Origin: Flavobacteria bacterium MS024-3C
Lineage (GTDB): Bacteria > Bacteroidota > Bacteroidia > Flavobacteriales > Flavobacteriaceae
Length of the DNA: 64,000 nucleotides
Direction of reading: 5' to 3'
Assembly (NCBI GenBank): GCA_000173115.1
Contig: ABVW01000002.1
Span: forward strand, 62,001 to 126,000
Positions 1 to 64,000 of the stretch are shown in pieces (the first letter of the stretch is position 1; the number at the start of each line of letters is the position of its first letter). Below the pieces are notes generated by a model. It had not been told where the DNA came from and made no database searches. It saw only the letters and a program-made list of their open reading frames with translations. The position numbers and the translations under genes were made by a program.

Positions 1-9
1 AGAATAATT

Positions 10-336
10 ATGGATATTAAAAATGCGCAAGAAGTGGTAGACCACTGGATTAAAAATCATGGGGTGCGTTACTTTAATGAACTCACCAATATGGCACAGC
101 TCACGGAAGAAGTAGGTGAGGTGGCTAGAATTATTGCCAGGCGTTATGGAGAACAATCTGAGAAACCCTCTGACAAGGACAAAGATTTAGGAGAAGAGCT
201 GGCAGACGTGCTTTTTGTAGTATTGTGTTTGGCCAATCAGACGGGTGTAAATCTGCAAGATGCCTTTGACAAAAAGCTAGCTGTAAAGACAGAAAGGGAC
301 CATGACAGGCACCAAAACAACCAAAAATTAAAATAA
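10..336 (+). CDS. MazG-like nucleotide pyrophosphohydrolase
   Basis: This 108-residue protein is an all-alpha NTP pyrophosphatase of the MazG/dCTPase type, which cleaves (d)NTPs to the monophosphate and pyrophosphate and so cleans the nucleotide pool. The sequence shows the family's metal-binding acidic pattern: EEVGE in the first third and GEELADVL about 40 residues later, the two helices that hold the magnesium ions. The length fits the short single-domain form rather than the roughly 260-residue tandem MazG. The ATG at 10 is the only sensible start seen, but just nine upstream bases are visible, so the promoter cannot be judged. The substrate is not predictable from sequence. It lies 88 bases before aroA on the same strand. 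Confidence 0.85.
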   Translation: MDIKNAQEVVDHWIKNHGVRYFNELTNMAQLTEEVGEVARIIARRYGEQSEKPSDKDKDLGEELADVLFVVLCLANQTGVNLQDAFDKKLAVKTERDHDRHQNNQKLK

Positions 337-424
337 GTATTTACCCTTTTTTTAAGACAGTTCTGATTCGTATTTTAGGGTCATTGCACTGTATTTAAAC
401 CGCTCATTTCAAGGCATTATTTTT

Positions 425-1678
425 ATGACGTATCCTACATTTTCTTTACAAGGTCCTAGCAAAAACTTGTTAAAAGCACAGATTGCCATTACTGGATCTA
501 AAAGTGAAACCAATAGATTGTTATTGTTACAAGCGCTTTTTCCTGTACTAAGCATAGATAATTTGTCCAATTCTGAGGACGCTCAGGCCATGCAAAGAGG
601 GGTGGCTAGTTCAAAGGGTACGGTAGATATTTACCATGCTGGAACTGCCATGCGTTTTTTAACCGCATATTACGCCACACAGCCAGGAGTTTCTATAATA
701 CTTACTGGATCTGAGAGAATGCAAGAAAGACCTATTGGCATTTTAGTAGACGCACTGAGAAATTTGGGTGCAGAGATTTCGTATGTTAAAAACGAAGGGT
801 ATCCGCCTTTGGCGATAAAAGGAAGTGAAATTACCCAGGACAGCGTGCAACTCAACGCGGGGGTGAGCAGCCAATATATTTCTGCTTTATTACTTGTGGG
901 CGCTCGTTTAAAAAATGGATTAACCCTAGCGCTAGAGGGTAAAATCACTTCAGTGCCTTATATAAAAATGACCCTTAAGTTATTGGAAAAAATTGGAGTT
1001 AAAACGAAGTTTGAGGGCCAAGAAATTAAAGTATTTCCAGCCAGCGATGTCTTTTCACAAAGCATGGTCGTGGAGTCTGATTGGAGCTCTGCTTCTTATT
1101 ATTATTCATTGATCGCCTTGTCAGATGTTGGGAGTGAAGTTTCCTTGAGTTCCTATACCCCTGACAGTTTACAAGGAGACGCAGTGCTCCGGGATATTTA
1201 CAGTCATTTAGGGGTTCAAACTACTTTTAAAAAGGACCAACTAGTATTGGCTAAAGTAGCCGCTCCAAGCGACGCCATTTTGGAAAAGGGTCTTGCTTGG
1301 GACTTGTCCAATGCACCAGATATTGCACAAACCATCGCAGTGAGTTGTTTTGGCTTGGGAGTGGCTTGTGATCTGACGGGATTACATACCCTTAAAATTA
1401 AAGAGACGGATCGTTTGGTGGCTTTAGAGAATGAACTGAGTAAACTGGGTGCTGGGCTTCATATCACAGAAAAGAGTTTGCATTTAGCTGCTTTTAATGG
1501 AAGTATAAAAGCGCATGTGACCATTGGTACTTATCACGATCACAGAATGGCCATGGCCTTTGCTCCCCTCGCATTAAGGGTGCCAATTGCCATTGAAGAC
1601 GCAGGGGTGGTGAATAAATCATACCCTGATTTTTGGACAGATATGAAAACGCTTGGAATACAAGTAGTTCCGGTATAG
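425..1678 (+). CDS. aroA: 3-phosphoshikimate 1-carboxyvinyltransferase (EPSP synthase)
   Basis: This 417-residue cytoplasmic enzyme joins phosphoenolpyruvate to shikimate-3-phosphate, the sixth step of the shikimate pathway to chorismate and aromatic amino acids. The substrate loop GSKSETNR is at residues 24-31, GTAMRF follows near residue 73, and HDHRMAMAFA lies near the C-terminus; all are hallmarks of the family. The length is slightly below the roughly 430 residues usual for the enzyme and no domain is missing. The GSKSETN loop differs from the common KSxSNR form, as is frequent in Bacteroidetes. The other shikimate genes are not nearby. A bulged hairpin at about 1675-1695 overlaps the stop codon but has no T-tract. 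Confidence 0.96.
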   Translation: MTYPTFSLQGPSKNLLKAQIAITGSKSETNRLLLLQALFPVLSIDNLSNSEDAQAMQRGVASSKGTVDIYHAGTAMRFLTAYYATQPGVSIILTGSERMQERPIGILVDALRNLGAEISYVKNEGYPPLAIKGSEITQDSVQLNAGVSSQYISALLLVGARLKNGLTLALEGKITSVPYIKMTLKLLEKIGVKTKFEGQEIKVFPASDVFSQSMVVESDWSSASYYYSLIALSDVGSEVSLSSYTPDSLQGDAVLRDIYSHLGVQTTFKKDQLVLAKVAAPSDAILEKGLAWDLSNAPDIAQTIAVSCFGLGVACDLTGLHTLKIKETDRLVALENELSKLGAGLHITEKSLHLAAFNGSIKAHVTIGTYHDHRMAMAFAPLALRVPIAIEDAGVVNKSYPDFWTDMKTLGIQVVPV

Positions 1679-1731
1679 GCCTTTGGTAGGCCCTATGAAT
1701 CCTCATAATACGCAATTAAACCCGCTTTTGC

Positions 1732-1763
1732 TTGACAAGGCTATGCCTTGGGTTGTATATTTG
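1732..1763 (+). promoter_or_regulatory. Bacteroidetes-type promoter of queA
   Basis: TTG (1732-1734), 21 bases, then TATATTTG (1756-1763) matches the -33/-7 promoter of Bacteroidetes sigma-ABfr. It lies 27 bases before the queA ATG, so queA appears to be transcribed separately from aroA. Confidence 0.7.
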
Positions 1764-1790
1764 CATTCTTTAAATTAGATAAAAAACACT

Positions 1791-2840
1791 ATGAAATTAT
1801 CCGCCTTTGGTTTTGAATTGCCTGAAGAACTTTTATCAGAGTACCCTGCAGAAAATAGAGATGAGTCTAAATTAATGGTGATTGATAGGGCTAAAGGTAC
1901 TATTGAACACAAAATGTTTAAGGACATTATTGATTATTTCGATGAAGGAGATGTAATGGTGCTTAATAATACGAAAGTGTTTCCAGCGCGTTTATACGGT
2001 AATAAAGAAAAAACAGGTGCCCGAATCGAGGTCTTTTTATTAAGAGAGCTTAATGAAGAGCAGCGTTTGTGGGATGTGTTGGTAGACCCAGCTAGGAAAA
2101 TTAGAATTGGAAACAAATTATACTTTGGTGAAGACGAGAGTTTGGTTGCTGAGGTTATAGATAATACCACTTCTAGAGGGAGAACACTTCGTTTCTTATA
2201 CGATGGTTCATATACAGATTTTAGAAAAAAATTAAGGGACCTAGGAGAGACACCACTTCCGAAATATATTAAAAGAGAGGTTGAGGCAGAAGATGAAGAG
2301 CGTTACCAAACCATTTACGCCAAACATGAAGGTGCTGTTGCAGCACCCACTGCAGGAATGCATTTTTCTAAGCATTTATTAAAGCGTTTGGAAATTAAAG
2401 GGGTAGATTTTGCAGAGGTAACCCTGCATGTAGGGCTAGGTACATTTAACCCTGTAGAAGTAGAAGATTTGTCCAAGCATAAAATGGACAGTGAAGAGTT
2501 GATTATTGAGGAAAAAGCCACTGTGACCATCAATCATGCAAAGACCCAGAAGAAACGAATTTGTGCTGTGGGAACTACCGTGATGCGAAGTTTGGAAACA
2601 GCTGTTTCTTCTCAGCACACTTTAAATTCGCACCAAGGATGGACCAATAAGTTTATTTTCCCTCCCCATGAATTTAGTATTGCGAATTGTATGATTACTA
2701 ATTTTCACTTGCCTAAGTCTACTTTACTGATGATGATTTCTGCGTTTATGGGCCACGATTTAATGAAAGAAGCCTATAAGATAGCGATTGAAGAAAAGTA
2801 TAAGTTTTACTCCTACGGAGACGCTATGCTTATTATATAA
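1791..2840 (+). CDS. queA: S-adenosylmethionine:tRNA ribosyltransferase-isomerase
   Basis: This enzyme moves the ribosyl part of S-adenosylmethionine onto 7-aminomethyl-7-deazaguanine in the tRNA anticodon, making epoxyqueuosine, the penultimate step of queuosine synthesis. At 349 residues it has full family length, and the highly conserved block [12 protein letters not shown] lies near the middle, with LHVGLGTF after it. It starts with [18 protein letters not shown], the typical QueA N-terminus, which supports the ATG at 1791. It has its own upstream promoter and ends at a strong intrinsic terminator, so it is probably a single-gene transcript. The other queuosine genes (queC-F, tgt, queG) are not in the window. 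Confidence 0.97.
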
Positions 2841-2855
2841 TTTTATTTAGTGTAC

Positions 2856-2895
2856 AAAAAAGCCTGACATAGCCTAAGGTAAAGTCAGGCTTTTT
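2856..2895 (+). terminator. Intrinsic terminator after queA
   Basis: A stem of AAAAAGCCTGAC and GTCAGGCTTTTT encloses a 16-base loop and ends in a T-tract, 16 bases after the queA stop. It is close to symmetric and could act on both strands. The rlmN -7 box begins 13 bases downstream. Confidence 0.85.
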
Positions 2896-2907
2896 GCATT
2901 TTATTAA

Positions 2908-2915
2908 TACCTTTG
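2908..2915 (+). promoter_or_regulatory. -7 box before rlmN
   Basis: TACCTTTG fits the Bacteroidetes -7 consensus TAnnTTTG. No good -33 box is found because that position falls inside the queA terminator. The box ends one base before the GTG at 2917 and four bases before the GTG at 2920, so the message would be leaderless or nearly so. Confidence 0.5.
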
Positions 2916-2916
2916 G

Positions 2917-3978
2917 GTGGTGGAAGAGATTGTAAAAAAAGACATAAGAGCATTGGATAAAGAAGCCCTCAGGACATTCTTTGTGACTCAGGGCCAATCT
3001 GCCTTTAGGGGAAATCAGGTGTATGAATGGCTGTGGCAAAAAGGGGCCCATTCCTTTGAGTCAATGACCAATATATCTAAAGAGACCCGGGCTTTTTTGG
3101 AAACCCATTTTGTGATTAATCACATTAGGGTAGATCAAATGCAGCGCTCTAATGATGGGACTATTAAAAATGCAGTACGCCTCCATGACAACCTGGTGGT
3201 AGAATCTGTTTTAATTCCTACCAAAACAAGAACAACTGCTTGTGTGTCTAGCCAAGTGGGTTGTAGTTTAGACTGCAAATTCTGTGCAACTTCTAGATTA
3301 AAACGCATGCGTAATTTGCAACCAGACGAGATTTATGATCAGGTGGTGGCCATAGACCAACAAAGCCGATTGTACTTTAACAGGCCCCTCAGCAATATTG
3401 TTTTTATGGGTATGGGAGAGCCATTAATGAACTACAACAATGTGCTCAAAGCCATTGAAAAAATAACGGATCCAGAGGGTCTGGCTATGTCCCCTAAACG
3501 TATTATAGTGTCTACTTCTGGGGTGCCTAAAATGATCCGTAAAATGGCAGAAGATGGGGTTAAATTTAAATTAGCTGTTTCTCTTCACTCTGCTATAGAT
3601 TCCGTTAGGACTACCATCATGCCTTTTAATGAAACATTCCCATTAGCGCAACTCAGAGAGGCCCTGCAATTTTGGTATGAAAAAACCAAGAGCAGGATCA
3701 CTTACGAATATGTGGTTTGGAAAGGAATTAACGACAATAAAGCCGCTATAGATGCACTGGTTGAATTCTGTAAATTTGCACCTGCTAAAGTGAATTTAAT
3801 CGAATACAACCCTATAGACGACGGTATGTTTTCACAAGCTTCCCAAGCAGCAATAGATGCTTACGTGAACACTCTAGAGCGGCACAACATTACTTGTACG
3901 GTAAGACGTTCAAGAGGAAAAGATATAGATGCAGCTTGTGGTCAATTGGCCAATAAACAAGATGTAAAAATAAATTAA
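2917..3978 (+). CDS. rlmN: 23S rRNA A2503/tRNA A37 C2-methyltransferase, radical SAM
   Basis: RlmN methylates carbon 2 of adenosine 2503 in 23S rRNA, and A37 in some tRNAs, by radical SAM chemistry. The cluster-binding cysteines are C116, C120 and C123 (CSLDCKFC). The two catalytic cysteines correspond to C109 in CVSSQ and C341 in AACGQL, so the enzyme looks complete at 353 residues. There is no ATG near the front: translation must start at GTG 2917 or GTG 2920. The second is favoured because it would lie four bases after the TACCTTTG promoter box, the same spacing seen at other genes here. The SDR gene follows after only six bases and is probably cotranscribed. Confidence 0.96.
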   Translation: MVEEIVKKDIRALDKEALRTFFVTQGQSAFRGNQVYEWLWQKGAHSFESMTNISKETRAFLETHFVINHIRVDQMQRSNDGTIKNAVRLHDNLVVESVLIPTKTRTTACVSSQVGCSLDCKFCATSRLKRMRNLQPDEIYDQVVAIDQQSRLYFNRPLSNIVFMGMGEPLMNYNNVLKAIEKITDPEGLAMSPKRIIVSTSGVPKMIRKMAEDGVKFKLAVSLHSAIDSVRTTIMPFNETFPLAQLREALQFWYEKTKSRITYEYVVWKGINDNKAAIDALVEFCKFAPAKVNLIEYNPIDDGMFSQASQAAIDAYVNTLERHNITCTVRRSRGKDIDAACGQLANKQDVKIN

Positions 3979-3984
3979 AAACCC

Positions 3985-4665
3985 ATGGCAAATATTGTAA
4001 TTACTGGAACGAGTAGGGGAATTGGTTTTGAAATGGCCAAAATATATGTGGCACAAGGACACCAAGTGTTGGCACTTTCTAGAAATCCGTCGCCCATAGA
4101 TGCGTTAAAATTAGACGGATTATATGCCTTTGCCTTTGACATTTGTCAATCTGAAGACATTCAGAAAGCCGCTCATTTTGTAGCTACGCAGTGGGGTGGA
4201 AAGTTAGATGTTTTAATAAATAATGCAGGTACACTGATCAATAAGCCATTTTTAGAAACCACCACAGCAGATTTTCAGCAGGTGTATGCAGTGAATGTTT
4301 TTGGAGTGGCTGCCCTAACCAAAGCGCTCATTCCTTTTATGGAAAAAGGGCATGTGGTGACGGTGAGTTCTATGGGAGGTGTTCAAGGAAGTTCAAAATT
4401 CCCAGGCCTAGCCGCATACAGTTCCAGTAAAGGAGCCGTAATTACTCTTACAGAATTGTGGGCAGAAGAATTTAAAGAAACGGGCCCGTCTTTTAATGTA
4501 TTGGCCATTGGGGCGGTTAGAACAGAAATGTTAGCAGCGGCTTTTCCAGGATACGAGCCACCAACAACAGCTGAGCAAATGGGGGCATATATAGTAGACT
4601 TTAGCCTCAATGGGCACGCACTTTACAATGGAAAAATGTTGCAAGTGAGCAATTCAACGCCCTAG
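3985..4665 (+). CDS. Short-chain dehydrogenase/reductase (SDR)
   Basis: This 226-residue protein is a classical SDR, an NAD(P)-dependent oxidoreductase with a Rossmann fold. The dinucleotide motif TGTSRGIG is at residues 7-14, NNAG follows at about residue 79, and the catalytic serine and YSSSK pair lie near residues 128-150. The sequence does not tell the substrate. It starts six bases after rlmN with no separate promoter seen, so the two probably share a transcript, a link that need not be functional. The protein is somewhat shorter than the usual 240-260 residues but includes all catalytic motifs. Confidence 0.9.
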   Translation: MANIVITGTSRGIGFEMAKIYVAQGHQVLALSRNPSPIDALKLDGLYAFAFDICQSEDIQKAAHFVATQWGGKLDVLINNAGTLINKPFLETTTADFQQVYAVNVFGVAALTKALIPFMEKGHVVTVSSMGGVQGSSKFPGLAAYSSSKGAVITLTELWAEEFKETGPSFNVLAIGAVRTEMLAAAFPGYEPPTTAEQMGAYIVDFSLNGHALYNGKMLQVSNSTP

Positions 4666-4716
4666 TTTGAGTAGCTTTTTATTTTAAATGCTATTTTCCT
4701 GGTGTATACAATTTTT

Positions 4717-4791
4717 ACTGACTTGTTATAATACAGTGTCAAGTGATTTGTTTTAATACAGCGTTTATTGACTTATTTTTTAATCTTCAAG
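4717..4791. repeat. Three degenerate 25-bp tandem repeats across the pirin stop
   Basis: Copies start at 4717, 4742 and 4767 with an exact 25-base period. Copies one and two agree at about 19 of 23 positions; the third is weaker and includes the last codons and stop of the pirin gene on the minus strand. It resembles a local duplication, not a dispersed element. Confidence 0.6.
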
Positions 4792-5661
4792 TACTCCAAA
4801 ACCACCCGTGTGAAAATCCCTAATGGCCTCGGTAATTTCTGCTTGGGTATTCATCACAAATGGTCCTTGAGCGGCTATTGGCTCGTTTATAGGACTACCG
4901 CTTAATACAAGTAAGTCAGTAGCTTGGTTCGCAGTAATTTCAAAAGACTCCCCTTTGTTTTGGAAAAGCACTAAGTGGTTCTCTTCTATTGTTTCTTCAT
5001 GTGAAGCGATACTGATATTTCCAGATAAGACTAAAACTGCTGTATTGTTTTGGGCAGGAAATGAAAAGCTGGCTTTCCCCTGGTCATTTAGATGTACATT
5101 ATACAAATGTACTTCTGTAAAAGTAGTTGCAGCTCCCTTTGTTCCTTGGTATTGACCGGCCACTACTTTTATATGACCCATTTCATGGTCCAAATGAACT
5201 GTTGGAATATCTTTTTCAGAGAAGCCTTGGTATTTTGGTGGACTCATTTTGTGTGCAGCAGGTAGGTTTACCCAAAGTTGTACCATTTGAAATATACCGC
5301 CTTTTTTTGCAAATTCTGCTTCGTGGTATTCTTTGTGAAGGACCCCGGAAGCAGCTGTCATCCATTGAACTCCTCCAGGACCAATAATACCCTGATTTCC
5401 TCCGGAGTCATGGTGTGCCACACTGCCCTGGTAGGCCAATGTTACTGTCTCAAAACCACGGTGTGGGTGTACACCAACCCCTCTAGGGGTATCTGTAGCA
5501 GGAAAGTGAAATGGTGCGTTGTAGTCCAACATAATAAATGGACTCATCCTTTGCATGTCTAGGCCGTAGGCCGACGGAATAAAGTTTTGAACCCTAAAAC
5601 CGTCTCCAACAAAGTGTGAATTTCTTGGAGGAATTACCAATTCTATTTCTTTTACTGCCAT
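4780..5661 (-). CDS. Pirin family bicupin protein
   Basis: This 293-residue protein is a pirin, a two-domain cupin with one metal site, usually iron, in the N-terminal barrel. The metal ligands are visible in GVGVHPHRGFETVTLAYQG (two histidines) and in the later HKEYHEAE block. Bacterial pirins include quercetin dioxygenases and regulators of metabolic enzymes, and sequence alone does not decide the role here. There is no signal peptide, so it is cytoplasmic. The ATG at 5661 fits the family N-terminus. It is divergent from the SprT-like gene, whose start is 44 bases away, and it converges with the SDR gene. Its stop codon lies in a tandem repeat. Confidence 0.92.
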   Translation of the reverse strand: MAVKEIELVIPPRNSHFVGDGFRVQNFIPSAYGLDMQRMSPFIMLDYNAPFHFPATDTPRGVGVHPHRGFETVTLAYQGSVAHHDSGGNQGIIGPGGVQWMTAASGVLHKEYHEAEFAKKGGIFQMVQLWVNLPAAHKMSPPKYQGFSEKDIPTVHLDHEMGHIKVVAGQYQGTKGAATTFTEVHLYNVHLNDQGKASFSFPAQNNTAVLVLSGNISIASHEETIEENHLVLFQNKGESFEITANQATDLLVLSGSPINEPIAAQGPFVMNTQAEITEAIRDFHTGGFGVLED

Positions 5662-5693
5662 CTTTTTTTAAGTAAAGATAATTCTAAAAGCCT

Positions 5694-5701
5694 TAATTTA
5701 G
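5694..5701 (+). promoter_or_regulatory. Possible -7 box before the SprT-like gene
   Basis: TAATTTAG differs from TAnnTTTG at one of the six fixed positions and ends four bases before the GTG start. No clear -33 box is seen. The call rests mainly on the same four-base spacing found at other genes in this window. Confidence 0.3.
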
Positions 5702-5705
5702 AACC

Positions 5706-6323
5706 GTGAATGAGATTTTAGAAAAATACTTACCACTCCAGGCAGTAATCCCATGCATGTCTTTGATTCAAACCCATGAAGTGCATTTAAAAATTGTCAA
5801 TACAAGGGTGACCAGGCATGGAGATTATCGTAGAAATGTCCAAGGCAAACACGCTATTACAATTAATGCGTCATTAAACCCTTACCGGTTTTTAATGACA
5901 TTAATACACGAAATAGCCCATTTGGTGGCCTTCGAAGATTTTGGGTATGCTATTAAACCACATGGGATAGAATGGAAGCAGACTTTTAGGAATCTGATGT
6001 TGCCTTTTATTAGACCGGAGGTATTTCCTTCAGATTTGTTGCCTTATTTGGCCAGACATTTTAAAAATCCTAAAGCCAGTACAGACACAGATGCAGCGCT
6101 CTCTGTTGCTTTTTCAAATTATGACCTCAATCCCCCTCAAGAAAATTACATCTTTGAACTTTCAGAGGGAACCTTATTTAAAATTTACAATGGTAAAGTC
6201 TTTAAGAAAGGGCCCAAGAGGGTCAAGCGTTATGAGTGTATAGAATTGTCTTCCGGAAAAACCTATCTGTTTCAACCAAACGCCAAAGTAAGCTTTTTAA
6301 TAGCAGACAATGCTGGCAGTTAA
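5706..6323 (+). CDS. SprT-like zinc metalloprotease domain protein
   Basis: This 205-residue protein carries a SprT-like domain, related to the protease domain of SPRTN, which clears DNA-protein crosslinks in eukaryotes; the bacterial role is poorly known. The zinc site is visible as HEIAH at residues 68-72 with a third histidine at 86 in HGIEW, the usual spacing. After the domain comes a basic region of about 60 residues (FKKGPKRVKRYECIEL), which replaces the zinc-ribbon tail of many SprT proteins, since no CxxC pairs are present. The start is GTG at 5706. No signal peptide is seen, so it is probably cytoplasmic. Confidence 0.88.
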   Translation: MNEILEKYLPLQAVIPCMSLIQTHEVHLKIVNTRVTRHGDYRRNVQGKHAITINASLNPYRFLMTLIHEIAHLVAFEDFGYAIKPHGIEWKQTFRNLMLPFIRPEVFPSDLLPYLARHFKNPKASTDTDAALSVAFSNYDLNPPQENYIFELSEGTLFKIYNGKVFKKGPKRVKRYECIELSSGKTYLFQPNAKVSFLIADNAGS

Positions 6324-6381
6324 ATAGGCATTTATTATTGGAGGTTGCAAGGGTTCAAGTTAATTTTGATGCTGAATAGAA

Positions 6382-7149
6382 CTAGTTCTTGCCTTCAACA
6401 TACATTTTCCTTACTTTTTTAAATAACTCAGAGGAGTAAACAAAATCTGTTACTGCTTCATTATCTGTTTTAAAGACGTCTTCTTTGGTGCCTTCCCAAG
6501 CTTTTAAGCCTTCTTTTAGGAATACTATTTTTTCTCCAATTTCCATAACCGAATTCATGTCATGGGTATTGATTACGGTTGTCATTTGGTATTCATCCGT
6601 AATTTCTTGAATGAGGTTATCTATAAGAATGGCCGTTTTTGGATCTAAACCAGAGTTGGGTTCGTCACAGAATAAATATTTTGGATTCATAACTATAGCC
6701 CTAGCAATAGCGACCCTTTTTTGCATTCCACCAGAAATTTCAGAAGGGAATTTGGATTCTGCATTGACTATATTTACCCGCTTTAAAACACTGTGGACCC
6801 TTTCTCTTTTTTCCTCATCAGTTTGTTTGGTAAACATATCTAATGGGAAGCGCACATTGTCTGCAACGTCCATAGAATCAAATAAAGCACTCCCCTGAAA
6901 TACCATGCCCATTTTTTCTCTGAGTTTTCTTTTCTTTTTTAAAGTCAGGTTGGCATAGTTGTCTTGATCGTATAAGATATTTCCAGCATCTAAATTAAAG
7001 AGGCCCAGGAGACATTTTAGAAAAACTGTTTTACCAGAACCACTTTGACCAATGATCAAAGAGGTTTTTCCTTTTTCAAAGCTGGTAGAAATTCCTTTGA
7101 GTACTTTGTTGTCTCCGAAAGACTTGTGTATGTTTTCTACCTCTATCAT
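6382..7149 (-). CDS. MlaF-like ABC transporter ATPase
   Basis: This 255-residue ATPase powers an Mla-type phospholipid or sterol-like lipid transporter of the envelope. The Walker A GQSGSGKT follows about 35 residues from the start, the signature SGGMQKRVAIARA is in the middle, and CDEPNSGLD is the Walker B/D-loop. The reading frame is open 20 codons further upstream, but the ATG at 7149 is preferred: it yields the family start MIEVENIHKSFG and overlaps the last base of the permease stop, a typical coupled arrangement. It is cotranscribed with the permease gene. The substrate-binding MlaD (MCE) gene expected for this system is not next to it. Confidence 0.93.
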   Translation of the reverse strand: MIEVENIHKSFGDNKVLKGISTSFEKGKTSLIIGQSGSGKTVFLKCLLGLFNLDAGNILYDQDNYANLTLKKKRKLREKMGMVFQGSALFDSMDVADNVRFPLDMFTKQTDEEKRERVHSVLKRVNIVNAESKFPSEISGGMQKRVAIARAIVMNPKYLFCDEPNSGLDPKTAILIDNLIQEITDEYQMTTVINTHDMNSVMEIGEKIVFLKEGLKAWEGTKEDVFKTDNEAVTDFVYSSELFKKVRKMYVEGKN

Positions 7150-7886
7150 TAGCCCAGTAAAAGTTGTGTGAGTATATAATTTGTAGTGATGATTACTACA
7201 GCCGTCCAAACAAAGGAAGTGGTACTTGCTTTACCAACCTCTAAGGCACCACCTTTCATATAATACCCGTGAAATGAAGGTACCGTTGCAATAATAAATG
7301 CAAAAAACATGGTTTTTATAAATGCATAGGCTACATGAAAAGGAACAAAGTCTATTCGAACCCCTTCAATAAAATCTGCAGCAGTAGAAAATCCACCAAA
7401 AACCCCAGCTAAAAATCCACCAAAAATACCCAAGTACATAGCAATAGCAATAACGAATGGATACATAAGTAGGGCAATTATTTTAGGAAACACCAAGTAG
7501 TTAAGTGAATTTATTCCCATGACCTCCAATGCATCTATTTGTTCAGTAACCCGCATAGAGCCAATACTAGAAGTAATAAAAGACCCCACCTTTCCAGCCA
7601 TGATAATGGAGGTGAAAGTTGGTGCGAACTCTAGGATTACAGATTGTCTGGCAGCAAAACCAATTAAATTTTTTGGGATAAGTGGGCTGTTCAGATTAAG
7701 AGCGGTTTGTATGGTTACTACCCCTCCAATAAAAAAAGAAACAAAAATAACAATCCCCATAGAGCCATAAATAAGTTCATCTATTTCTTTGAGAATTAAG
7801 CCTCGCATAACCTTCCACCTCGTAGGCTTTTTAAAAACCTCTCGTATCATTAAAAAATACTGTCCAATTGCTGCAAGCTGCTTCAT
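7149..7886 (-). CDS. MlaE-like ABC transporter permease
   Basis: This 245-residue inner-membrane protein is the MlaE/YrbE-family permease partner of the downstream ATPase. It has about five or six hydrophobic segments and the family block GSMRVTEQIDALEVMGIN, the coupling region that contacts the ATPase. The system moves lipids between the inner membrane and a periplasmic MCE protein. The direction is not known from sequence. It is the first gene of a two-gene minus-strand operon. Upstream lie 260 bases shared with the divergent phosphatase gene. Confidence 0.92.
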   Translation of the reverse strand: MKQLAAIGQYFLMIREVFKKPTRWKVMRGLILKEIDELIYGSMGIVIFVSFFIGGVVTIQTALNLNSPLIPKNLIGFAARQSVILEFAPTFTSIIMAGKVGSFITSSIGSMRVTEQIDALEVMGINSLNYLVFPKIIALLMYPFVIAIAMYLGIFGGFLAGVFGGFSTAADFIEGVRIDFVPFHVAYAFIKTMFFAFIIATVPSFHGYYMKGGALEVGKASTTSFVWTAVVIITTNYILTQLLLG

Positions 7887-8122
7887 GATGCGTTTAAAAA
7901 TCTAAGGTGTTTTATGTACTCTCAGAATCTCAAGTAAAAATACTAATAAGCTTTTAACTAGCCATGCGATTTTTCTTTTTAAGTCTATTTGCTATTTGAT
8001 ATAGATCTGAGGAGAATTATGTCTCAAAGGGGGTCAGTCTTTTTTCATGGAGGATTGTTTTTAGGGTTTTTGTTTTAACAATCATTTTACTTCAATACTT
8101 TATCAGGTAGCTACAAAATCCT
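7887..8122. other. Divergent intergenic region, no gene seen
   Basis: This AT-rich gap separates the mlaE-like gene and the phosphatase gene. I find no tRNA, terminator or convincing promoter for the minus strand. A 19-codon reading frame at 8019-8078 is preceded by AGGAG, which is unusual here, but it is too short to call. Confidence 0.5.
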
Positions 8123-8130
8123 TATTTTTG
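8123..8130 (+). promoter_or_regulatory. Possible -7 box before the phosphatase gene
   Basis: TATTTTTG matches TAnnTTTG and lies 16 bases before the ATG at 8147. The -33 element is not convincing. No sign of a phosphate-control box was recognised. Confidence 0.4.
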
Positions 8131-8146
8131 AGTAAATAATTATCAT

Positions 8147-9802
8147 ATGAAATCTCCTTTTAATTACCCCCTGTTTTGTTGCTTGGTAATCTTATTTTCT
8201 TTCGCTGCTAACGCCCAAAAAAAATCAGTAGCATCCAAGGAATACGAAAGGCCAAAACTGGTGGTTGGAATAGTGGTTGATCAAATGCGCTATGACTATA
8301 TTTCTCGTTTTTGGAACGGGTATTCAGAGGGTGGGTTTAAGCGCTTGGTAAAAGAGGGCTTTAACTTTAAAAACAACCATTATAATTATGCCCCTACAAG
8401 TACGGGTCCTGGTCATGCGTCTGTTTATACAGGGACCACGCCAGCCTCTCATGGGATTATTGGGAATGATTGGTATGACAAAGAAATAGGCGCATCTGTA
8501 TATTGTGTAGCAGACAATACCTATGCTTCTGTAGGAACTGCTTCTAAAGCAGGACAAATGTCACCAAAACAATTGTTAACCACTACCATTTCTGATCAGT
8601 TAAAATTACACACCCAATCAAGGTCTAAAGTAATTGCTATTGCTTTAAAGGACAGGGGAGCTGTTTTACCTGGTGGCCATACAGCAGACGCTGCATATTG
8701 GTTTCATGGAAAAGAGGAAGGCAGTTGGATTAGCAGTACTTTTTATATGGAATCCTTACCCTCTTGGGTGACTCAATTTAATAACAATGTACCCCAGCTA
8801 TACAAAAAACCATGGGACCTGCTTAAATCTGAAAAAGCCTATACAAAGAGTGGTTTAGATAAAAATAATTATGAAGGTGCTTACAGGGGAGAAGCTGCGG
8901 CCGTTTTCCCACATGATCTCGTGTCACTTTGGGAGGCTAATGGCGCTTATGATATATTAAAAGCGACTGCTTACGGTAATAGCCTTACCACTGATTTTGC
9001 ATTAGCAGCACTCCAGGGAGAAAATTTGGGCAAAGGCTTGGATACTGATTTTTTAGCGGTGAGTTTTTCGAGTACAGATTATGTGGGTCACCAGTTTGGG
9101 GTGAATTCACGGGAAATAGAAGACACCTACTATCGCCTAGATTTGGACATAGAAAGATTACTCAAAGCTTTAGATGCTCAGGTTGGGCCAGGCAATTATA
9201 GTTTGTTTTTAACCGCAGATCATGCAGCTGTTCAAGTTCCCACCTATTTGCAGGATTTAAAAATACCGTCAGGATATTTTGATTCAAAAGTATTTAAAGA
9301 AAACCTAAACACATATGTAGCAGACCACTATGGATCAGAAGACCTCATAGAAAACATCTCTAATTATCAAGTGTTTTTAAATAGGACTTTAATTGCTCAG
9401 TTAGATATTGATTTAGAAGACATCCAGGAAGATTTGGCACAATTTATTTTGCAAGATCCCGCTGTAGAAAGAAGTTATACTGCCTATCAAATGTGGGGGG
9501 AGGAATATACAAAAGGGATCCCCTATATCTTGCAAAATGGATATAATCCCAAAAGATCTGGAGACGTCCTTTTTGTCTTAAAGCCTGCAGTAATTAGTTA
9601 TTCAAAGACTGGTTCTACCCACGGCTCTCCTCAGATATACGACACTCACACCCCATTGTTGTTTTTTGGTAAAGGATTTAAGCAAGGGGCTAGTTTTGAA
9701 AGATCAGAGATCCCAGATATTGCCCCAACTGTAGCTGCAATGTTAGGTATTGCTTTTCCAAACGGCACTACTGGCAAGCCATTGACAGAAGTTTTAGAGT
9801 AA
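8147..9802 (+). CDS. PafA-type alkaline phosphatase, exported
   Basis: This 551-residue enzyme belongs to the PafA group of alkaline phosphatases, which release phosphate from organic monoesters and, in Bacteroidetes, are often active without phosphate starvation. A signal peptide (residues 1-23, ending ANA) sends it to the periplasm. Catalytic residues match PafA: metal ligand D45 (VVDQMRYD), nucleophile T86 (STGPGH), N107, and the diagnostic K168/R170 pair in LKDRG. Further metal ligands are in STDYVGH, TADHA and STHGS. The K/R pair separates it from PhoA, PhoX and PhoD. It appears to stand alone, with no Pho genes beside it. Confidence 0.93.
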   Translation: MKSPFNYPLFCCLVILFSFAANAQKKSVASKEYERPKLVVGIVVDQMRYDYISRFWNGYSEGGFKRLVKEGFNFKNNHYNYAPTSTGPGHASVYTGTTPASHGIIGNDWYDKEIGASVYCVADNTYASVGTASKAGQMSPKQLLTTTISDQLKLHTQSRSKVIAIALKDRGAVLPGGHTADAAYWFHGKEEGSWISSTFYMESLPSWVTQFNNNVPQLYKKPWDLLKSEKAYTKSGLDKNNYEGAYRGEAAAVFPHDLVSLWEANGAYDILKATAYGNSLTTDFALAALQGENLGKGLDTDFLAVSFSSTDYVGHQFGVNSREIEDTYYRLDLDIERLLKALDAQVGPGNYSLFLTADHAAVQVPTYLQDLKIPSGYFDSKVFKENLNTYVADHYGSEDLIENISNYQVFLNRTLIAQLDIDLEDIQEDLAQFILQDPAVERSYTAYQMWGEEYTKGIPYILQNGYNPKRSGDVLFVLKPAVISYSKTGSTHGSPQIYDTHTPLLFFGKGFKQGASFERSEIPDIAPTVAAMLGIAFPNGTTGKPLTEVLE

Positions 9803-9880
9803 ACCCAATTAATTATAGTATTGGATCTTGGCTATTTAGGACAAGTTTGGGTCTGGGTGAAGTGTCAAATAAAGCAATCG

Positions 9881-10735
9881 CTAACCTAAGATTTTAGATC
9901 GCATATTTTTCCATCTTAAACGCCTGATAAAAACGCCCTCTTCATGGTTTACCATGAAAGGGGCGTTTTCTTTTTTGGCCTCAAAAAAGCCACCCATGTG
10001 GTGGAAGAAGGCCATAAAACGCTTTTGCTTCACAGCCATTTTAAAAGCAGCTATAAGGGTTATTAATAACCCATACCTCATGCCATACATGGCTTTGCCT
10101 TGGAGTAATTTGGCTTTTTTATTGTAAGCGGCGCCTATAGGTCTCAGGTGTTTTACCGCTAAATGTTCCTCTGTTTTTAATTCAAAACCGTGGTATTGGG
10201 CTAACAGTTCATCTACAGTATCCCAACCCATAGCAATCCTTAGACCACCCATTGCCGTAAAACAAGCTTTTGAATAGGCCTTAAACGCGCCCCGAATATG
10301 TGTTTTATCCATAGGGTGGTTTAAAAGCCATTGTCCTTTGTGGTCTTGTTCATAGGCAAATCCACCACAGATGCCTAGTGAGGGATTGTGAGAAAAACGG
10401 TCGCTAATAGTCTCTAAATAGTTTTTAGGTAGCAGTATGTCTGCATCTAATTTGAGCAAAATATCATAGTCTTTGTCCAGCTGTTTTAAACCGAAATTAA
10501 AAGCCTGTACCACTTTGCTTCCAGGCATATGTATATTAGAACTACTGTGGTTTACGGCAGTTATAAAAGGATGTTTTTCAGCAAATTCTTGGGCTATTTT
10601 ATAAGTGTTATCTGAAGAATTGTCACTGACCACAATTAATTGTTGGGGAGCCAGTGTTTGAATGCAAAGACTTTCAAGGCAACCCTTTAAAAATGCCGCT
10701 TCATTATGTGCAGGAATGACAATAGATATATTCAT
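9881..10735 (-). CDS. Family 2 glycosyltransferase
   Basis: This 284-residue cytoplasmic protein has a GT-A fold glycosyltransferase domain. IVIPAHNEA opens the nucleotide-sugar site and LDADILLP supplies the DxD metal motif at residues 97-99. The C-terminal part is basic and has one weakly hydrophobic stretch (GLLITLIAAF), possibly for membrane contact. The acceptor is unknown; lipid or polysaccharide glycosylation is likely. The gene begins eight bases after the end of a broken methyltransferase gene on the same strand, so the two once formed an operon and were probably part of the same surface-polymer or glycolipid pathway. Confidence 0.88.
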   Translation of the reverse strand: MNISIVIPAHNEAAFLKGCLESLCIQTLAPQQLIVVSDNSSDNTYKIAQEFAEKHPFITAVNHSSSNIHMPGSKVVQAFNFGLKQLDKDYDILLKLDADILLPKNYLETISDRFSHNPSLGICGGFAYEQDHKGQWLLNHPMDKTHIRGAFKAYSKACFTAMGGLRIAMGWDTVDELLAQYHGFELKTEEHLAVKHLRPIGAAYNKKAKLLQGKAMYGMRYGLLITLIAAFKMAVKQKRFMAFFHHMGGFFEAKKENAPFMVNHEEGVFIRRLRWKNMRSKILG

Positions 10736-10742
10736 TTATATT

Positions 10743-11268
10743 TTAAGATTTTTTTTCTGCATACACCATATAATACCTCGGTGTAAACCACCTTAAAAGG
10801 GGTCTTATACCAATTTTTTTTGTGGGATTGGTCCAGCGTTTGGTCGCTTTTATTTCCCAGCCTGTTTTTTCTAAGAGCCAGTCTAACTACCAGCTTTCAA
10901 ATTCGTGGTAATGTCTGTCCCATAGGTCTGTTTTACTCCTGTAGGCAGGGGCAAACCAAAGTCTTAGTGGCACGCTAATGACTATTTTTTTAGACTGAAT
11001 TTGCTGTAAGATTTGAAAGGGGTTTAACAGGTGTTCAAAAATTTCAAAGGCAGTAACCACTGAGGCGTCTGAGTTTATTAAAGCATTTTGATTAAAATCT
11101 AAATCTTCTCCCGCTGTGTTTTTAACGGTATATCCAAGCGCACGCATTTGTTCACTCAATGGATTTTCTACGCCCAAGTCTAGAAGGGTTTCCTGTGTAG
11201 AAAGGTGTTCTTGTAAAAAAGCTAGGGTTATTTTATACCTTTTTTTCTGGAAAGTATCTTTTGTACAT
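10743..11268 (-). pseudogene. Methyltransferase pseudogene (frameshift plus amber stop)
   Basis: A class I SAM-dependent methyltransferase-like gene is readable on the minus strand but broken twice. The conserved core (LDLGVENP, FEIFEHLLNPF, PLRLWF, WDRHYHEFESW) runs from about 11239 to 10890. A TAG at 10889-10887 then interrupts it where a glutamine (CAG) would fit, and the same frame continues for 47 codons (LDWLLEKTGWEIKA to AEKKS) to a proper stop at 10743. At the front, the likely ATG at 11268 (MYKRYFPEKK) is out of frame with the core; one extra A in the seven-A run (11246-11240) would join them. Without that start only TTG at 11177 is available, inside the domain. Loss of function is inferred. 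Confidence 0.8.
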
Positions 11269-11310
11269 AGGGCAAATTAAAGGAATAAGTGGGCACCATT
11301 ACTTATAAAT

Positions 11311-11380
11311 GAGGTGAAAAATACTCAGTGCTTAAAAAATGTTCGGTGCTAAAAATATGTTAGATACTAAAAATAGAGTT
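11311..11380. repeat. Degenerate 18-19 bp tandem repeats after the KAS III-like gene
   Basis: At least three copies of a pattern close to GGTGCTAAAAATATGTT start near 11326, 11345 and 11363, with a weaker one near 11312. They lie 18 bases past the stop of the minus-strand KAS III-like gene. The rest of the gap holds the broken 5' end of the methyltransferase pseudogene. Confidence 0.5.
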
Positions 11381-11397
11381 GATTTTTAATTCATCTA

Positions 11398-12459
11398 CTA
11401 TATCTCATATACAAATGCGTTAATATTCATTCCTGCACCCACACTGGCAAACATCACCACATCTCCTTTTTCAATCACATGTCCCTCTAATTGACCGCGT
11501 TTCACCATGTCAAAAAGGGTGGGAACTGTCGCTACAGAACTGTTGCCAAATTCATGAATATTCATGGGCATTATATCATCTGGCACAGGGGTTTTGTACT
11601 GTCTATAAAAACGCTTTACAATAGCAGCGTCCATTTTTTCGTTGGCCTGGTGGATGAATATTTTCTTGAGATCTCCAATATTGTGACCACTAGCGTCCAA
11701 ACATTTCTGCATGGCTATGGGGACGTGGGTCACCGCAAATTCATAAATTTTGCGGCCGTACATTTTTATGTATTTCTCATTTTTGGGAGCGTCTTGTTTG
11801 TAAGAGCAGCCAAAAAATAGGAAATGGGCTTCTTCAAAAGAGTGGGTTTCTGAGGCATGAGATAGAATGCTTCCGCCCTGAGGGTCTTCTATGTCAAGAA
11901 CTGTAGCCCCAGCACCGTCTGCATAGATCATAGAGTCTCTGTCATGAGGATCCAAAACCCTTGAGAGGGTTTCTCCGCCTATTACTAGGCATCTTTTAGC
12001 CATGCCAGCTTTCATAAATGCCTGCGCATGAATCACTCCTTCTATCCAGCCAGGGCAGCCAAATAGCAAGTCATAGGCCACGCAAGATGGGTTTTTAATA
12101 CGCAGCAAATGTTTTACCCTAGAGGCCAATGAAGGCAAAGTGTCTCCTTGTGCTCCGGGAGCAGAAACGTCTCCAAAATTATGGCCAAATATAATGTAGT
12201 CAATGGTTTCAGGATCTATATTAGCGTCTGTAATAGCATCTTGAGCCGCTAAAAAACCTAAATCAGAGGTATTTAAATGATCTGGGGCATACCTGCGATT
12301 TTCAATACCAGTAATGGCCTTGAACTTTTCAATGATTACCCCATTTTCCTGCTCAAATACCTGGCCATTTTCTTGAAGGAACGCATGTGAATTAAAAGCT
12401 TCATTTGGGGTTATTAGAGGCGGAATATAGCTACCGCTTCCCTTAATACTCACTTTCAT
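11398..12459 (-). CDS. 3-oxoacyl-ACP synthase III-like thiolase-fold enzyme
   Basis: This 353-residue protein is a FabH/KAS III-like condensing enzyme. The catalytic triad is complete: C135 in FGCPGW, H270 in IHQAN and N306 in FGNSS. It is longer than housekeeping FabH (about 320-330 residues), starts MKVSIKGSGSYIPP, and is not beside acpP or plsX, so it may serve a specialised acyl condensation instead of general fatty acid initiation; that is inference. It follows gcvP on the same strand, 83 bases away. Its start codon is contained in a 12-bp perfect inverted repeat that may be an operator or an RNA hairpin controlling it. Confidence 0.88.
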   Translation of the reverse strand: MKVSIKGSGSYIPPLITPNEAFNSHAFLQENGQVFEQENGVIIEKFKAITGIENRRYAPDHLNTSDLGFLAAQDAITDANIDPETIDYIIFGHNFGDVSAPGAQGDTLPSLASRVKHLLRIKNPSCVAYDLLFGCPGWIEGVIHAQAFMKAGMAKRCLVIGGETLSRVLDPHDRDSMIYADGAGATVLDIEDPQGGSILSHASETHSFEEAHFLFFGCSYKQDAPKNEKYIKMYGRKIYEFAVTHVPIAMQKCLDASGHNIGDLKKIFIHQANEKMDAAIVKRFYRQYKTPVPDDIMPMNIHEFGNSSVATVPTLFDMVKRGQLEGHVIEKGDVVMFASVGAGMNINAFVYEI

Positions 12460-12502
12460 AGGTTACATAATTTATCACAAGATAAAAAAAATGTAACCTA
12501 TG
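12457..12502 (-). promoter_or_regulatory. Perfect 12-bp inverted repeat over the KAS III-like start codon
   Basis: CATAGGTTACAT (12457-12468) and ATGTAACCTATG (12491-12502) are exact reverse complements separated by 22 bases, with an inner TTATC/GATAA pair around an ACAA loop. The outer arm contains the ATG of the KAS III-like gene. As RNA it would bury the start codon; as DNA it is a strong dyad operator. There is no T-tract, so a gcvP terminator is less likely. Confidence 0.6.
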
Positions 12503-12542
12503 TAAAGCGTCATCACGTAAAATATACGATGTTCAGTATTAT

Positions 12543-15389
12543 TTATGCCTCTGCATACGCTTCAATGGGCGTACAAGTACAGATTAGGTTTCTGTCTCCG
12601 TAAGCGTCGTCTACCCTTCTCACCGTTGGCCAGAACTTGTTGTCAGACACATATGGTAAAGGGAAGGCAGCTTGCTGCCTGCTGTAAGGGAAATCCCATT
12701 GGTCAGCAGTAAGCATGGCTTGTGTATGCGGCGCATTTTTGAGTGGATTATTAGGCGTGTCTATATGAGCGGCATCTATTTCTTTTCTAATAGCGATCAT
12801 GGCGTCACAGAAACGGTCTAATTCTGGTAAATCTTCACTTTCTGTAGGTTCAATCATCATGGTGCCTGCCACAGGGAAAGATACAGTAGGGGCATGGAAT
12901 CCGTAGTCCATGAGTCGTTTGGCTATATCTGTTACCTCTATCCCATGGTCTTTAAAAGGCCTGCAATCTATGATCATTTCATGGGCAGCCCTTCCTTGCT
13001 CTCCCGTATAAAGTACTTCAAAGGAGCCATTCAATCTGGCCTTAATATAATTGGCATTTAAAATAGCAATTTTAGTAGCATGGGTCAACCCAGCTTCTCC
13101 TAGCATTTTAATGTAACCATATGAAATAAGGCAGGCTAAGGCAGAACCCCATGGTGCTGCAGATATAGCAGTAATGGCTTGGTCACCGCCAGTAGCTATA
13201 ACCGGATTGGTAGGTAAAAACGGCACTAATTGAGGTGCCACACAGATAGGTCCTACACCAGGACCTCCTCCTCCATGAGGAATAGCAAAAGTTTTGTGCA
13301 AGTTTAAGTGACAAACGTCTGCGCCAATAGTGGCTGGATTGGTCAATCCTACCTGCGCATTCATGTTGGCACCATCCATATACACCTGTCCGCCGTGCTC
13401 GTGAATGAGGCCAGTAATTTCTCTAATAGAAGATTCAAATACTCCGTGGGTAGAAGGATAAGTGACCATGAGTGCCGCCAATTCACTACTGTGGGCAATG
13501 GTTTTTTCTCTAAGGTCTTCTACGTCTATATTTCCTTTTTCATCTGTTTTTGTCACCACAACCTTCATTCCCGCCATCACTGCAGAGGCTGGATTAGTGC
13601 CGTGGGCAGACGCCGGTATGAGGCATATATTCCTGTGACTTTCTCCCCTAGAAGCGTGGTAGGCTCTAATAGTCATTAGTCCTGCGTACTCTCCTTGTGC
13701 TCCAGAGTTTGGTTGTAGCGAGGTGCCAGCAAAGCCAGTAATTTCGTTGAGCTGTAATTCTAATTGTTGTAAAACTTCATGGTAGCCAGCTGCTTGTTCA
13801 ACAGGTACAAAAGGATGTATACTACCCCATTGCGCCCATGAAAGAGGCAACATTTCTGAGGCCGCGTTGAGTTTCATGGTACATGAACCAAGAGAAATCA
13901 TGGAGTGATTTAAAGCCAAATCTTTGCGTTCTAACTGTTTTATATAACGCATTAGTGCCGTTTCAGAGTGGTAGGTATTAAATACTTTTTGGCTTAGAAA
14001 AGCTGTTTTTCTCGCCAAGTGCTGGGGCACTTTTGTTTCATTCCCAAGCGAAATAGTAGGTGGAGTTTGTCCTTTAGCGGCAGCAAAAATGGCTACAATC
14101 TCTTGGGCATCGGCCACGGAAGTGGCCTCGTTAATTGAAATCCCTACCTGATCCGCTCCAACGTATTGGAAATTGACTTTTTGGGCTTCTGCCAATGCTT
14201 TAATTTCTTTGGCTGGCGCCGACACCAATAGGGTATCAAAATAATTTTCGTTGTACTGGGTATAGCCCAAACTTTCTAGTGCCTTAGACACTGCAACTGT
14301 TTTATGGTGCACTCCATGTGCAATATATAACAAGCCTTGAGGTCCGTGGTATACCGCGTACATTCCAGCCATTACAGCCAAAAGTACCTGAGCTGTACAG
14401 ATGTTAGAAGTGGCTTTGTCTCTTTTGATATGTTGTTCTCTGGTCTGTAGCGCCATTCGGTAGGCTGGCAATCCGTCAGTATCTTTTGTGAGTCCAATGA
14501 TTCTTCCAGGAATACTTCTTTTATAATCTTCTCTTGTGGCAAAAAATGCGGCGTGTGGCCCCCCATAGCCTAAAGGAATTCCAAAGCGTTGTGTGGTTCC
14601 AACCACTACGTCTGCACCCAATTCTCCGGGCGCTGTAAGCATGGTTAAACTTAATATGTCTGCTGCAAAAGCCACTTTTATTTCTGTTGCTTTGGCTTTC
14701 TCCATGAACTGGTCTACGGCACCAATCGCACCGTTTTTACCAGGATACTGTACTATGGCACCATAAAAATGGGGCTCAAATGCAAATGCATCTATCGGGC
14801 CAACCTCTAATTGAATGCCTAGTGGCGTTGCCCTAGTTTCTAATAAGGATAGGGTTTGTGGTAAAATATCTTCTGAAACAAAAAAGGACATGGCCTCCTG
14901 TTTTTTCTGGTCTCTCGTTCTTACATCATAGAGCATGGTCATGGCTTCTGCTGCTGCGGTGCTCTCATCTAATAGTGAAGCGTTGGCGAGATCCATTCCG
15001 GTCAATTCACACACCATGGTCTGGAAATTGATTAATGCTTCTAACCTACCTTGTGCAATTTCTGCTTGGTATGGTGTATAGGCAGTGTACCATCCCGGAT
15101 TTTCTAAAATATTTCTTTTGATTACAGAAGGGGTAATGCTCTGGTGGTATCCTTGGCCTATATAAGTTTTGAATACCTTATTCTTTTGAGACAGTATTTC
15201 AATATGAGAAAGGTATTCGTGTTCGCTCATGGATGGTGCTAAATCCAACGCTTTTTTAAGACGAATGTCTGCAGGAATAGTTTCCAGAATAAGCTGGTCT
15301 AGATTCTCTACACCAACTGTTTTTAACATTTGGGCTTGTTCTTCTTCTTTTACGCCAATGTGGCGTAATGCAAAAACATCTGTTTTCAT
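12543..15389 (-). CDS. gcvP: Glycine dehydrogenase (decarboxylating), P-protein
   Basis: The P-protein decarboxylates glycine with pyridoxal phosphate and passes the aminomethyl group to the lipoyl H-protein, the first step of the glycine cleavage system that feeds one-carbon units to folate. At 948 residues it is the fused homodimeric form, with GcvPA- and GcvPB-like halves in one chain. The cofactor lysine is in HLNLHKTFAIPHGGGGPG in the second half, and the glycine-rich run that follows it is intact. The ATG at 15389 gives MKTDVFALRHIG, the family start. gcvT and gcvH are elsewhere. No glycine riboswitch was seen upstream. Confidence 0.97.
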   Translation of the reverse strand: MKTDVFALRHIGVKEEEQAQMLKTVGVENLDQLILETIPADIRLKKALDLAPSMSEHEYLSHIEILSQKNKVFKTYIGQGYHQSITPSVIKRNILENPGWYTAYTPYQAEIAQGRLEALINFQTMVCELTGMDLANASLLDESTAAAEAMTMLYDVRTRDQKKQEAMSFFVSEDILPQTLSLLETRATPLGIQLEVGPIDAFAFEPHFYGAIVQYPGKNGAIGAVDQFMEKAKATEIKVAFAADILSLTMLTAPGELGADVVVGTTQRFGIPLGYGGPHAAFFATREDYKRSIPGRIIGLTKDTDGLPAYRMALQTREQHIKRDKATSNICTAQVLLAVMAGMYAVYHGPQGLLYIAHGVHHKTVAVSKALESLGYTQYNENYFDTLLVSAPAKEIKALAEAQKVNFQYVGADQVGISINEATSVADAQEIVAIFAAAKGQTPPTISLGNETKVPQHLARKTAFLSQKVFNTYHSETALMRYIKQLERKDLALNHSMISLGSCTMKLNAASEMLPLSWAQWGSIHPFVPVEQAAGYHEVLQQLELQLNEITGFAGTSLQPNSGAQGEYAGLMTIRAYHASRGESHRNICLIPASAHGTNPASAVMAGMKVVVTKTDEKGNIDVEDLREKTIAHSSELAALMVTYPSTHGVFESSIREITGLIHEHGGQVYMDGANMNAQVGLTNPATIGADVCHLNLHKTFAIPHGGGGPGVGPICVAPQLVPFLPTNPVIATGGDQAITAISAAPWGSALACLISYGYIKMLGEAGLTHATKIAILNANYIKARLNGSFEVLYTGEQGRAAHEMIIDCRPFKDHGIEVTDIAKRLMDYGFHAPTVSFPVAGTMMIEPTESEDLPELDRFCDAMIAIRKEIDAAHIDTPNNPLKNAPHTQAMLTADQWDFPYSRQQAAFPLPYVSDNKFWPTVRRVDDAYGDRNLICTCTPIEAYAEA

Positions 15390-15426
15390 AAGCGAAATCG
15401 TTATATTAGATCTATAAAAAGCTGCA

Positions 15427-15434
15427 CAAAATTA
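15427..15434 (-). promoter_or_regulatory. Possible -7 box before gcvP
   Basis: On the minus strand TAATTTTG matches TAnnTTTG and would give a leader of roughly 35 bases to the gcvP ATG. No matching -33 box is present at 19-21 bases, so the call is tentative. Confidence 0.4.
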
Positions 15435-15494
15435 CTAATAAAAAGAATAATTATACTGCCTTTTATACAAGTCTTCACTAAACTTTTTAACCAA

Positions 15495-15527
15495 TTTGAG
15501 GGCTTATAAACAGTTTGTTTACTTTTG
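15495..15527 (+). promoter_or_regulatory. Promoter of the UbiA-like gene
   Basis: TTTG (15495-15498), 21 bases, then TACTTTTG (15520-15527) is a near-ideal Bacteroidetes promoter. The -7 box ends four bases before the ATG at 15532, so the transcript should begin at or very near the start codon. This rules out the upstream TTG as translation start. Confidence 0.7.
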
Positions 15528-15531
15528 TGGA

Positions 15532-16401
15532 ATGCGCGGTTTGAGAAGATTTTTTGATTTTTATTTAAAGGCCAGTGTCCACGTGGCTTTTGCCGTGGTA
15601 TCCCTCAGTTATGTGGGTGCTAAAGGCTTAAACATTTTATGGTCTAATGCTTTGGGGATTGTGTTGTTTTCGGGAACTGTTATGGGCTATAATTTTATCA
15701 AATATGGCTTAGGCGGTCCCTTTTATTTGAAAGTAACCCATAAGTCCTTTATGCCCATACAAATTGTGAGTTTTTTTTGTGGAGCACTCGGCTTATACGG
15801 GATGCTGTATTTAAACCCATTGGCTTATTTGGTATTACTAATGTTAGTTGTTTTTACGGTCCTTTACGGGCTGCCTATATTTCCAGCCCAAAAAAACCTT
15901 AGGGCTATAAAAGGTATGAAAATTTATATTGTTGCTATTGTTTGGGCCCTGGCGACTGTGGTATTGCCACTGTCTACATTGGGAGTTAAAATAGTTTTAC
16001 AGCTTACTAATCCATCAGATCCTTTTGGGTTCGTGGGTGTTTTAGGATTGTTTCTATCTCATTTTTTCTTAGTCCTGGCCTTAATGGTTCCTTTTGAGCT
16101 AAGAGACTATCTGGAAGACACCCCTCAATTGGCCACACTCCCACAGCGCTATGGGTTGCAAAAGACCAAATACATTGGGATTTTTTGGTCGCTCCTTTTT
16201 TTAGGAGGCCATTTATTTGCTGGGGCAATATTGAAATGGCCTATACAAATAGTGGGGGTTTCTCTAATTATTACGCTGCTGCTGATCATAGGGATTTTCT
16301 ATTCTGGCAAGCATTCAAGTAGCTATTTCACCAATTTTTGGGTAGAAGGAATTCCCATTTTGTTTGCCTTTCTTTGGTGGGCTTTTGAATCGTTTTTGTA
16401 A
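15532..16401 (+). CDS. UbiA-like polytopic membrane protein lacking the first Asp motif
   Basis: This 289-residue inner-membrane protein has about eight hydrophobic segments and resembles the UbiA prenyltransferase superfamily as found in flavobacteria. The loop DYLEDTPQLATLPQRYGLQKT is like the second aspartate-rich motif of UbiA, but the first one (NxxxDxxxD) has no counterpart: the matching place reads YNFIKYG. Prenyltransferase activity is therefore doubtful. The ATG at 15532 was chosen over the TTG at 15496 because a strong promoter ends just before it. It is divergent from gcvP, and the rhodanese gene follows after 74 bases. Function is unknown. Confidence 0.7.
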   Translation: MRGLRRFFDFYLKASVHVAFAVVSLSYVGAKGLNILWSNALGIVLFSGTVMGYNFIKYGLGGPFYLKVTHKSFMPIQIVSFFCGALGLYGMLYLNPLAYLVLLMLVVFTVLYGLPIFPAQKNLRAIKGMKIYIVAIVWALATVVLPLSTLGVKIVLQLTNPSDPFGFVGVLGLFLSHFFLVLALMVPFELRDYLEDTPQLATLPQRYGLQKTKYIGIFWSLLFLGGHLFAGAILKWPIQIVGVSLIITLLLIIGIFYSGKHSSSYFTNFWVEGIPILFAFLWWAFESFL

Positions 16402-16475
16402 TTTTATAATACAATAAGTGTTTTGGCAAAGCCTAACTCATTTAAAATTTCCCCAATGGAAAAAGCTTCATATCT

Positions 16476-16829
16476 ATGAAAAAAGTCCTTTTTAGCCTAT
16501 TATTTTTATGTAGCTTTTATGCTTTTGCACAGCATAAAGACAGAGATATGTCTGAGGCTGCAACCAAAATAAACAAGCGTAGCCTGCTAATAGATGTCAG
16601 AACCCCTGCAGAATTTAAGGTAGGCCACCTGCCTCATGCGGTTAATATAGATTGGTTGTCTGCTGACTTTAATAAGGCTTTTGACAGCATAGGCAAACGC
16701 AAGAAGATTTATGTGTACTGTCGTAGTGGTAAGCGTTCCGCAATGGCAGCTTCCAGACTAGACAGTCTTGGTTATAAAAGGGTTGTGAACCTTAAAGGCG
16801 GCTATAAGGCTTATGAAAAGACGCAGTAG
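16476..16829 (+). CDS. Exported single-domain rhodanese-like protein
   Basis: This 117-residue protein has a signal peptide (residues 1-19, ending AFAQ) and one rhodanese domain, so it acts in the periplasm. The active-site loop YCRSGKRS carries the catalytic cysteine C82, and the earlier DVRTPAEFKVGHLPHAVNI is the family's second hallmark. It may transfer sulfur or handle oxidised thiols, but substrate and partner cannot be read from sequence. It stands alone between the UbiA-like gene and the convergent M3 peptidase gene, and no promoter was clearly recognised. Confidence 0.9.
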   Translation: MKKVLFSLLFLCSFYAFAQHKDRDMSEAATKINKRSLLIDVRTPAEFKVGHLPHAVNIDWLSADFNKAFDSIGKRKKIYVYCRSGKRSAMAASRLDSLGYKRVVNLKGGYKAYEKTQ

Positions 16830-16903
16830 CTGTGGTGGTTTAAAAAACACAACTTCTAAGCTTCATACAATAGGCTTGATCCTTACTTCAAAAATACCCT
16901 AGC

Positions 16904-16978
16904 ACTTTGCTTGATTCAATAAACCTGCTTGTTACTCTATTAACGCTTCTATACTTTGCTTAATTCAATAAACCCGCT
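16904..16978. repeat. 26-bp direct repeat duplicating the end of the M3 peptidase gene
   Basis: 16953-16978 contains the last codons and stop (GLLN, stop) of the minus-strand peptidase gene. 16904-16929 repeats it at 24 of 26 positions, 49 bases downstream in the gene's direction. The duplicate could encode AGLLN and then reads on to a TAG. The remaining gap (16830-16903) shows nothing recognisable. Confidence 0.65.
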
Positions 16979-18984
16979 CTTTTCAGTAGTGCCTCAGGCT
17001 TTGGTTCGCTGCCCCTGAATTTTTTGTACAATACCATAGGATCTTCTGAACCTCCCTTAGAGAGCACAAATTCTTTAAAGTCTGCTGCTACTATTGCATT
17101 AAAAATACCTGCTTCTTTAAATTTTTCAAAGGCGTCTGCATCTAATACCTCTGCCCACTTATAGCTGTAGTATCCTGCCGCATATCCCCCTTGGAAAATA
17201 TGAGAAAAAGCGGTGCTCATGCAACTTCCAGGCTGAGAAGGGTAAAGGTCTGTCCCTTTAAATGCATCATTTTCAAAAGCAGCAACATCTATTATTTTCA
17301 TTGGATTACTGCTGTGCCAGGCCATATCTAATAACCCAAAACTCAGTTGTCTCAAAGTGGCCATTCCCTCTAAGAAGGTAGCTTGTTCTTTTATTTTTTG
17401 GACCAATTCCATAGGAATTAAAGTGTGGTCTTTATAGTGTTTTGCAAAAAGTGACAAGGCTTCTTTTTCATAACACCAGTTTTCCATGAGTTGGCTGGGA
17501 AGTTCAACAAAATCCCAAGATACAGACGTCCCTGAGAGACTTGGGTAAGTGGTGTTGGCTAGCATGCCATGTAAGGCGTGGCCAAACTCGTGAAATAAGG
17601 TGGTGAGTTCTTGAAAAGTAAGTAATGCAGGCGTCTTGGAAGTAGCAGAACTAAAATTACATACTATGGCTATTTGCGGTCTGAAGTCCTGGCCGTCTTT
17701 TTTATACTGTGATCTAAAGGAGGTCATCCATGCGCCCCCCCTTTTTCCGGGTCTTGGGTGAAAGTCTGTGTAAAAATAGGATACAAAAGTTCCCTTGTTG
17801 TCATACACCTTATAGGTAGACACCTCTTTGTGGTAGACCGGTATGTCTTTGACCTCACTGAAGTTTAATCCGTATAATTTGTGGGCAATGTCAAACATAC
17901 CCATTACGCAGGCATTTAACGGTAGGTAGGGCTTGAGTACTTCTTCTTCAAAATTAAAAGTCGCTTGTCTGAGTTTTTCTCCTACAAAGGGGCCATCCCA
18001 TTTTTCTAGGTTTTCTAAACCAAACTGTTCTTTGCCGTACGCTTTTAAGGCCTCCATTTCTGCTTTTGCAGCTGGTAGGGCTTTGTTTAAAATGTTTTGT
18101 GAAAAATTAAGCACAGCAGCTGGGCTTTTGGCCATTCTTTCTTCTAAGACATATTGGGCGTGGTTTTCATACCCCAGTAATTGGGCCCTTTGGTGTCTGA
18201 GTCTAACAATTTCTAAAACAATGGCCTCGTTGTTGTTTTCGTTCTTTTGAAATCCTTTGCTGGTAAATGCTTTATGCATTTTTTCACGTAGTCCGCGTTG
18301 GGTAGAAAACTTCATAAAAGGCACATAGCTCGGGTAATCTAATGTGAAGATCCAGCCTTCTTTATCTTTGCTTTTTGCCAGGTCTTCTGCAGCCGTTTTA
18401 ACACTGTCTGGTAATCCGTCTAATTCAAGTTCATCTGTAATGTGAATGGAGAATATTTGGGTGTCTGCCAAGACGTGTTCCCCAAATTCCAACTGAAGTC
18501 TAGAGAGGTTTTTATCTATTTCTCTGAGTGTTTGTTGTTCGGCTTCATTGAGTAGTGCGCCATTCCTAACAAAAGATTTATAAGATTTGTCTAATAATCT
18601 TTGAGATTCTGTATCTAGAGATAGGTTGTCTTTCTGTTCGTAAACGGCTTTAACCCTTTTGAATAAGTCAGGGTCTAAACTCAGGTCATTGCTAAAGGCA
18701 CTGAGAAGTGGAGACACTTCTTGTGCAATTTTTTGCATTTCAGGGGAGGTTTCTGCTGAATTGAGGTTAAAGAATATGCTGGAAATATTTCCCAATGTCT
18801 GTCCTGCATAATCTAGGGCTACCACGGTATTTTCAAAAGAAGGTGCTTCTGATTGCTCCTTTACAGCAGTAATCTCCTCTTTGGCAAGGGCTATAGCGGT
18901 CTCAAAAGCGGGTTTGTAATGCTCGTTTTTAATCAGGTGAAATGGAGGCGTTTCAAATGGAGCTAATAAGGGATTTTTAGACAT
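16960..18984 (-). CDS. M3 family metallopeptidase (oligopeptidase A / dipeptidyl carboxypeptidase type)
   Basis: This 674-residue zinc peptidase belongs to the M3 family and degrades peptides released during protein turnover. The zinc site HEFGHALHG is in the C-terminal half, with the third ligand expected in the downstream LEGMATLRQ region. The frame is open 14 codons further upstream, but MSKNPLLAPFETPPF at 18984 is the usual family beginning. No signal peptide is seen, which suggests the cytoplasmic oligopeptidase role. It is the last gene of a purK-purE-peptidase run on the minus strand, 91 bases after purE with no promoter found between. Its 3' end is partly duplicated downstream. Confidence 0.93.
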   Translation of the reverse strand: MSKNPLLAPFETPPFHLIKNEHYKPAFETAIALAKEEITAVKEQSEAPSFENTVVALDYAGQTLGNISSIFFNLNSAETSPEMQKIAQEVSPLLSAFSNDLSLDPDLFKRVKAVYEQKDNLSLDTESQRLLDKSYKSFVRNGALLNEAEQQTLREIDKNLSRLQLEFGEHVLADTQIFSIHITDELELDGLPDSVKTAAEDLAKSKDKEGWIFTLDYPSYVPFMKFSTQRGLREKMHKAFTSKGFQKNENNNEAIVLEIVRLRHQRAQLLGYENHAQYVLEERMAKSPAAVLNFSQNILNKALPAAKAEMEALKAYGKEQFGLENLEKWDGPFVGEKLRQATFNFEEEVLKPYLPLNACVMGMFDIAHKLYGLNFSEVKDIPVYHKEVSTYKVYDNKGTFVSYFYTDFHPRPGKRGGAWMTSFRSQYKKDGQDFRPQIAIVCNFSSATSKTPALLTFQELTTLFHEFGHALHGMLANTTYPSLSGTSVSWDFVELPSQLMENWCYEKEALSLFAKHYKDHTLIPMELVQKIKEQATFLEGMATLRQLSFGLLDMAWHSSNPMKIIDVAAFENDAFKGTDLYPSQPGSCMSTAFSHIFQGGYAAGYYSYKWAEVLDADAFEKFKEAGIFNAIVAADFKEFVLSKGGSEDPMVLYKKFRGSEPKPEALLKRAGLLN

Positions 18985-19040
18985 TGGCTGACAGGTGTTT
19001 TTGTGTGAATATTCAGTTTTAAGCAAGAGCAGCTTGCTCT

Positions 19041-19113
19041 TTATTACTGAATTGGTTTAGCGTCTTCGCTACTTTTTATGACTGAACTGATTTTGCGCCT
19101 TCGATCACTTTTT
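19041..19113. repeat. 37-bp degenerate duplication of the purE 3' end
   Basis: 19077-19113 holds the last codons and stop of purE (minus strand). The adjoining 19041-19077 repeats it at about 30 of 37 positions with one gap, a 36-base period. The duplicate lies immediately past the stop codon, the same arrangement as at the neighbouring M3 peptidase gene. Confidence 0.55.
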
Positions 19114-19561
19114 CTTTAAGGGCTTCCTTATAAGCAATTATTTGATCGAGAATTGCAGGATCACTGCTCCCGAGTATTTGGGCGGCGAGAATGCCCGCAT
19201 TCTTGGCACCATTCAGTGCCACGGTGCCAACAGGCACCCCGCCCGGCATTTGTAATATAGACAGCACAGAATCCCAGCCGTCTATAGAATTGCTGCTTTT
19301 AATGGGTACACCTATCACTGGTAAAGGAGATAAAGAAGCCACCATTCCAGGTAAATGTGCTGCACCACCGGCACCCGCTATAATAACACCAATACCCTCA
19401 AGGTGCGCGTTTTTACTAAAGCTAAATAGTTTTTCAGGGGTCCTATGGGCAGAAACAATGTCTACCATGACCGCTATATTTAAAGATTTTAAAAAGTCTA
19501 TGGCTTCTTGCATTACAGGAAGGTCGCTGGTGCTTCCCATGACTACGGCTACTTTTTTCAT
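19076..19561 (-). CDS. purE: N5-carboxyaminoimidazole ribonucleotide mutase
   Basis: PurE moves the carboxyl group of N5-CAIR from nitrogen to carbon 4, giving CAIR in purine synthesis; the PurK product upstream makes its substrate. The 161-residue protein has the class I pattern: GSTSDLPVM at residues 9-17, SAHRTPE near residue 40 and AGGAAHLPGMV near residue 65, which together form the nucleotide site. It lies between purK and the M3 peptidase gene on the minus strand, 86 bases after purK. The last codons are echoed just downstream by a degenerate copy. Confidence 0.97.
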   Translation of the reverse strand: MKKVAVVMGSTSDLPVMQEAIDFLKSLNIAVMVDIVSAHRTPEKLFSFSKNAHLEGIGVIIAGAGGAAHLPGMVASLSPLPVIGVPIKSSNSIDGWDSVLSILQMPGGVPVGTVALNGAKNAGILAAQILGSSDPAILDQIIAYKEALKEKVIEGAKSVQS

Positions 19562-19607
19562 GTATTTTTATTTAGAACTATTTTTAACTGAGACTTCTAA
19601 TTCCAAT

Positions 19608-19633
19608 ACCCAGTATTATTTTTAAATATTGGG
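19608..19633 (-). other. Hairpin in the purK-purE gap
   Basis: CCCAGTATT and AATATTGGG can pair with one G-U over an eight-base AT loop, shortly after the purK stop. It has no T-tract on the minus strand. It may stabilise or punctuate the purK-purE message. Confidence 0.3.
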
Positions 19634-19647
19634 CGATTGTTCCCAGC

Positions 19648-20817
19648 CTATATTTTATTTTCACTAATTACGGCAATACTCTTTTTAACGGTTTCTGCCA
19701 TTTCTCTTGCAGTTTTCATATCTGGATGTACAATAGTAACATGGCCCATTTTTCTAAAAGGCCTGGTTTCTTTTTTTCCATAAATATGTGGTGTTACCCC
19801 GTCAAGACTTAAAATGTGTTTCATGTTTTTATAAACCACAGCGCCAGTGTGTCCTGCTGCGCCAACGAGATTGACCATAACGGCAGCTACTTTACTAGCG
19901 GTGTCTCCCAAAGGAAGGTCCAATATGGCCCTGAGGTGTTGTTCGTATTGGTTTGTGTAACTTCCCTCTATAGAGTAATGTCCTGAATTGTGTGGTCTTG
20001 GGGCAACTTCATTGACTAAAATATCGCCATCTTTTGTCAAAAACATTTCAACAGCCAAAAGACCTACATGGCCATAGGCTTCAGATGTTTTTAAGGCCAC
20101 TTCAATGGCCTTCTGGGCCAAATGATCTGTGATTCTTGCAGGACATAAAACGTATTCTACCTGATTAGCTTCAGGGTGAAATTCCATCTCAACAACGGGG
20201 TAGTGTACACTTTCTCCACTAGGGTTTCTACAGACAATTACGGCCAACTCTTTCTCGAAATCAATGAGGCTTTCTGTAATGCAAGCTACGTTGGGTAGCC
20301 CTTTTAGATCTGCTGCTTGTCTAACTACTTTTACGCCCTGACCATCATAACCAAATTGCGCAGACTTCCACACAAAAGGGAAAGACAGCCCTCCATGAGC
20401 AATACTGTCTTCAATTTCTGAGCTGTAGGCAAATCTATTAAAAGTAGCTGTTGGGATCTGATGGTCTGTGTAAAAGAGTTTTTGGGTGCCTTTGTTGGCA
20501 ATACTTCTTAGGCTATCTGAAGAGGGATATACAGTGACACCCTCTTTTTCGAGTGCTTCTAAGGCGTCAATATTTACATTTTCAATTTCTATGGTGAGTA
20601 GGTCTACTGTTTTTCCAAAGTTAAAAACAGTCTCATAATCCATTAAATTTCCTTGTTCAAAATGGTTGCAAGCCAATCTAGACGGAGCGTCTGGAGAGGG
20701 ATCTAATACTTTTGTTTGAATGTCCCATTTTCTGGTTTCTTGTAAAAGCATTTTACCGAGTTGTCCGCCACCGAGAATGCCGAGAGTGAAATTAGAAGAA
20801 AAATAGTTTGTACTCAT
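19648..20817 (-). CDS. purK: 5-(carboxyamino)imidazole ribonucleotide synthase
   Basis: PurK is an ATP-grasp enzyme that carboxylates aminoimidazole ribonucleotide with bicarbonate and ATP to form N5-CAIR, the substrate of PurE. The 389-residue chain opens its N-terminal domain with LGILGGGQLGKML, has PFVWKSAQFGYDGQGV in the middle (ATP-binding lysine) and NEVAPRPHNSGHYSIE near the end, all standard. The ATG at 20817 is preferred over a TTG one codon earlier. It heads the purK-purE-peptidase operon and is divergent from adk, with 134 bases between. Confidence 0.97.
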   Translation of the reverse strand: MSTNYFSSNFTLGILGGGQLGKMLLQETRKWDIQTKVLDPSPDAPSRLACNHFEQGNLMDYETVFNFGKTVDLLTIEIENVNIDALEALEKEGVTVYPSSDSLRSIANKGTQKLFYTDHQIPTATFNRFAYSSEIEDSIAHGGLSFPFVWKSAQFGYDGQGVKVVRQAADLKGLPNVACITESLIDFEKELAVIVCRNPSGESVHYPVVEMEFHPEANQVEYVLCPARITDHLAQKAIEVALKTSEAYGHVGLLAVEMFLTKDGDILVNEVAPRPHNSGHYSIEGSYTNQYEQHLRAILDLPLGDTASKVAAVMVNLVGAAGHTGAVVYKNMKHILSLDGVTPHIYGKKETRPFRKMGHVTIVHPDMKTAREMAETVKKSIAVISENKI

Positions 20818-20853
20818 CAATAAGGCCCTTAGGGTTATTTTGTGCTTGTGCTA

Positions 20854-20861
20854 CAAAAATA
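20854..20861 (-). promoter_or_regulatory. Possible -7 box before purK
   Basis: TATTTTTG on the minus strand fits TAnnTTTG and lies about 36 bases before the purK start. No -33 box and no recognisable purine-control site were found. Confidence 0.35.
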
Positions 20862-20916
20862 CGAGATAATTATTATAAAGCCGGTCTGTCCCTTTAAAAA
20901 AGCGAAATCAAAACAC

Positions 20917-20924
20917 TATATTTG
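20917..20924 (+). promoter_or_regulatory. -7 box of the adk promoter
   Basis: TATATTTG is an exact match to the consensus and is 27 bases before the adk ATG. The -33 region has only a weak TTT at 20893-20895. Confidence 0.55.
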
Positions 20925-20951
20925 TGCCTTTAATTAACTAAAAAAAACCCC

Positions 20952-21527
20952 ATGAAAACCAACCTTGTCTTGTTTGGGAAACCAGGCGCAGGAAAAGGAA
21001 CCCAAGCGGCCTTTTTAAAAGAAACCTACCAATTAAAGCATATTTCTACTGGAGATGTTTTTAGGGCTAATATTTCTCAAAATACTCCTTTAGGTCAATT
21101 GGCCAAGTCTTATATGGACAAAGGAGATTTGGTTCCAGATTCAGTGACCATACAAATGTTGGAGGCTGAGGTGAATGAAAATCAAGCTGCTGCGGGATTT
21201 ATTTTTGATGGATTTCCCAGAACAACGGCACAAGCAGAAGCATTGGATGCTTTTTTAAAGACCAAGTCAATGGCCATTTCAGCGACTATAGCCTTGGAGG
21301 CAGATGAAGATGTTTTAACTGCTAGGCTCTTGGAGCGAGGCAAAGAAAGTGGAAGACCGGATGATTCGGACGAAGCAAAAATTAGAAATAGATTTCAGGA
21401 ATACAACTTAAAAACAGCCCCTTTAGAGGCTTTTTACAAGGCCCAAAATAAGTTTTATACTGTTAATGGCATTGGAGAAATTTCAGAAATAACAAAGAGA
21501 ATAGCTGCTATTATTAGTGGTTTATAA
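20952..21527 (+). CDS. adk: Adenylate kinase
   Basis: Adenylate kinase interconverts ATP plus AMP and two ADP, keeping adenine nucleotides in balance. The P-loop GKPGAGKGT is at residues 9-17, FDGFPRT follows near residue 82 and the ERGKESGRPDD region marks the start of the lid. At 191 residues this is the short form, with a lid that lacks the four-cysteine zinc site of longer enzymes. The gene is 72 bases before obg on the same strand and the two are likely cotranscribed, a common flavobacterial order. Confidence 0.97.
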   Translation: MKTNLVLFGKPGAGKGTQAAFLKETYQLKHISTGDVFRANISQNTPLGQLAKSYMDKGDLVPDSVTIQMLEAEVNENQAAAGFIFDGFPRTTAQAEALDAFLKTKSMAISATIALEADEDVLTARLLERGKESGRPDDSDEAKIRNRFQEYNLKTAPLEAFYKAQNKFYTVNGIGEISEITKRIAAIISGL

Positions 21528-21599
21528 AAGAAAAGCGCTGTTTGAAGCATCGGCCTAGAATAGGCCAATTTAGCCCATAAATTATTTAATCATTACCCC

Positions 21600-22628
21600 A
21601 TGACAGAAGGAAATTTCGTAGATTATGTAAAGGTTTTTTTAACCTCAGGAAACGGAGGAAAGGGATCTATACATTTACACAGGGAGAAATTCATCACCAA
21701 AGGAGGACCCGATGGTGGCGATGGAGGAAGAGGGGGCCACATTATTTTAAAGGGGAACAAGCATCTTTGGACGCTGGTTCATTATAAATTTAAAAAGCAT
21801 TTTACTGCAGAGCATGGGGGACATGGCAGTAAAAACAGGAGTTTTGGAACAGACGGAAACGACGTCTATTTAGAAGTGCCTCTGGGAACTGTTGTTAAAG
21901 ATGGAGAAACCCAAGAGCCATTATATGAAGTGACCGAGCACGACCAAGAGATTGTGCTTTTGGACGGAGGAAAAGGGGGGCTAGGAAACTGGCACTTTAG
22001 GTCTTCTACCAATCAAACACCCAGATATGCCCAACCTGGAATTCCAGGAAAAGAAGGCTCTTTTACCCTTGAATTAAAAGTATTGGCAGACGTAGGATTG
22101 GTTGGTTTTCCAAATGCAGGAAAATCTACCTTACTCTCTGTGATTACCTCTGCAAAGCCAAAGATTGCCTCTTATGCCTTTACCACCCTCAAACCCAATT
22201 TAGGGATTGTGGAATACAGGGATTTTAAGAGTTTTGTCATGGCAGATATTCCTGGAATTATCGAAGGAGCGGCAGAAGGCAAAGGTTTGGGCCATTATTT
22301 TTTAAGGCATATTGAGCGCAATGCGACCCTTTTATTTTTAATTCCAGCAGACAGTGAAGATATTGTAAAAGAGTACGGTGTTTTGTTGGATGAGTTGAGA
22401 AGATACAACCCTGAATTGTTGGACAAAGACCGCTTGGTTGCCATTTCAAAGAGCGATATGCTGGATGAGGAATTAGAAGCTGAGATTTCAGGCTTGTTAA
22501 AACCCGTATTGGGAAATACCCCATTTTTGTTCTTCTCTGCTGTGGCACAAAAAGGCATTATGCCGCTCAAAGACACCCTTTGGGAAATGATACACGATCA
22601 AAAGGAATCCATGGGTTCTGGAAAATAA
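21600..22628 (+). CDS. obg: GTPase Obg (CgtA)
   Basis: Obg is an essential GTPase that binds the 50S subunit late in assembly and links growth to (p)ppGpp. The glycine-rich Obg domain fills residues 1-160. The G domain follows with GFPNAGKST (169-177), the DIPGIIEGA switch II and SKSD as the guanine-specificity motif. At 342 residues there is no C-terminal OCT extension. It starts 72 bases after adk and is followed four bases later by the Mpl-like gene, so adk-obg-mpl likely form one transcript. Confidence 0.97.
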
Positions 22629-22632
22629 TACT

Positions 22633-23988
22633 ATGAGAATACATTTTATAGCCATTGGAGGAAGTGCTATGCATAACTTAGCATTGGCATTACACGAAGC
22701 GGGTCATGAGATTAGCGGCAGTGACGACGTCATTTTTGAACCCTCTAAAAGCCGCCTAGCAGCGGTTGGTTTACTTCCCTTAGAAATGGGTTGGCAGCCT
22801 GAAAACATTCACTCAGATATAGATGTAATTGTTTTAGGCATGCACGCAAAACCAGGGAATCCTGAGCTTGAAAAAGCCCAGGAATTGGGTTTAAAAGTGT
22901 ATTCTTATCCTGAATTTTTATATGAACATTCAAAGCATAAAACACGCGTTGTCATAGGGGGGAGTCACGGAAAAACAACCATTACTTCTATGATCCTTCA
23001 TGTGATGCACTACCATGAAAAAGAAATAGACTTTATGGTGGGAGCCCAATTAGATGGCTTTGACAAGATGGTTCATCTCACAGAGGAGAACGATTTTATG
23101 TTATTAGAGGGAGATGAATACCTCTCTTCTCCCATAGATGCCCAATCAAAGTTTTTACATTACAAGCCGCATATTGCGCTCTTGAGTGGTATTGCTTGGG
23201 ACCATATTAATGTATTCCCCACTTTTGAATCTTATTGTGCGCCCTTTGAATCCTTTATTGATAGTATTGTAGCGGGAGGTAGCCTTACTTTTAATCAAGA
23301 GGATCAGGTACTTAATGAAATGGTTGAAAAAGCCACCAACACCATTCGCAAAATTGCTTATACCACCCCAGAGGCTTCTATAGATAGTGGTGTAACTTAT
23401 CTAGAAACGGAAGAAGGTCCTTTGCCATTAGAAATTTTCGGAATGCACAACCTCAATAATCTGGCAGGTGCCAAGTGGATATGCCAGCATATGGGTATAG
23501 ACGCCCTAGATTTCTATGAGGCCATTAGTAGTTTTAGAGGCGCTTCTAAACGATTAGAATTGGTCGCTAAGAACAATCAAACAGCTATTTATAAAGATTT
23601 TGCTCACGCACCGAGTAAGGTAAAGGCCACTACTGCAGCGGTTAAGGAGCAATATCCTGATAGGAAGTTGGTTGTGGTACTTGAGTTGCATACCTACAGT
23701 AGTTTAGACGCTTCTTTTCTCAAGGAGTATAAAAATGCTTTGGCCAAGGCCGACGTCGGTATGGTTTTCTATGAGCCAGCCGTACTAGCCATAAAAGAAA
23801 GGGAACCTATCTCTGCGGAGGTTATTAAAAATGCTTTTGGTTCCGCTGCGCTTCAAATAGAAACCACGCCTGAAGGTTTGGCTGTTTTCTTGAGAGATTT
23901 GCCTTTAGAAGGAACGGCGCTGTTATTCATGAGTTCAGGTAATTACGGAGGCACGGACTTTAAAGCACTGGCCCAGCGAATTTCTTAA
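22633..23988 (+). CDS. mpl: Mpl-like UDP-N-acetylmuramate peptide ligase
   Basis: This 451-residue ligase of the Mur family has an N-terminal nucleotide domain beginning IHFIAIGGSAMHNLA, a P-loop GGSHGKTT at residues 109-116 and the Mur C-terminal domain. Best fit is Mpl, which attaches recycled L-Ala-gamma-D-Glu-meso-DAP to UDP-MurNAc in peptidoglycan recycling. MurC is the main alternative, but the GGSHGKTT loop and the HEAGHEISGSDD opening fit the Mpl branch better. It begins four bases after obg, which supports cotranscription with adk and obg. Confidence 0.88.
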   Translation: MRIHFIAIGGSAMHNLALALHEAGHEISGSDDVIFEPSKSRLAAVGLLPLEMGWQPENIHSDIDVIVLGMHAKPGNPELEKAQELGLKVYSYPEFLYEHSKHKTRVVIGGSHGKTTITSMILHVMHYHEKEIDFMVGAQLDGFDKMVHLTEENDFMLLEGDEYLSSPIDAQSKFLHYKPHIALLSGIAWDHINVFPTFESYCAPFESFIDSIVAGGSLTFNQEDQVLNEMVEKATNTIRKIAYTTPEASIDSGVTYLETEEGPLPLEIFGMHNLNNLAGAKWICQHMGIDALDFYEAISSFRGASKRLELVAKNNQTAIYKDFAHAPSKVKATTAAVKEQYPDRKLVVVLELHTYSSLDASFLKEYKNALAKADVGMVFYEPAVLAIKEREPISAEVIKNAFGSAALQIETTPEGLAVFLRDLPLEGTALLFMSSGNYGGTDFKALAQRIS

Positions 23989-24104
23989 GGTTTTACCAAG
24001 GTTTTTTTAGATTTTTGGCTATGGCTTTTTTGACCGATTATCTAGTCAGGGGGTAGTTTGTCTGGTTTGCGTTTCTTTTTGAGCCACACAGGCTATCTTT
24101 ACTC

Positions 24105-24800
24105 ATGGTCTATATTAAAAATTCGGGTATGAAGGCTTGGTCTGTGGAAGACCAGCCTAGAGAAAAATACCTGCGTTTGGGTGGACAAAAATTGACAGAT
24201 GCAGAGCTTCTTGCCATAGTTTTAGGCAATGGTTCTGTTGGTCAGTCTGCCCTTTCACTGGCCAAGACGCTATTGATTGCATGTGACAATGACCTTCAAA
24301 AACTATTTGAACTTTCCATAGAGAAGCTTATGGATTTTAAAGGAGTAGGGAAGGTGAAAGCCATTAAAATAAAGGCGTCACTAGATTTTGGATACAGATT
24401 GTTGCATGTCAATGCTACCGTCCCCCTATCTCTTTCTTCTAGTGGAGCTGCATTCTCTATTTTGAAGCCTGTTTTAATTGGTTTGACTTATGAAGAGTTT
24501 TGGGTGCTGTATTTGGATAATTCTAATGTGCTTATTGAGCGTTCCTTACTTGGTAAAGGTGGTTTTACAGCCACAGTTGTAGACATCAGGTTGGTTTTAC
24601 AACAGGCTATAAGATGGGGTGCTACGGCTATGATTGTAGCCCATAATCATCCCACAGGCAACCTAAAACCCTCCCATTCAGACAAAGCTTTGACACAGAA
24701 ATTAAAGGAAGCCGCTAAGGTTTTAGATATTAAATTACTAGATCATATAATAGTAGGTAAAAATGAATACTTCAGTTTTGCAGACCAGAATCTGCTATAA
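24105..24800 (+). CDS. radC: RadC/JAB domain protein
   Basis: RadC proteins have a helix-hairpin-helix segment and a JAB1/MPN-type metal domain; despite the name, a DNA-repair role is unproven. The 231-residue chain shows the HhH part (LMDFKGVGKVKAIKIKA) at roughly residues 78-94 and the metal motif AHNHPTGN followed by SHSD in the last third. Two starts are possible: ATG 24105 or ATG 24129 (MKAWSVEDQPREK), the latter nearer the family consensus. A TATCTTTA box ends three bases before the first ATG, which favours 24105 if it is a promoter. The deacetylase-like gene follows on the same strand. Confidence 0.93.
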   Translation: MVYIKNSGMKAWSVEDQPREKYLRLGGQKLTDAELLAIVLGNGSVGQSALSLAKTLLIACDNDLQKLFELSIEKLMDFKGVGKVKAIKIKASLDFGYRLLHVNATVPLSLSSSGAAFSILKPVLIGLTYEEFWVLYLDNSNVLIERSLLGKGGFTATVVDIRLVLQQAIRWGATAMIVAHNHPTGNLKPSHSDKALTQKLKEAAKVLDIKLLDHIIVGKNEYFSFADQNLL

Positions 24801-24868
24801 TTGTTTATTTTTAAGCCTAGAATAACCGTTCCCTTACTGATCTATTTTTGAATCATACTTTCTTGTAA

Positions 24869-26164
24869 ATGCTCCTGATATACACCTATAAAATAACCCC
24901 TAGATTTACTTATATAGCCAATCATATTTGTAAACGTTTGTTGGGTTTAGAAGTTGCTTTCACTACTGAAGTGTCGGACTTTATAAAGCATGAGGGGCCA
25001 AAATTAACCTATACGAAACAGGCTTTGCAAAATGAATTCTTTATAAGGTCTCATGCGCTGTTATTCGAGCAAGGTATTAATGACCATGCTATTAAAGTAA
25101 GTGATTGGAACGGAGTGCCTTGTTTCTTTCCCTCAGGAGACAAAAGTGGTATTCCTTTTGATGTTTTTGCAGCTAGTTTTTATATGCTGTCTAGGTATGA
25201 AGAGTATTTGCCTCATGTAAAAGACATTCACGGACGCTTTCCACCAAAAGAAAGTGTGGGTTATGTGAACGGTTTTTTAACCTCACCTGTAGTGGACCAG
25301 TGGGCAAGCCTTTTTTTTAATGCCCTTCAAGATAAATTTCCCGACCTTAAAAGGGCAAAAAGAACGTATTGCTTTACCCCATTAATAGATGTGACTAGCT
25401 CTCATGCATTTGCTTATAGGGGCCTTATTAGAGGTGTGTCTGGTTTTTTTGTAGATTTAGCAGGCTTTAAATTAAGCAGGCTTCTAACCAGGCTAGGCGT
25501 GTGGCTGCGCTTTAAAAAAGATCCCTATGATAATTTTGACTATTTAGGCATTCTTTTAAGGCAGTATAAGGCCAAAGCCATTTTCTTTTTTCAATTTGCT
25601 GATTATGGTACTTATGACAAAAATGTGTCTCCTTATAACAACTCATTTAAAGCCCTTATAAAATCTGTAGCGGACCACTTTGAAGTGGCTTTGGCGGCTT
25701 CATACGCATCTTTTGGCGCTCCTAAAATTTTAATGGAAGAGCAGAAGCATTTGGCCAGTGTAGTTAATAGACCCATTAAAGCGTCTAGAATGCGGTATAA
25801 TAGGGTAGACATACCTGTATCTTACAGGGACTTGGTAGACGCTGAAATTCACAACGACTATTCTATGGGCTATACCCATGAGCTTGGTTTTAGGGCGGGA
25901 ACAGCGACTCCTTTTTTCTTTTATGATATTTATCTGGAGCTTCAGTTGCCTATTAAGGTGCATCCGTTTGCAGTGCATGACTACGCTTTATTAAAGGAGA
26001 AGAGCACTTTAGACGCATTAAAAATAATGACCCCACTTTATCTGGCCACAAAAGAGGTGAGCGCCCATTTTAATGTGGTTTTCTCTAATGAATTGTTGGG
26101 AGGAGAAAAATCACTGGTGTGGAAAGAAACTTTTCAAAAGCATTTGGCTCAGTTTAGTAAGTAG
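24869..26164 (+). CDS. Polysaccharide deacetylase-like protein with Bacteroidetes N-terminal domain
   Basis: This 431-residue protein resembles a conserved Bacteroidetes family in which an N-terminal domain (MLLIYTYKITPRFTY onward, DUF7033-like) precedes a carbohydrate esterase 4-like NodB fold. Blocks that fit such a fold are LIDVTSSHAFAYRG in the middle and DYSMGYTHELGFRAGTATPF near the end, where the GFRAG segment is the usual catalytic-site region. The first aspartate of the NodB motif appears as LIDVT. No signal peptide is evident, so a cytoplasmic or membrane-associated role is likely. It follows radC by 68 bases. Substrate unknown, and activity is inferred from resemblance only. Confidence 0.72.
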   Translation: MLLIYTYKITPRFTYIANHICKRLLGLEVAFTTEVSDFIKHEGPKLTYTKQALQNEFFIRSHALLFEQGINDHAIKVSDWNGVPCFFPSGDKSGIPFDVFAASFYMLSRYEEYLPHVKDIHGRFPPKESVGYVNGFLTSPVVDQWASLFFNALQDKFPDLKRAKRTYCFTPLIDVTSSHAFAYRGLIRGVSGFFVDLAGFKLSRLLTRLGVWLRFKKDPYDNFDYLGILLRQYKAKAIFFFQFADYGTYDKNVSPYNNSFKALIKSVADHFEVALAASYASFGAPKILMEEQKHLASVVNRPIKASRMRYNRVDIPVSYRDLVDAEIHNDYSMGYTHELGFRAGTATPFFFYDIYLELQLPIKVHPFAVHDYALLKEKSTLDALKIMTPLYLATKEVSAHFNVVFSNELLGGEKSLVWKETFQKHLAQFSK

Positions 26165-26207
26165 CTTTTTGCTTTATACTGTAAGTAGATTACAATATGT
26201 AATTTGT

Positions 26208-26228
26208 ATTTCCATAAATGAAATACAG
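26208..26228 (+). other. Small hairpin after the deacetylase-like gene
   Basis: GTATTTC and GAAATAC pair around a seven-base loop, 44 bases past the stop; a second palindrome ATTAC/GTAAT lies just before it. There is no T-tract, so it is at most a weak 3' end structure. The rest of this 163-base gap shows nothing else. Confidence 0.3.
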
Positions 26229-26306
26229 TTCAGAATTTGTGTAACTGTAGATCTATTAAAAATTATACAGGCTGTCTCTTCGCTCAGTCAAAGCAAAATT
26301 AAATAG

Positions 26307-26314
26307 TACCTTTA
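26307..26314 (+). promoter_or_regulatory. Possible -7 box before the HAD gene
   Basis: TACCTTTA differs from TAnnTTTG only in the last base and is 13 bases before the ATG. The same variant octamer precedes two other genes in the window (29288 plus strand, 61365 minus strand). Confidence 0.35.
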
Positions 26315-26327
26315 GCAAAAAAATACT

Positions 26328-27017
26328 ATGCTTAGAGGTAAAATTTCAGATATCTTTTTTGATTTAGACCATACCCTTTGGGATTTTGAAAAAAATTCAG
26401 CCCTTACTTTTGAACGTTTGCTCACCGAATATGGTGTAGACATTCCATTAGATACATTTTTAAAAGCCTATATTCCTATTAACCTTCAGTATTGGCGTAT
26501 GTACAGAAACGGTAGCGTTTCTAAAGAAACCCTTCGTTACGAACGTTTAAAATTCACCTTTGACACACTTGAATATCCCGCTACAGATGCATTGATTCAT
26601 GAATTGGCAGACCAATATATGGAAGTGCTCACTACTTACAACCATTTGTTTCCCGGTACCATAGAGATATTAGCGTATTTAAAGCCACATTACAATTTAC
26701 ATATCATCACTAATGGTTTTTCCGAAGTGCAAGGAAAGAAAATGAAAAATGCCCATATTGATCATTATTTTGACGTAATCATGGATTCTGAACTGGCAGG
26801 AGTAAAGAAACCACATCCTGAAATTTTTGAATTGGCACTAGAAAAAGCAAATGTCACCGCAGATAAATCGTTGATGATAGGAGATAGCTTAGAGGCAGAT
26901 ATTCTGGGCGCTAAAGAAGTTGGCTTTGAGGTCATTCATTTTAACGCTCACGGAGAATCTGCACATGAGCATTGCACAATAGTACACAGTTTAGCGGAAT
27001 TAAAGAAGTTCCTCTAA
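26328..27017 (+). CDS. YjjG-type HAD nucleotidase
   Basis: This 229-residue phosphatase of the HAD superfamily is closest in pattern to YjjG, a 5'-nucleotidase for non-canonical pyrimidine nucleotides. Motif I is FFDLDHTLWDFEKNS with nucleophile D12 and acid D14, motif II is ITNGFSE, the lysine is in AGVKKPHPEIF and motif III is IGDSLEADILGA. The helical cap lies between motifs I and II. It is convergent with rarA, whose 3' end is 16 bases away. Other HAD phosphatases share these motifs, so the substrate remains probable rather than certain. Confidence 0.88.
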   Translation: MLRGKISDIFFDLDHTLWDFEKNSALTFERLLTEYGVDIPLDTFLKAYIPINLQYWRMYRNGSVSKETLRYERLKFTFDTLEYPATDALIHELADQYMEVLTTYNHLFPGTIEILAYLKPHYNLHIITNGFSEVQGKKMKNAHIDHYFDVIMDSELAGVKKPHPEIFELALEKANVTADKSLMIGDSLEADILGAKEVGFEVIHFNAHGESAHEHCTIVHSLAELKKFL

Positions 27018-27033
27018 TAATGTAGGGATTTCT

Positions 27034-28311
27034 TTAGTATTCGTATTTGTCTTTCCAACGGTTTTTAAGAAAATCCCGACTTCCTTTTTCTCTGGGATTG
27101 TCTCCGGGTTGGTAAAAAACTGTTCCTGACAACGCTTCTGGAAGAAACTCTTGTGCTATGAATGCATTTGGACCGTTGTGAGAGTATTGGTAGCTGTCTC
27201 CATAACCCAATTCTTTCATCAGTTTGGTAGGTGCATTTCTCAGTGCGAGTGGTACTTGTAAATCTCCAGTTTCTTTGACAGCAGCAATCGCTTCGTTTAT
27301 GGCCAAATAACTACTATTGCTCTTTGGAGAAGTCGCTAAATACACCGCACACTGACTCAAAATAATTCTGGCCTCTGGGTGTCCAATACTATGTACCGAT
27401 TGGAAACAAGTATTTGCAAGTACAAGGGCAGTTGGATTGGCATTCCCAATATCTTCAGAAGCCAATATAACCATTCTCCTAGCAATGAATTTTACGTCTT
27501 CTCCGCCAACGATCATTCTGGCTAGCCAGTAAACAGCTGCATTGGGATCTGAACCTCTAATAGATTTTATAAATGCAGAAACTATGTCGTAATGTTGTTC
27601 TCCCGACTTGTCATAAAAAGCAGTGTTATTTTGTGTGTTGCTGGTTACAAACTCATCTGTGATGACTACTTTTTTATCTGGATTTTGGGTGACAAGAAAT
27701 TCAAAAATATTAAGCAATTTTCTGGCGTCACCACCACTTGCCCTAAAAAGGGCATTGGTTTCTTTGAGGGTAATTTCTTTCTCTTGAAGCCATGGATCTA
27801 TCTTTATGGCGTTGTTTAATAGCGCTTCTAAATCTGATTTTTCAAAAGCTTTGAGCGTGTAAACTTGGCAACGAGAGAGTAGGGCAGCATTTACCTCAAA
27901 ACTCGGATTCTCTGTGGTAGCTCCAATTAAGGTAACCCATCCTTTTTCTACTGCTGCTAAAAGGGAGTCTTGTTGAGACTTACTAAATCTATGAATCTCA
28001 TCTATGAACAAAAGTGGGTTTTTTGTGGTAAATAATCCTCCAGATTGCTTGGCTTTTTCAATCACTTCCCGCACTTCTTTTACCCCAGAATTAATAGCAC
28101 TAAGGGCATAAAAAGGCCGTTCTGTTTGGGCGGCAATAATATTTGCTAAAGTGGTTTTTCCAGTACCGGGTGGTCCCCATAAAATAATAGAAGGGATAAT
28201 ACCCGCTTTTATTTGCTTGGTCAATACACCAGCAGGACCCACCAAATGAGTTTGACTCATATAGCCCTCTAGGGACTTTGGGCGGACTCTTTCTGCTAGT
28301 GGTTCATTCAT
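27034..28311 (-). CDS. rarA: Replication-associated recombination protein A (AAA+ ATPase)
   Basis: RarA (MgsA) is a clamp-loader-like AAA+ ATPase that acts at stalled replication forks. The 425-residue chain has Walker A GPPGTGKT (residues 46-53), Walker [10 protein letters not shown] near residue 105, sensor 1 [10 protein letters not shown] and the arginine finger region LSRCQVY, followed by the tetramerisation domain. The start [20 protein letters not shown] is typical. Its ATG lies one base past the rlmB stop, so the two are translationally close and surely cotranscribed. Confidence 0.97.
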
Positions 28312-28312
28312 G

Positions 28313-29053
28313 TTATTTTCTTTGTCTCACCGCTTCGTATAAGAAAACACCGCAGGCCACAGATACATTTAATGAACTAATAGGTCCTTGCATGGGTAAT
28401 TTGGCTTGGGCGTTGGCGACTTTCAAAATGGAGGGTGTAATTCCCATGTCTTCAGAACCCATAACAATGGCGGTGGGTCCTGTAAAGGATACTTCATATA
28501 AGTCGTTCTTTGCTTTCTCTGTGGCTGCGATTACTTGAATACCGCAGGCCTGTAAATGAAATACGGCGTCTTTTAGGTGATCTACTTTAATGATAGGTAC
28601 TTGAAAGGCTGCACCTGCTGAGGTTTTTATAGTGTCTGCTGTCACTGGAGCAGTACCTTTTTTTTGAATGATAATACCGTCTACTCCCGTGCAAGAAGCA
28701 GTTCTTATAATAGCACCAAAATTCCTGACATCTGAAAGTTGGTCTAATAGTAAAAATAAAGGGGCTTCTTTTGTTTCTAAAACACTTTCTACAAAAGGAT
28801 CGAGTTCGTGGAATTCAATGGGAGAAATGCTCGCTACAACACCTTGGTGGTTGTTGTGTTGTTTGGCCAAACGATCTAATTTTTCTACGGGCACATATGA
28901 AGTGTTTAACCCCTGTTTTCTAATTAGGTTTTCTAAAGTTTTAATTAAGTCTCCCTGCAGTCCCTTTTGAATAAAGACCTTGTCTAAGGTTTCTTTGGCT
29001 TCTATAGCCTCAATAACAGCTCTAATGCCGTATATATACGTTTGTTTCTCCAT
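28313..29053 (-). CDS. rlmB: 23S rRNA 2'-O-methyltransferase RlmB (TrmH/SpoU family)
   Basis: RlmB methylates the 2'-hydroxyl of guanosine 2251 in the peptidyl-transferase region of 23S rRNA. The 246-residue protein has the L30e-like N-terminal substrate domain (YGIRAVIEAIEA...) and the SPOUT knot with DQLSDVRNFGAIIRTA, AIVMGSEDMGI and SLNVSVACGVFLYEA, the three family motifs. It is the first gene of an rlmB-rarA operon. A TACTTTTG box ends four bases before its ATG, suggesting a leaderless transcript, with a strong terminator hairpin just upstream of that box. Confidence 0.95.
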   Translation of the reverse strand: MEKQTYIYGIRAVIEAIEAKETLDKVFIQKGLQGDLIKTLENLIRKQGLNTSYVPVEKLDRLAKQHNNHQGVVASISPIEFHELDPFVESVLETKEAPLFLLLDQLSDVRNFGAIIRTASCTGVDGIIIQKKGTAPVTADTIKTSAGAAFQVPIIKVDHLKDAVFHLQACGIQVIAATEKAKNDLYEVSFTGPTAIVMGSEDMGITPSILKVANAQAKLPMQGPISSLNVSVACGVFLYEAVRQRK

Positions 29054-29057
29054 GATG

Positions 29058-29065
29058 CAAAAGTA
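29058..29065 (-). promoter_or_regulatory. -7 box of rlmB, four bases from the start codon
   Basis: TACTTTTG on the minus strand fits the consensus and ends four bases (CATC) before the ATG. The -33 position falls in a terminator hairpin and has no TTTG. Confidence 0.5.
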
Positions 29066-29068
29066 AAC

Positions 29069-29100
29069 AAAAAACCCCCTGCTTTTGGCAGGGGGTTTTT
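29069..29100. terminator. Strong terminator upstream of rlmB with no adjacent gene end
   Basis: AAAAACCCCCTGC and GCAGGGGGTTTTT around a small loop form a symmetric terminator. It sits before the rlmB promoter and far from any gene that ends toward it. On the minus strand it follows 42 bases after the stop of a short lysine-rich frame (about 29145-29240) that could be the tail of a lost gene. Confidence 0.8.
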
Positions 29101-29311
29101 GAATATGTGCATTTTTTATAAGAATAAGTTATTCTTATTGATTGAGTGCCTTAACTAGATTTATTACATCCTGAATTTTATCTAATTTGTATTTCTTGGT
29201 TTTTCTTTTTTTTTGTTTTGCTTTCTGGGTTAAATTTTATTAAATGATAAACGAAATTTTTGAATATATTTTTATTCTTAAACAACTTACCTTTATATAA
29301 AACTTGATGTA
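29101..29311. other. AT-rich intergenic region with a possible gene remnant
   Basis: No intact gene was found. On the minus strand about 31 codons ending in YKLDKIQDVINLVKALNQ and a TAA (stop near 29143) read like a protein C-terminus, with the terminator at 29069-29100 placed as expected for it. No start codon precedes it. On the plus strand TACCTTTA at 29288-29295 may be the -7 box of the broken gene that follows. Confidence 0.3.
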
Positions 29312-30795
29312 ATGAAAATATCTTTTCTTTTCCTTTTGTCTTTGACAATGATATCTTGCTCTATCAATCAATTGCAAGAGGCTGATTTTTATAATGTTAT
29401 TTCTACTTCAGTGCCTATTGAAGGTGGTGAAATTGTCTTTAGCGATAATCCCCCTTACGAAACTGGCCAGACTATTACCATTACCGCTGTGGCAGCGCCT
29501 AATTATAAATTTTCTCATTGGTAAGGTGCTTTAACGGGATTAGAAGTGTCTAAGCAACTTGTTTTGAGCAATAATATTGAGGTTGTAGCTTTCTTTACAC
29601 CATTAGAGCGTTTTGCTCAAGAGAACATTGTGCTTTACAATGAGCAAGGGATAGATCAAAGTGGGTATGTTTTATGATGGAAAACGGACAAAAAAATGCT
29701 TATTTGGTGAATCATGAGGGTGAAAAGCTCAAAGAGTGGGCTTTTGAGGAACGTTTTGGAAATGACATAGAAATAACGCCATCTGGTGGTTTGCTCGCTT
29801 GTTTTAAGTCTTCAGATCCAATCATTACTTTTGGTGGTTTTGGAGGTGTCGTGTCTCTCATGGATTATACTGGAAAGGAATTGTGGCGTTATGAGGTGAA
29901 TACAGAAAATGAGATTGCCCACCACGATGCGACCCAATTGCCCAATGGCCACGTGATGATCATGGTTTGGGAAAGAATCACTGAATTACAATTAGAGACC
30001 GCTGGTCAATTCCCAGGGCATGATATTTTCTTAGAGAAATTAATAGAGGTAAACCCTCAAACCAACGAAATTGTTTGGCAGTGGAGGAGTTGGGATCATA
30101 TGGTCCAAAATACAGCTGCTGACAATGATTTATATGGCCAGCTTTCTGATTTCCCCAATAAAATTGACCTTAATCACAGTGATTTAGAGAATGGGGATTG
30201 GATGCATGCCAATGGCATTTTCTATGATGCGGCTACTGACCTTATCTATATGAGTGTTAATTTTTATTCTGAGGTTTGGGTAATTGACCACAGTACTTCT
30301 TCTGAAGAAGCTATAACATCTCAAGGAGGTAATTATAATAGGGGAGGAGACCTAGTGTATAGATTTGGCAACCCTTCTTTATTTGAAAACACTATTGCTC
30401 CACAATTTTTATTTAACAACCATCATCCTTCTATTGTGCCTGATAATTATCCAGGCAATGGAAATTTTCTAATTTATAATAATGGGAGCAACTTAGAGCA
30501 GTCTATTGCCTATGAACTGGTGTTACCTGCTTTTTCTACAAATAGTATGCAAAATTATATTGCTCCCTTGAAGCAATGGTCATTTACGAATACAGACATG
30601 TATTTTGATAAAATCTCCGGTCTTCAGAGGCTCCCTAACGGCAATACTTTAATTTGTGAGGGTGACTATGGTTATTGGGAAGTATCTGTTCAAGGAGAAG
30701 TTGTTTGGAAGTACGACGGTTTGGGTAAAAGCTTTTGGCGCCCTTATTATTATTTGAAAAGTGATTCGCGATTGTTGAAATTAAATCTTAATTAA
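29312..30795 (+). pseudogene. Arylsulfotransferase-like lipoprotein pseudogene (nonsense plus frameshift)
   Basis: Three pieces read as one protein. Piece one (29312-29521) has a lipoprotein signal ending at the cysteine in ISCSINQ, then an InlB-type repeat (PPYETGQTITITAVAAP) and stops at TAA 29522-29524, in the middle of the repeat motif (SHW, stop, GALTG). The same frame resumes for 50 codons to TGA 29675-29677. The rest, from about 29674, is shifted by one base and runs 373 codons as an aryl-sulfate sulfotransferase-like beta-propeller (AYLVNHEGE, HHDATQLPNGH, HANGIFYDAA, NNHHPSIVP, GLQRLPNGNTLICEG). One extra T in the four-T run at 29670-29673 would restore it. The long open 3' part suggests recent decay. 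Confidence 0.8.
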
Positions 30796-30850
30796 TTGAA
30801 ATGATTATTTAATCTCTTTCATTTTTAATTTAGGTTAATTTATTCCATAA

Positions 30851-30880
30851 AAAAGGCCCGCATTTGCGGGCCTTTTCTTT
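30851..30880. terminator. Bidirectional terminator between the pseudogene and the SusC/D operon
   Basis: AAAAGGCCCGC and GCGGGCCTTTT around a short loop, with A- and T-tracts on both sides, serve the convergent arylsulfotransferase pseudogene and the SusC-SusD-lipoprotein operon. Confidence 0.85.
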
Positions 30881-30897
30881 ATTATATTAACAAGATG

Positions 30898-31749
30898 TTA
30901 TTGGCAAACACTCAATACTTTAGTTCCTCCTGCAGAAGAAGGTCCGTCTGATAAAGCAGTTTGTGGAGATGTTCCATCTAACTTAGTGTATGAAATTACA
31001 TAGCTAGCTTCACTATCCCAATCACCATTTGTGTAGGCAAAAGACATTGTAGAAGCTCCAGCTGGAATAGTCACTACATGAGTAGCATTAGCTCCTTGAG
31101 CAGCCGTTACAGTGTAAGAAGTTGTAGTTCCATCTATAGTAACGTCTACTGAGGCTCCATTCCAACCATCTCCATAAGAATCGACCATTGCAATGGTGTA
31201 GATTCCTGCTACAGCACTAGTTGGAATACATTTAATTACTGTGTTGTATCTAAATGGTGAGGAGAAGTAAGATCCTTGAAGAGATCCAGAAGCGTCGTCT
31301 CCGGAGAATACTCTACCATCAGTGAGTACCAATTCTAATCGAACAGGTAATGCGTCACCTCCAGTGTATTGACTAGAACTTAATCCTAAAGCCGCAACAG
31401 CTTCTGATAAAGTAACTCTAATGTTCGCTCTAGGTAATCCAAAAGGACCAGTTGTGAAAGAAGAAGCTGTAAGTGTAGTGGCTAAAACTTCTGTACCCTT
31501 AAATCCAAGGTATACATTCACTTTTTCCATTAATCCACCATTTTGCTCGTCTTGTACTTCAATATCAACATCAAAGGCTGAATTAAGATCATAACTATTA
31601 AATTCTCCACTATTTAAAGATACTGTTCTAATAATAGCACCTTTAGTAGTACCGTCAAATACTGCGTCAATTGCATTGTCTGACTCTTGACAAGCTACCA
31701 TAAAAATAGCCACTGAAAAGGTCATTAATTTTAATATTCTATTTTTCAT
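30898..31749 (-). CDS. Lipoprotein of a SusC/D locus, unknown function
   Basis: This 283-residue protein has a lipoprotein signal (lipidated cysteine in FMVACQES), so it is exported and anchored in an outer-membrane leaflet. The middle part (about residues 55-165) is beta-rich, and the last 110 residues contain DSYGDGWNGASVDVTIDG, a motif common in secreted Bacteroidetes proteins. It begins eight bases after the SusD gene, the slot where SusE/F-like surface binding lipoproteins usually occur, and so may help capture the same substrate. I do not recognise an enzyme domain. The operon ends at a strong terminator 18 bases past its stop. Confidence 0.75.
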   Translation of the reverse strand: MKNRILKLMTFSVAIFMVACQESDNAIDAVFDGTTKGAIIRTVSLNSGEFNSYDLNSAFDVDIEVQDEQNGGLMEKVNVYLGFKGTEVLATTLTASSFTTGPFGLPRANIRVTLSEAVAALGLSSSQYTGGDALPVRLELVLTDGRVFSGDDASGSLQGSYFSSPFRYNTVIKCIPTSAVAGIYTIAMVDSYGDGWNGASVDVTIDGTTTSYTVTAAQGANATHVVTIPAGASTMSFAYTNGDWDSEASYVISYTKLDGTSPQTALSDGPSSAGGTKVLSVCQ

Positions 31750-31757
31750 TGTATCTA

Positions 31758-33341
31758 TTATTTAAGGTTAGAAGGTCCACTCGCATTCCAGAAAACTCTC
31801 TCTGTAAGATCAGTTCTCTGACTTACATTTGCATTTGTAGATGCATAATTATCTGGATAATACATCACTAATGGGAAAGCACCTGGATTAGGTTCAATAT
31901 TCTGTTGTAATGTACTAGGTAGACCAGTTTTTCTATATGTATTATATGCATCAATACCGTTTCCGAACATTGAAATATAATATTGTTTTGCCCATAATTC
32001 AGCTCTGTCAGAAGTAGAAGCTGCATCATAATCTGCGGCAACAAGTGCAACATATGCTTCCACATCTGCAGCTACTAATGGAGTCCCACCTAAAGAGTCT
32101 GCTTTTTCAATAGACTTTTTAACACCAGCAAGCGTAGACGCTTTCATATCAGATGGATTCATATAAGCGTTCATAAAGTCCATCCAAGAAGACAACATAA
32201 TAGGAGTTATCCCTCTTCCGCCTTCACCACCGCCGTTAACTTGTCCTTTGAAGGATCTGTCATCATACTTTCCACCTGCAGGATAAACACCATGTAGGGT
32301 TCTTGTGAAACCATCTGGTGGAATACCATTGTCATTCCCATGATCTCTACCCCAATATCCATCATTTAATCCACAATAAACTTCGTTACTGGCTAAATAA
32401 TGAGAAGGTGCTGTGTATAAACTACACTCTAAAGTTTCTTCATTTGGATCAGCTCCAAAACCTGGAGTAGCAGATACCTGTCTGTAGAAGTAATAAGCCA
32501 TTCTTGGATCTTTTGTAGAACCGTGACCTATTTGCATAGTATTCATTAACCAGTTAGACATATAGGACCCACCACCTGTAGCCGTGTATGACGACCTGTA
32601 AGATGGGTGCCTAGTATCTGGCTGTACTTCATTTACTCCATATTTAAATTGAAAATCCTCTGCTTCTGTTTTAATATAATCAGTAATTCCATTAAAACCT
32701 GCTGTGTTACCAGTTGTGTAATGAATCTTCTTTTTAATTGAATTGGCAGCTTTAATCCATTTAGCGGTATCACCACCATAATACATATCTAGTGATGGCT
32801 TAGGACCTCCTGCATTAAATTTAGCTACTGCACCGTCTAATAATTCCAATGCTGCAGCATATACAGATTCTCCTGAATCTGCATTTGGCGCTAAATTATC
32901 TGCACCCAATAATGCTTCAGAATAAGGAATGTCTCCAAACTGATCTACTAAAGTCACCAAAATATAAGCTTTCATTACGTCAGCCATTCCCATATGATAA
33001 TTCAAACCTGCTTCAGATGCTAAGTTTGTCATTAACCTCATATCTTCCATCATACCTTGGTATGCACTAGACCAGTTTCCATTGAAACTCGTAGGAGCGT
33101 ATACGTTCGGATATGATCTTCCTGACATATAATTAATTCTAGTTAAGGCAGCACTTCTACTACCTATTCCATTTACCCAAAATGCAAAATTCACTTGAAT
33201 TGAATTCAAAAAGAAAGTAGCATCTGCCTGAGCAGGACTCAGTGCATTAGGGCTATCTACTAGTTCCAGTTCCATAGTCTCGCAAGACGTAAATGAAACC
33301 AAACCAATCATAATAACTGCTATTAATTTGTTTATTTTCAT
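31758..33341 (-). CDS. SusD/RagB-family substrate-binding lipoprotein (SusD-like_2 type)
   Basis: This 527-residue surface lipoprotein caps the SusC channel and captures the substrate. It has a lipoprotein signal ending at the cysteine in SFTSCETME. MADVMKAYILVTLVDQFGDIPYSEAL is the tetratricopeptide-like core motif that marks the second SusD family (SusD-like_2). It lies 18 bases after susC and eight before the third lipoprotein gene, so all three form one operon. No glycoside hydrolase, sulfatase or peptidase gene lies in the locus that would reveal the substrate; proteins or peptides are as likely as glycans. Confidence 0.93.
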   Translation of the reverse strand: MKINKLIAVIMIGLVSFTSCETMELELVDSPNALSPAQADATFFLNSIQVNFAFWVNGIGSRSAALTRINYMSGRSYPNVYAPTSFNGNWSSAYQGMMEDMRLMTNLASEAGLNYHMGMADVMKAYILVTLVDQFGDIPYSEALLGADNLAPNADSGESVYAAALELLDGAVAKFNAGGPKPSLDMYYGGDTAKWIKAANSIKKKIHYTTGNTAGFNGITDYIKTEAEDFQFKYGVNEVQPDTRHPSYRSSYTATGGGSYMSNWLMNTMQIGHGSTKDPRMAYYFYRQVSATPGFGADPNEETLECSLYTAPSHYLASNEVYCGLNDGYWGRDHGNDNGIPPDGFTRTLHGVYPAGGKYDDRSFKGQVNGGGEGGRGITPIMLSSWMDFMNAYMNPSDMKASTLAGVKKSIEKADSLGGTPLVAADVEAYVALVAADYDAASTSDRAELWAKQYYISMFGNGIDAYNTYRKTGLPSTLQQNIEPNPGAFPLVMYYPDNYASTNANVSQRTDLTERVFWNASGPSNLK

Positions 33342-33359
33342 GATATATTTTTTTATTTA

Positions 33360-36300
33360 TTAGAACGACAATTTAAGACTCAACCCATATTTTTTAGCAC
33401 TTGGTCCGTTTAGGTAGTCAAAACCTCTACCATTACCAACACCTGTACCAGCTATGTTTGGATCCCAGTTCGCACCATCTGGTGTGTTATAAGCATCATA
33501 CCAAAGGTTGTATCCAGAGGCTGTTAAGTCTATACTTCCAAAAGGTGTTTTATTTAACAAGCTTTGAGGTACTTTATAAGTCAAAGAAATCTCTGCCAAT
33601 CTCCATACTGATGCATCATATACCAACATTTCATCTGGTCCGTAAAGAACATTAGAGAAATAATAAGTGGAGTTGTTAATCATTACACTATTTTGTGTTC
33701 CGTCTGCCTGTACTCCAGGAAGGATAAAAGACTGCGCTCTATCTGCAGTTTCTTTTAGAACTCCCCTACCTAGTAATGTTGCAACCGAGTAGGTAAACAC
33801 GTCTCCACCATTTACATGGTTTACTAAGAAACTCATTGATAAGTTCTTATAAGAAACTGTGTTACTAATATTTAATAACCAATTTGCATTAGCATTACCA
33901 ATTTCATTAGTTCCGTAGGTGACGTCATAAGAACCTTGAGAATTCACTAAGAATTCACCATTTTCATGTCTTGTAATTGCAGAACCTACAATTGTACCTA
34001 ATGATTTTCCAACCTTAGCAACGTTTCCTAAAGAAGAAAAACCTGCATAAACAATTTCCTCAGTATCTTGACCTAGATCAGTTACTATAGCGTCGTTTGT
34101 TGACCAGTTTACAAAAGTATTCCATGTTAATCCATTTGGATTACTAAACCAATCCATACCTAAATCAATTTCAATACCCTTATTTTCAATTTCTCCAATG
34201 TTTGTTTGGGTATTTGTATAACCTGTAGATGGATCTAAAGGTCTTGAGATGATTAAGTCTTTTGTGATTTTGTTGTAGATTGAAATATCTGCTGATAATT
34301 TATTGTTGAAAAATCTTCCTTCAACACCAAATTCTAATTCCCCAATTAATTCTGGTTTTAGGTTTGGATTACCTAGTTGAGATCCAGAAGTATTTGAAAT
34401 CACCATATTGCCGCTTTGATCTTGAAAACTTTGCGTATTTAAACTCAATACCGAGGCAATAGGATAGCCGCTTGGAAAGTTTGCAGAAGTTCCATAACCA
34501 GCTCTTAATTTAAGGTAGTTTACCATATCTGATTTTAAACCATCAAAAGCTGCAGTAGGTAAAAATGAAATACTTGCAGATGGGTAAGTAATAGAATTGT
34601 TTTCAGAGGCTAAGTTAGATACCCAATCTTTTCTAGCTGCTACAGTTAAGAAAGCCATACTCTTATAGTCTAAAGCTGCTTGTCCGTATGCTCCAATAAT
34701 GTTTCTTTTTTCAAAATATTGGATTTCATCTTGAAGTTCAAAGTTAAAGTGTCTTAGCACTCCAAATACTTGTTGACCAGTAGAAGAAACACCATTTCTG
34801 TCATAAGTATCTGATCTAGAGGTTGCCCCTAAGGCAAATGTAAGACCTAAATCATCATTGATTCTGTAATCTCCATTGATAGCAAAATTATGATCAAAAA
34901 TTGTTTTAACATTATTCCAAGTGTCATAAACACCGCTTTGTGTTGCTACTGAGCCGGTTTTCCCACCTTTATTGGAGTAGTTAACGTTGTTTTCGTTATA
35001 AACATCTATACCATAACGGTAAGTAGCATTTAAGTTATCGTTTATTTCGTAATTTAATGCTGCTCCTCCAAAAACTCTATTTACAGCCTGGCTGTTAGAA
35101 GCGTTATCTACAGTCCACAATGGGTTTTGAATAGAGTTGTTTTGTCTGTAATAAATAGACTCTCCAGTTACAGGGTTTTGATATGGTTGTCCCATTAAGT
35201 CTACAGATCTTGGTGTGTAAAATATGTTAGCAAAAATAGATGCACCATCACCACCTACGTTAGAACCATAACCAGCTGCTACCGGTGGAGATTTAAATTT
35301 TGTCCCCGTGTAGTTTAAAGTACCATTTATAGAGAACTTATTACTTAATTTTGCGTTACCACCAAAACTTAATGTATTTCTCGATAATTTGTTACCAGGT
35401 GTAAATCCTTCGTCAGCAAGATTACCATAGTTAATATTGTAAGATACCGTACCATCTGCACTAGCACCTCTAACATTTAGGTTGGTATTCCTTACTTCTC
35501 CTTTTCTAAAGAAATTTTCAACAGATTTGTAAGGTTTCCATTCCTGTAATGCATCTGGAGCAATTCCTAATGCATCTAATACAGCTGGAATTCCAGTTGA
35601 AGCAGAAGCAGTTGTGTAAGGATGTCTCAAGAACCCTGGAGTTCCAGAAGTTGTTCCGTTAATCGCATTTTGATTACCCCAACCATCTACACCTTCTTGT
35701 CTAAACGCAGGACCCCAGTTGGAGAAAAACCAACCAAAAGATTGGTCAAAACCTCCACCGTAATCATTTTGATATTCAGGCATAGAAGCCATTTCATTTA
35801 TAAACATAGAAGTGTTTACAGTAATTTCGGTTTTTTTAGCACCCGTACCGGACTGACCAGCTTTGGTTGTTATTAAAATCACTCCGTTTCTACCTTGTGT
35901 TCCATAAAGTGTAGAAGCCGCTAAACCTTTAAGTACACTTACGTTTTCAATATTGTTAGGATCAATATCCAAGAAACGTGAAGAACCGTTATTACCATCA
36001 ACAAAGCTACCTTGGTTGTTGGTTTCAGTAGAAAAAGGAATTCCATCTACAATAAAAAGTGGTTGGTTTCCTTGAGAGAAAGAGTTAAAACCTCTAATTA
36101 CAATTGAGGTACCTGATCCAGATAAACCTGATTGGTTAGTGATATTTACCCCAGATGCCTTACCAGAAAGCACCCTACCAATATCTCCATCTGCACGCTG
36201 CTCTAATTGGGTTTGGTCTACTTCAGATACTGCATAACCCAAAGCTTTCTTTTCGCGCTTGATACCTAGAGAAGTAACAATTACTTCATCTAGTTGCTGA

Positions 36301-36596
36301 GAATCAGTTTCTAGTGTTACATTAATCGTATTTGAAGCACCAACCACAACCGTTTTAGCTACATAGCCAATAAAGCTGAAAGAAAGTGTTTCTCCTTCAT
36401 TTGCAAAAATAGTGTAGTTTCCATCAAAATCTGTGGAAACACCATTTGTTGTACCTTGAACAATTACAGTAGCACCTGGAAGGGGAATTCCATCCCCATC
36501 AGAAACCGTACCTGAAATTGTCTTTTCTTGTGCGAACAGAAGCTGCACAGCAAACACTAAGGCTAGTGTTAAAATTCCATTTAGTTTTGTTTTCAT
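33360..36596 (-). CDS. SusC/RagA-family TonB-linked outer-membrane transporter
   Basis: This 1078-residue beta-barrel imports large nutrients across the outer membrane with TonB energy. In order it has a signal peptide (residues 1-22), a carboxypeptidase-regulatory-like domain (GTVSDGDGIPLPGATV, about 24-100), a TonB box region (DEVIVTSLG), the plug with VIRGFNSFSQGNQPLFIVDG and the barrel, ending in a terminal aromatic residue (LSLKLSF). Length and order are normal for SusC. No FecI/FecR-type sigma and anti-sigma pair is adjacent. It heads a three-gene operon with SusD and another lipoprotein. Confidence 0.96.
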   Translation of the reverse strand: MKTKLNGILTLALVFAVQLLFAQEKTISGTVSDGDGIPLPGATVIVQGTTNGVSTDFDGNYTIFANEGETLSFSFIGYVAKTVVVGASNTINVTLETDSQQLDEVIVTSLGIKREKKALGYAVSEVDQTQLEQRADGDIGRVLSGKASGVNITNQSGLSGSGTSIVIRGFNSFSQGNQPLFIVDGIPFSTETNNQGSFVDGNNGSSRFLDIDPNNIENVSVLKGLAASTLYGTQGRNGVILITTKAGQSGTGAKKTEITVNTSMFINEMASMPEYQNDYGGGFDQSFGWFFSNWGPAFRQEGVDGWGNQNAINGTTSGTPGFLRHPYTTASASTGIPAVLDALGIAPDALQEWKPYKSVENFFRKGEVRNTNLNVRGASADGTVSYNINYGNLADEGFTPGNKLSRNTLSFGGNAKLSNKFSINGTLNYTGTKFKSPPVAAGYGSNVGGDGASIFANIFYTPRSVDLMGQPYQNPVTGESIYYRQNNSIQNPLWTVDNASNSQAVNRVFGGAALNYEINDNLNATYRYGIDVYNENNVNYSNKGGKTGSVATQSGVYDTWNNVKTIFDHNFAINGDYRINDDLGLTFALGATSRSDTYDRNGVSSTGQQVFGVLRHFNFELQDEIQYFEKRNIIGAYGQAALDYKSMAFLTVAARKDWVSNLASENNSITYPSASISFLPTAAFDGLKSDMVNYLKLRAGYGTSANFPSGYPIASVLSLNTQSFQDQSGNMVISNTSGSQLGNPNLKPELIGELEFGVEGRFFNNKLSADISIYNKITKDLIISRPLDPSTGYTNTQTNIGEIENKGIEIDLGMDWFSNPNGLTWNTFVNWSTNDAIVTDLGQDTEEIVYAGFSSLGNVAKVGKSLGTIVGSAITRHENGEFLVNSQGSYDVTYGTNEIGNANANWLLNISNTVSYKNLSMSFLVNHVNGGDVFTYSVATLLGRGVLKETADRAQSFILPGVQADGTQNSVMINNSTYYFSNVLYGPDEMLVYDASVWRLAEISLTYKVPQSLLNKTPFGSIDLTASGYNLWYDAYNTPDGANWDPNIAGTGVGNGRGFDYLNGPSAKKYGLSLKLSF

Positions 36597-36616
36597 TGTT
36601 AGTTAATTTGAATTAG

Positions 36617-36624
36617 CAAACGTA
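36617..36624 (-). promoter_or_regulatory. Possible -7 box before susC
   Basis: TACGTTTG on the minus strand fits TAnnTTTG and lies 20 bases before the ATG. The best TTTG is 26 bases further up (36651-36654), longer than ideal. The remaining 36625-36783 is AT-rich with nothing else recognised. Confidence 0.45.
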
Positions 36625-36783
36625 AAAATCTTAATTTAATGTTAACTAAACAAATTATTAAGGGTTAATTTTCATTAAATCGTATCATTTTAATAATTGC
36701 ATTGATTATTTGTAGTCAAAAGTCTTTATTCTTTGACAGTTATTTAATTTTTGAACATTTCTTTAATGTTAATTTTTTCACAC

Positions 36784-36820
36784 AAAAAAAAGCCTTGTCA
36801 TGTATGACAAGGCTTTTTTT
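36784..36820 (-). terminator. Terminator after the exported hypothetical gene
   Basis: GCCTTGTCA and TGACAAGGC around TGTA, flanked by runs of eight A and seven T, lie 18 bases past the stop of the minus-strand gene at 36838-37572. It insulates that gene from the SusC operon downstream. Confidence 0.88.
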
Positions 36821-36837
36821 GAAAAACATAGGTTTTT

Positions 36838-37572
36838 TTATTCTTTTTCTAGGGCAGTGAATACAACTTTTAAAATCTCCATGTCATTACCTTTTATGTT
36901 TAATAACTTTTTAGCATCACTCTTATTTTTAAATAATTTTTTTAAACTTCCTTTAGATGTGTTAAGGTATTTAGGAGTTTCTCCTCCTTTGGAGAAATAA
37001 AAAACCTGACTGTCCACAAACCTTGGAGGGAAAGATCTTTCTAAAGAGGTTCGTGCAGCTTGTTGTTTCATGAAAACCTTGGTTTGGTTCAAGTAAACAT
37101 TATATTTTTCTCCTTCAAATACTGTTTGTAGGTAGCCTATTTCTGGATTCCCACTGGATTTACTTATGAAAGGAAGAAGTTTGAAAGTGACACCTTCTAC
37201 TTCACAATAAACTTTATTTTCTTTTATTAAAATTTGATCTGAAGCGTATTGATATGGAGAGATGGCCATTTCTAATTCATCTGTGTAAGCATTGTGTCTT
37301 ATATAGATATTTTTACCTTCCTCGAACTTTCCTCCGTAATATACTTTGGCTAGTTTGAATTCCTCTACAAAATAGGGTGTTCCTTTAATGTCCTTAACGC
37401 TGAGCATTTTTTTTGGTCTACTAGATAAGTTTGTGAAAAAATCTACAGCTGCAGCATCTGTTTGCCCCCAGCCCAATCCTTGACTTGCGCCTCCCGCTGT
37501 TCCATTTAATACTGACTGAGAATAAGCTAGCGAACCTATCGCCAATGAGAATATTATAAGTGTTTTTTTCAT
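36838..37572 (-). CDS. Exported protein of unknown function
   Basis: This 244-residue protein has a signal peptide (residues 1-18, ending LAYSQ) and no lipidation cysteine, so it is periplasmic, outer-membrane linked or secreted. The mature part begins with a Gly/Ala-rich stretch (GTAGGASQGLGWGQ) and continues with alternating hydrophobic residues typical of beta structure (VYYGGKFEEGKNIYIRH). The end is lysine-rich (SLKKLFKNKSDAKKLL). I do not recognise a domain. It has its own terminator and probably its own promoter, so it is not part of the SusC/D operon despite adjacency. Confidence 0.75.
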   Translation of the reverse strand: MKKTLIIFSLAIGSLAYSQSVLNGTAGGASQGLGWGQTDAAAVDFFTNLSSRPKKMLSVKDIKGTPYFVEEFKLAKVYYGGKFEEGKNIYIRHNAYTDELEMAISPYQYASDQILIKENKVYCEVEGVTFKLLPFISKSSGNPEIGYLQTVFEGEKYNVYLNQTKVFMKQQAARTSLERSFPPRFVDSQVFYFSKGGETPKYLNTSKGSLKKLFKNKSDAKKLLNIKGNDMEILKVVFTALEKE

Positions 37573-37591
37573 TATTATTATTTATTATTTT

Positions 37592-37599
37592 CAAAATTA
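37592..37599 (-). promoter_or_regulatory. Possible -7 box before the exported hypothetical gene
   Basis: TAATTTTG on the minus strand fits TAnnTTTG, 19 bases before the ATG. No -33 box was found. In the gap beyond (37600-37769) only a small GGCC hairpin near 37650-37660 stands out. Confidence 0.4.
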
Positions 37600-37769
37600 A
37601 CATAATTTATTGAATTGGCATTTTTTTAATTTAATATCATCAGAGCATCGGCCGAAGGCCAAAAATAATCGTTACCTTATTATATATACTATTAATTTTT
37701 TATAAGTTTTTTTGAAAAATGATAAATCATTGATTTTGAGAAAAAAAATGAAATTTTTTTAAAGCGTCA

Positions 37770-37800
37770 TTTGATTATCAATAATTAATTCCTACATTTG
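37770..37800 (+). promoter_or_regulatory. Promoter of the rpsL superoperon
   Basis: TTTG (37770-37773), exactly 19 bases, then TACATTTG (37793-37800) is a near-perfect Bacteroidetes promoter. The leader of about 40 bases holds a small CCCTT/AAGGG hairpin at 37804-37817. It probably drives at least rpsL-rpsG-fusA-rpsJ. Confidence 0.8.
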
Positions 37801-37843
37801 CCAGCCCTTAAAAAGGGGTAATAGTTATTTATATACATTATAT

Positions 37844-38221
37844 ATGCCAACAATTTCACAATTAGTACGAACAGGAAGAGCCACAATTACTAAGAAGAGT
37901 AAATCGGCTGCTTTGGAATCGTGTCCTCAAAGAAGAGGGGTATGTACGCGTGTTTACACCACTACACCTAAGAAACCAAACTCTGCAATGCGTAAAGTAG
38001 CAAGGGTAAGGTTAACGAACGGTAAAGAGGTCAATGCCTACATCCCTGGAGAAGGTCACAATTTACAAGAGCACTCGATAGTATTAGTAAGGGGCGGAAG
38101 GGTTAAAGATTTGCCAGGAGTTAGGTATCACATTGTAAGGGGCGCCTTAGACACCGCTGGTGTTGCAGGAAGAACACAACGTAGATCTAAATACGGAGCG
38201 AAAAGACCTAAGAAAGCGTAA
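37844..38221 (+). CDS. rpsL: 30S ribosomal protein S12
   Basis: S12 (125 residues) lies at the decoding centre and controls accuracy. [11 protein letters not shown] is the loop known for streptomycin-resistance changes; its lysine is the wild-type residue, and the second site reads [10 protein letters not shown], also wild type, so no resistance change is seen at the usual places. It is the first gene of the ribosomal superoperon, behind a strong promoter, and is followed by rpsG after 19 bases. Confidence 0.98.
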
Positions 38222-38240
38222 GACAGTTTAAAGAGAAATC

Positions 38241-38717
38241 ATGAGAAAAAAACAGGCCAAAAAAAGACCTTTATTACCGGATCCTAAATTTAACGATCAG
38301 TTGGTAACCCGTTTCGTCAATATGATGATGTGGGATGGTAAAAAATCCATTGCCTTTAAAGTATTTTACGACGCTATTGCGATTGTAGAAGAAAAAAAGA
38401 CTGATGAAGAAAAAGCTGCACTAGAAGTGTGGAAAGACGCCCTTTCTAACATCATGCCTCACGTAGAGGTAAGGTCTAGAAGAGTTGGTGGAGCTACTTT
38501 CCAAATACCTATGCAAATCCGTCCAGACCGTAAGATATCTACGGCCATTAAATGGATGATTAGCTATGCGCGTAAAAGAAACGAGAAATCAATGGCCCAA
38601 CGTTTGGCGTCTGAGATTTTAGCTGCTGCCAAAGAAGAAGGTGCTGCTGTTAAAAAACGTACAGATACCCATAAGATGGCAGAAGCCAATAAAGCATTCT
38701 CTCACTTTAGATTCTAA
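38241..38717 (+). CDS. rpsG: 30S ribosomal protein S7
   Basis: S7 (158 residues) starts assembly of the 30S head and touches the E-site tRNA. The sequence begins MRKKQAKKRPLLPDP and holds the RRVGGATFQIPMQI loop that contacts 16S rRNA. In E. coli S7 represses its own operon; no equivalent leader was identified here. It ends six bases before fusA in the str part of the cluster. Confidence 0.98.
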   Translation: MRKKQAKKRPLLPDPKFNDQLVTRFVNMMMWDGKKSIAFKVFYDAIAIVEEKKTDEEKAALEVWKDALSNIMPHVEVRSRRVGGATFQIPMQIRPDRKISTAIKWMISYARKRNEKSMAQRLASEILAAAKEEGAAVKKRTDTHKMAEANKAFSHFRF

Positions 38718-38723
38718 TCAGGC

Positions 38724-40850
38724 ATGGCAAGAGATTTAAAATATACAAGAAATATTGGAATTGCAGCGCATATTGATGCTGGAAAAACTACCACCACAGA
38801 ACGTATTCTTTACTATACTGGGGTGAGTCATAAAATTGGTGAGGTGCATGATGGTGCGGCTACTATGGACTGGATGGAGCAAGAGCAAGAACGTGGTATT
38901 ACCATTACTTCTGCTGCTACTACTTGTTCTTGGAACTTTCCTACTGAAAACGGTGCTACTTTACCAGAGACACTACCTTATCACTTTAATATTATTGATA
39001 CTCCAGGTCACGTAGATTTTACCGTAGAGGTGAATCGTTCTTTACGTGTATTGGATGGGTTGGTGTTTTTGTTTTCTGCAGTAGATGGTGTTGAGCCTCA
39101 ATCTGAGACCAACTGGCGTTTGGCAGACAACTATAAAGTGCCACGTATTGGATTTGTAAACAAAATGGACCGTCAGGGATCTAATTTCCTTATGGTTTGT
39201 AAGCAAGTTCGCGAGATGTTAAAGTCTAATGCGGTGCCTATTGTATTACCTATTGGTGATGAGGCAGACTTTAGAGGTGTAGTAGATTTAGTAACCAATC
39301 GTGCTATTATCTGGCATGAAGACAATATGGGGGCTACTTTTGATGAAGTGCCTATTCCTGAGGAAATGGTTGCTGAAGTAAAACAATACAGAGCAGAATT
39401 AATAGAAGCTGTTGCAGAATACGATGAGACTTTAATGGAGAAATTCTTTGAAGATGAAGATTCTATTACAGTAGAAGAAGTAAATGCAGCCCTTAGAGCA
39501 GCAGTAATGGATATGAGTATTATCCCAATGATCTGTGGTTCTTCATTTAAAAATAAAGGGGTCCAATTTTTGTTAGATGCTGTTTGTAGGTATTTGCCTT
39601 CTCCTTTAGATAAAGAAGCTATTGTGGGTATTAACCCTGATACTGACCAGCCTATTACTAGAAAGCCAGATGTTAAGGAGCCGTTTGCTGCTTTGGCCTT
39701 TAAAATTGCTACGGATCCTTTTGTAGGACGTTTGGCATTCTTTAGAGCCTATTCTGGAAGACTAGATGCAGGTTCTTATGTGTTAAACAACCGCTCTGGT
39801 AACAAGGAACGTATCTCTAGAATTTACCAAATGCACGCCAATAAGCAAAATGCCATTGATTTTATTGAGGCAGGAGATATTGGAGCAGCTGTTGGATTTA
39901 AAGATATTAAGACAGGAGACACCTTGTCTGCTGAGAAATCTCCAATTATTTTGGAGAGTATGGACTTCCCAGATCCAGTTATTGGTATTGCTGTGGAGCC
40001 TAAAACAAAAGCAGATGTAGATAAATTGGGTATGGCTTTGGCTAAATTGGCTGAAGAAGATCCAACCTTCCAAGTGAAAACAGATGAGGCTTCTGGCCAA
40101 ACGATTATCTCTGGAATGGGTGAGTTGCACTTAGATATTATTTGTGACCGTTTAAAAAGAGAATTTAAGGTAGACGTTAATCAAGGACAACCTCAGGTGG
40201 AGTACAAAGAAGCTTTTACAGCTGCTGCAGACCACAGAGAGGTGTACAAGAAGCAATCTGGTGGTAGAGGTAAATTCGCAGACATTGTATTTACTATTGA
40301 GCCAGCACCAGAAGCTAAGGCGGGTCTTGAGTTTGAAAACAAAATTAAAGGAGGTAATGTTCCTAAGGAATTTATTCCTGCGATAGAAAAAGGTTTTAAA
40401 GAAGCCATGAAAAACGGTCCTTTGGCTGGTTTCGAAATGGATTCTATGAAGGTGACTATCAAGGACGGATCTTTCCACCCGGTGGATTCAGATGCACTAT
40501 CTTTTGAATTGGCAGCTAAAATGGGTTACAAAGCGGCAGCAAAAGCAGCGCGTGCGGTAATTCTTGAGCCAATAATGAAACTAGAAGTATTGACCCCTGA
40601 GATAAACATGGGAGATATTGTAGGAGATTTAAACAGGCGTAGAGGACAGGTGACTAACATGGACGACAGAGCTGGGGCTAAAGTGATTAAAGCTACGGTG
40701 CCACTTTCTGAGATGTTCGGTTATGTAACAGCACTTAGAACTATGTCTTCTGGTAGAGCCACTTCTACTATGGAATTTGACCACTACGAAGAAACTCCTT
40801 CTAATATTTCAGAAGAAGTAATCAAAAAAGCTAAAGGTATAACTGCATAA
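38724..40850 (+). CDS. fusA: Elongation factor G
   Basis: EF-G drives translocation on the ribosome with GTP. The 708-residue protein has the G domain motifs [26 protein letters not shown] and NKMDRQG, then domains II to V, with [19 protein letters not shown] in domain IV. It is the housekeeping copy by context, lying between rpsG and rpsJ in the str-S10 run. tuf, which often follows fusA in other phyla, is not here. Confidence 0.98.
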
Positions 40851-40859
40851 TTAAGTACG

Positions 40860-41165
40860 ATGAGCCAAAAAATTAGAATTAAACTTAAATCCTACGACTT
40901 TAACTTGGTAGACAAGTCTGCTGAGAAGATCGTAAAGACGGTAAAGTCTACTGGTGCAGTGGTTACTGGCCCAATACCTTTGCCAACTCATAAGAAAATA
41001 TTCACAGTTTTGCGTAGCCCGCACGTGAATAAAAAATCTAGAGAGCAGTTTCAATTGAGTTCTTACAAAAGACTCCTTGATATTTACTCTTCATCTTCTA
41101 AGACCATTGACGCTCTAATGAAATTAGAGTTGCCTTCTGGAGTAGAAGTAGAGATTAAAGTGTGA
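40860..41165 (+). CDS. rpsJ: 30S ribosomal protein S10
   Basis: S10 (101 residues) belongs to the 30S head and is the NusB partner in transcription antitermination. [24 protein letters not shown] and [24 protein letters not shown] are the family blocks. It starts nine bases after fusA. The downstream gap to rplC is 172 bases, by far the longest within the superoperon, and holds several hairpins, one like an intrinsic terminator. Confidence 0.98.
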
Positions 41166-41167
41166 TA

Positions 41168-41297
41168 ATTGGCCTTAGGCCAATAACACGGAGATGGTAT
41201 CTCCATTACATGTCCTGCGCTTTGTGCAAAGGAAAAACGGATAAAAAATAATCAGGGTTGAATTATTTTTGACCCTGTTTTTTTAGGGATGCGTCCC
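41168..41297 (+). promoter_or_regulatory. Structured leader or attenuator between rpsJ and rplC
   Basis: Four hairpins can be drawn in this gap: ATTGGCC/GGCCAAT with a TTA loop (41168-41184), GGAGAT/ATCTCC with a GGT loop (41190-41204), CAGGGT/ACCCTG with a 13-base loop followed by seven T (41253-41284, terminator-like), and GGGA/TCCC (41286-41297). The terminator loop contains AATTATT, complementary to AATAATT right before the rplC ATG. The layout suggests an attenuator that lets rplC and later genes be regulated apart from rpsJ. No consensus promoter was found after the terminator. Confidence 0.55.
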
Positions 41298-41337
41298 AAA
41301 AATAGATTGAATATAAATTAATTAAATACTAATAATT

Positions 41338-41955
41338 ATGTCTGGGTTAATAGGAAGAAAGATTGGCATGACCAGTATTTTTGACGAGAATGGAAAGAAT
41401 ATTCCATGTACCGTTATTGAGACTGGCCCATGTACGGTTACCCAAGTCAGAACCGAAGAGGTAGACGGGTACAATGCCCTTCAACTTGGTTTCGATGACA
41501 AGGCAGAGAAACACGTTACTAAAGCGGCCGCAGGTCACTTTAAAAAAGCGGGTGTTTCTGCTAAAAGAAAAGTTGTTGAGTTCCGAGATTTTGAAGGAGA
41601 TTACAAATTAGGTGACACCATTGGTGTAGATCTTTTTGTTGAAGGTGAATTTGTAGATATTGCTGCAAACTCAAAAGGTAAAGGTTTTCAAGGGGTTGTT
41701 AAAAGACACGGTTTTGCCGGTGTTGGACAAGCGACTCACGGACAACACAACAGGCTAAGAGCGCCAGGATCTATTGGTGCTGCTTCCTACCCAGCAAGGG
41801 TATTCAAAGGCATGAAAATGGCTGGAAGAATGGGTGGTGTCAGAGTATCTGCTTTAAACCTTAGAATTTTAAAAGTTGTTCCAGAGAAAAACCTTTTAGT
41901 AGTAAAAGGATGTGTACCTGGTCATAAGAACGCTTACGTAACTATTGAGAAGTAA
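41338..41955 (+). CDS. rplC: 50S ribosomal protein L3
   Basis: L3 (205 residues) helps nucleate 50S assembly and reaches toward the peptidyl-transferase centre. [19 protein letters not shown] is the standard start and GHGQHN-like [13 protein letters not shown] marks the central loop. It is the first gene after a structured gap and could be the first gene of a separately controlled unit. Its stop codon overlaps the rplD start by one base (TAATG). Confidence 0.98.
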
Positions 41956-42584
41956 TGAAAGTAGCAGTTTTAGATAGTAAAGGAAAAGATACAGGTAGAA
42001 AGGCAGACCTTTCTGATGCTGTATTTGCAATAGATCCAAACAATCACGCTATTTATTTAGATGTTAAGCAGTACTTGGCACACCAACGTCAAGGAACACA
42101 CAAATCTAAAGAACGTGCTGAAATAGCAGGTAGTACGCGTAAGATCAAGAAACAAAAAGGTACTGGTACCGCTCGTGCAGGTAGTATAAAATCTCCTGTA
42201 TTCAGAGGTGGTGGTCGTATTTTTGGCCCTAGACCAAAAGATTACACCCAAAAGCTTAACAAGAATGTAAAGCGTTTGGCACGTAAATCTGCTTTGTCTA
42301 TAAAGGCTGGTGAGAAATCTATCGTAGTGGTAGAAGACTTTAATTTGGATGCGCCAAAAACCAAAGATTTCTTACAAGTATTGAAATCATTAGGGATAGA
42401 CAATAAAAAATCCCTAGTTGTGTTGGGCGATTCAAATAATAATGTATATTTGTCGTCACGTAATTTGACCCAAACTGATGTTGTAATCAACTCAGAATTA
42501 AGCACTTACAAAATACTTAATGCTACAAGCATTGTATTGTTGGAGGGTTCAATTGCAGGAATTGAAACAAATTTAACAAAATAG
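41955..42584 (+). CDS. rplD: 50S ribosomal protein L4
   Basis: L4 (209 residues) lines the exit tunnel and in E. coli represses the S10 operon through its leader RNA. The tunnel loop [21 protein letters not shown] is present in full. The start overlaps the rplC stop by one base, implying translational coupling. If L4 is also a repressor here, the rpsJ-rplC gap is the obvious candidate target, which is inference. Confidence 0.98.
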
Positions 42585-42591
42585 AGGAACC

Positions 42592-42882
42592 ATGAGTGTG
42601 TTGATAAAACCAATCATTACGGAAAAAATGACAGCAGATAGCGAGTTGTATAATCGCTATGGCTTTATCGTTGATCCTAATGCGAATAAGATACAGATAA
42701 AAGAAGCTGTTGAAGCTTCTTACGGTGTTTCTGTGAATGCAGTACGCACCATGAACTATGGTCCTTCAAGAAAATCTCGTTACACTAAAACAGGGGTGCA
42801 GCACGGTAAAACGTCTGCTTATAAAAAAGCCATTGTAGATGTTAAACAAGGAGATATCATTGATTTTTACAGTAATCTATAA
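42592..42882 (+). CDS. rplW: 50S ribosomal protein L23
   Basis: L23 (96 residues) sits at the tunnel exit and docks trigger factor and SRP. IKPIITEKMTADSELYNRYGFIV is the family start. It lies seven bases after rplD and nine before rplB in the usual S10 order. Confidence 0.97.
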   Translation: MSVLIKPIITEKMTADSELYNRYGFIVDPNANKIQIKEAVEASYGVSVNAVRTMNYGPSRKSRYTKTGVQHGKTSAYKKAIVDVKQGDIIDFYSNL

Positions 42883-42891
42883 AGACAAGAA

Positions 42892-43716
42892 ATGTCAGTT
42901 AGAAAATTAAAACCAATCACCCCAGGGCAGCGTTTTAGAGTAGTTAACGGTTTTGACGCCATTACTACTGATAAGCCGGAAAAAAGCTTGCTTAGTCCGA
43001 TAAAAAGAACTGGGGGTAGAAACAGTCAAGGAAAAATGACCATCCGTCAAAAAGGTGGAGGTCACAAGAGAAGGTATCGCGAGATAGATTTTAAACGTAA
43101 TAAGTCAGATGTGACTGCTACGGTTACTTCTATTCAGTACGATCCAAACAGAACTGCATTTATTGCACTACTTACCTATGCAGATGGGGAAAAGAGATAT
43201 GTGATTGCTCAAAACGGTTTAACCGTTGGACAAACTATATCAGTAGGTGCTGAAGCAGCTCCAGAGATTGGTAATGCGTTACCATTAAGTGCTATTCCAC
43301 TTGGAACTATAATTTCTTGTATTGAATTACGTCCTGGACAAGGAGCGGTAATGGCAAGATCTGCTGGTACTTTCGCTCAATTAATGGCGAAAGACGGCAA
43401 GTTTGTTACAGTGAAAATGCCTTCAGGAGAAACGCGTTTAATTCTTTCAGGATGTATGGCAACTATAGGTGCTGTATCTAACTCAGACCACCAATTATTG
43501 GTTTCTGGTAAAGCTGGTAGAAGCAGATGGTTAGGAAGAAGACCACGTGTTAGACCAGTAGCTATGAACCCGGTAGATCACCCAATGGGTGGTGGAGAAG
43601 GAAGATCTTCAGGAGGTCATCCAAGATCTAGAAAAGGTATCCCAGCTAAAGGATTTAGAACCCGTTCTAAAACCAAGAGTACCAACAAGTATATCATAGA
43701 ACGTAGAAAGAAATAA
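42892..43716 (+). CDS. rplB: 50S ribosomal protein L2
   Basis: L2 (274 residues) is needed for subunit joining and peptidyl transfer. The C-terminal GVAMNP-like block appears as [21 protein letters not shown], containing the conserved histidine. It is followed by rpsS after 12 bases. Confidence 0.98.
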
Positions 43717-43728
43717 AAGAAGAAAGAC

Positions 43729-44007
43729 ATGGCACGTTCATTAAAAAAAGGACCTTTTGTTCACTATAGTTTAGAGAAAAAAGTTCAAGAAAATATAACA
43801 ACAGGAAAATCAACAGTGGTGAAGACTTGGTCTAGAGCCTCTATGATTACTCCAGATTTCGTAGGTCAAACTATCGCTGTTCACAATGGGAAACAATTTG
43901 TTCCTGTTTATGTTACAGAAAACATGGTAGGTCACAAACTTGGAGAATTTTCACCAACACGTTCCTTTAGAGGGCATGCAGGTGCTAAAAACAAAGGTAA
44001 AAAGTAA
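43729..44007 (+). CDS. rpsS: 30S ribosomal protein S19
   Basis: S19 (92 residues) forms a head complex with S13. [10 protein letters not shown] at the start and [18 protein letters not shown] near the end are diagnostic. Three bases separate it from rplV. Confidence 0.98.
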
Positions 44008-44010
44008 GCT

Positions 44011-44418
44011 ATGGGAGTTCGTAAAAGAAACATGGCAGAAGCCATTAAGGAAGGAAAAAAGCAAATTGCTTTTGCAAAGTTAAACAACTGTCCTACTTCA
44101 CCTAGAAAAATGCGTTTGGTTGCTGATCTAGTGAGAGGAAAGCAAGTAGAGCCAGCTTTGGCTATCTTGAAATTTAACCAGAAGGAAGCTTCAGGTAAAA
44201 TTGAAAAGTTGTTGTTGTCTGCAATTGCTAATTGGCAAGCTAAGAATGAAGACGCTAACATTGAAGACGCAGATCTTTTTGTAAAAGAAATTCGTGTAGA
44301 TGGTGGAAGTATGTTGAAGAGACTACGTCCTGCGCCTCAGGGAAGAGCACACAGAATTAGAAAACGCTCCAATCACGTTACTTTGGTTTTAGGAGACAAC
44401 AATAACATACAAAGCTAG
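44011..44418 (+). CDS. rplV: 50S ribosomal protein L22
   Basis: L22 (135 residues) lines the exit tunnel with L4; the loop [19 protein letters not shown] is the tunnel hairpin. The N-terminus has about 20 extra residues ([18 protein letters not shown]) before the conserved core; a second methionine at residue 8 is a possible alternative start. Confidence 0.97.
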
Positions 44419-44428
44419 GATACGAACT

Positions 44429-45145
44429 ATGGGACAAAAAACAAATCCAATTGGAAATCGTCTAGGAATCATCAGAGGTTGGGAATCTAACTGGTATGGT
44501 GGTAATGATTACGGAGATAGACTTGCAGAAGACGACAAAATCAGAAAATACGTTTTTGCACGTTTGGCAAAAGCGAGTGTTTCTAGAGTTATTATAGAGC
44601 GTACACTTAAATTAGTCACTATTACAATCACAACTGCTAGACCTGGTATTATTATCGGTAAAGGTGGTCAGGAAGTAGACAAGTTAAAAGAAGAGCTTAA
44701 AAAGATCACAGATAAAGAGGTTCAAATCAATATTTTTGAGATCAAAAGACCTGAGGTCGATGCCAATTTAGTTGCTGCTAGTATTTGTAGACAAATCGAA
44801 GGAAGAATTTCTTATAGAAGGGCTATTAAAATGGCTATCGCTGCTGCCATGAGAATGAATGCAGAAGGAATTAAAGTGTTAATTTCTGGTCGTTTGAATG
44901 GTGCTGAAATGGCGCGTTCTGAAGGATATAAAGACGGTAGAATTCCACTGTCTACTTTTAGAGCAGATATTGACTATGCATTGCATGAAGCACACACTAC
45001 TTATGGAAGATTAGGTATAAAGGTGTGGATTATGAAAGGCGAGGTATATGGGAAGCGTGAATTGTCTCCATTAGTAGGAATGGCTACCAGTCCTTCTAAA
45101 GGAGGTAACCAAGATGGACCAAAGAAACCACGTCGTAGAAAGTAA
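44429..45145 (+). CDS. rpsC: 30S ribosomal protein S3
   Basis: S3 (238 residues) contributes to the mRNA entry channel. [20 protein letters not shown] is the family start, and the KH motif is [13 protein letters not shown]. The tail ends in a basic GPKKPRRRK stretch. It lies 10 bases after rplV and is followed by rplP after 20. Confidence 0.98.
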
Positions 45146-45165
45146 TTTTATAAAGAAACAGAACA

Positions 45166-45585
45166 ATGTTACAACCAAAAAGAACCAAATTTCGCAAAGC
45201 CCAGAAAGGGCGTATGAAAGGGATATCAGGTAGAGGTCACCAGCTTTCTAACGGTATGTTTGGTATTAAGTCCTTGGATACTAGTTTTATTACAGCGCGT
45301 CAGATTGAAGCGGCTCGTATTGCAGCTACAAGGTATATGAAGAGAGAAGGTCAGTTATGGATTAAGATCTTTCCGGATAAGCCTATCACGAAGAAACCTC
45401 TTGAGGTACGTATGGGTAAAGGTAAAGGTGCTCCAGAATATTTCGTTGCAGTGGTTCTTCCAGGTAGAATCATGTTCGAAATTGGTGGTGTATCTCATGA
45501 TATAGCTAAAGAGGCTTTGCGTCTTGCAGCTCAGAAGTTACCGGTAAAAACCAAATTCATTGTTGCTAGAGATTATTCAGCATAA
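45166..45585 (+). CDS. rplP: 50S ribosomal protein L16
   Basis: L16 (139 residues) lies near the A-site t[22 protein letters not shown] and the arginine loop in [17 protein letters not shown] are diagnostic. It sits between rpsC and rpmC as in most bacteria. Confidence 0.98.
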
Positions 45586-45602
45586 CTTTTAATTTAGGAA
45601 TC

Positions 45603-45794
45603 ATGAAACAATCAGAAATAAAAGAATTATCAGCTGAAGCGCTAGTAGAACAACTGGCTGCATTTAAGAAGCAACATTCAGATTTAAAATTAGCTCATTC
45701 TGTTACCCCTTTAGAGAATCCACTTTTGATTAGAAAAGTGAGAAGAACGGTGGCAAGATTGGCTACAGAGTTAACTAAAAGGGAAAACCAATAA
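45603..45794 (+). CDS. rpmC: 50S ribosomal protein L29
   Basis: L29 (63 residues) is a helical hairpin at the tunnel exit near L23. The sequence [18 protein letters not shown] with the ending [17 protein letters not shown] fits the family. It lies 17 bases after rplP and 13 before rpsQ. Confidence 0.95.
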
Positions 45795-45807
45795 CAGGTT
45801 CTGCTTT

Positions 45808-46065
45808 ATGGAAAAAAGAAATTTAAGAAAAGAAAGAGTAGGCGTTGTTACCAGTAACAAAATGGAGAAATCCATTGTGGTTTCAGAAGTGAAACGTGTG
45901 AAGCACCCTATGTACGGAAAGTTCGTGTTAAAAACTAAGAAATATGTTGCGCACGACGAGACAAACAATTGTAACATTGGTGATACTGTAAAGATCATGG
46001 AGACACGTCCTTTAAGTAAGACCAAATGTTGGAGATTAGTTGAAATTTTAGAAAGAGCTAAATAA
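45808..46065 (+). CDS. rpsQ: 30S ribosomal protein S17
   Basis: S17 (85 residues) is a primary 16S rRNA binder. [18 protein letters not shown] and the [17 protein letters not shown] block are typical. rplN starts one base after its stop codon. Confidence 0.97.
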
Positions 46066-46066
46066 T

Positions 46067-46435
46067 ATGTTACAGCAAGAATCCAGACTAAAAGTTGCAG
46101 ATAATACCGGGGCAAAAGAAGTTTTGACCATTAGAGTACTTGGAGGTACTAAAAGAAGGTATGCATCTGTAGGAGATAAGATTGTGGTTACAGTAAAAGA
46201 CGCCACTCCTAATGGGAGTGTGAAGAAAGGTGCTGTTTCTACTGCGGTAGTAGTTAGAACAAAGAAAGAAGTGCGTAGAGCAGATGGTTCTTATATTCGT
46301 TTTGACGACAACGCGTGTGTGCTTTTAAACCCAACAGGTGAAATGAAAGGTACCCGTGTATTTGGTCCCGTTGCTAGAGAGCTTCGTGACAAGCAATTCA
46401 TGAAGATTGTTTCATTAGCTCCTGAGGTGCTTTAA
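46067..46435 (+). CDS. rplN: 50S ribosomal protein L14
   Basis: L14 (122 residues) forms an intersubunit bridge. [19 protein letters not shown] and [20 protein letters not shown] are the conserved blocks. In many bacteria the spc operon begins here, but no promoter is seen between rpsQ and rplN. Confidence 0.98.
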
Positions 46436-46446
46436 TTTCCAATAAG

Positions 46447-46761
46447 ATGACAAAAATCAAAATAAAAGTAGGAGATACAGTGAAGGTAATCGCTGGGGAC
46501 CATAAAGGGGACCAAGGGAAAGTTGTTTCTGTAGATCTTAAGAAAAGTAGAGCTATAGTAGAAGGAACCAATATGGTTTCAAAACACCAGAAGCCTAGTG
46601 CTCAGAATCCACAAGGGGGGATTGTTAAGAAAGAATCTCCTATTCATATTTCAAATCTATCTTTATTAGACCCAAAGTCTGGTGAGGCAACAAGAGTTGG
46701 TTATGAAGTTCGTGGTGAGAAGAAAGTAAGGTTTTCTAAGAAATCTAATGAAGTAATTTAG
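46447..46761 (+). CDS. rplX: 50S ribosomal protein L24
   Basis: L24 (104 residues) initiates 50S assembly. The KOW motif is [20 protein letters not shown]. Two bases separate it from rplE. Confidence 0.97.
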
Positions 46762-46763
46762 TT

Positions 46764-47315
46764 ATGGGGTACATTCCAAGATTAAAACAAGAGTATAAGG
46801 AGCGTGTAATGGCTGCTCTAACAGAAGAATTTGGTTACAAAAATGTAATGCAGGTTCCTAAATTAGAGAAAATAGTTGTTTCAAGAGGAGTTGGTGCTGC
46901 TGTTGCAGATAAAAAACTTATCGATCACGCCGTAGAAGAAATGACCTTAATCACAGGTCAGAAAGCAGTGTCTACCATCTCTAAGAAAGATGTCGCTAAT
47001 TTTAAGTTGCGTAAAGGTATGCCAATTGGAGCCAAAGTAACATTAAGAGGAGAGCGCATGTATGAATTCTTAGACAGATTAATCACAGCAGCCTTACCAC
47101 GTGTAAGAGATTTTCAAGGAATTAAAGCGACTGGTTTTGACGGACGTGGAAATTATTCTTTAGGGGTTACGGAACAAATTATTTTTCCAGAGATTAATAT
47201 TGACAAGATCAATAGAATCAATGGTATGGATATTACCTTTGTTACCTCTGCTGACACGGATCAAGAGGCAAAATCATTATTAACGCAGTTAGGACTTCCT
47301 TTTAAAAAGAATTAG
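46764..47315 (+). CDS. rplE: 50S ribosomal protein L5
   Basis: L5 (183 residues) binds 5S rRNA and contacts P-site t[21 protein letters not shown] and LRRGMPIG-like [16 protein letters not shown] are the conserved blocks. rpsN begins one base after its stop. Confidence 0.98.
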
Positions 47316-47316
47316 T

Positions 47317-47586
47317 ATGGCTAAAGAATCAATGAAGGCCCGTGAAGTTAAAAGAGCAAAAACGGTAGCCAAATACGCAGAAAAAAGAAAAGCTTTAAAA
47401 GAAGCTGGTGATTATGAAGCTTTACAGAAGTTGCCAAAAAATGCTTCTCCTGTTCGTATGCACAACAGATGTAAATTAACTGGTAGACCAAAGGGTTACA
47501 TGAGAACTTTTGGTATTTCTAGGGTTTTATTTAGAGAAATGGCCAACAATGGTCTTATCCCAGGCGTTAGAAAAGCGAGCTGGTAA
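47317..47586 (+). CDS. rpsN: 30S ribosomal protein S14 (zinc-independent form)
   Basis: S14 (89 residues) is part of the 30S head. This is the longer form without the CxxC pairs of zinc-binding S14: only one cysteine ([14 protein letters not shown]) is present. The ending [22 protein letters not shown] is diagnostic. It occurs in the normal spc position between rplE and rpsH. Confidence 0.98.
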
Positions 47587-47651
47587 AAAATTATTATTAA
47601 TTGGTTCCAGGTTTAACAAATGTTAAAAACCGTTACCGCAAATATATACCT

Positions 47652-48050
47652 ATGTTTACAGATCCAATTTCGGATTACCTAACAAGAATTAGAAACGCAA
47701 ACAGCGCTGGCCACAGAGTGGTGAGCATTCCTGCATCTAATCTTAAAAAAGAAATCACTAAAATATTATTCGATCAAGGATATATTTTAAGCTACAAATT
47801 TGAGGAAGAAGGACCACAAGGTTCTATTAAAATCGCCCTTAAATACAACACGGCTACCAAAGAGCCAGTGATCAAAAAAATTAGTCGTATAAGTAAGCCT
47901 GGTTTACGTAAGTATGCTGGAGCTACAGAACTACCTAGAGTATTAAACGGTTTGGGTATTGCTATTGTGTCTACTTCTCACGGAGTAATGACAAGCAAAC
48001 AAGCTAAGTTAGAAAAAGTAGGTGGCGAAGTTATATGCTACGTTTATTAA
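47652..48050 (+). CDS. rpsH: 30S ribosomal protein S8
   Basis: S8 (132 residues) binds helix 21 of 16S rRNA and in E. coli represses the spc operon. The start was set at ATG 47652 ([20 protein letters not shown]), the universal N-terminus; the frame is open 17 codons earlier but those codons resemble no S8. The C-terminal [13 protein letters not shown] is the RNA-binding motif. The resulting 65-base gap from rpsN is among the longer gaps in the spc part. Confidence 0.98.
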
Positions 48051-48070
48051 TATAGTAAAGAGCAAGAATA

Positions 48071-48613
48071 ATGTCTAGAATAGGTAATAATCCAGTAGCG
48101 ATTCCTGAAGGGGTAACCGTAGAGGTAAAAGACAATGTGCTTACCGTAAAAGGTAAACTAGGTGAGTTAACACAAGATTTTTCTGGTGTTGCAATCACTG
48201 TAGAAGAAGGTAATGTTCTAGTGACAAGGCCTTCTGATTCAAAAGAACACAAAGCAAAACACGGTCTATATAGGTCTTTAGTATCTAACATGGTACTTGG
48301 GGTTTCTATAGGTTGGACCAAACAATTAGAATTAGTTGGTGTAGGTTATAGAGCGAGTAATCAAGGTCAAAAATTAGATATTGCACTTGGCTTCTCTCAC
48401 AACATTGTTTTAAATGTTGCTCCTGAAGTAATTGTGGAGACTATTTCTGAAAAAGGAAAGAACCCTATCATCAAATTAACTTCTTTTGACAAACAATTAG
48501 TGGGTCAAGTGGCTGCTAAAATTAGGGCTTTCCGTAAGCCTGAGCCATACAAAGGAAAAGGGGTTAAATTCGTAGGAGAACAATTAAGAAGAAAAGCAGG
48601 TAAATCGGCTTAA
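48071..48613 (+). CDS. rplF: 50S ribosomal protein L6
   Basis: L6 (180 residues) lies near the factor-binding site. [19 protein letters not shown] starts it and the end carries [21 protein letters not shown], the second RNA-binding loop. Confidence 0.98.
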
Positions 48614-48624
48614 TACATAGCATC

Positions 48625-48981
48625 ATGAGATTATCGAAAACTGAAAGAAGATTAAGAATTAGAAGAAGAATCCGTAAGGTTTCCTCTGGTACCGCTAGCA
48701 CACCAAGACTGGCTGTGTTTAGAAGTAACAAAGAGATTTACGCACAGTTAATAGATGACGTTAATGGCGTTACATTAGCTGCTTCATCTTCTAGAGATAA
48801 GGACTTTAGCGCTGCTAAAGGAACTAAAATTGAAATTGCTACCCTAGTGGGTAAGGCAATCGCAGAAAAGGCAAAGACCATTAAAATTGAAACAGTTGCT
48901 TTCGATAGAGGTGGAAACTTGTACCATGGTAGAATCAAATCTTTGGCAGAAGGCGCTAGAGAAGCAGGACTTAAATTCTAA
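48625..48981 (+). CDS. rplR: 50S ribosomal protein L18
   Basis: L18 (118 residues) binds 5S rRNA together with L5. The basic N-terminus ([16 protein letters not shown]) and [21 protein letters not shown] near the end are typical. rpsE follows after six bases. Confidence 0.98.
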
Positions 48982-48987
48982 AATATT

Positions 48988-49512
48988 ATGTACCAAAATT
49001 ATAAAAACGCAGAAACGGTAAAGCCAGGTGGTTTAGAATTAAAAGATCGCTTAGTTGGTGTTCAAAGAGTGACTAAAGTTACAAAAGGGGGTAGGGCATT
49101 TGGCTTCTCCGCAATTGTAGTTGTCGGAGATGAAAACGGAGTAGTTGGACACGGTTTAGGGAAATCTAAAGAAGTTGCTACAGCTATTTCAAAAGCCATT
49201 GAAGACGCTAAGAAAAACTTAGTGAGAATTCCTTTGAACAAGGGAACCTTGCCACACGAGCAAAAAGGTAAATATGGCGGAGCTAGGGTTTATGTTCAGC
49301 CAGCTTCACATGGTACCGGGGTTATTGCTGGTGGTGCAGTTCGTTCTGTATTGGAAGCAGTAGGAGTTCATGATGTACTTTCAAAGTCTCAAGGATCTTC
49401 AAACCCTCACAACGTAGTTAAAGCAACTTTTGACGCTTTACTACAAATGAGAGATGCTAAAACGGTTGCTTCGCAACGTGGCGTATCTTTAGAAAAAGTA
49501 TTTAAAGGATAA
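48988..49512 (+). CDS. rpsE: 30S ribosomal protein S5
   Basis: S5 (174 residues) affects decoding accuracy and mRNA unwinding. [22 protein letters not shown] and [14 protein letters not shown] are diagnostic. No unusual change is evident in the loop where spectinomycin resistance arises, although this was judged by eye. Confidence 0.98.
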
Positions 49513-49522
49513 TTCAAGCATC

Positions 49523-49702
49523 ATGGCAAAAATTATAGTAAAACAAGTAAAGAGTAGTATTAAAAAACCACTCAGACAAAAACAAACCTTAGCTGCTTTA
49601 GGTCTTAGAAAGATTGGTCAAGAAGTATCTCACGATGCGTCACCAGCAGTGATAGGAATGATTAATAAAGTAAAACACTTAGTTTCTACAACAGAAGCTT
49701 AA
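49523..49702 (+). CDS. rpmD: 50S ribosomal protein L30
   Basis: L30 is encoded by a 59-codon frame, ATG 49523 to TAA 49700-49702. The product begins AKIIVKQVKSSIKKPLRQKQ and contains the family core LAALGLRKIGQEVSHD and MINKVKHLV. It lies 10 bases after rpsE and 15 before rplO, its normal place in the spc operon. Confidence 0.96.
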   Translation: MAKIIVKQVKSSIKKPLRQKQTLAALGLRKIGQEVSHDASPAVIGMINKVKHLVSTTEA

Positions 49703-49717
49703 TATACCACATTCATT

Positions 49718-50170
49718 ATGAATTTAAATAGTTTAAAGCCTGCCGAAGGTGCTATTCACAGAGAAGGAAAAGTAGTAGGTAGAGGTCAAGGATCTGGAAA
49801 AGGTGGTACTGCCACCCGTGGTCACAAAGGTGCCAAGTCTAGATCTGGGTATTCTAAAAAAGTTGGTTTCGAAGGGGGTCAAATGCCTTTACAGAGACGT
49901 GTTCCTAAATTTGGATTTAAGAACATTAATAGAAAAGAATACGCTGGGATTAACTTAGATAAACTACAGCTCTTAGTAGACAACGGTGTTATTAAAGATG
50001 CCGTTAGTCTTGAAGTATTAATTACCAACAGGGTAGTTGGTAAAAACGACTTAGTTAAGATCTTAGGTGGAGGAGAGTTAAAAGCAAAACTTTCTGTAAC
50101 TGCTCATAAATTTACGGCTACTGCTAAAGCGGCTATTGAAGCTGCTGGTGGTGAAGCAATAAGTTTATAA
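49718..50170 (+). CDS. rplO: 50S ribosomal protein L15
   Basis: L15 (150 residues) is a late 50S assembly protein. The glycine-rich N-terminal tail (GRGQGSGKGGTATRGHKGAKSR appears in full) and the GFEGGQMPLQRRVPKFGF block are standard. It precedes secY by 10 bases. Confidence 0.98.
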   Translation: MNLNSLKPAEGAIHREGKVVGRGQGSGKGGTATRGHKGAKSRSGYSKKVGFEGGQMPLQRRVPKFGFKNINRKEYAGINLDKLQLLVDNGVIKDAVSLEVLITNRVVGKNDLVKILGGGELKAKLSVTAHKFTATAKAAIEAAGGEAISL

Positions 50171-50180
50171 TATACAGATT

Positions 50181-51524
50181 ATGAAGAATTTTATAGAAAC
50201 TTTATCAAATATCTGGAAAATAGAAGAACTTAAAGGACGTATTCTCGTTACTTTAAGTCTTTTGTTGGTGTACCGTTTTGGTGCGCAAATTGTTTTGCCA
50301 GGTATTGATACTACGCAATTGGCTCAATTAACATCCAACACAGATAGCGGTATTTTAGGAATTTTAAATGCTTTTACAGGAGGTGCATTTGCAAATGCTT
50401 CTGTTTTCGCCTTGGGAATTATGCCTTATATCTCTGCATCTATTGTGGTACAGTTAATGGGTATTGCGATACCTTATTTACAGAAGCTTCAAAAAGAAGG
50501 TGAAAGTGGTAGAAAAACCATCAATCAAATTACCAGATGGTTGACCATTGGTATTTGTGTGGTTCAGGCACCTGCTTATTTGTATTCTTTAGGAGCACTT
50601 GGTGTGCCAGATTCTGCTTTTGTATTAGGTAAAGGATTAGATTTTATCATTCCATCTGTAGTTATTTTGGTAACAGGTACTGTGTTTGCCATGTGGTTGG
50701 GTGAGAAAATTACGGATAAAGGTATTGGTAATGGTATTTCTCTTTTAATCATGGTCGGTATTATAGCCAACATGCCTCAGTCATTTGTTCAAGAGTTTAT
50801 CTCAAGAACATCTACTACGAGTGGTGGTTTAATGTTTGTATTGATAGAAGTTATTCTTTGGTTCCTAGTGATTCTTGGAAGTGTTCTGTTGGTGATGGCT
50901 ACAAGACAAATACCAGTTCAATATGCAAGAAGAACTGCCTCTGGTGGTTTTGACAAAAATGCAGTTGGAACAAGACAATACATTCCATTGAAATTAAATG
51001 CCTCTGGAGTAATGCCTATCATTTTTGCTCAGGCAATCATGTTCGCACCTGGTTTATTAGGAAAGACTTTCAATAACACTGCATTGGGTCAATGGATGGA
51101 AGTTCAGTTTCAAGATATTTTTGGTTTGGCTTATAATATTTTATTTGCTTTACTGATTATTATTTTTACTTACTTCTATACCGCCATTACAGTTCCTACA
51201 AATAAAATGGCAGACGATCTTAAAAGAAGCGGTGGTTTTATCCCTGGAGTTCTTCCTGGGAAAGAAACTGGCGATTTTTTGGATAAGATTATGTCATTAA
51301 TTACGTTACCTGGATCTATTTTCTTAGCTTTGCTCGCAATTTTGCCGGCCTTGGCTGTGAAATTGGTAGATATTCAACCGGGTTGGGCTTTATTCTATGG
51401 GGGTACTTCACTGCTTATTATGGTAGGAGTTGCTATAGATACAGTACAACAGGTGAATGCGTATCTTTTAAATAGACACTACGACGGATTAATGAAGTCT
51501 GGTAAAAATAGAAAAGAAGTATAA
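50181..51524 (+). CDS. secY: Protein translocase subunit SecY
   Basis: SecY is the channel of the Sec translocon in the inner membrane, with ten transmembrane helices over 447 residues. [17 protein letters not shown] (helix 2) and [18 protein letters not shown] (before helix 9) are diagnostic. It sits between rplO and infA in the spc operon; secE is elsewhere. infA starts one base after its stop codon. Confidence 0.98.
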
Positions 51525-51525
51525 T

Positions 51526-51741
51526 ATGGCTAAACAAGCTGCAATTGAACAAGACGGAACTATTATAGAGGCATTGTCAAATGCTATGTTTCGTGTAGAA
51601 TTGGAGAACGGACACGTTGTAACGGCACATATATCTGGTAAAATGCGAATGCATTATATTAAACTTTTACCAGGAGACAGGGTTAAATTAGAAATGAGCC
51701 CATACGATTTAACAAAAGCGAGAATTACATATAGATATTAA
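51526..51741 (+). CDS. infA: Translation initiation factor IF-1
   Basis: IF-1 (71 residues) occupies the A site during initiation. The S1-like fold is seen in [19 protein letters not shown] and [22 protein letters not shown]. It lies between secY and rpmJ, the standard position. Confidence 0.98.
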
Positions 51742-51750
51742 GTATATAGG

Positions 51751-51867
51751 ATGAAAGTAAGAGCATCAATTAAAAAGAGAAGTGCCGACTGCAAGATTGT
51801 ACGCAGGAAAGGCAGGTTGTACGTAATTAATAAAAAGAATCCTAGATTTAAACAAAGACAAGGGTAA
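51751..51867 (+). CDS. rpmJ: 50S ribosomal protein L36 (zinc-free form)
   Basis: A 38-codon frame starting at ATG 51751 encodes L36: [20 protein letters not shown] and an ending [12 protein letters not shown]. Typical L36 binds zinc with three cysteines and a histidine; here only one cysteine remains and the histidine position is phenylalanine, so it is the zinc-free form. It lies between infA and rpsM. Confidence 0.96.
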
Positions 51868-51869
51868 TT

Positions 51870-52244
51870 ATGGCAAGAATTGCAGGGGTAGATATACCCA
51901 AACAGAAAAGAGGGGTTATTGCCCTTACCTACATATTTGGTGTTGGTAGAACTAGAGCAAAAGAAATTTTAATTGCAGCAGGCGTTAGTGAAGACACTAA
52001 AGTTTCTGATTGGAATGACGACGAAATCTCGAAAATCAGGGAAGCAGTTTCTGCTTTTACCATAGAGGGAGAATTGCGTTCTGAAACGCAACTAAACATT
52101 AAGCGATTAATGGATATTGGTTGTTACAGAGGTATTAGACACCGTACTGGTTTACCATTAAGAGGTCAGCGTACTAAGAACAATTCTAGGACTCGTAAAG
52201 GAAAAAGAAAAACAGTTGCTAACAAGAAAAAGGCAACTAAATAA
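51870..52244 (+). CDS. rpsM: 30S ribosomal protein S13
   Basis: S13 (124 residues) forms bridges to the 50S subunit and contacts P-site t[23 protein letters not shown] and the C-terminal [19 protein letters not shown] are diagnostic. It opens the alpha part of the cluster, two bases after rpmJ. Confidence 0.98.
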
Positions 52245-52257
52245 TAAGTAGCGTATT

Positions 52258-52650
52258 ATGGCAAAGGCAAATACAAAAGCAACAAAAAAGCGTAAAGTTA
52301 TTATTGAGTCTGTTGGAGAAGCACACGTAACTGCATCTTTTAACAATATCATTATTTCTTTAACCAATAAAAAGGGAGATGTCATTTCATGGTCATCTGC
52401 TGGTAAAATGGGTTTCAGAGGTTCTAAGAAAAATACTCCTTACGCTGCTCAATTGGCATCAGAAGACTGTGCTAAAGTAGCACATGAAGCTGGTTTACGC
52501 AAAGTTAAGGTGTATGTGAAAGGACCAGGAAATGGTAGAGAATCTGCTATTAGATCTATTCACAACGCTGGAATTGAAGTAACAGAAATTATTGACGTTA
52601 CTCCAATGCCGCACAACGGTTGTAGACCTCCAAAAAGAAGAAGAGTTTAA
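52258..52650 (+). CDS. rpsK: 30S ribosomal protein S11
   Basis: S11 (130 residues) lies on the 30S platform. [22 protein letters not shown] and the C-terminal [17 protein letters not shown] are typical. The 93-base gap to rpsD that follows is structured. Confidence 0.98.
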
Positions 52651-52659
52651 TTAATTAAC

Positions 52660-52730
52660 GCCCAAGGGCATTTCACAGATACTGTAGATACGATTATCGA
52701 AGGATAGCCTTAATTCATGATCACAGTATC
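52660..52730 (+). promoter_or_regulatory. Structured gap before rpsD, candidate S4 leader
   Basis: An eight-base stem GATACTGT (52678-52685) and ACAGTATC (52723-52730) encloses 37 bases that can form two small hairpins, CGAT/ATCG and AAGG/CCTT, like a three-way junction. A short GCC/GGC hairpin (52660-52669) precedes it. The rpsD ATG follows 13 bases after. S4 represses the alpha operon in E. coli through leader RNA, and computational S4 leader motifs are known in Bacteroidetes; identity with these is not shown. Confidence 0.45.
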
Positions 52731-52743
52731 AAATTTTTAGAAA

Positions 52744-53349
52744 ATGGCAAGATATACAGGACCAAAAACTAAGATTGCACGTAGATTCGGTGAAGCAATC
52801 TTCGGAGAAGACAAGTCTTTTGAAAAAAGAAACTTTCCTCCAGGACAACACGGTAACAACAGACGCCGTGGAAAAGAGTCAGAATACAAAGTACAGTTAA
52901 TGGAAAAGCAAAAAGCGAAGTACACTTACGGTATTCTTGAAAAACAATTTAGAAATATATTTGCTAAGGCAAATAGAAGTAAAGGAGTTACCGGTGAGGT
53001 TTTACTTCAATTTTGTGAATCACGTTTAGACAACGTGGTGTATAGAATGGGTGTATCTACTTCTAGAAGTGGCGCAAGACAATTGGTTTCTCACAGACAT
53101 ATTACTGTGAACGGATCTATTGTAAATATCCCATCCTATTCCTTGAAAGCCGGAGATGTTGTAGGCGTTAGAGAAAAATCTAAGTCTTTGCAAACAATAT
53201 CAGATGCACTTTCTGTAAGTTCTAATGTATACGAATGGATTACATGGAATTCAGAAAAAATGGAAGGTAGCTTTGTTGCTGTTCCAGAAAGACTACAGAT
53301 TCCTGAAAATATTAAGGAACAATTAATCGTCGAGTTATACTCTAAATAA
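52744..53349 (+). CDS. rpsD: 30S ribosomal protein S4
   Basis: S4 (201 residues) nucleates 30S assembly and may autoregulate. [20 protein letters not shown] begins the Bacteroidetes type, and [26 protein letters not shown] is the S4 RNA-binding domain. No N-terminal zinc cysteines are present. It is preceded by a 93-base structured gap and followed by rpoA after 17 bases. Confidence 0.98.
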
Positions 53350-53366
53350 ACACAACTGATCCAATT

Positions 53367-54359
53367 ATGGCATTATTTAATTTTCAGAAGCCCGATAAAG
53401 TAATCATGATTGATTCTACCGATTTTGAAGGGAAATTCGAGTTTCGCCCTTTAGAACCTGGTTATGGATTAACAGTTGGGAATGCACTTAGAAGGGTGAT
53501 GCTTTCTGCTCTTGAAGGTTTTGCAATCACTTCTGTTCGAATGGACAAAGTAGCGCACGAATTCTCTGTGATTCCTGGAGTGGTAGAAGATGTAACCGAA
53601 ATAATCCTCAACTTGAAACAAGTTCGTTTCAAAAGACAAATAGAAGATGTTGACAATGAAACAATCTCTATTGCTCTTAGTGGAAAACAACAATTAACTG
53701 CTGGTGATTTTCAGAAATTTATTTCTGGTTTTCAAGTGTTAAATCCAGACTTAGTGATCTGTAATATGGATGCTAAGGTGAATATTAACATGGAACTTAC
53801 CATTGAAAAAGGTAGGGGTTATGTACCAGCAGAAGAAAACAAAAAATCAGGTGCTCCAATAGGAACAATAGCTATTGATTCTATATTCACTCCTATCAAG
53901 AATGTCAAGTACAGTATTGAAAACTTTAGGGTTGAGCAAAAGACGGATTACGAAAAATTAGTTTTCGAAATTGTTTCAGATGGTTCAATTCATCCAAAAG
54001 ATGCTTTAACTGAGGCTGCTAAGGTATTAATTCACCACTTTATGTTGTTCTCCGATGAGAGAATTACATTAGAGGCAGATGAGATAGCCCAAACAGAAAC
54101 TTATGATGAGGAATCTCTTCACATGCGTCAGTTGTTAAAAACTAAGTTAGTAGATATGGATCTTTCGGTTAGGGCATTAAATTGCTTGAAAGCTGCAGAG
54201 GTAGATACTTTAGGAGATTTGGTTTCTTTTAACAAAAATGACCTAATGAAGTTTAGAAACTTTGGTAAGAAATCATTAACTGAATTAGAAGAGTTAGTGA
54301 TTAATAAAGGATTGAGTTTCGGAATGGACCTATCAAAATATAAATTAGATAAAGATTAA
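53367..54359 (+). CDS. rpoA: RNA polymerase alpha subunit
   Basis: Alpha (330 residues) forms the dimer on which RNA polymerase assembles. The N-terminal domain has [22 protein letters not shown]; the C-terminal DNA- and activator-binding domain (from about residue 250) has LDMSVR-like [17 protein letters not shown] and [13 protein letters not shown]. It lies between rpsD and rplQ. Confidence 0.98.
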
Positions 54360-54402
54360 TTAAGCGCTGCGATTTATCACAGCATTCATATAGAACAATA
54401 CC

Positions 54403-54942
54403 ATGAGACACGGTAAGAAAGTTAATCACTTAGGGAGAAAAACAGCACATAGAAAAGCTATGTTAGCCAATATGGCTTGTTCTCTAATTGAACACAAAAG
54501 AATCAATACAACAGTTGCTAAGGCCAAAGCTTTAAAAGTATTTTTAGAGCCTATTATTACTAAATCCAAAGCAGCTAACAATCAATCGGTAGATAAAGGA
54601 ACGCACAACAGACGTATCGTATTTAAGTACTTACGTGACAAGTATGCGGTAACTGAATTATTCTCCACTGTTGCAGATAAAGTTGCAGACAGACCAGGTG
54701 GTTATACACGTATCATTAAACTAGGTAATAGACTTGGTGATAATGCAGATATGGCTATGATCGAATTGGTAGATTTTAATGAGTTATACAGTAACGCTAA
54801 AAAAGCTACTAAGAAAACCACCCGTAGAGGTAAATCTAAAGCAGAGGCTCCCGTTATAGATGCTGCTGCTGAAGCTCCAGTTAAAGAAGCACCAGCTGCA
54901 GATAATGACAACACTGAAAATACAGACGATGCTAAAGCATAA
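54403..54942 (+). CDS. rplQ: 50S ribosomal protein L17 with long C-terminal tail
   Basis: L17 surrounds the tunnel exit. The conserved core ([20 protein letters not shown] to [11 protein letters not shown]) takes up about 126 residues, the usual whole length. A further roughly 50 residues follow: first basic ([14 protein letters not shown]), then alanine- and acid-rich ([16 protein letters not shown]). Such tails are seen in Bacteroidetes L17 but their role is unknown. It is the last gene of the superoperon and has an intrinsic terminator after it. Confidence 0.97.
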
Positions 54943-54967
54943 ACTGTTATTAAATGTTTTATAATTT

Positions 54968-55000
54968 AAAAGGATAAGCTTTATTGCTTGTCCTTTTTTT
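54968..55000 (+). terminator. Terminator at the end of the ribosomal superoperon
   Basis: AAGGATAAGC and GCTTGTCCTT pair with one G-T wobble around a six-base loop, followed by a long T-tract, 26 bases past the rplQ stop. carA starts 35 bases later, so its promoter must lie between or read-through occurs. Confidence 0.85.
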
Positions 55001-55034
55001 TTGTTTTTTTGTTTATATAAAGAATTTGAACACA

Positions 55035-56150
55035 ATGAAGTATCAGAAAAAAAGAAGCGCTATTATTTTGTTGGCAGACGGGACTATTTTCCACGGAAAA
55101 GCTGTGGGAGATAAATCAGGTACTGCTTTTGGAGAAGTTTGTTTTAACACAGGAATGACTGGTTATCAGGAGATTTTCACGGACCCTTCTTATTTTGGCC
55201 AGTTAATGGTAACTACTAACGCCCACATAGGGAATTATGGAACCAATCCAAATGAAGTGGAATCTGACGGTGTTAAGATTGCTGGACTCATATGTAAAAA
55301 CTTTTCTTATGAGTTCTCCAGAACAGATGCGACTGCTTCTTTAGAAGACTATTTAGATGGTTATAATCTCTTTGCTATTTCAGACGTAGACACGCGTGCT
55401 TTGGTAAGTTATATTAGAGATCACGGTGCTATGAATGCGGTAATCTCTACCAGAGTAGATGAAATAGACACGCTTAAATCTGAACTCTCTAAGGTTCCTA
55501 GTATGCAAGGATTGGCATTGGCCGGGGAGGTCTCCACTAAAGAGGCATATTACATTGGAAACCCTGAAAGTACTTTTAAAGTAGCTACGCTGGATATTGG
55601 TATAAAGAAAAACATTCTTCGAAATTTAGAGAAGCGTGGGGCTTACGTCAAAGTATTTCCCCATAATACACCTTTCCATGAATTAGAATCTTGGGGTGCA
55701 GATGGTTATTTTATATCTAATGGACCTGGAGATCCAGAACCTTTAACGGTAGCTATAGAAACAGCAAAAAAAATGATTGCTAGTGGTCTACCATTGTTTG
55801 GTATTTGTTTGGGCCACCAAGTAATTGCGCTAGCAAATGGAATTCCTACTTATAAAATGTATAATGGACACAGGGGTATTAACCATCCCATTAAAAATTT
55901 AAAAACAGGTAAAGGGGAGATAACTTCTCAAAACCATGGTTTTGCCATAGATAAAGAAGCCACTGAAAAGCATCCGAATGTTGCTATTACCCATATTCAT
56001 TTGAATGACTTAACTGTGGCCGGAATTGAAATGACGAATAAACCTGTTTTTTCTGTTCAATACCATCCTGAGGCAGGGCCAGGTCCAAATGATGCTACGT
56101 ATTTATTTGACCAATTTTTTGATTTAATGAATGCCTCAGTTAAAGCATAG
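55035..56150 (+). CDS. carA: Carbamoyl-phosphate synthase small subunit
   Basis: CarA is the glutaminase subunit that supplies ammonia for carbamoyl phosphate, used in arginine and pyrimidine synthesis. The start was set at ATG 55035 (MKYQKKRSAIILLADGTIFHGK); the frame is open 17 codons earlier, but those codons fall in the T-rich terminator region. In the class I amidotransferase domain the nucleophile cysteine is in LFGICLGHQ and the histidine in VQYHPEAGPGP. The chain has 371 residues, normal length. carB is not adjacent. A weak AGAATTTG at 55021-55028 may be its -7 box. Confidence 0.97.
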   Translation: MKYQKKRSAIILLADGTIFHGKAVGDKSGTAFGEVCFNTGMTGYQEIFTDPSYFGQLMVTTNAHIGNYGTNPNEVESDGVKIAGLICKNFSYEFSRTDATASLEDYLDGYNLFAISDVDTRALVSYIRDHGAMNAVISTRVDEIDTLKSELSKVPSMQGLALAGEVSTKEAYYIGNPESTFKVATLDIGIKKNILRNLEKRGAYVKVFPHNTPFHELESWGADGYFISNGPGDPEPLTVAIETAKKMIASGLPLFGICLGHQVIALANGIPTYKMYNGHRGINHPIKNLKTGKGEITSQNHGFAIDKEATEKHPNVAITHIHLNDLTVAGIEMTNKPVFSVQYHPEAGPGPNDATYLFDQFFDLMNASVKA

Positions 56151-56212
56151 ATTAATACATCTATACGGAATAGTTTTAGGTAAAACACCTGTGTACTAAA
56201 ACGTTATAGTGA

Positions 56213-57589
<1,377 letters not shown>

Positions 57590-57612
57590 CTCCCTGAGTT
57601 AGCTATAATTTT

Positions 57613-57640
57613 AAAAGGCCCTAAAGGGGCCTTTTTTTTT
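57613..57640 (+). terminator. Terminator after eno
   Basis: AAAAGGCCC and GGGCCTTTT around a five-base loop with a ten-base T-tract, 24 bases past the eno stop. Confidence 0.88.
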
Positions 57641-57662
57641 GAAATAATTAGCCTCTTTCAGA

Positions 57663-57693
57663 TTGTTAACATGGTCGCTTTTTAGTAAATTTG
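57663..57693 (+). promoter_or_regulatory. Promoter of gltA
   Basis: TTG (57663-57665), 20 bases, then TAAATTTG (57686-57693) fits the Bacteroidetes consensus and leaves a 24-base leader before the ATG at 57718. Confidence 0.7.
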
Positions 57694-57717
57694 CAGATAT
57701 AAAAAAGATTTTTGAAT

Positions 57718-59001
57718 ATGTCAGATAAAGCGCTTTTACAATACCAAGATAAAACTTTTGAATTTCCTGTCATTCAGGGTTCAGAAAATGAATTGGCTAT
57801 AGATATTAAAACCCTAAGGGCTCAAAGTGGGATGATTACTATTGACCCAGGTTTTAAAAACACAGGATCTTGTGAGAGTGCGATTACTTTTCTAGATGGT
57901 GAAAAGGGTATTTTACGATACAGGGGCTACTCTATTGAAGACCTTGCTGAAAAAGCAACTTTTCTTGAGGTGGTTTATTTGTTAATCTTCAGGGAACTTC
58001 CAAAAGCAGATGCTTTAGCTGCTTTTCAGAAAGATATAGTGGCTGAATCTCATGTAGATGAGGAGATGAAAAAAATCTTAGATGGTTTTCCAAAGTCTGC
58101 CCATCCAATGGGTGTTTTGGCATCTTTAACTAGTGCACTTATTTCTTTTAATCCTAATTCCGTCAATGCATCTTCTGATAAAGAAATGTACGCAGCTATT
58201 GTACGAATAGTAGCTAAATTCCCTGTGCTCGTAGCATGGACCATGAGAAAGAAAAAAGGCTTGCCTTTGGATTATGGAGACGACAGTCTTGGTTATGTAG
58301 AAAACATTCACAAAATGATGTTTAAAAAGCCAAGTCAAGAATACACAAAGAACAAAGTCATTATAGACGCTTTAAATAAACTATTGATCTTACATGCAGA
58401 CCATGAGCAAAACTGCTCTACTTCTACGGTTAGAATTGTTGGTTCCTCTCATGCTGGTTTATTTGCTTCACTTTCAGCAGGTATTTCTGCTTTGTGGGGA
58501 CCTTTACATGGTGGTGCCAATCAGGCTGTACTTGAGATGTTAGAGGCTATTGAAGCAGATGGTGGAGACACCAAAAAATATATGGCTAAAGCCAAGGATA
58601 AAAACGATCCATTTAGATTAATGGGCTTTGGTCACCGTGTGTATAAGAATTTTGATCCAAGGGCTAAAATCATCAAAAAAGCGGCAGACGAGGTATTAAA
58701 TGATTTAGGCATAGATGATCCAATCCTTGCCATTGCTAAAGGCTTAGAAAAAGAAGCTTTAGAAGACCCGTATTTTGTAGAAAGAAAATTATACCCTAAT
58801 GTAGATTTCTATTCCGGTATTATTTATAGGGCATTGGGCATTCCAACAGAGATGTTTACGGTGATGTTTGCATTGGGACGCTTACCAGGTTGGATCGCGC
58901 AATGGAAAGAGATGCGTGAAAATAACGAGCCTATTGGAAGGCCAAGACAGGTGTATATTGGAGAAAACTTTAGAGATTTTGTTCCAGTAGAAAATAGATA
59001 A
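57718..59001 (+). CDS. gltA: Citrate synthase
   Basis: Citrate synthase condenses oxaloacetate and acetyl-CoA, the entry step of the TCA cycle. The start is ATG 57718 (MSDKALLQYQDKTFEF), two codons after a TTG. Active-site regions are HADHEQNCSTSTVR, LWGPLHGGANQAV and the substrate block GFGHRVYKNFDPRA. At 427 residues with this N-terminal domain it is the type II, hexameric, NADH-sensitive form by family resemblance. It has its own promoter and terminator. Confidence 0.98.
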   Translation: MSDKALLQYQDKTFEFPVIQGSENELAIDIKTLRAQSGMITIDPGFKNTGSCESAITFLDGEKGILRYRGYSIEDLAEKATFLEVVYLLIFRELPKADALAAFQKDIVAESHVDEEMKKILDGFPKSAHPMGVLASLTSALISFNPNSVNASSDKEMYAAIVRIVAKFPVLVAWTMRKKKGLPLDYGDDSLGYVENIHKMMFKKPSQEYTKNKVIIDALNKLLILHADHEQNCSTSTVRIVGSSHAGLFASLSAGISALWGPLHGGANQAVLEMLEAIEADGGDTKKYMAKAKDKNDPFRLMGFGHRVYKNFDPRAKIIKKAADEVLNDLGIDDPILAIAKGLEKEALEDPYFVERKLYPNVDFYSGIIYRALGIPTEMFTVMFALGRLPGWIAQWKEMRENNEPIGRPRQVYIGENFRDFVPVENR

Positions 59002-59020
59002 CCCTATATTACTTTATAGT

Positions 59021-59054
59021 AAAAGCCTTGTTGTATTTTTGACAAGGCTTTTTT
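59021..59054 (+). terminator. Terminator after gltA
   Basis: AAAAGCCTTGT and ACAAGGCTTTTTT enclose a ten-base loop, 19 bases past the gltA stop. Confidence 0.85.
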
Positions 59055-59074
59055 AGTTAAAAAATACAGTGCTT

Positions 59075-59989
59075 ATGATAAAGCTTAACGTGGTTGACGA
59101 AACCGCTCCATTAAAAGCGGTTGTGTTAGGTATAGCCAAGCATAATGGACCCGAGCCAAAACTAGAGGATGCTTACGATCCAAAATCTAAAGAACACATT
59201 ATAGCGGGGACTTATCCTGAAGAGTCTGATATGGTTCGTGAGATGGAAGGTTTTGAAGCAGTATTGGTTAAACATGGCGTAAAAGTATATAGGCCCACAG
59301 TAATTCCAAACTGCAATCAGATTTTTTCTAGAGATATTGCCTTTGTGATTGAAGATATCCTTATAAAAGCCAATATTCTTCCAGATAGAGAAGAAGAATA
59401 CCAGGCCATTAAATATTTAATAGATCAGATAGATCCCGCTAAAGTAGTTTATCCTCCACAGGAGGTCCACGTAGAAGGCGGAGATGTTATGCCTTGGAAC
59501 GATTATATTTTTGTGGGAACTTATACCGCTCAAGATTATCCGGACTACATAACTGCTAGGACTAACAAAAAAGCTGTTGATTTTTTAACTACTTTGTTTC
59601 CTAACAAGACGGTGAAGGCATTTGAACTTAAGAAATCCAATACCGATCCTAAAGAGAATGCGTTACATTTAGACTGTTGTTTTCAGCCTGTAGGAAAAAA
59701 CATGGCCATATTACACAAAGCTGGTTTTTTAATTGAAACAGAATATGAGTGGCTTAGAGACTTTTTTGGAAGAGACCATGTTTTTGAGATTACCAAAGAA
59801 GAGATGTATCAGATGAATTCTAATATTTTTTCTATTGCTCCCAATGTGGTGGTTTCAGACCAGCGTTTTACAAGATTAAACACTTGGCTCACTAGTAAGG
59901 GCATTACAGTAGAAGCCATTGAATACAAAGAAATTGCCAAGCAAGAAGGATTATTAAGGTGTAGCACCTTACCATTAATAAGAGACTAA
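59075..59989 (+). CDS. Dimethylarginine dimethylaminohydrolase-like amidinohydrolase
   Basis: This 304-residue protein belongs to the guanidine-modifying superfamily (DDAH, arginine deiminase, amidinotransferase), which attack guanidino groups through a cysteine. The candidate nucleophile is C296 in LLRCSTLPL, the histidine is in NALHLDCCFQ, and the substrate-binding acidic residues are in IFSRDIAF and VHVEGGDVMPW. Methylarginine hydrolysis or an amidinotransferase role are both possible. ATG 59075 (MIKLNVVDETAPLK) is chosen over a GTG two codons earlier. Its stop overlaps the next gene's start by one base (TAATG), so it is cotranscribed with ctlX. Confidence 0.85.
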   Translation: MIKLNVVDETAPLKAVVLGIAKHNGPEPKLEDAYDPKSKEHIIAGTYPEESDMVREMEGFEAVLVKHGVKVYRPTVIPNCNQIFSRDIAFVIEDILIKANILPDREEEYQAIKYLIDQIDPAKVVYPPQEVHVEGGDVMPWNDYIFVGTYTAQDYPDYITARTNKKAVDFLTTLFPNKTVKAFELKKSNTDPKENALHLDCCFQPVGKNMAILHKAGFLIETEYEWLRDFFGRDHVFEITKEEMYQMNSNIFSIAPNVVVSDQRFTRLNTWLTSKGITVEAIEYKEIAKQEGLLRCSTLPLIRD

Positions 59990-60927
59990 TGAAACAATTG
60001 ACCAATCATATTTTAATGATCAGACCTGCACAGTTCAGGATGAACGAGCAAACGGCTGTGAATAATTACTTTCAGGCACAGGCGGGAATGACGCCAGAGG
60101 CTGTAGTGAAAAAAGCCCAAGAGGAGTTTGACGCTTATGTGTCTGTATTGAGAGAAAAAGGCGTTCAAGTTTCTGTGGTTCAAGATACGCTAGACCCAGA
60201 TACGCCAGACGCACTATTCCCAAACAATTGGGTGTCTTTTCACCAGGATGCCACGGTAGCCCTTTATCCTATGTTTGCAGAAAACAGGCGTTTAGAGCGA
60301 AGGGAAGCAGTGCTAGAAATTCTGGAAGAAGATGGATTCATTATTGATCAGGTTATGGATTATACTGCTGCAGAAGACTCAGGCATTTTCTTAGAAGGTA
60401 CGGGAAGCCTCATTCTAGACAGGGTTCACAAGAAAGCCTATTGTGCATTGTCTTCCAGAGCAGACGAAGAACTATTTATAGAATTCTGTGAAGATTTTGA
60501 ATACACTCCCGTCATTTTCACGGCCAATCAAACGGTAGAAGGAAAACGCTTGCCCATTTACCACACCAATGTAATGATGTGTTTGGCAGAGACTTTCGCT
60601 GTGATTTGTTCGGACAGCATAGACGACAAGAAGGCGCGTAAAGCGGTATTGAATCACCTAAAAGAAGACGGGAAAGAAGTCATAGCAATTAGTGAGGTCC
60701 AAATGCACTCTTTTGCTGGAAATATGCTTCAAGTACTCGGTTCAAACGAAACCCCATATTTGGTCATGAGTACTACCGCTTATGAGAGCCTACAACCCGA
60801 TCAGTTGTCAAAAATTAGAAAGCACTGCGAGATCATTCACGCAGATCTTTCTACGATTGAAACCTGTGGAGGCGGGAGTGCTCGTTGTATGATGGCAGAG
60901 GTGTTTTTGCCCAGGATGGAAAATTAA
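59989..60927 (+). CDS. ctlX: CtlX-like citrulline/arginine hydrolase
   Basis: This 312-residue protein is a second member of the same fold, closest to the CtlX group annotated as citrulline-utilisation hydrolases. FPNNWVSFH, the EGTGSLILDR block, the histidine in QMHSFAGNMLQ and the nucleophile C300 in GGGSARCMMAE are the family motifs. It overlaps the preceding gene by one base, so the two hydrolases are made together and may act in consecutive or parallel steps on arginine-derived compounds. Its stop codon overlaps that of the convergent gene (TTAA). Confidence 0.85.
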   Translation: MKQLTNHILMIRPAQFRMNEQTAVNNYFQAQAGMTPEAVVKKAQEEFDAYVSVLREKGVQVSVVQDTLDPDTPDALFPNNWVSFHQDATVALYPMFAENRRLERREAVLEILEEDGFIIDQVMDYTAAEDSGIFLEGTGSLILDRVHKKAYCALSSRADEELFIEFCEDFEYTPVIFTANQTVEGKRLPIYHTNVMMCLAETFAVICSDSIDDKKARKAVLNHLKEDGKEVIAISEVQMHSFAGNMLQVLGSNETPYLVMSTTAYESLQPDQLSKIRKHCEIIHADLSTIETCGGGSARCMMAEVFLPRMEN

Positions 60928-61346
60928 TGATAGGTTTGATTAGGGTCATTGGCTATTTTAGCATCTAAAATTCTTTTAAAGTATTTTTGAATCCCTTTGG
61001 TGTCTGCTTTTACTTTGACAAAATAATCATCCATATAGACGCTATACACCCCTATATCTCCCTTGAAAATAGTGAGCTTATAAAATGGTATAACCAGTGC
61101 GTAGGTTTCTAAAAGAGACCTAAAACGCAATATAATTCCTTTAGGTCTAAGCTCAATAGAGCTGTAATTGGTGTTGTGGTCTAGACTTAGTAGTGAATAA
61201 ATGGTCGCACTGCTAGAAACTATCTCCATTTTTGGAGAGCCAATACCACCCATTTTAAAACGTTCTCTAATGGAGTATGGCGTTCCGACCATTTCATTGA
61301 TGGTTTTGGTTTGGCTTGGGTTGTTATAAGAGTCGTTACACAGCAT
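60924..61346 (-). CDS. Small conserved-looking protein of unknown function
   Basis: I do not recognise this 140-residue protein. It is mixed alpha/beta without signal peptide or membrane segment, so cytoplasmic. The N-terminal third is polar (NDSYNNPSQTKTINEMVG), the middle has ELRPKGIILRFRSLLETYALVIPFYKLTIF with alternating hydrophobics, and the end is a helix (KGIQKYFKRILDAKI). ATG 61346 was chosen over one 11 codons earlier because a TACCTTTA promoter-like box lies at 61365-61358, inside the longer version. Its stop codon overlaps that of ctlX on the other strand. It is divergent from argS. Confidence 0.7.
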   Translation of the reverse strand: MLCNDSYNNPSQTKTINEMVGTPYSIRERFKMGGIGSPKMEIVSSSATIYSLLSLDHNTNYSSIELRPKGIILRFRSLLETYALVIPFYKLTIFKGDIGVYSVYMDDYFVKVKADTKGIQKYFKRILDAKIANDPNQTYH

Positions 61347-61357
61347 TTTTTTTAGGT

Positions 61358-61365
61358 TAAAGGTA
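61358..61365 (-). promoter_or_regulatory. Possible -7 box before the small unknown gene
   Basis: TACCTTTA on the minus strand is one base off TAnnTTTG and lies 11 bases before the chosen ATG. No -33 box was found. Confidence 0.35.
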
Positions 61366-61431
61366 CTATATTTAATCACTGACTAAGCGGTCTTATTGCA
61401 AAAGAGCCCGTATTTATTGAGAATAAAATCT

Positions 61432-61439
61432 TAATTTTG
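61432..61439 (+). promoter_or_regulatory. -7 box before argS
   Basis: TAATTTTG fits TAnnTTTG and lies 19 bases before the argS ATG. There is no TTTG at the usual distance. Confidence 0.45.
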
Positions 61440-61458
61440 CCCCTTAGAATTAACCATT

Positions 61459-63246
61459 ATGAATGTACTACCCCTGATTGAAAAAACCGTCCTTTCTGGC
61501 GTTGAAAAAATTTTTGGCAAGCAATTGTCTTCCGTAGAATTTGTGCCTACTAGAAAAGATTTTGAAGGAGATATTACAGTGGTGGTCTTTTCTTTGCTTA
61601 AAGAGATTAAAGGAAACCCGGAAGTGATTGGAAACCAGATAGGAACTTATTTACAAGAGCAACTTAAGGAGGTAAAGTCATTTAATGTGGTCAAAGGCTT
61701 TTTAAACATCAGCTTTACGGATCGTTTTTTTCTCAGCGCTTTCACCGATGCTTTATTGGATACCTCTTATGGTACGGTAAAAGAGAAAGACCCCCATGCA
61801 GTAATGGTGGAGTACTCCTCTCCAAATACCAACAAACCCCTGCATTTAGGGCATATTAGAAATAACTTATTGGGCTATTCAGTGGCTAAAATTCTTGAGG
61901 CTTCCGGTAAAAAAGTATACAAGACCCAAATCATCAACGACCGTGGCATTCATATTTGTAAAAGTATGTTGGCTTGGGAGAAATTTGGGCATGGAGAAAC
62001 GCCTGAATCTACAGGTCTTAAAGGAGACGCATTGGTGGGTAAATACTATGTGGCTTTTGATAAAGCTTATAAGGCAGAAGTAGCTGCTCTTATAGCTGGA
62101 GGCTTGGAGCAATCCGAAGCTGAGAAATCAACAATGCTATTGCAAGAGGCGCAAGAAATGCTCATTCGTTGGGAATCTGGAGATGCTGGGGTAGTAGCCC
62201 TATGGAAAAAAATGAATGCATGGGTCTATAAGGGGTTTGAAGAAACCTATAAGCGTTTGGGCGTTAGCTTTGACAGTTATTATTACGAGAGTGATACTTA
62301 CTTACTTGGGAAAGATATTGTTGCCAAAGGTTTAGATCAAGGCGTGTTTTTTAAGAAAGAAGACGGAAGTGTTTGGATAGACCTCACCGAGGAAGGCCTA
62401 GATGAGAAAATTGTATTGCGTTCAGACGGTACAGCCGTTTATATGACCCAAGATATTGGAACGGCTATACAGCGTGTGGCAGATTATTCAGATGTGAATG
62501 GCATGGTTTATACCGTGGGGAATGAGCAAGATTACCACTTTAAGGTATTGTTCTTGATTCTAAAAAAATTAGGATTTAGTTGGGCCCAGCAATTGTTCCA
62601 TTTGAGTTATGGGATGGTAGATTTGCCTAGCGGTAAAATGAAGAGTAGGGAAGGAACGGTAGTAGATGCAGACGATCTAATTACGGAAATGACTGCTACA
62701 GCAGAAAGTATCTCGGAAGATTTGGGTAAATTATCAGGATACACTCAAGAGCAGAAAACAGCTCTTTATGAGACTATTGGTTTGGGAGCACTCAAATATT
62801 ATATTTTAAAAGTAGATCCTAAGAAGCGAATTTTATTTGATCCAAAAGAGTCTGTGGATTTCCAGGGGAATACAGGACCTTTTATGCAGTATACTTACGC
62901 AAGAATTCAATCCATTTTAAGAAAAGCAGATTTTGATACATCTGTTGTGCCAGATTTTGAAAGGCAAGAATCTTTTTTACATGAAAAAGAAGTGGCCTTA
63001 TTAAAGCAATTGTTTTTATTCCCGGAAACCATTCAATTGGCTGCGCATAATTACAGTCCTGCTTTGGTGGCTAATTACACCTATGATTTGGTAAAGGCTT
63101 TTAATAGTTTTTACCAGAACGTTTCTATTTTGGGGGAGTCTAACGAGGAATTAAAAGTATTTAGGGTAGGGCTCTCCAGAAAAGTGGCTCAAGTGATTCA
63201 AGATGCTTTAGGCCTTTTAGGGATTGAAGTTCCAGAGCGTATGTAA
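61459..63246 (+). CDS. argS: Arginyl-tRNA synthetase
   Basis: ArgRS charges tRNA-Arg. The class I signature appears as HLGHIRNNLLG (HIGH motif) near residue 127 after EYSSPNTNKPL, and KMKSREGTVVDADDL replaces the KMSKS motif, as is usual for ArgRS. The N-terminal Add-1 domain (first 100 residues) and the C-terminal helical anticodon domain (QYTYARIQSILRKA onward) are present; 595 residues is normal. It is transcribed alone and ends at a bidirectional terminator shared with the rhodopsin gene. Confidence 0.98.
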   Translation: MNVLPLIEKTVLSGVEKIFGKQLSSVEFVPTRKDFEGDITVVVFSLLKEIKGNPEVIGNQIGTYLQEQLKEVKSFNVVKGFLNISFTDRFFLSAFTDALLDTSYGTVKEKDPHAVMVEYSSPNTNKPLHLGHIRNNLLGYSVAKILEASGKKVYKTQIINDRGIHICKSMLAWEKFGHGETPESTGLKGDALVGKYYVAFDKAYKAEVAALIAGGLEQSEAEKSTMLLQEAQEMLIRWESGDAGVVALWKKMNAWVYKGFEETYKRLGVSFDSYYYESDTYLLGKDIVAKGLDQGVFFKKEDGSVWIDLTEEGLDEKIVLRSDGTAVYMTQDIGTAIQRVADYSDVNGMVYTVGNEQDYHFKVLFLILKKLGFSWAQQLFHLSYGMVDLPSGKMKSREGTVVDADDLITEMTATAESISEDLGKLSGYTQEQKTALYETIGLGALKYYILKVDPKKRILFDPKESVDFQGNTGPFMQYTYARIQSILRKADFDTSVVPDFERQESFLHEKEVALLKQLFLFPETIQLAAHNYSPALVANYTYDLVKAFNSFYQNVSILGESNEELKVFRVGLSRKVAQVIQDALGLLGIEVPERM

Positions 63247-63266
63247 TTTTTTTGGTATGCTATTTT

Positions 63267-63299
63267 AAAAAAAAAAGGCGGCCCATGGGCCGCCTTTTT
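63267..63299. terminator. Bidirectional terminator between argS and the rhodopsin gene
   Basis: The perfect palindrome GGCGGCCCATGGGCCGCC with A-tract before and T-tract after lies between the two convergent genes and can terminate both. Confidence 0.9.
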
Positions 63300-63317
63300 A
63301 CTGTATCTATATAAAGA

Positions 63318-64000
63318 TTATTTTTCTTCAGACTTGGCCACTGCCAATCCGTAAATAACCAATCCAAATCCAATTTTATTTACAGCATCTCCAATGTTGT
63401 AAACAATATCTAAATCTAATCCTCCAAAGATACCATCGTACCATCCTGGAGTACCAGCCATGTATCCAATAGGATAGATAGCCCATCCTACAAGTACAAA
63501 CCAGCATAAGGTTTTGTGCGCACTTAAGACTGCACCACCTGCTGCTTCTGCTAACTTTTTAGCTTCACCAAACCAAATATCATAGACTATAGCAAAGTAA
63601 GCCAATCCTGAGATTAGTCCCCATATTTGAGCCATATCTCTATTTACTGCTTCTCCAATATATCCTGTTACTAACATGATTACAGAGAAAAAGATCATTC
63701 TCCACATCAAGGATTTTTTAGCACCTGCAGCTTTTAAGATTAAATAGAATTCTACACACATTAATGGAACTGTAAGAATCCAGTCTACGTATCTAAAGAA
63801 AGTTGGAGATTCTCCAAAATCTGCCCAATAGTCTCTCATATACCAATAGTGAACTGCGGCAATGAAAGTAATTAGTCCAGATACAAGGATAGAAGTTCTC
63901 CATTTTTTGTCAAATCCGTTCATGGATAAGAAGAAAAATGCAGAAGCAGCCATCATAGCCATACACCCTACAAAGAATGTGAAGCCAACATAATCATCAG
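63318..64000 (-). CDS. Proteorhodopsin, green-tuned proton pump (5' end beyond window)
   Basis: This light-driven proton pump of the inner membrane is cut by the window edge: 226 codons are visible and about 20 N-terminal residues are missing. The reading frame stays open past the internal ATG at 63962 (DDYVGFTFFVGC precedes it), so that is not the start. Helix C reads RYVDWILTVPLMCVEFYLI: in standard proteorhodopsin numbering D97, T101 and E108 give the DTE motif of proton pumps (sodium pumps have NDQ), and methionine at 105 marks green absorption. The partner histidine (VHYWYMR, position 75) and the retinal lysine (DAVNKIGFG) are present. Retinal-synthesis genes are not in view. Confidence 0.96.
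   Translation of the reverse strand, partial: DDYVGFTFFVGCMAMMAASAFFFLSMNGFDKKWRTSILVSGLITFIAAVHYWYMRDYWADFGESPTFFRYVDWILTVPLMCVEFYLILKAAGAKKSLMWRMIFFSVIMLVTGYIGEAVNRDMAQIWGLISGLAYFAIVYDIWFGEAKKLAEAAGGAVLSAHKTLCWFVLVGWAIYPIGYMAGTPGWYDGIFGGLDLDIVYNIGDAVNKIGFGLVIYGLAVAKSEEK

Follow-up and report, generated by a model that had tools for sequence, protein, structure and literature searches.

In the window (the whole 64,000-nucleotide stretch of flavobacterial DNA analyzed here), rpsJ ends at position 41165 and rplC starts at 41338, leaving an intergenic gap of 172 nt (41166-41337). That this gap is exceptional in an otherwise tight ribosomal run had been pointed out in the preliminary description and was borne out: between rpsL and rplO, the remaining gaps that were read measured -1 to 20 nt, with the exception of rpsN-rpsH (65 nt). 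If the rpsH ATG is the one at 47652, the rpsN-rpsH gap (window positions 47587-47651, ~65 nt) ranks second in size within the cluster. The two 5' triloop hairpins and the terminator-like hairpin previously reported in the rpsJ-rplC gap were found at the coordinates given for them, and a 201-nt stretch folded at -49 kcal/mol, compared with -37.8 kcal/mol for dinucleotide shuffles (z = -2.8; 2 of 200 shuffles as good). The features of the locus are as follows.

41168-41184, + strand: 5' hairpin P0a, ATTGGCC-TTA-GGCCAAT, read from the sequence and perfect in the window
41190-41204, + strand: 5' hairpin P0b, GGAGAT-GGT-ATCTCC, immediately 5' of the core
41208-41212, + strand: 5' flank of the core, ACAUG, nearly invariant in 92 sequences and included in model R1
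41213-41233, + strand: hairpin P1 (UCC...GGA, inner GC/GC, pentaloop), with compensatory changes
41234-41240, + strand: 3' flank AAAACGG, invariant or nearly so in 92 sequences, candidate ligand site
41244-41270, + strand: hairpin A, AAAAAUAAU-CA-GGGU-UGA-AUUAUUUUU, antiterminator candidate that excludes hairpin B
41253-41277, + strand: hairpin B, terminator-like stem-loop CAGGGUUGAA..UUUUUGACCCUG, from the terminator scan and covariation
41278-41284, + strand: U7 tract directly 3' of hairpin B, read from the sequence
41286-41297, + strand: short additional hairpin GGGA-TGCG-TCCC, confined to the closest species
41338-41955, + strand: rplC (uL3), an open reading frame at the head of the putatively controlled run rplC-rplD-rplW-rplB and onward

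Regions upstream of rplC were collected from 120 genomes, which represented the window's genus, ~90 further genera of Flavobacteriaceae (f1), and families of the same order outside the Flavobacteriaceae; the same element was present in 92 sequences of this set, the window included. In relatives it opens with a hairpin of variable sequence, which is followed by ACAUG, P1, and AAAACGG and then, after a short linker rich in A, by two hairpins that overlap and by a U-run; in the window the conserved core occupies 41208-41284 and comprises ACAUG, P1, AAAACGG, the overlapping hairpins A and B, and the U-run. Both the part of the core at 41208-41240 and the competing hairpin at 41244-41270 were missing from the preliminary description. 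The 5' hairpins are kept across relatives as structure and not as sequence: the sequence of P0a is not conserved, and this hairpin is broken in the closest relative (L009), while P0b is retained in close relatives with compensatory change (GGAGGU..ACCUC) and cannot form in the 10 loci in which <25 nt separate rpsJ from the core. In 79 of 82 genera, the ~40 nt 5' of the core were more stably folded than shuffled versions of themselves (mean, -9.3 versus -3.8 kcal/mol). The fourth stem (41286-41297), which had also been reported, exists in the window and is confined to the closest species, being found only in L009-L013 among the gaps read.

A structure derived from the alignment and consisting of P1 and terminator stem B (13 pairs) was scored. 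Overall, 98.7% of cells were paired, 9 of the 13 pairs had changes on both sides, and none of 500 shuffles scored as high; when the pairing partner was slid by one column, pairing fell to 50 to 60%. Because the shuffles keep relatedness, cognate arms were also compared with swapped arms. Covariation in relatives, the absence of which had been named beforehand as an outcome that would speak against a control element, was found for P1, A, and B, so that the element has a conserved RNA structure supported by covariation, one of the properties by which an r-leader is recognized.

The sequence CAGGGTTGAATTATTTTTGACCCTG-T7 (41253-41284; 10 pairs) was at the top of the list of terminator-like sequences in a scan of the 17-kb ribosomal cluster. 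The arms of hairpin B, CAGGGTTGAA..TTTTTGACCCTG, form a G+C-containing stem-loop (41253-41277) that is followed directly by T7 (41278-41284), the form predicted for an intrinsic terminator. Of its 8 modeled pairs, 6 showed compensatory change, with 98.6% of cells paired and cognate arms strongly preferred (z = -11.8; 0 of 2,000 shuffles); CAGGGUU..GACCCUG, for example, is replaced by CAAGGCU..AGCCUUG or CAGCGUU..AACGCUG. Among 81 distinct relatives, 79 had a longest U-run of 4 to 10 after the stem, most often 7, and one group (17 of the 81 distinct sequences) had a short run of 4 U, which makes for a weak terminator.

Hairpin A can form by pairing of the 5' arm and loop of B with the A-rich strand immediately 5' of them (AAAUAC-UUCA-GGGU-UGAA-GUAUUU). 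The preliminary description had suggested that the terminator loop might pair with bases just 5' of the rplC start codon, and this did not hold up among 81 relatives (cognate, -0.35 kcal/mol, versus shuffled, -0.60 kcal/mol); the covarying partner of the loop is instead the A-rich strand at 41244-41252, 5' of hairpin B. The outer arms of A gave a z of -10, and the part of A that B does not use gave a z of -6.9. Across 71 distinct pairs of arms, the cognate combinations formed 11.4 pairs at -5.8 kcal/mol, compared with 9.0 pairs at -3.4 kcal/mol after the 3' arms were swapped, and AAAUAC/GUAUUU was replaced by AAAGAA/UUCUUU, AAACAU/AUGUUU, or AAAAUG/CAUUUU. There is little variation in the inner helix of A (cognate test, 16 of 5,000). 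A pseudoknot between the loop and this A-rich strand was considered but disfavored: its stems would abut without a connecting loop, and we therefore prefer alternative hairpins. A and B need the same bases and so are mutually exclusive. In shortened transcripts of the window, the predicted fold was A at 60 to 64 nt and B from 68 nt, and B was the more stable of the two in 81 of 81 distinct sequences. A and B have the anatomy of a kinetic terminator/antiterminator pair and would function as one.

It is improbable, though less so than the other alternatives considered below, that the element, as a leader of the rplC operon, exerts its effect chiefly at the level of translation, mRNA stability, or mRNA processing and that B serves to stabilize the transcript and not as a terminator. 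The weak U-run in one clade would fit such a role, and r-leaders often act on translation. The U-run is, however, conserved in most genera, an A/T-rich spacer that is not conserved separates the end of the element from the start codon, 20 to 225 nt downstream, and the loop shows no conserved pairing with the translation start region, all of which speak against this alternative.

A covariance model of the element (R1) was built and used to scan 159 sampled genera of Flavobacteriaceae. The element was detected in 131 of these, with a single strong match per genome, and all 131 copies lie 20 to 225 nt upstream of rplC on the same strand; a constant position 5' of r-protein genes, likewise characteristic of r-leaders, was thus found in every genus with a match. 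In an independent named scan with at least 118 loci, rplC was downstream in 111 of 118 among the matches listed, and in the remaining 7 the sequence ends at or near the end of the locus. Of the 80 titles among the matches listed, nearly all were Flavobacteriaceae or genera thereof. Genera that carry the element include Zobellia, Maribacter, Cellulophaga, Winogradskyella, and Polaribacter. Two loci titled Rhodobacteraceae and Chlorobiota (L161 and L176) carry flavobacterial r-protein genes (L3 80% and S10 98% identical to those of the window) and are probably misbinned MAG contigs. In other families of the order and class, the scan yielded no element and only four weak matches (33 to 37 bits); outside the Flavobacteriaceae, families of the order have a short rpsJ-rplC gap or hairpins unrelated to the element. 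Five weak matches at genes other than rplC (G100, G078, G537, G585, and G178; 33 to 37 bits), namely, these four and the sole second match in a genome of the Flavobacteriaceae, were discarded as copies because each is a generic terminator-like hairpin that lacks the complete ACAUG/AAAACGG core. The R1 scan did not find the element in one large genus (g11), which we infer to be Flavobacterium. In one genome of that genus (G060; L258, 1252-1367), the rpsJ-rplC gap holds a 16-bp inverted repeat directly before TACTTTTGCA, apparently a terminator fused to an rplC promoter.

In many genera, including that of the window, the element is intercistronic within one str-S10 run, and in most genera it follows closely behind rpsJ. 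This position and the terminator form of B would also be expected if B were the plain terminator of the str operon, marking the end of the rpsJ mRNA, and the core a 3' untranslated region (UTR) or processing element of rpsJ. The loci with longer gaps make this explanation very doubtful. The core lies at least 150 nt from rpsJ in 14 loci, and the motif TAnnTTTGC, given as the flavobacterial -7 box in a paper on the F. psychrophilum transcriptome (PMC9723704), occurs within 110 nt upstream of the core in 13 of these 14 loci, compared with 9 of 191 loci with shorter gaps. Several long-gap loci have a separate terminator after rpsJ. In one locus (L225), an unrelated gene for a 953-amino-acid protein stands between rpsJ and the leader, and the core still adjoins rplC. 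The inserted gene (L225, 293-3154, - strand) has the appearance of encoding a secreted protein and splits the str-S10 run. The element thus keeps to rplC when it lies behind a promoter, after an rpsJ terminator, or after a foreign gene (L029, L048, L092, and L225). Since the core remains with rplC after separation from rpsJ, the element belongs to rplC and its operon rather than to rpsJ, and since it lies between the promoter motif and rplC in those genomes, B would be an attenuator and not an operon end. In addition, a plain terminator could do without the conserved core upstream and without a hairpin that competes with it and covaries. In some genera, then, the element occupies a 5' UTR position behind its own predicted promoter, and a 5' UTR location, a further property of r-leaders, is indicated by the promoter motif in 13 of the 14 loci with gaps of at least 150 nt. 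The earlier idea that the rplC operon has a control element of its own on the 3' side of rpsJ was thus supported, with covariation in relatives.

Within the core, the UCC/GGA pairing of P1 was present, or substituted by standard pairs, in 92 of 92 sequences. Its inner pairs change from G-C to A-U in 9 to 11 rows, and the cognate inner arms paired better than swapped ones (z = -7; 0 of 2,000 shuffles); UCCUUAAC-GAUG-GUUAAGGA, for example, corresponds to UCUUUAAC-GAAG-GUUAAAGA. We take AAAACGG, together with ACAUG and P1, as the candidate ligand site. A peptide-coding attenuator, in which the AUG-UCC of the core would begin a leader peptide whose translation sets the choice between A and B, is highly unlikely: ATG is found in 90 of 92 sequences and AUG-Ser-stop in 34 of these, but the open reading frame ranges from 2 to 42 codons with neither frame nor codons conserved, two relatives have AUA, and the changes preserve RNA pairing and not codons. 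The AUGUCC(G/U)G of the core (window positions 41210-41218) resembles the start of rplC itself (41338-41346; AUGUCUGGG), which may be chance.

When 23S loci were scanned with the P1 model and with split matrices for rRNA mimicry by P1 that would favor L4, L3, or L23 as the ligand, nothing was found above background, and the best sites were weak (12 bits; E = 0.31) or within the scores of shuffled sequences. Resemblances to rRNA noted by eye, at H40-H41, in domain III near E. coli position 1388, and in domain I near positions 433 to 472, were dropped because they did not exceed background; for some, moreover, the rRNA strand pairs elsewhere.

From comparison of sequences, we propose that the element is a family-wide r-leader of the rplC-led S10 operon that would act as a transcription attenuator (probability, roughly 0.72) and would probably allow synthesis of a large set of r-proteins to be halted once the cell has enough of them. 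With no ligand bound, hairpin A would delay or prevent hairpin B, and RNA polymerase would read on into rplC. When an r-protein encoded downstream is in excess, it would, in the direction that we infer, bind the P1 core and disfavor A, and B would terminate transcription. The genes from rplC onward would then be shut down, and rpsL-rpsG-fusA-rpsJ, including the gene for S10/NusE, would be spared. As a first guess by precedent, the ligand may be L4, with L3 or L23 as further possibilities. A published rule for r-leaders assigns the ligand from the prior ligand of the same operon (PMC7247131), and L4 controls the S10 operon in E. coli, which makes L4 the candidate. Considerably more tentative than the attenuator reading is a combination in which the ligand would be an r-protein without known self-control (L3 or L23), the two overlapping hairpins would form the switch, and the S10 operon would fall in this family into two parts, one with S10 and str and one led by rplC, with attenuation of its own.

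To our knowledge, control of the largest r-protein operon outside enterobacteria is largely unknown. The element is predicted to be a concrete control point for a family of abundant marine and soil bacteria and to separate NusE/S10 from the other proteins of the S10 operon. A scan of the whole window with Rfam 15 at gathering thresholds gave an S4-Flavobacteria leader (52692-52722) as the sole match and none at the element, which scored below the gathering threshold for all Rfam 15 families, including L4-Archaeoglobi, S4-Flavobacteria, L19-Flavobacteria, and Flavo-1; a scan of 41100-41400 at E ≤ 10 returned implausible matches only. The element is absent from Table 1 of novel r-leaders in Eckert and Weinberg 2020 (PMC7247131), where the Flavobacteria entries are S4, S15, and S16, with more L19 examples in the text. 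No description of the element was found in the literature searched, subscription papers and preprints lying outside the scope of the search. The element would thus be an addition to the r-leaders, a known kind, without a match in Rfam 15 or in the 2020 r-leader list.

The E. coli S10 leader, through which L4 (uL4) exerts both attenuation and translation control, resembles the predicted role of the element in serving the same operon and in controlling transcription at an attenuator hairpin (PMC10931766). That leader is phylogenetically narrow (PMC10931766), and the earlier suggestion that a control point moved here from a site 5' of rpsJ is not supported. Rfam revealed no relation of sequence or structure between the two at any reported threshold. 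It lies upstream of rpsJ and controls S10 too, whereas the element lies downstream of rpsJ and stays with rplC. The predicted L4-Archaeoglobi r-leader (PMC7247131) is, like the element, directly upstream of rplC-rplD-rplW-rplB but is archaeal and without an Rfam match to the element. The S4-Flavobacteria r-leader (RF03141; 52692-52722) also lies between cistrons, in the same ribosomal cluster and the same family, and its position just before rpsD means that the cluster has a second internal leader; it is, however, a single 33-nt hairpin of unrelated sequence. With terminator/antiterminator riboswitches and r-leaders in general, the element shares an aptamer-like core, mutually exclusive hairpins, and a U-run, and it is a compact case of this class, in which a terminator and a competing hairpin have one strand in common and both covary.
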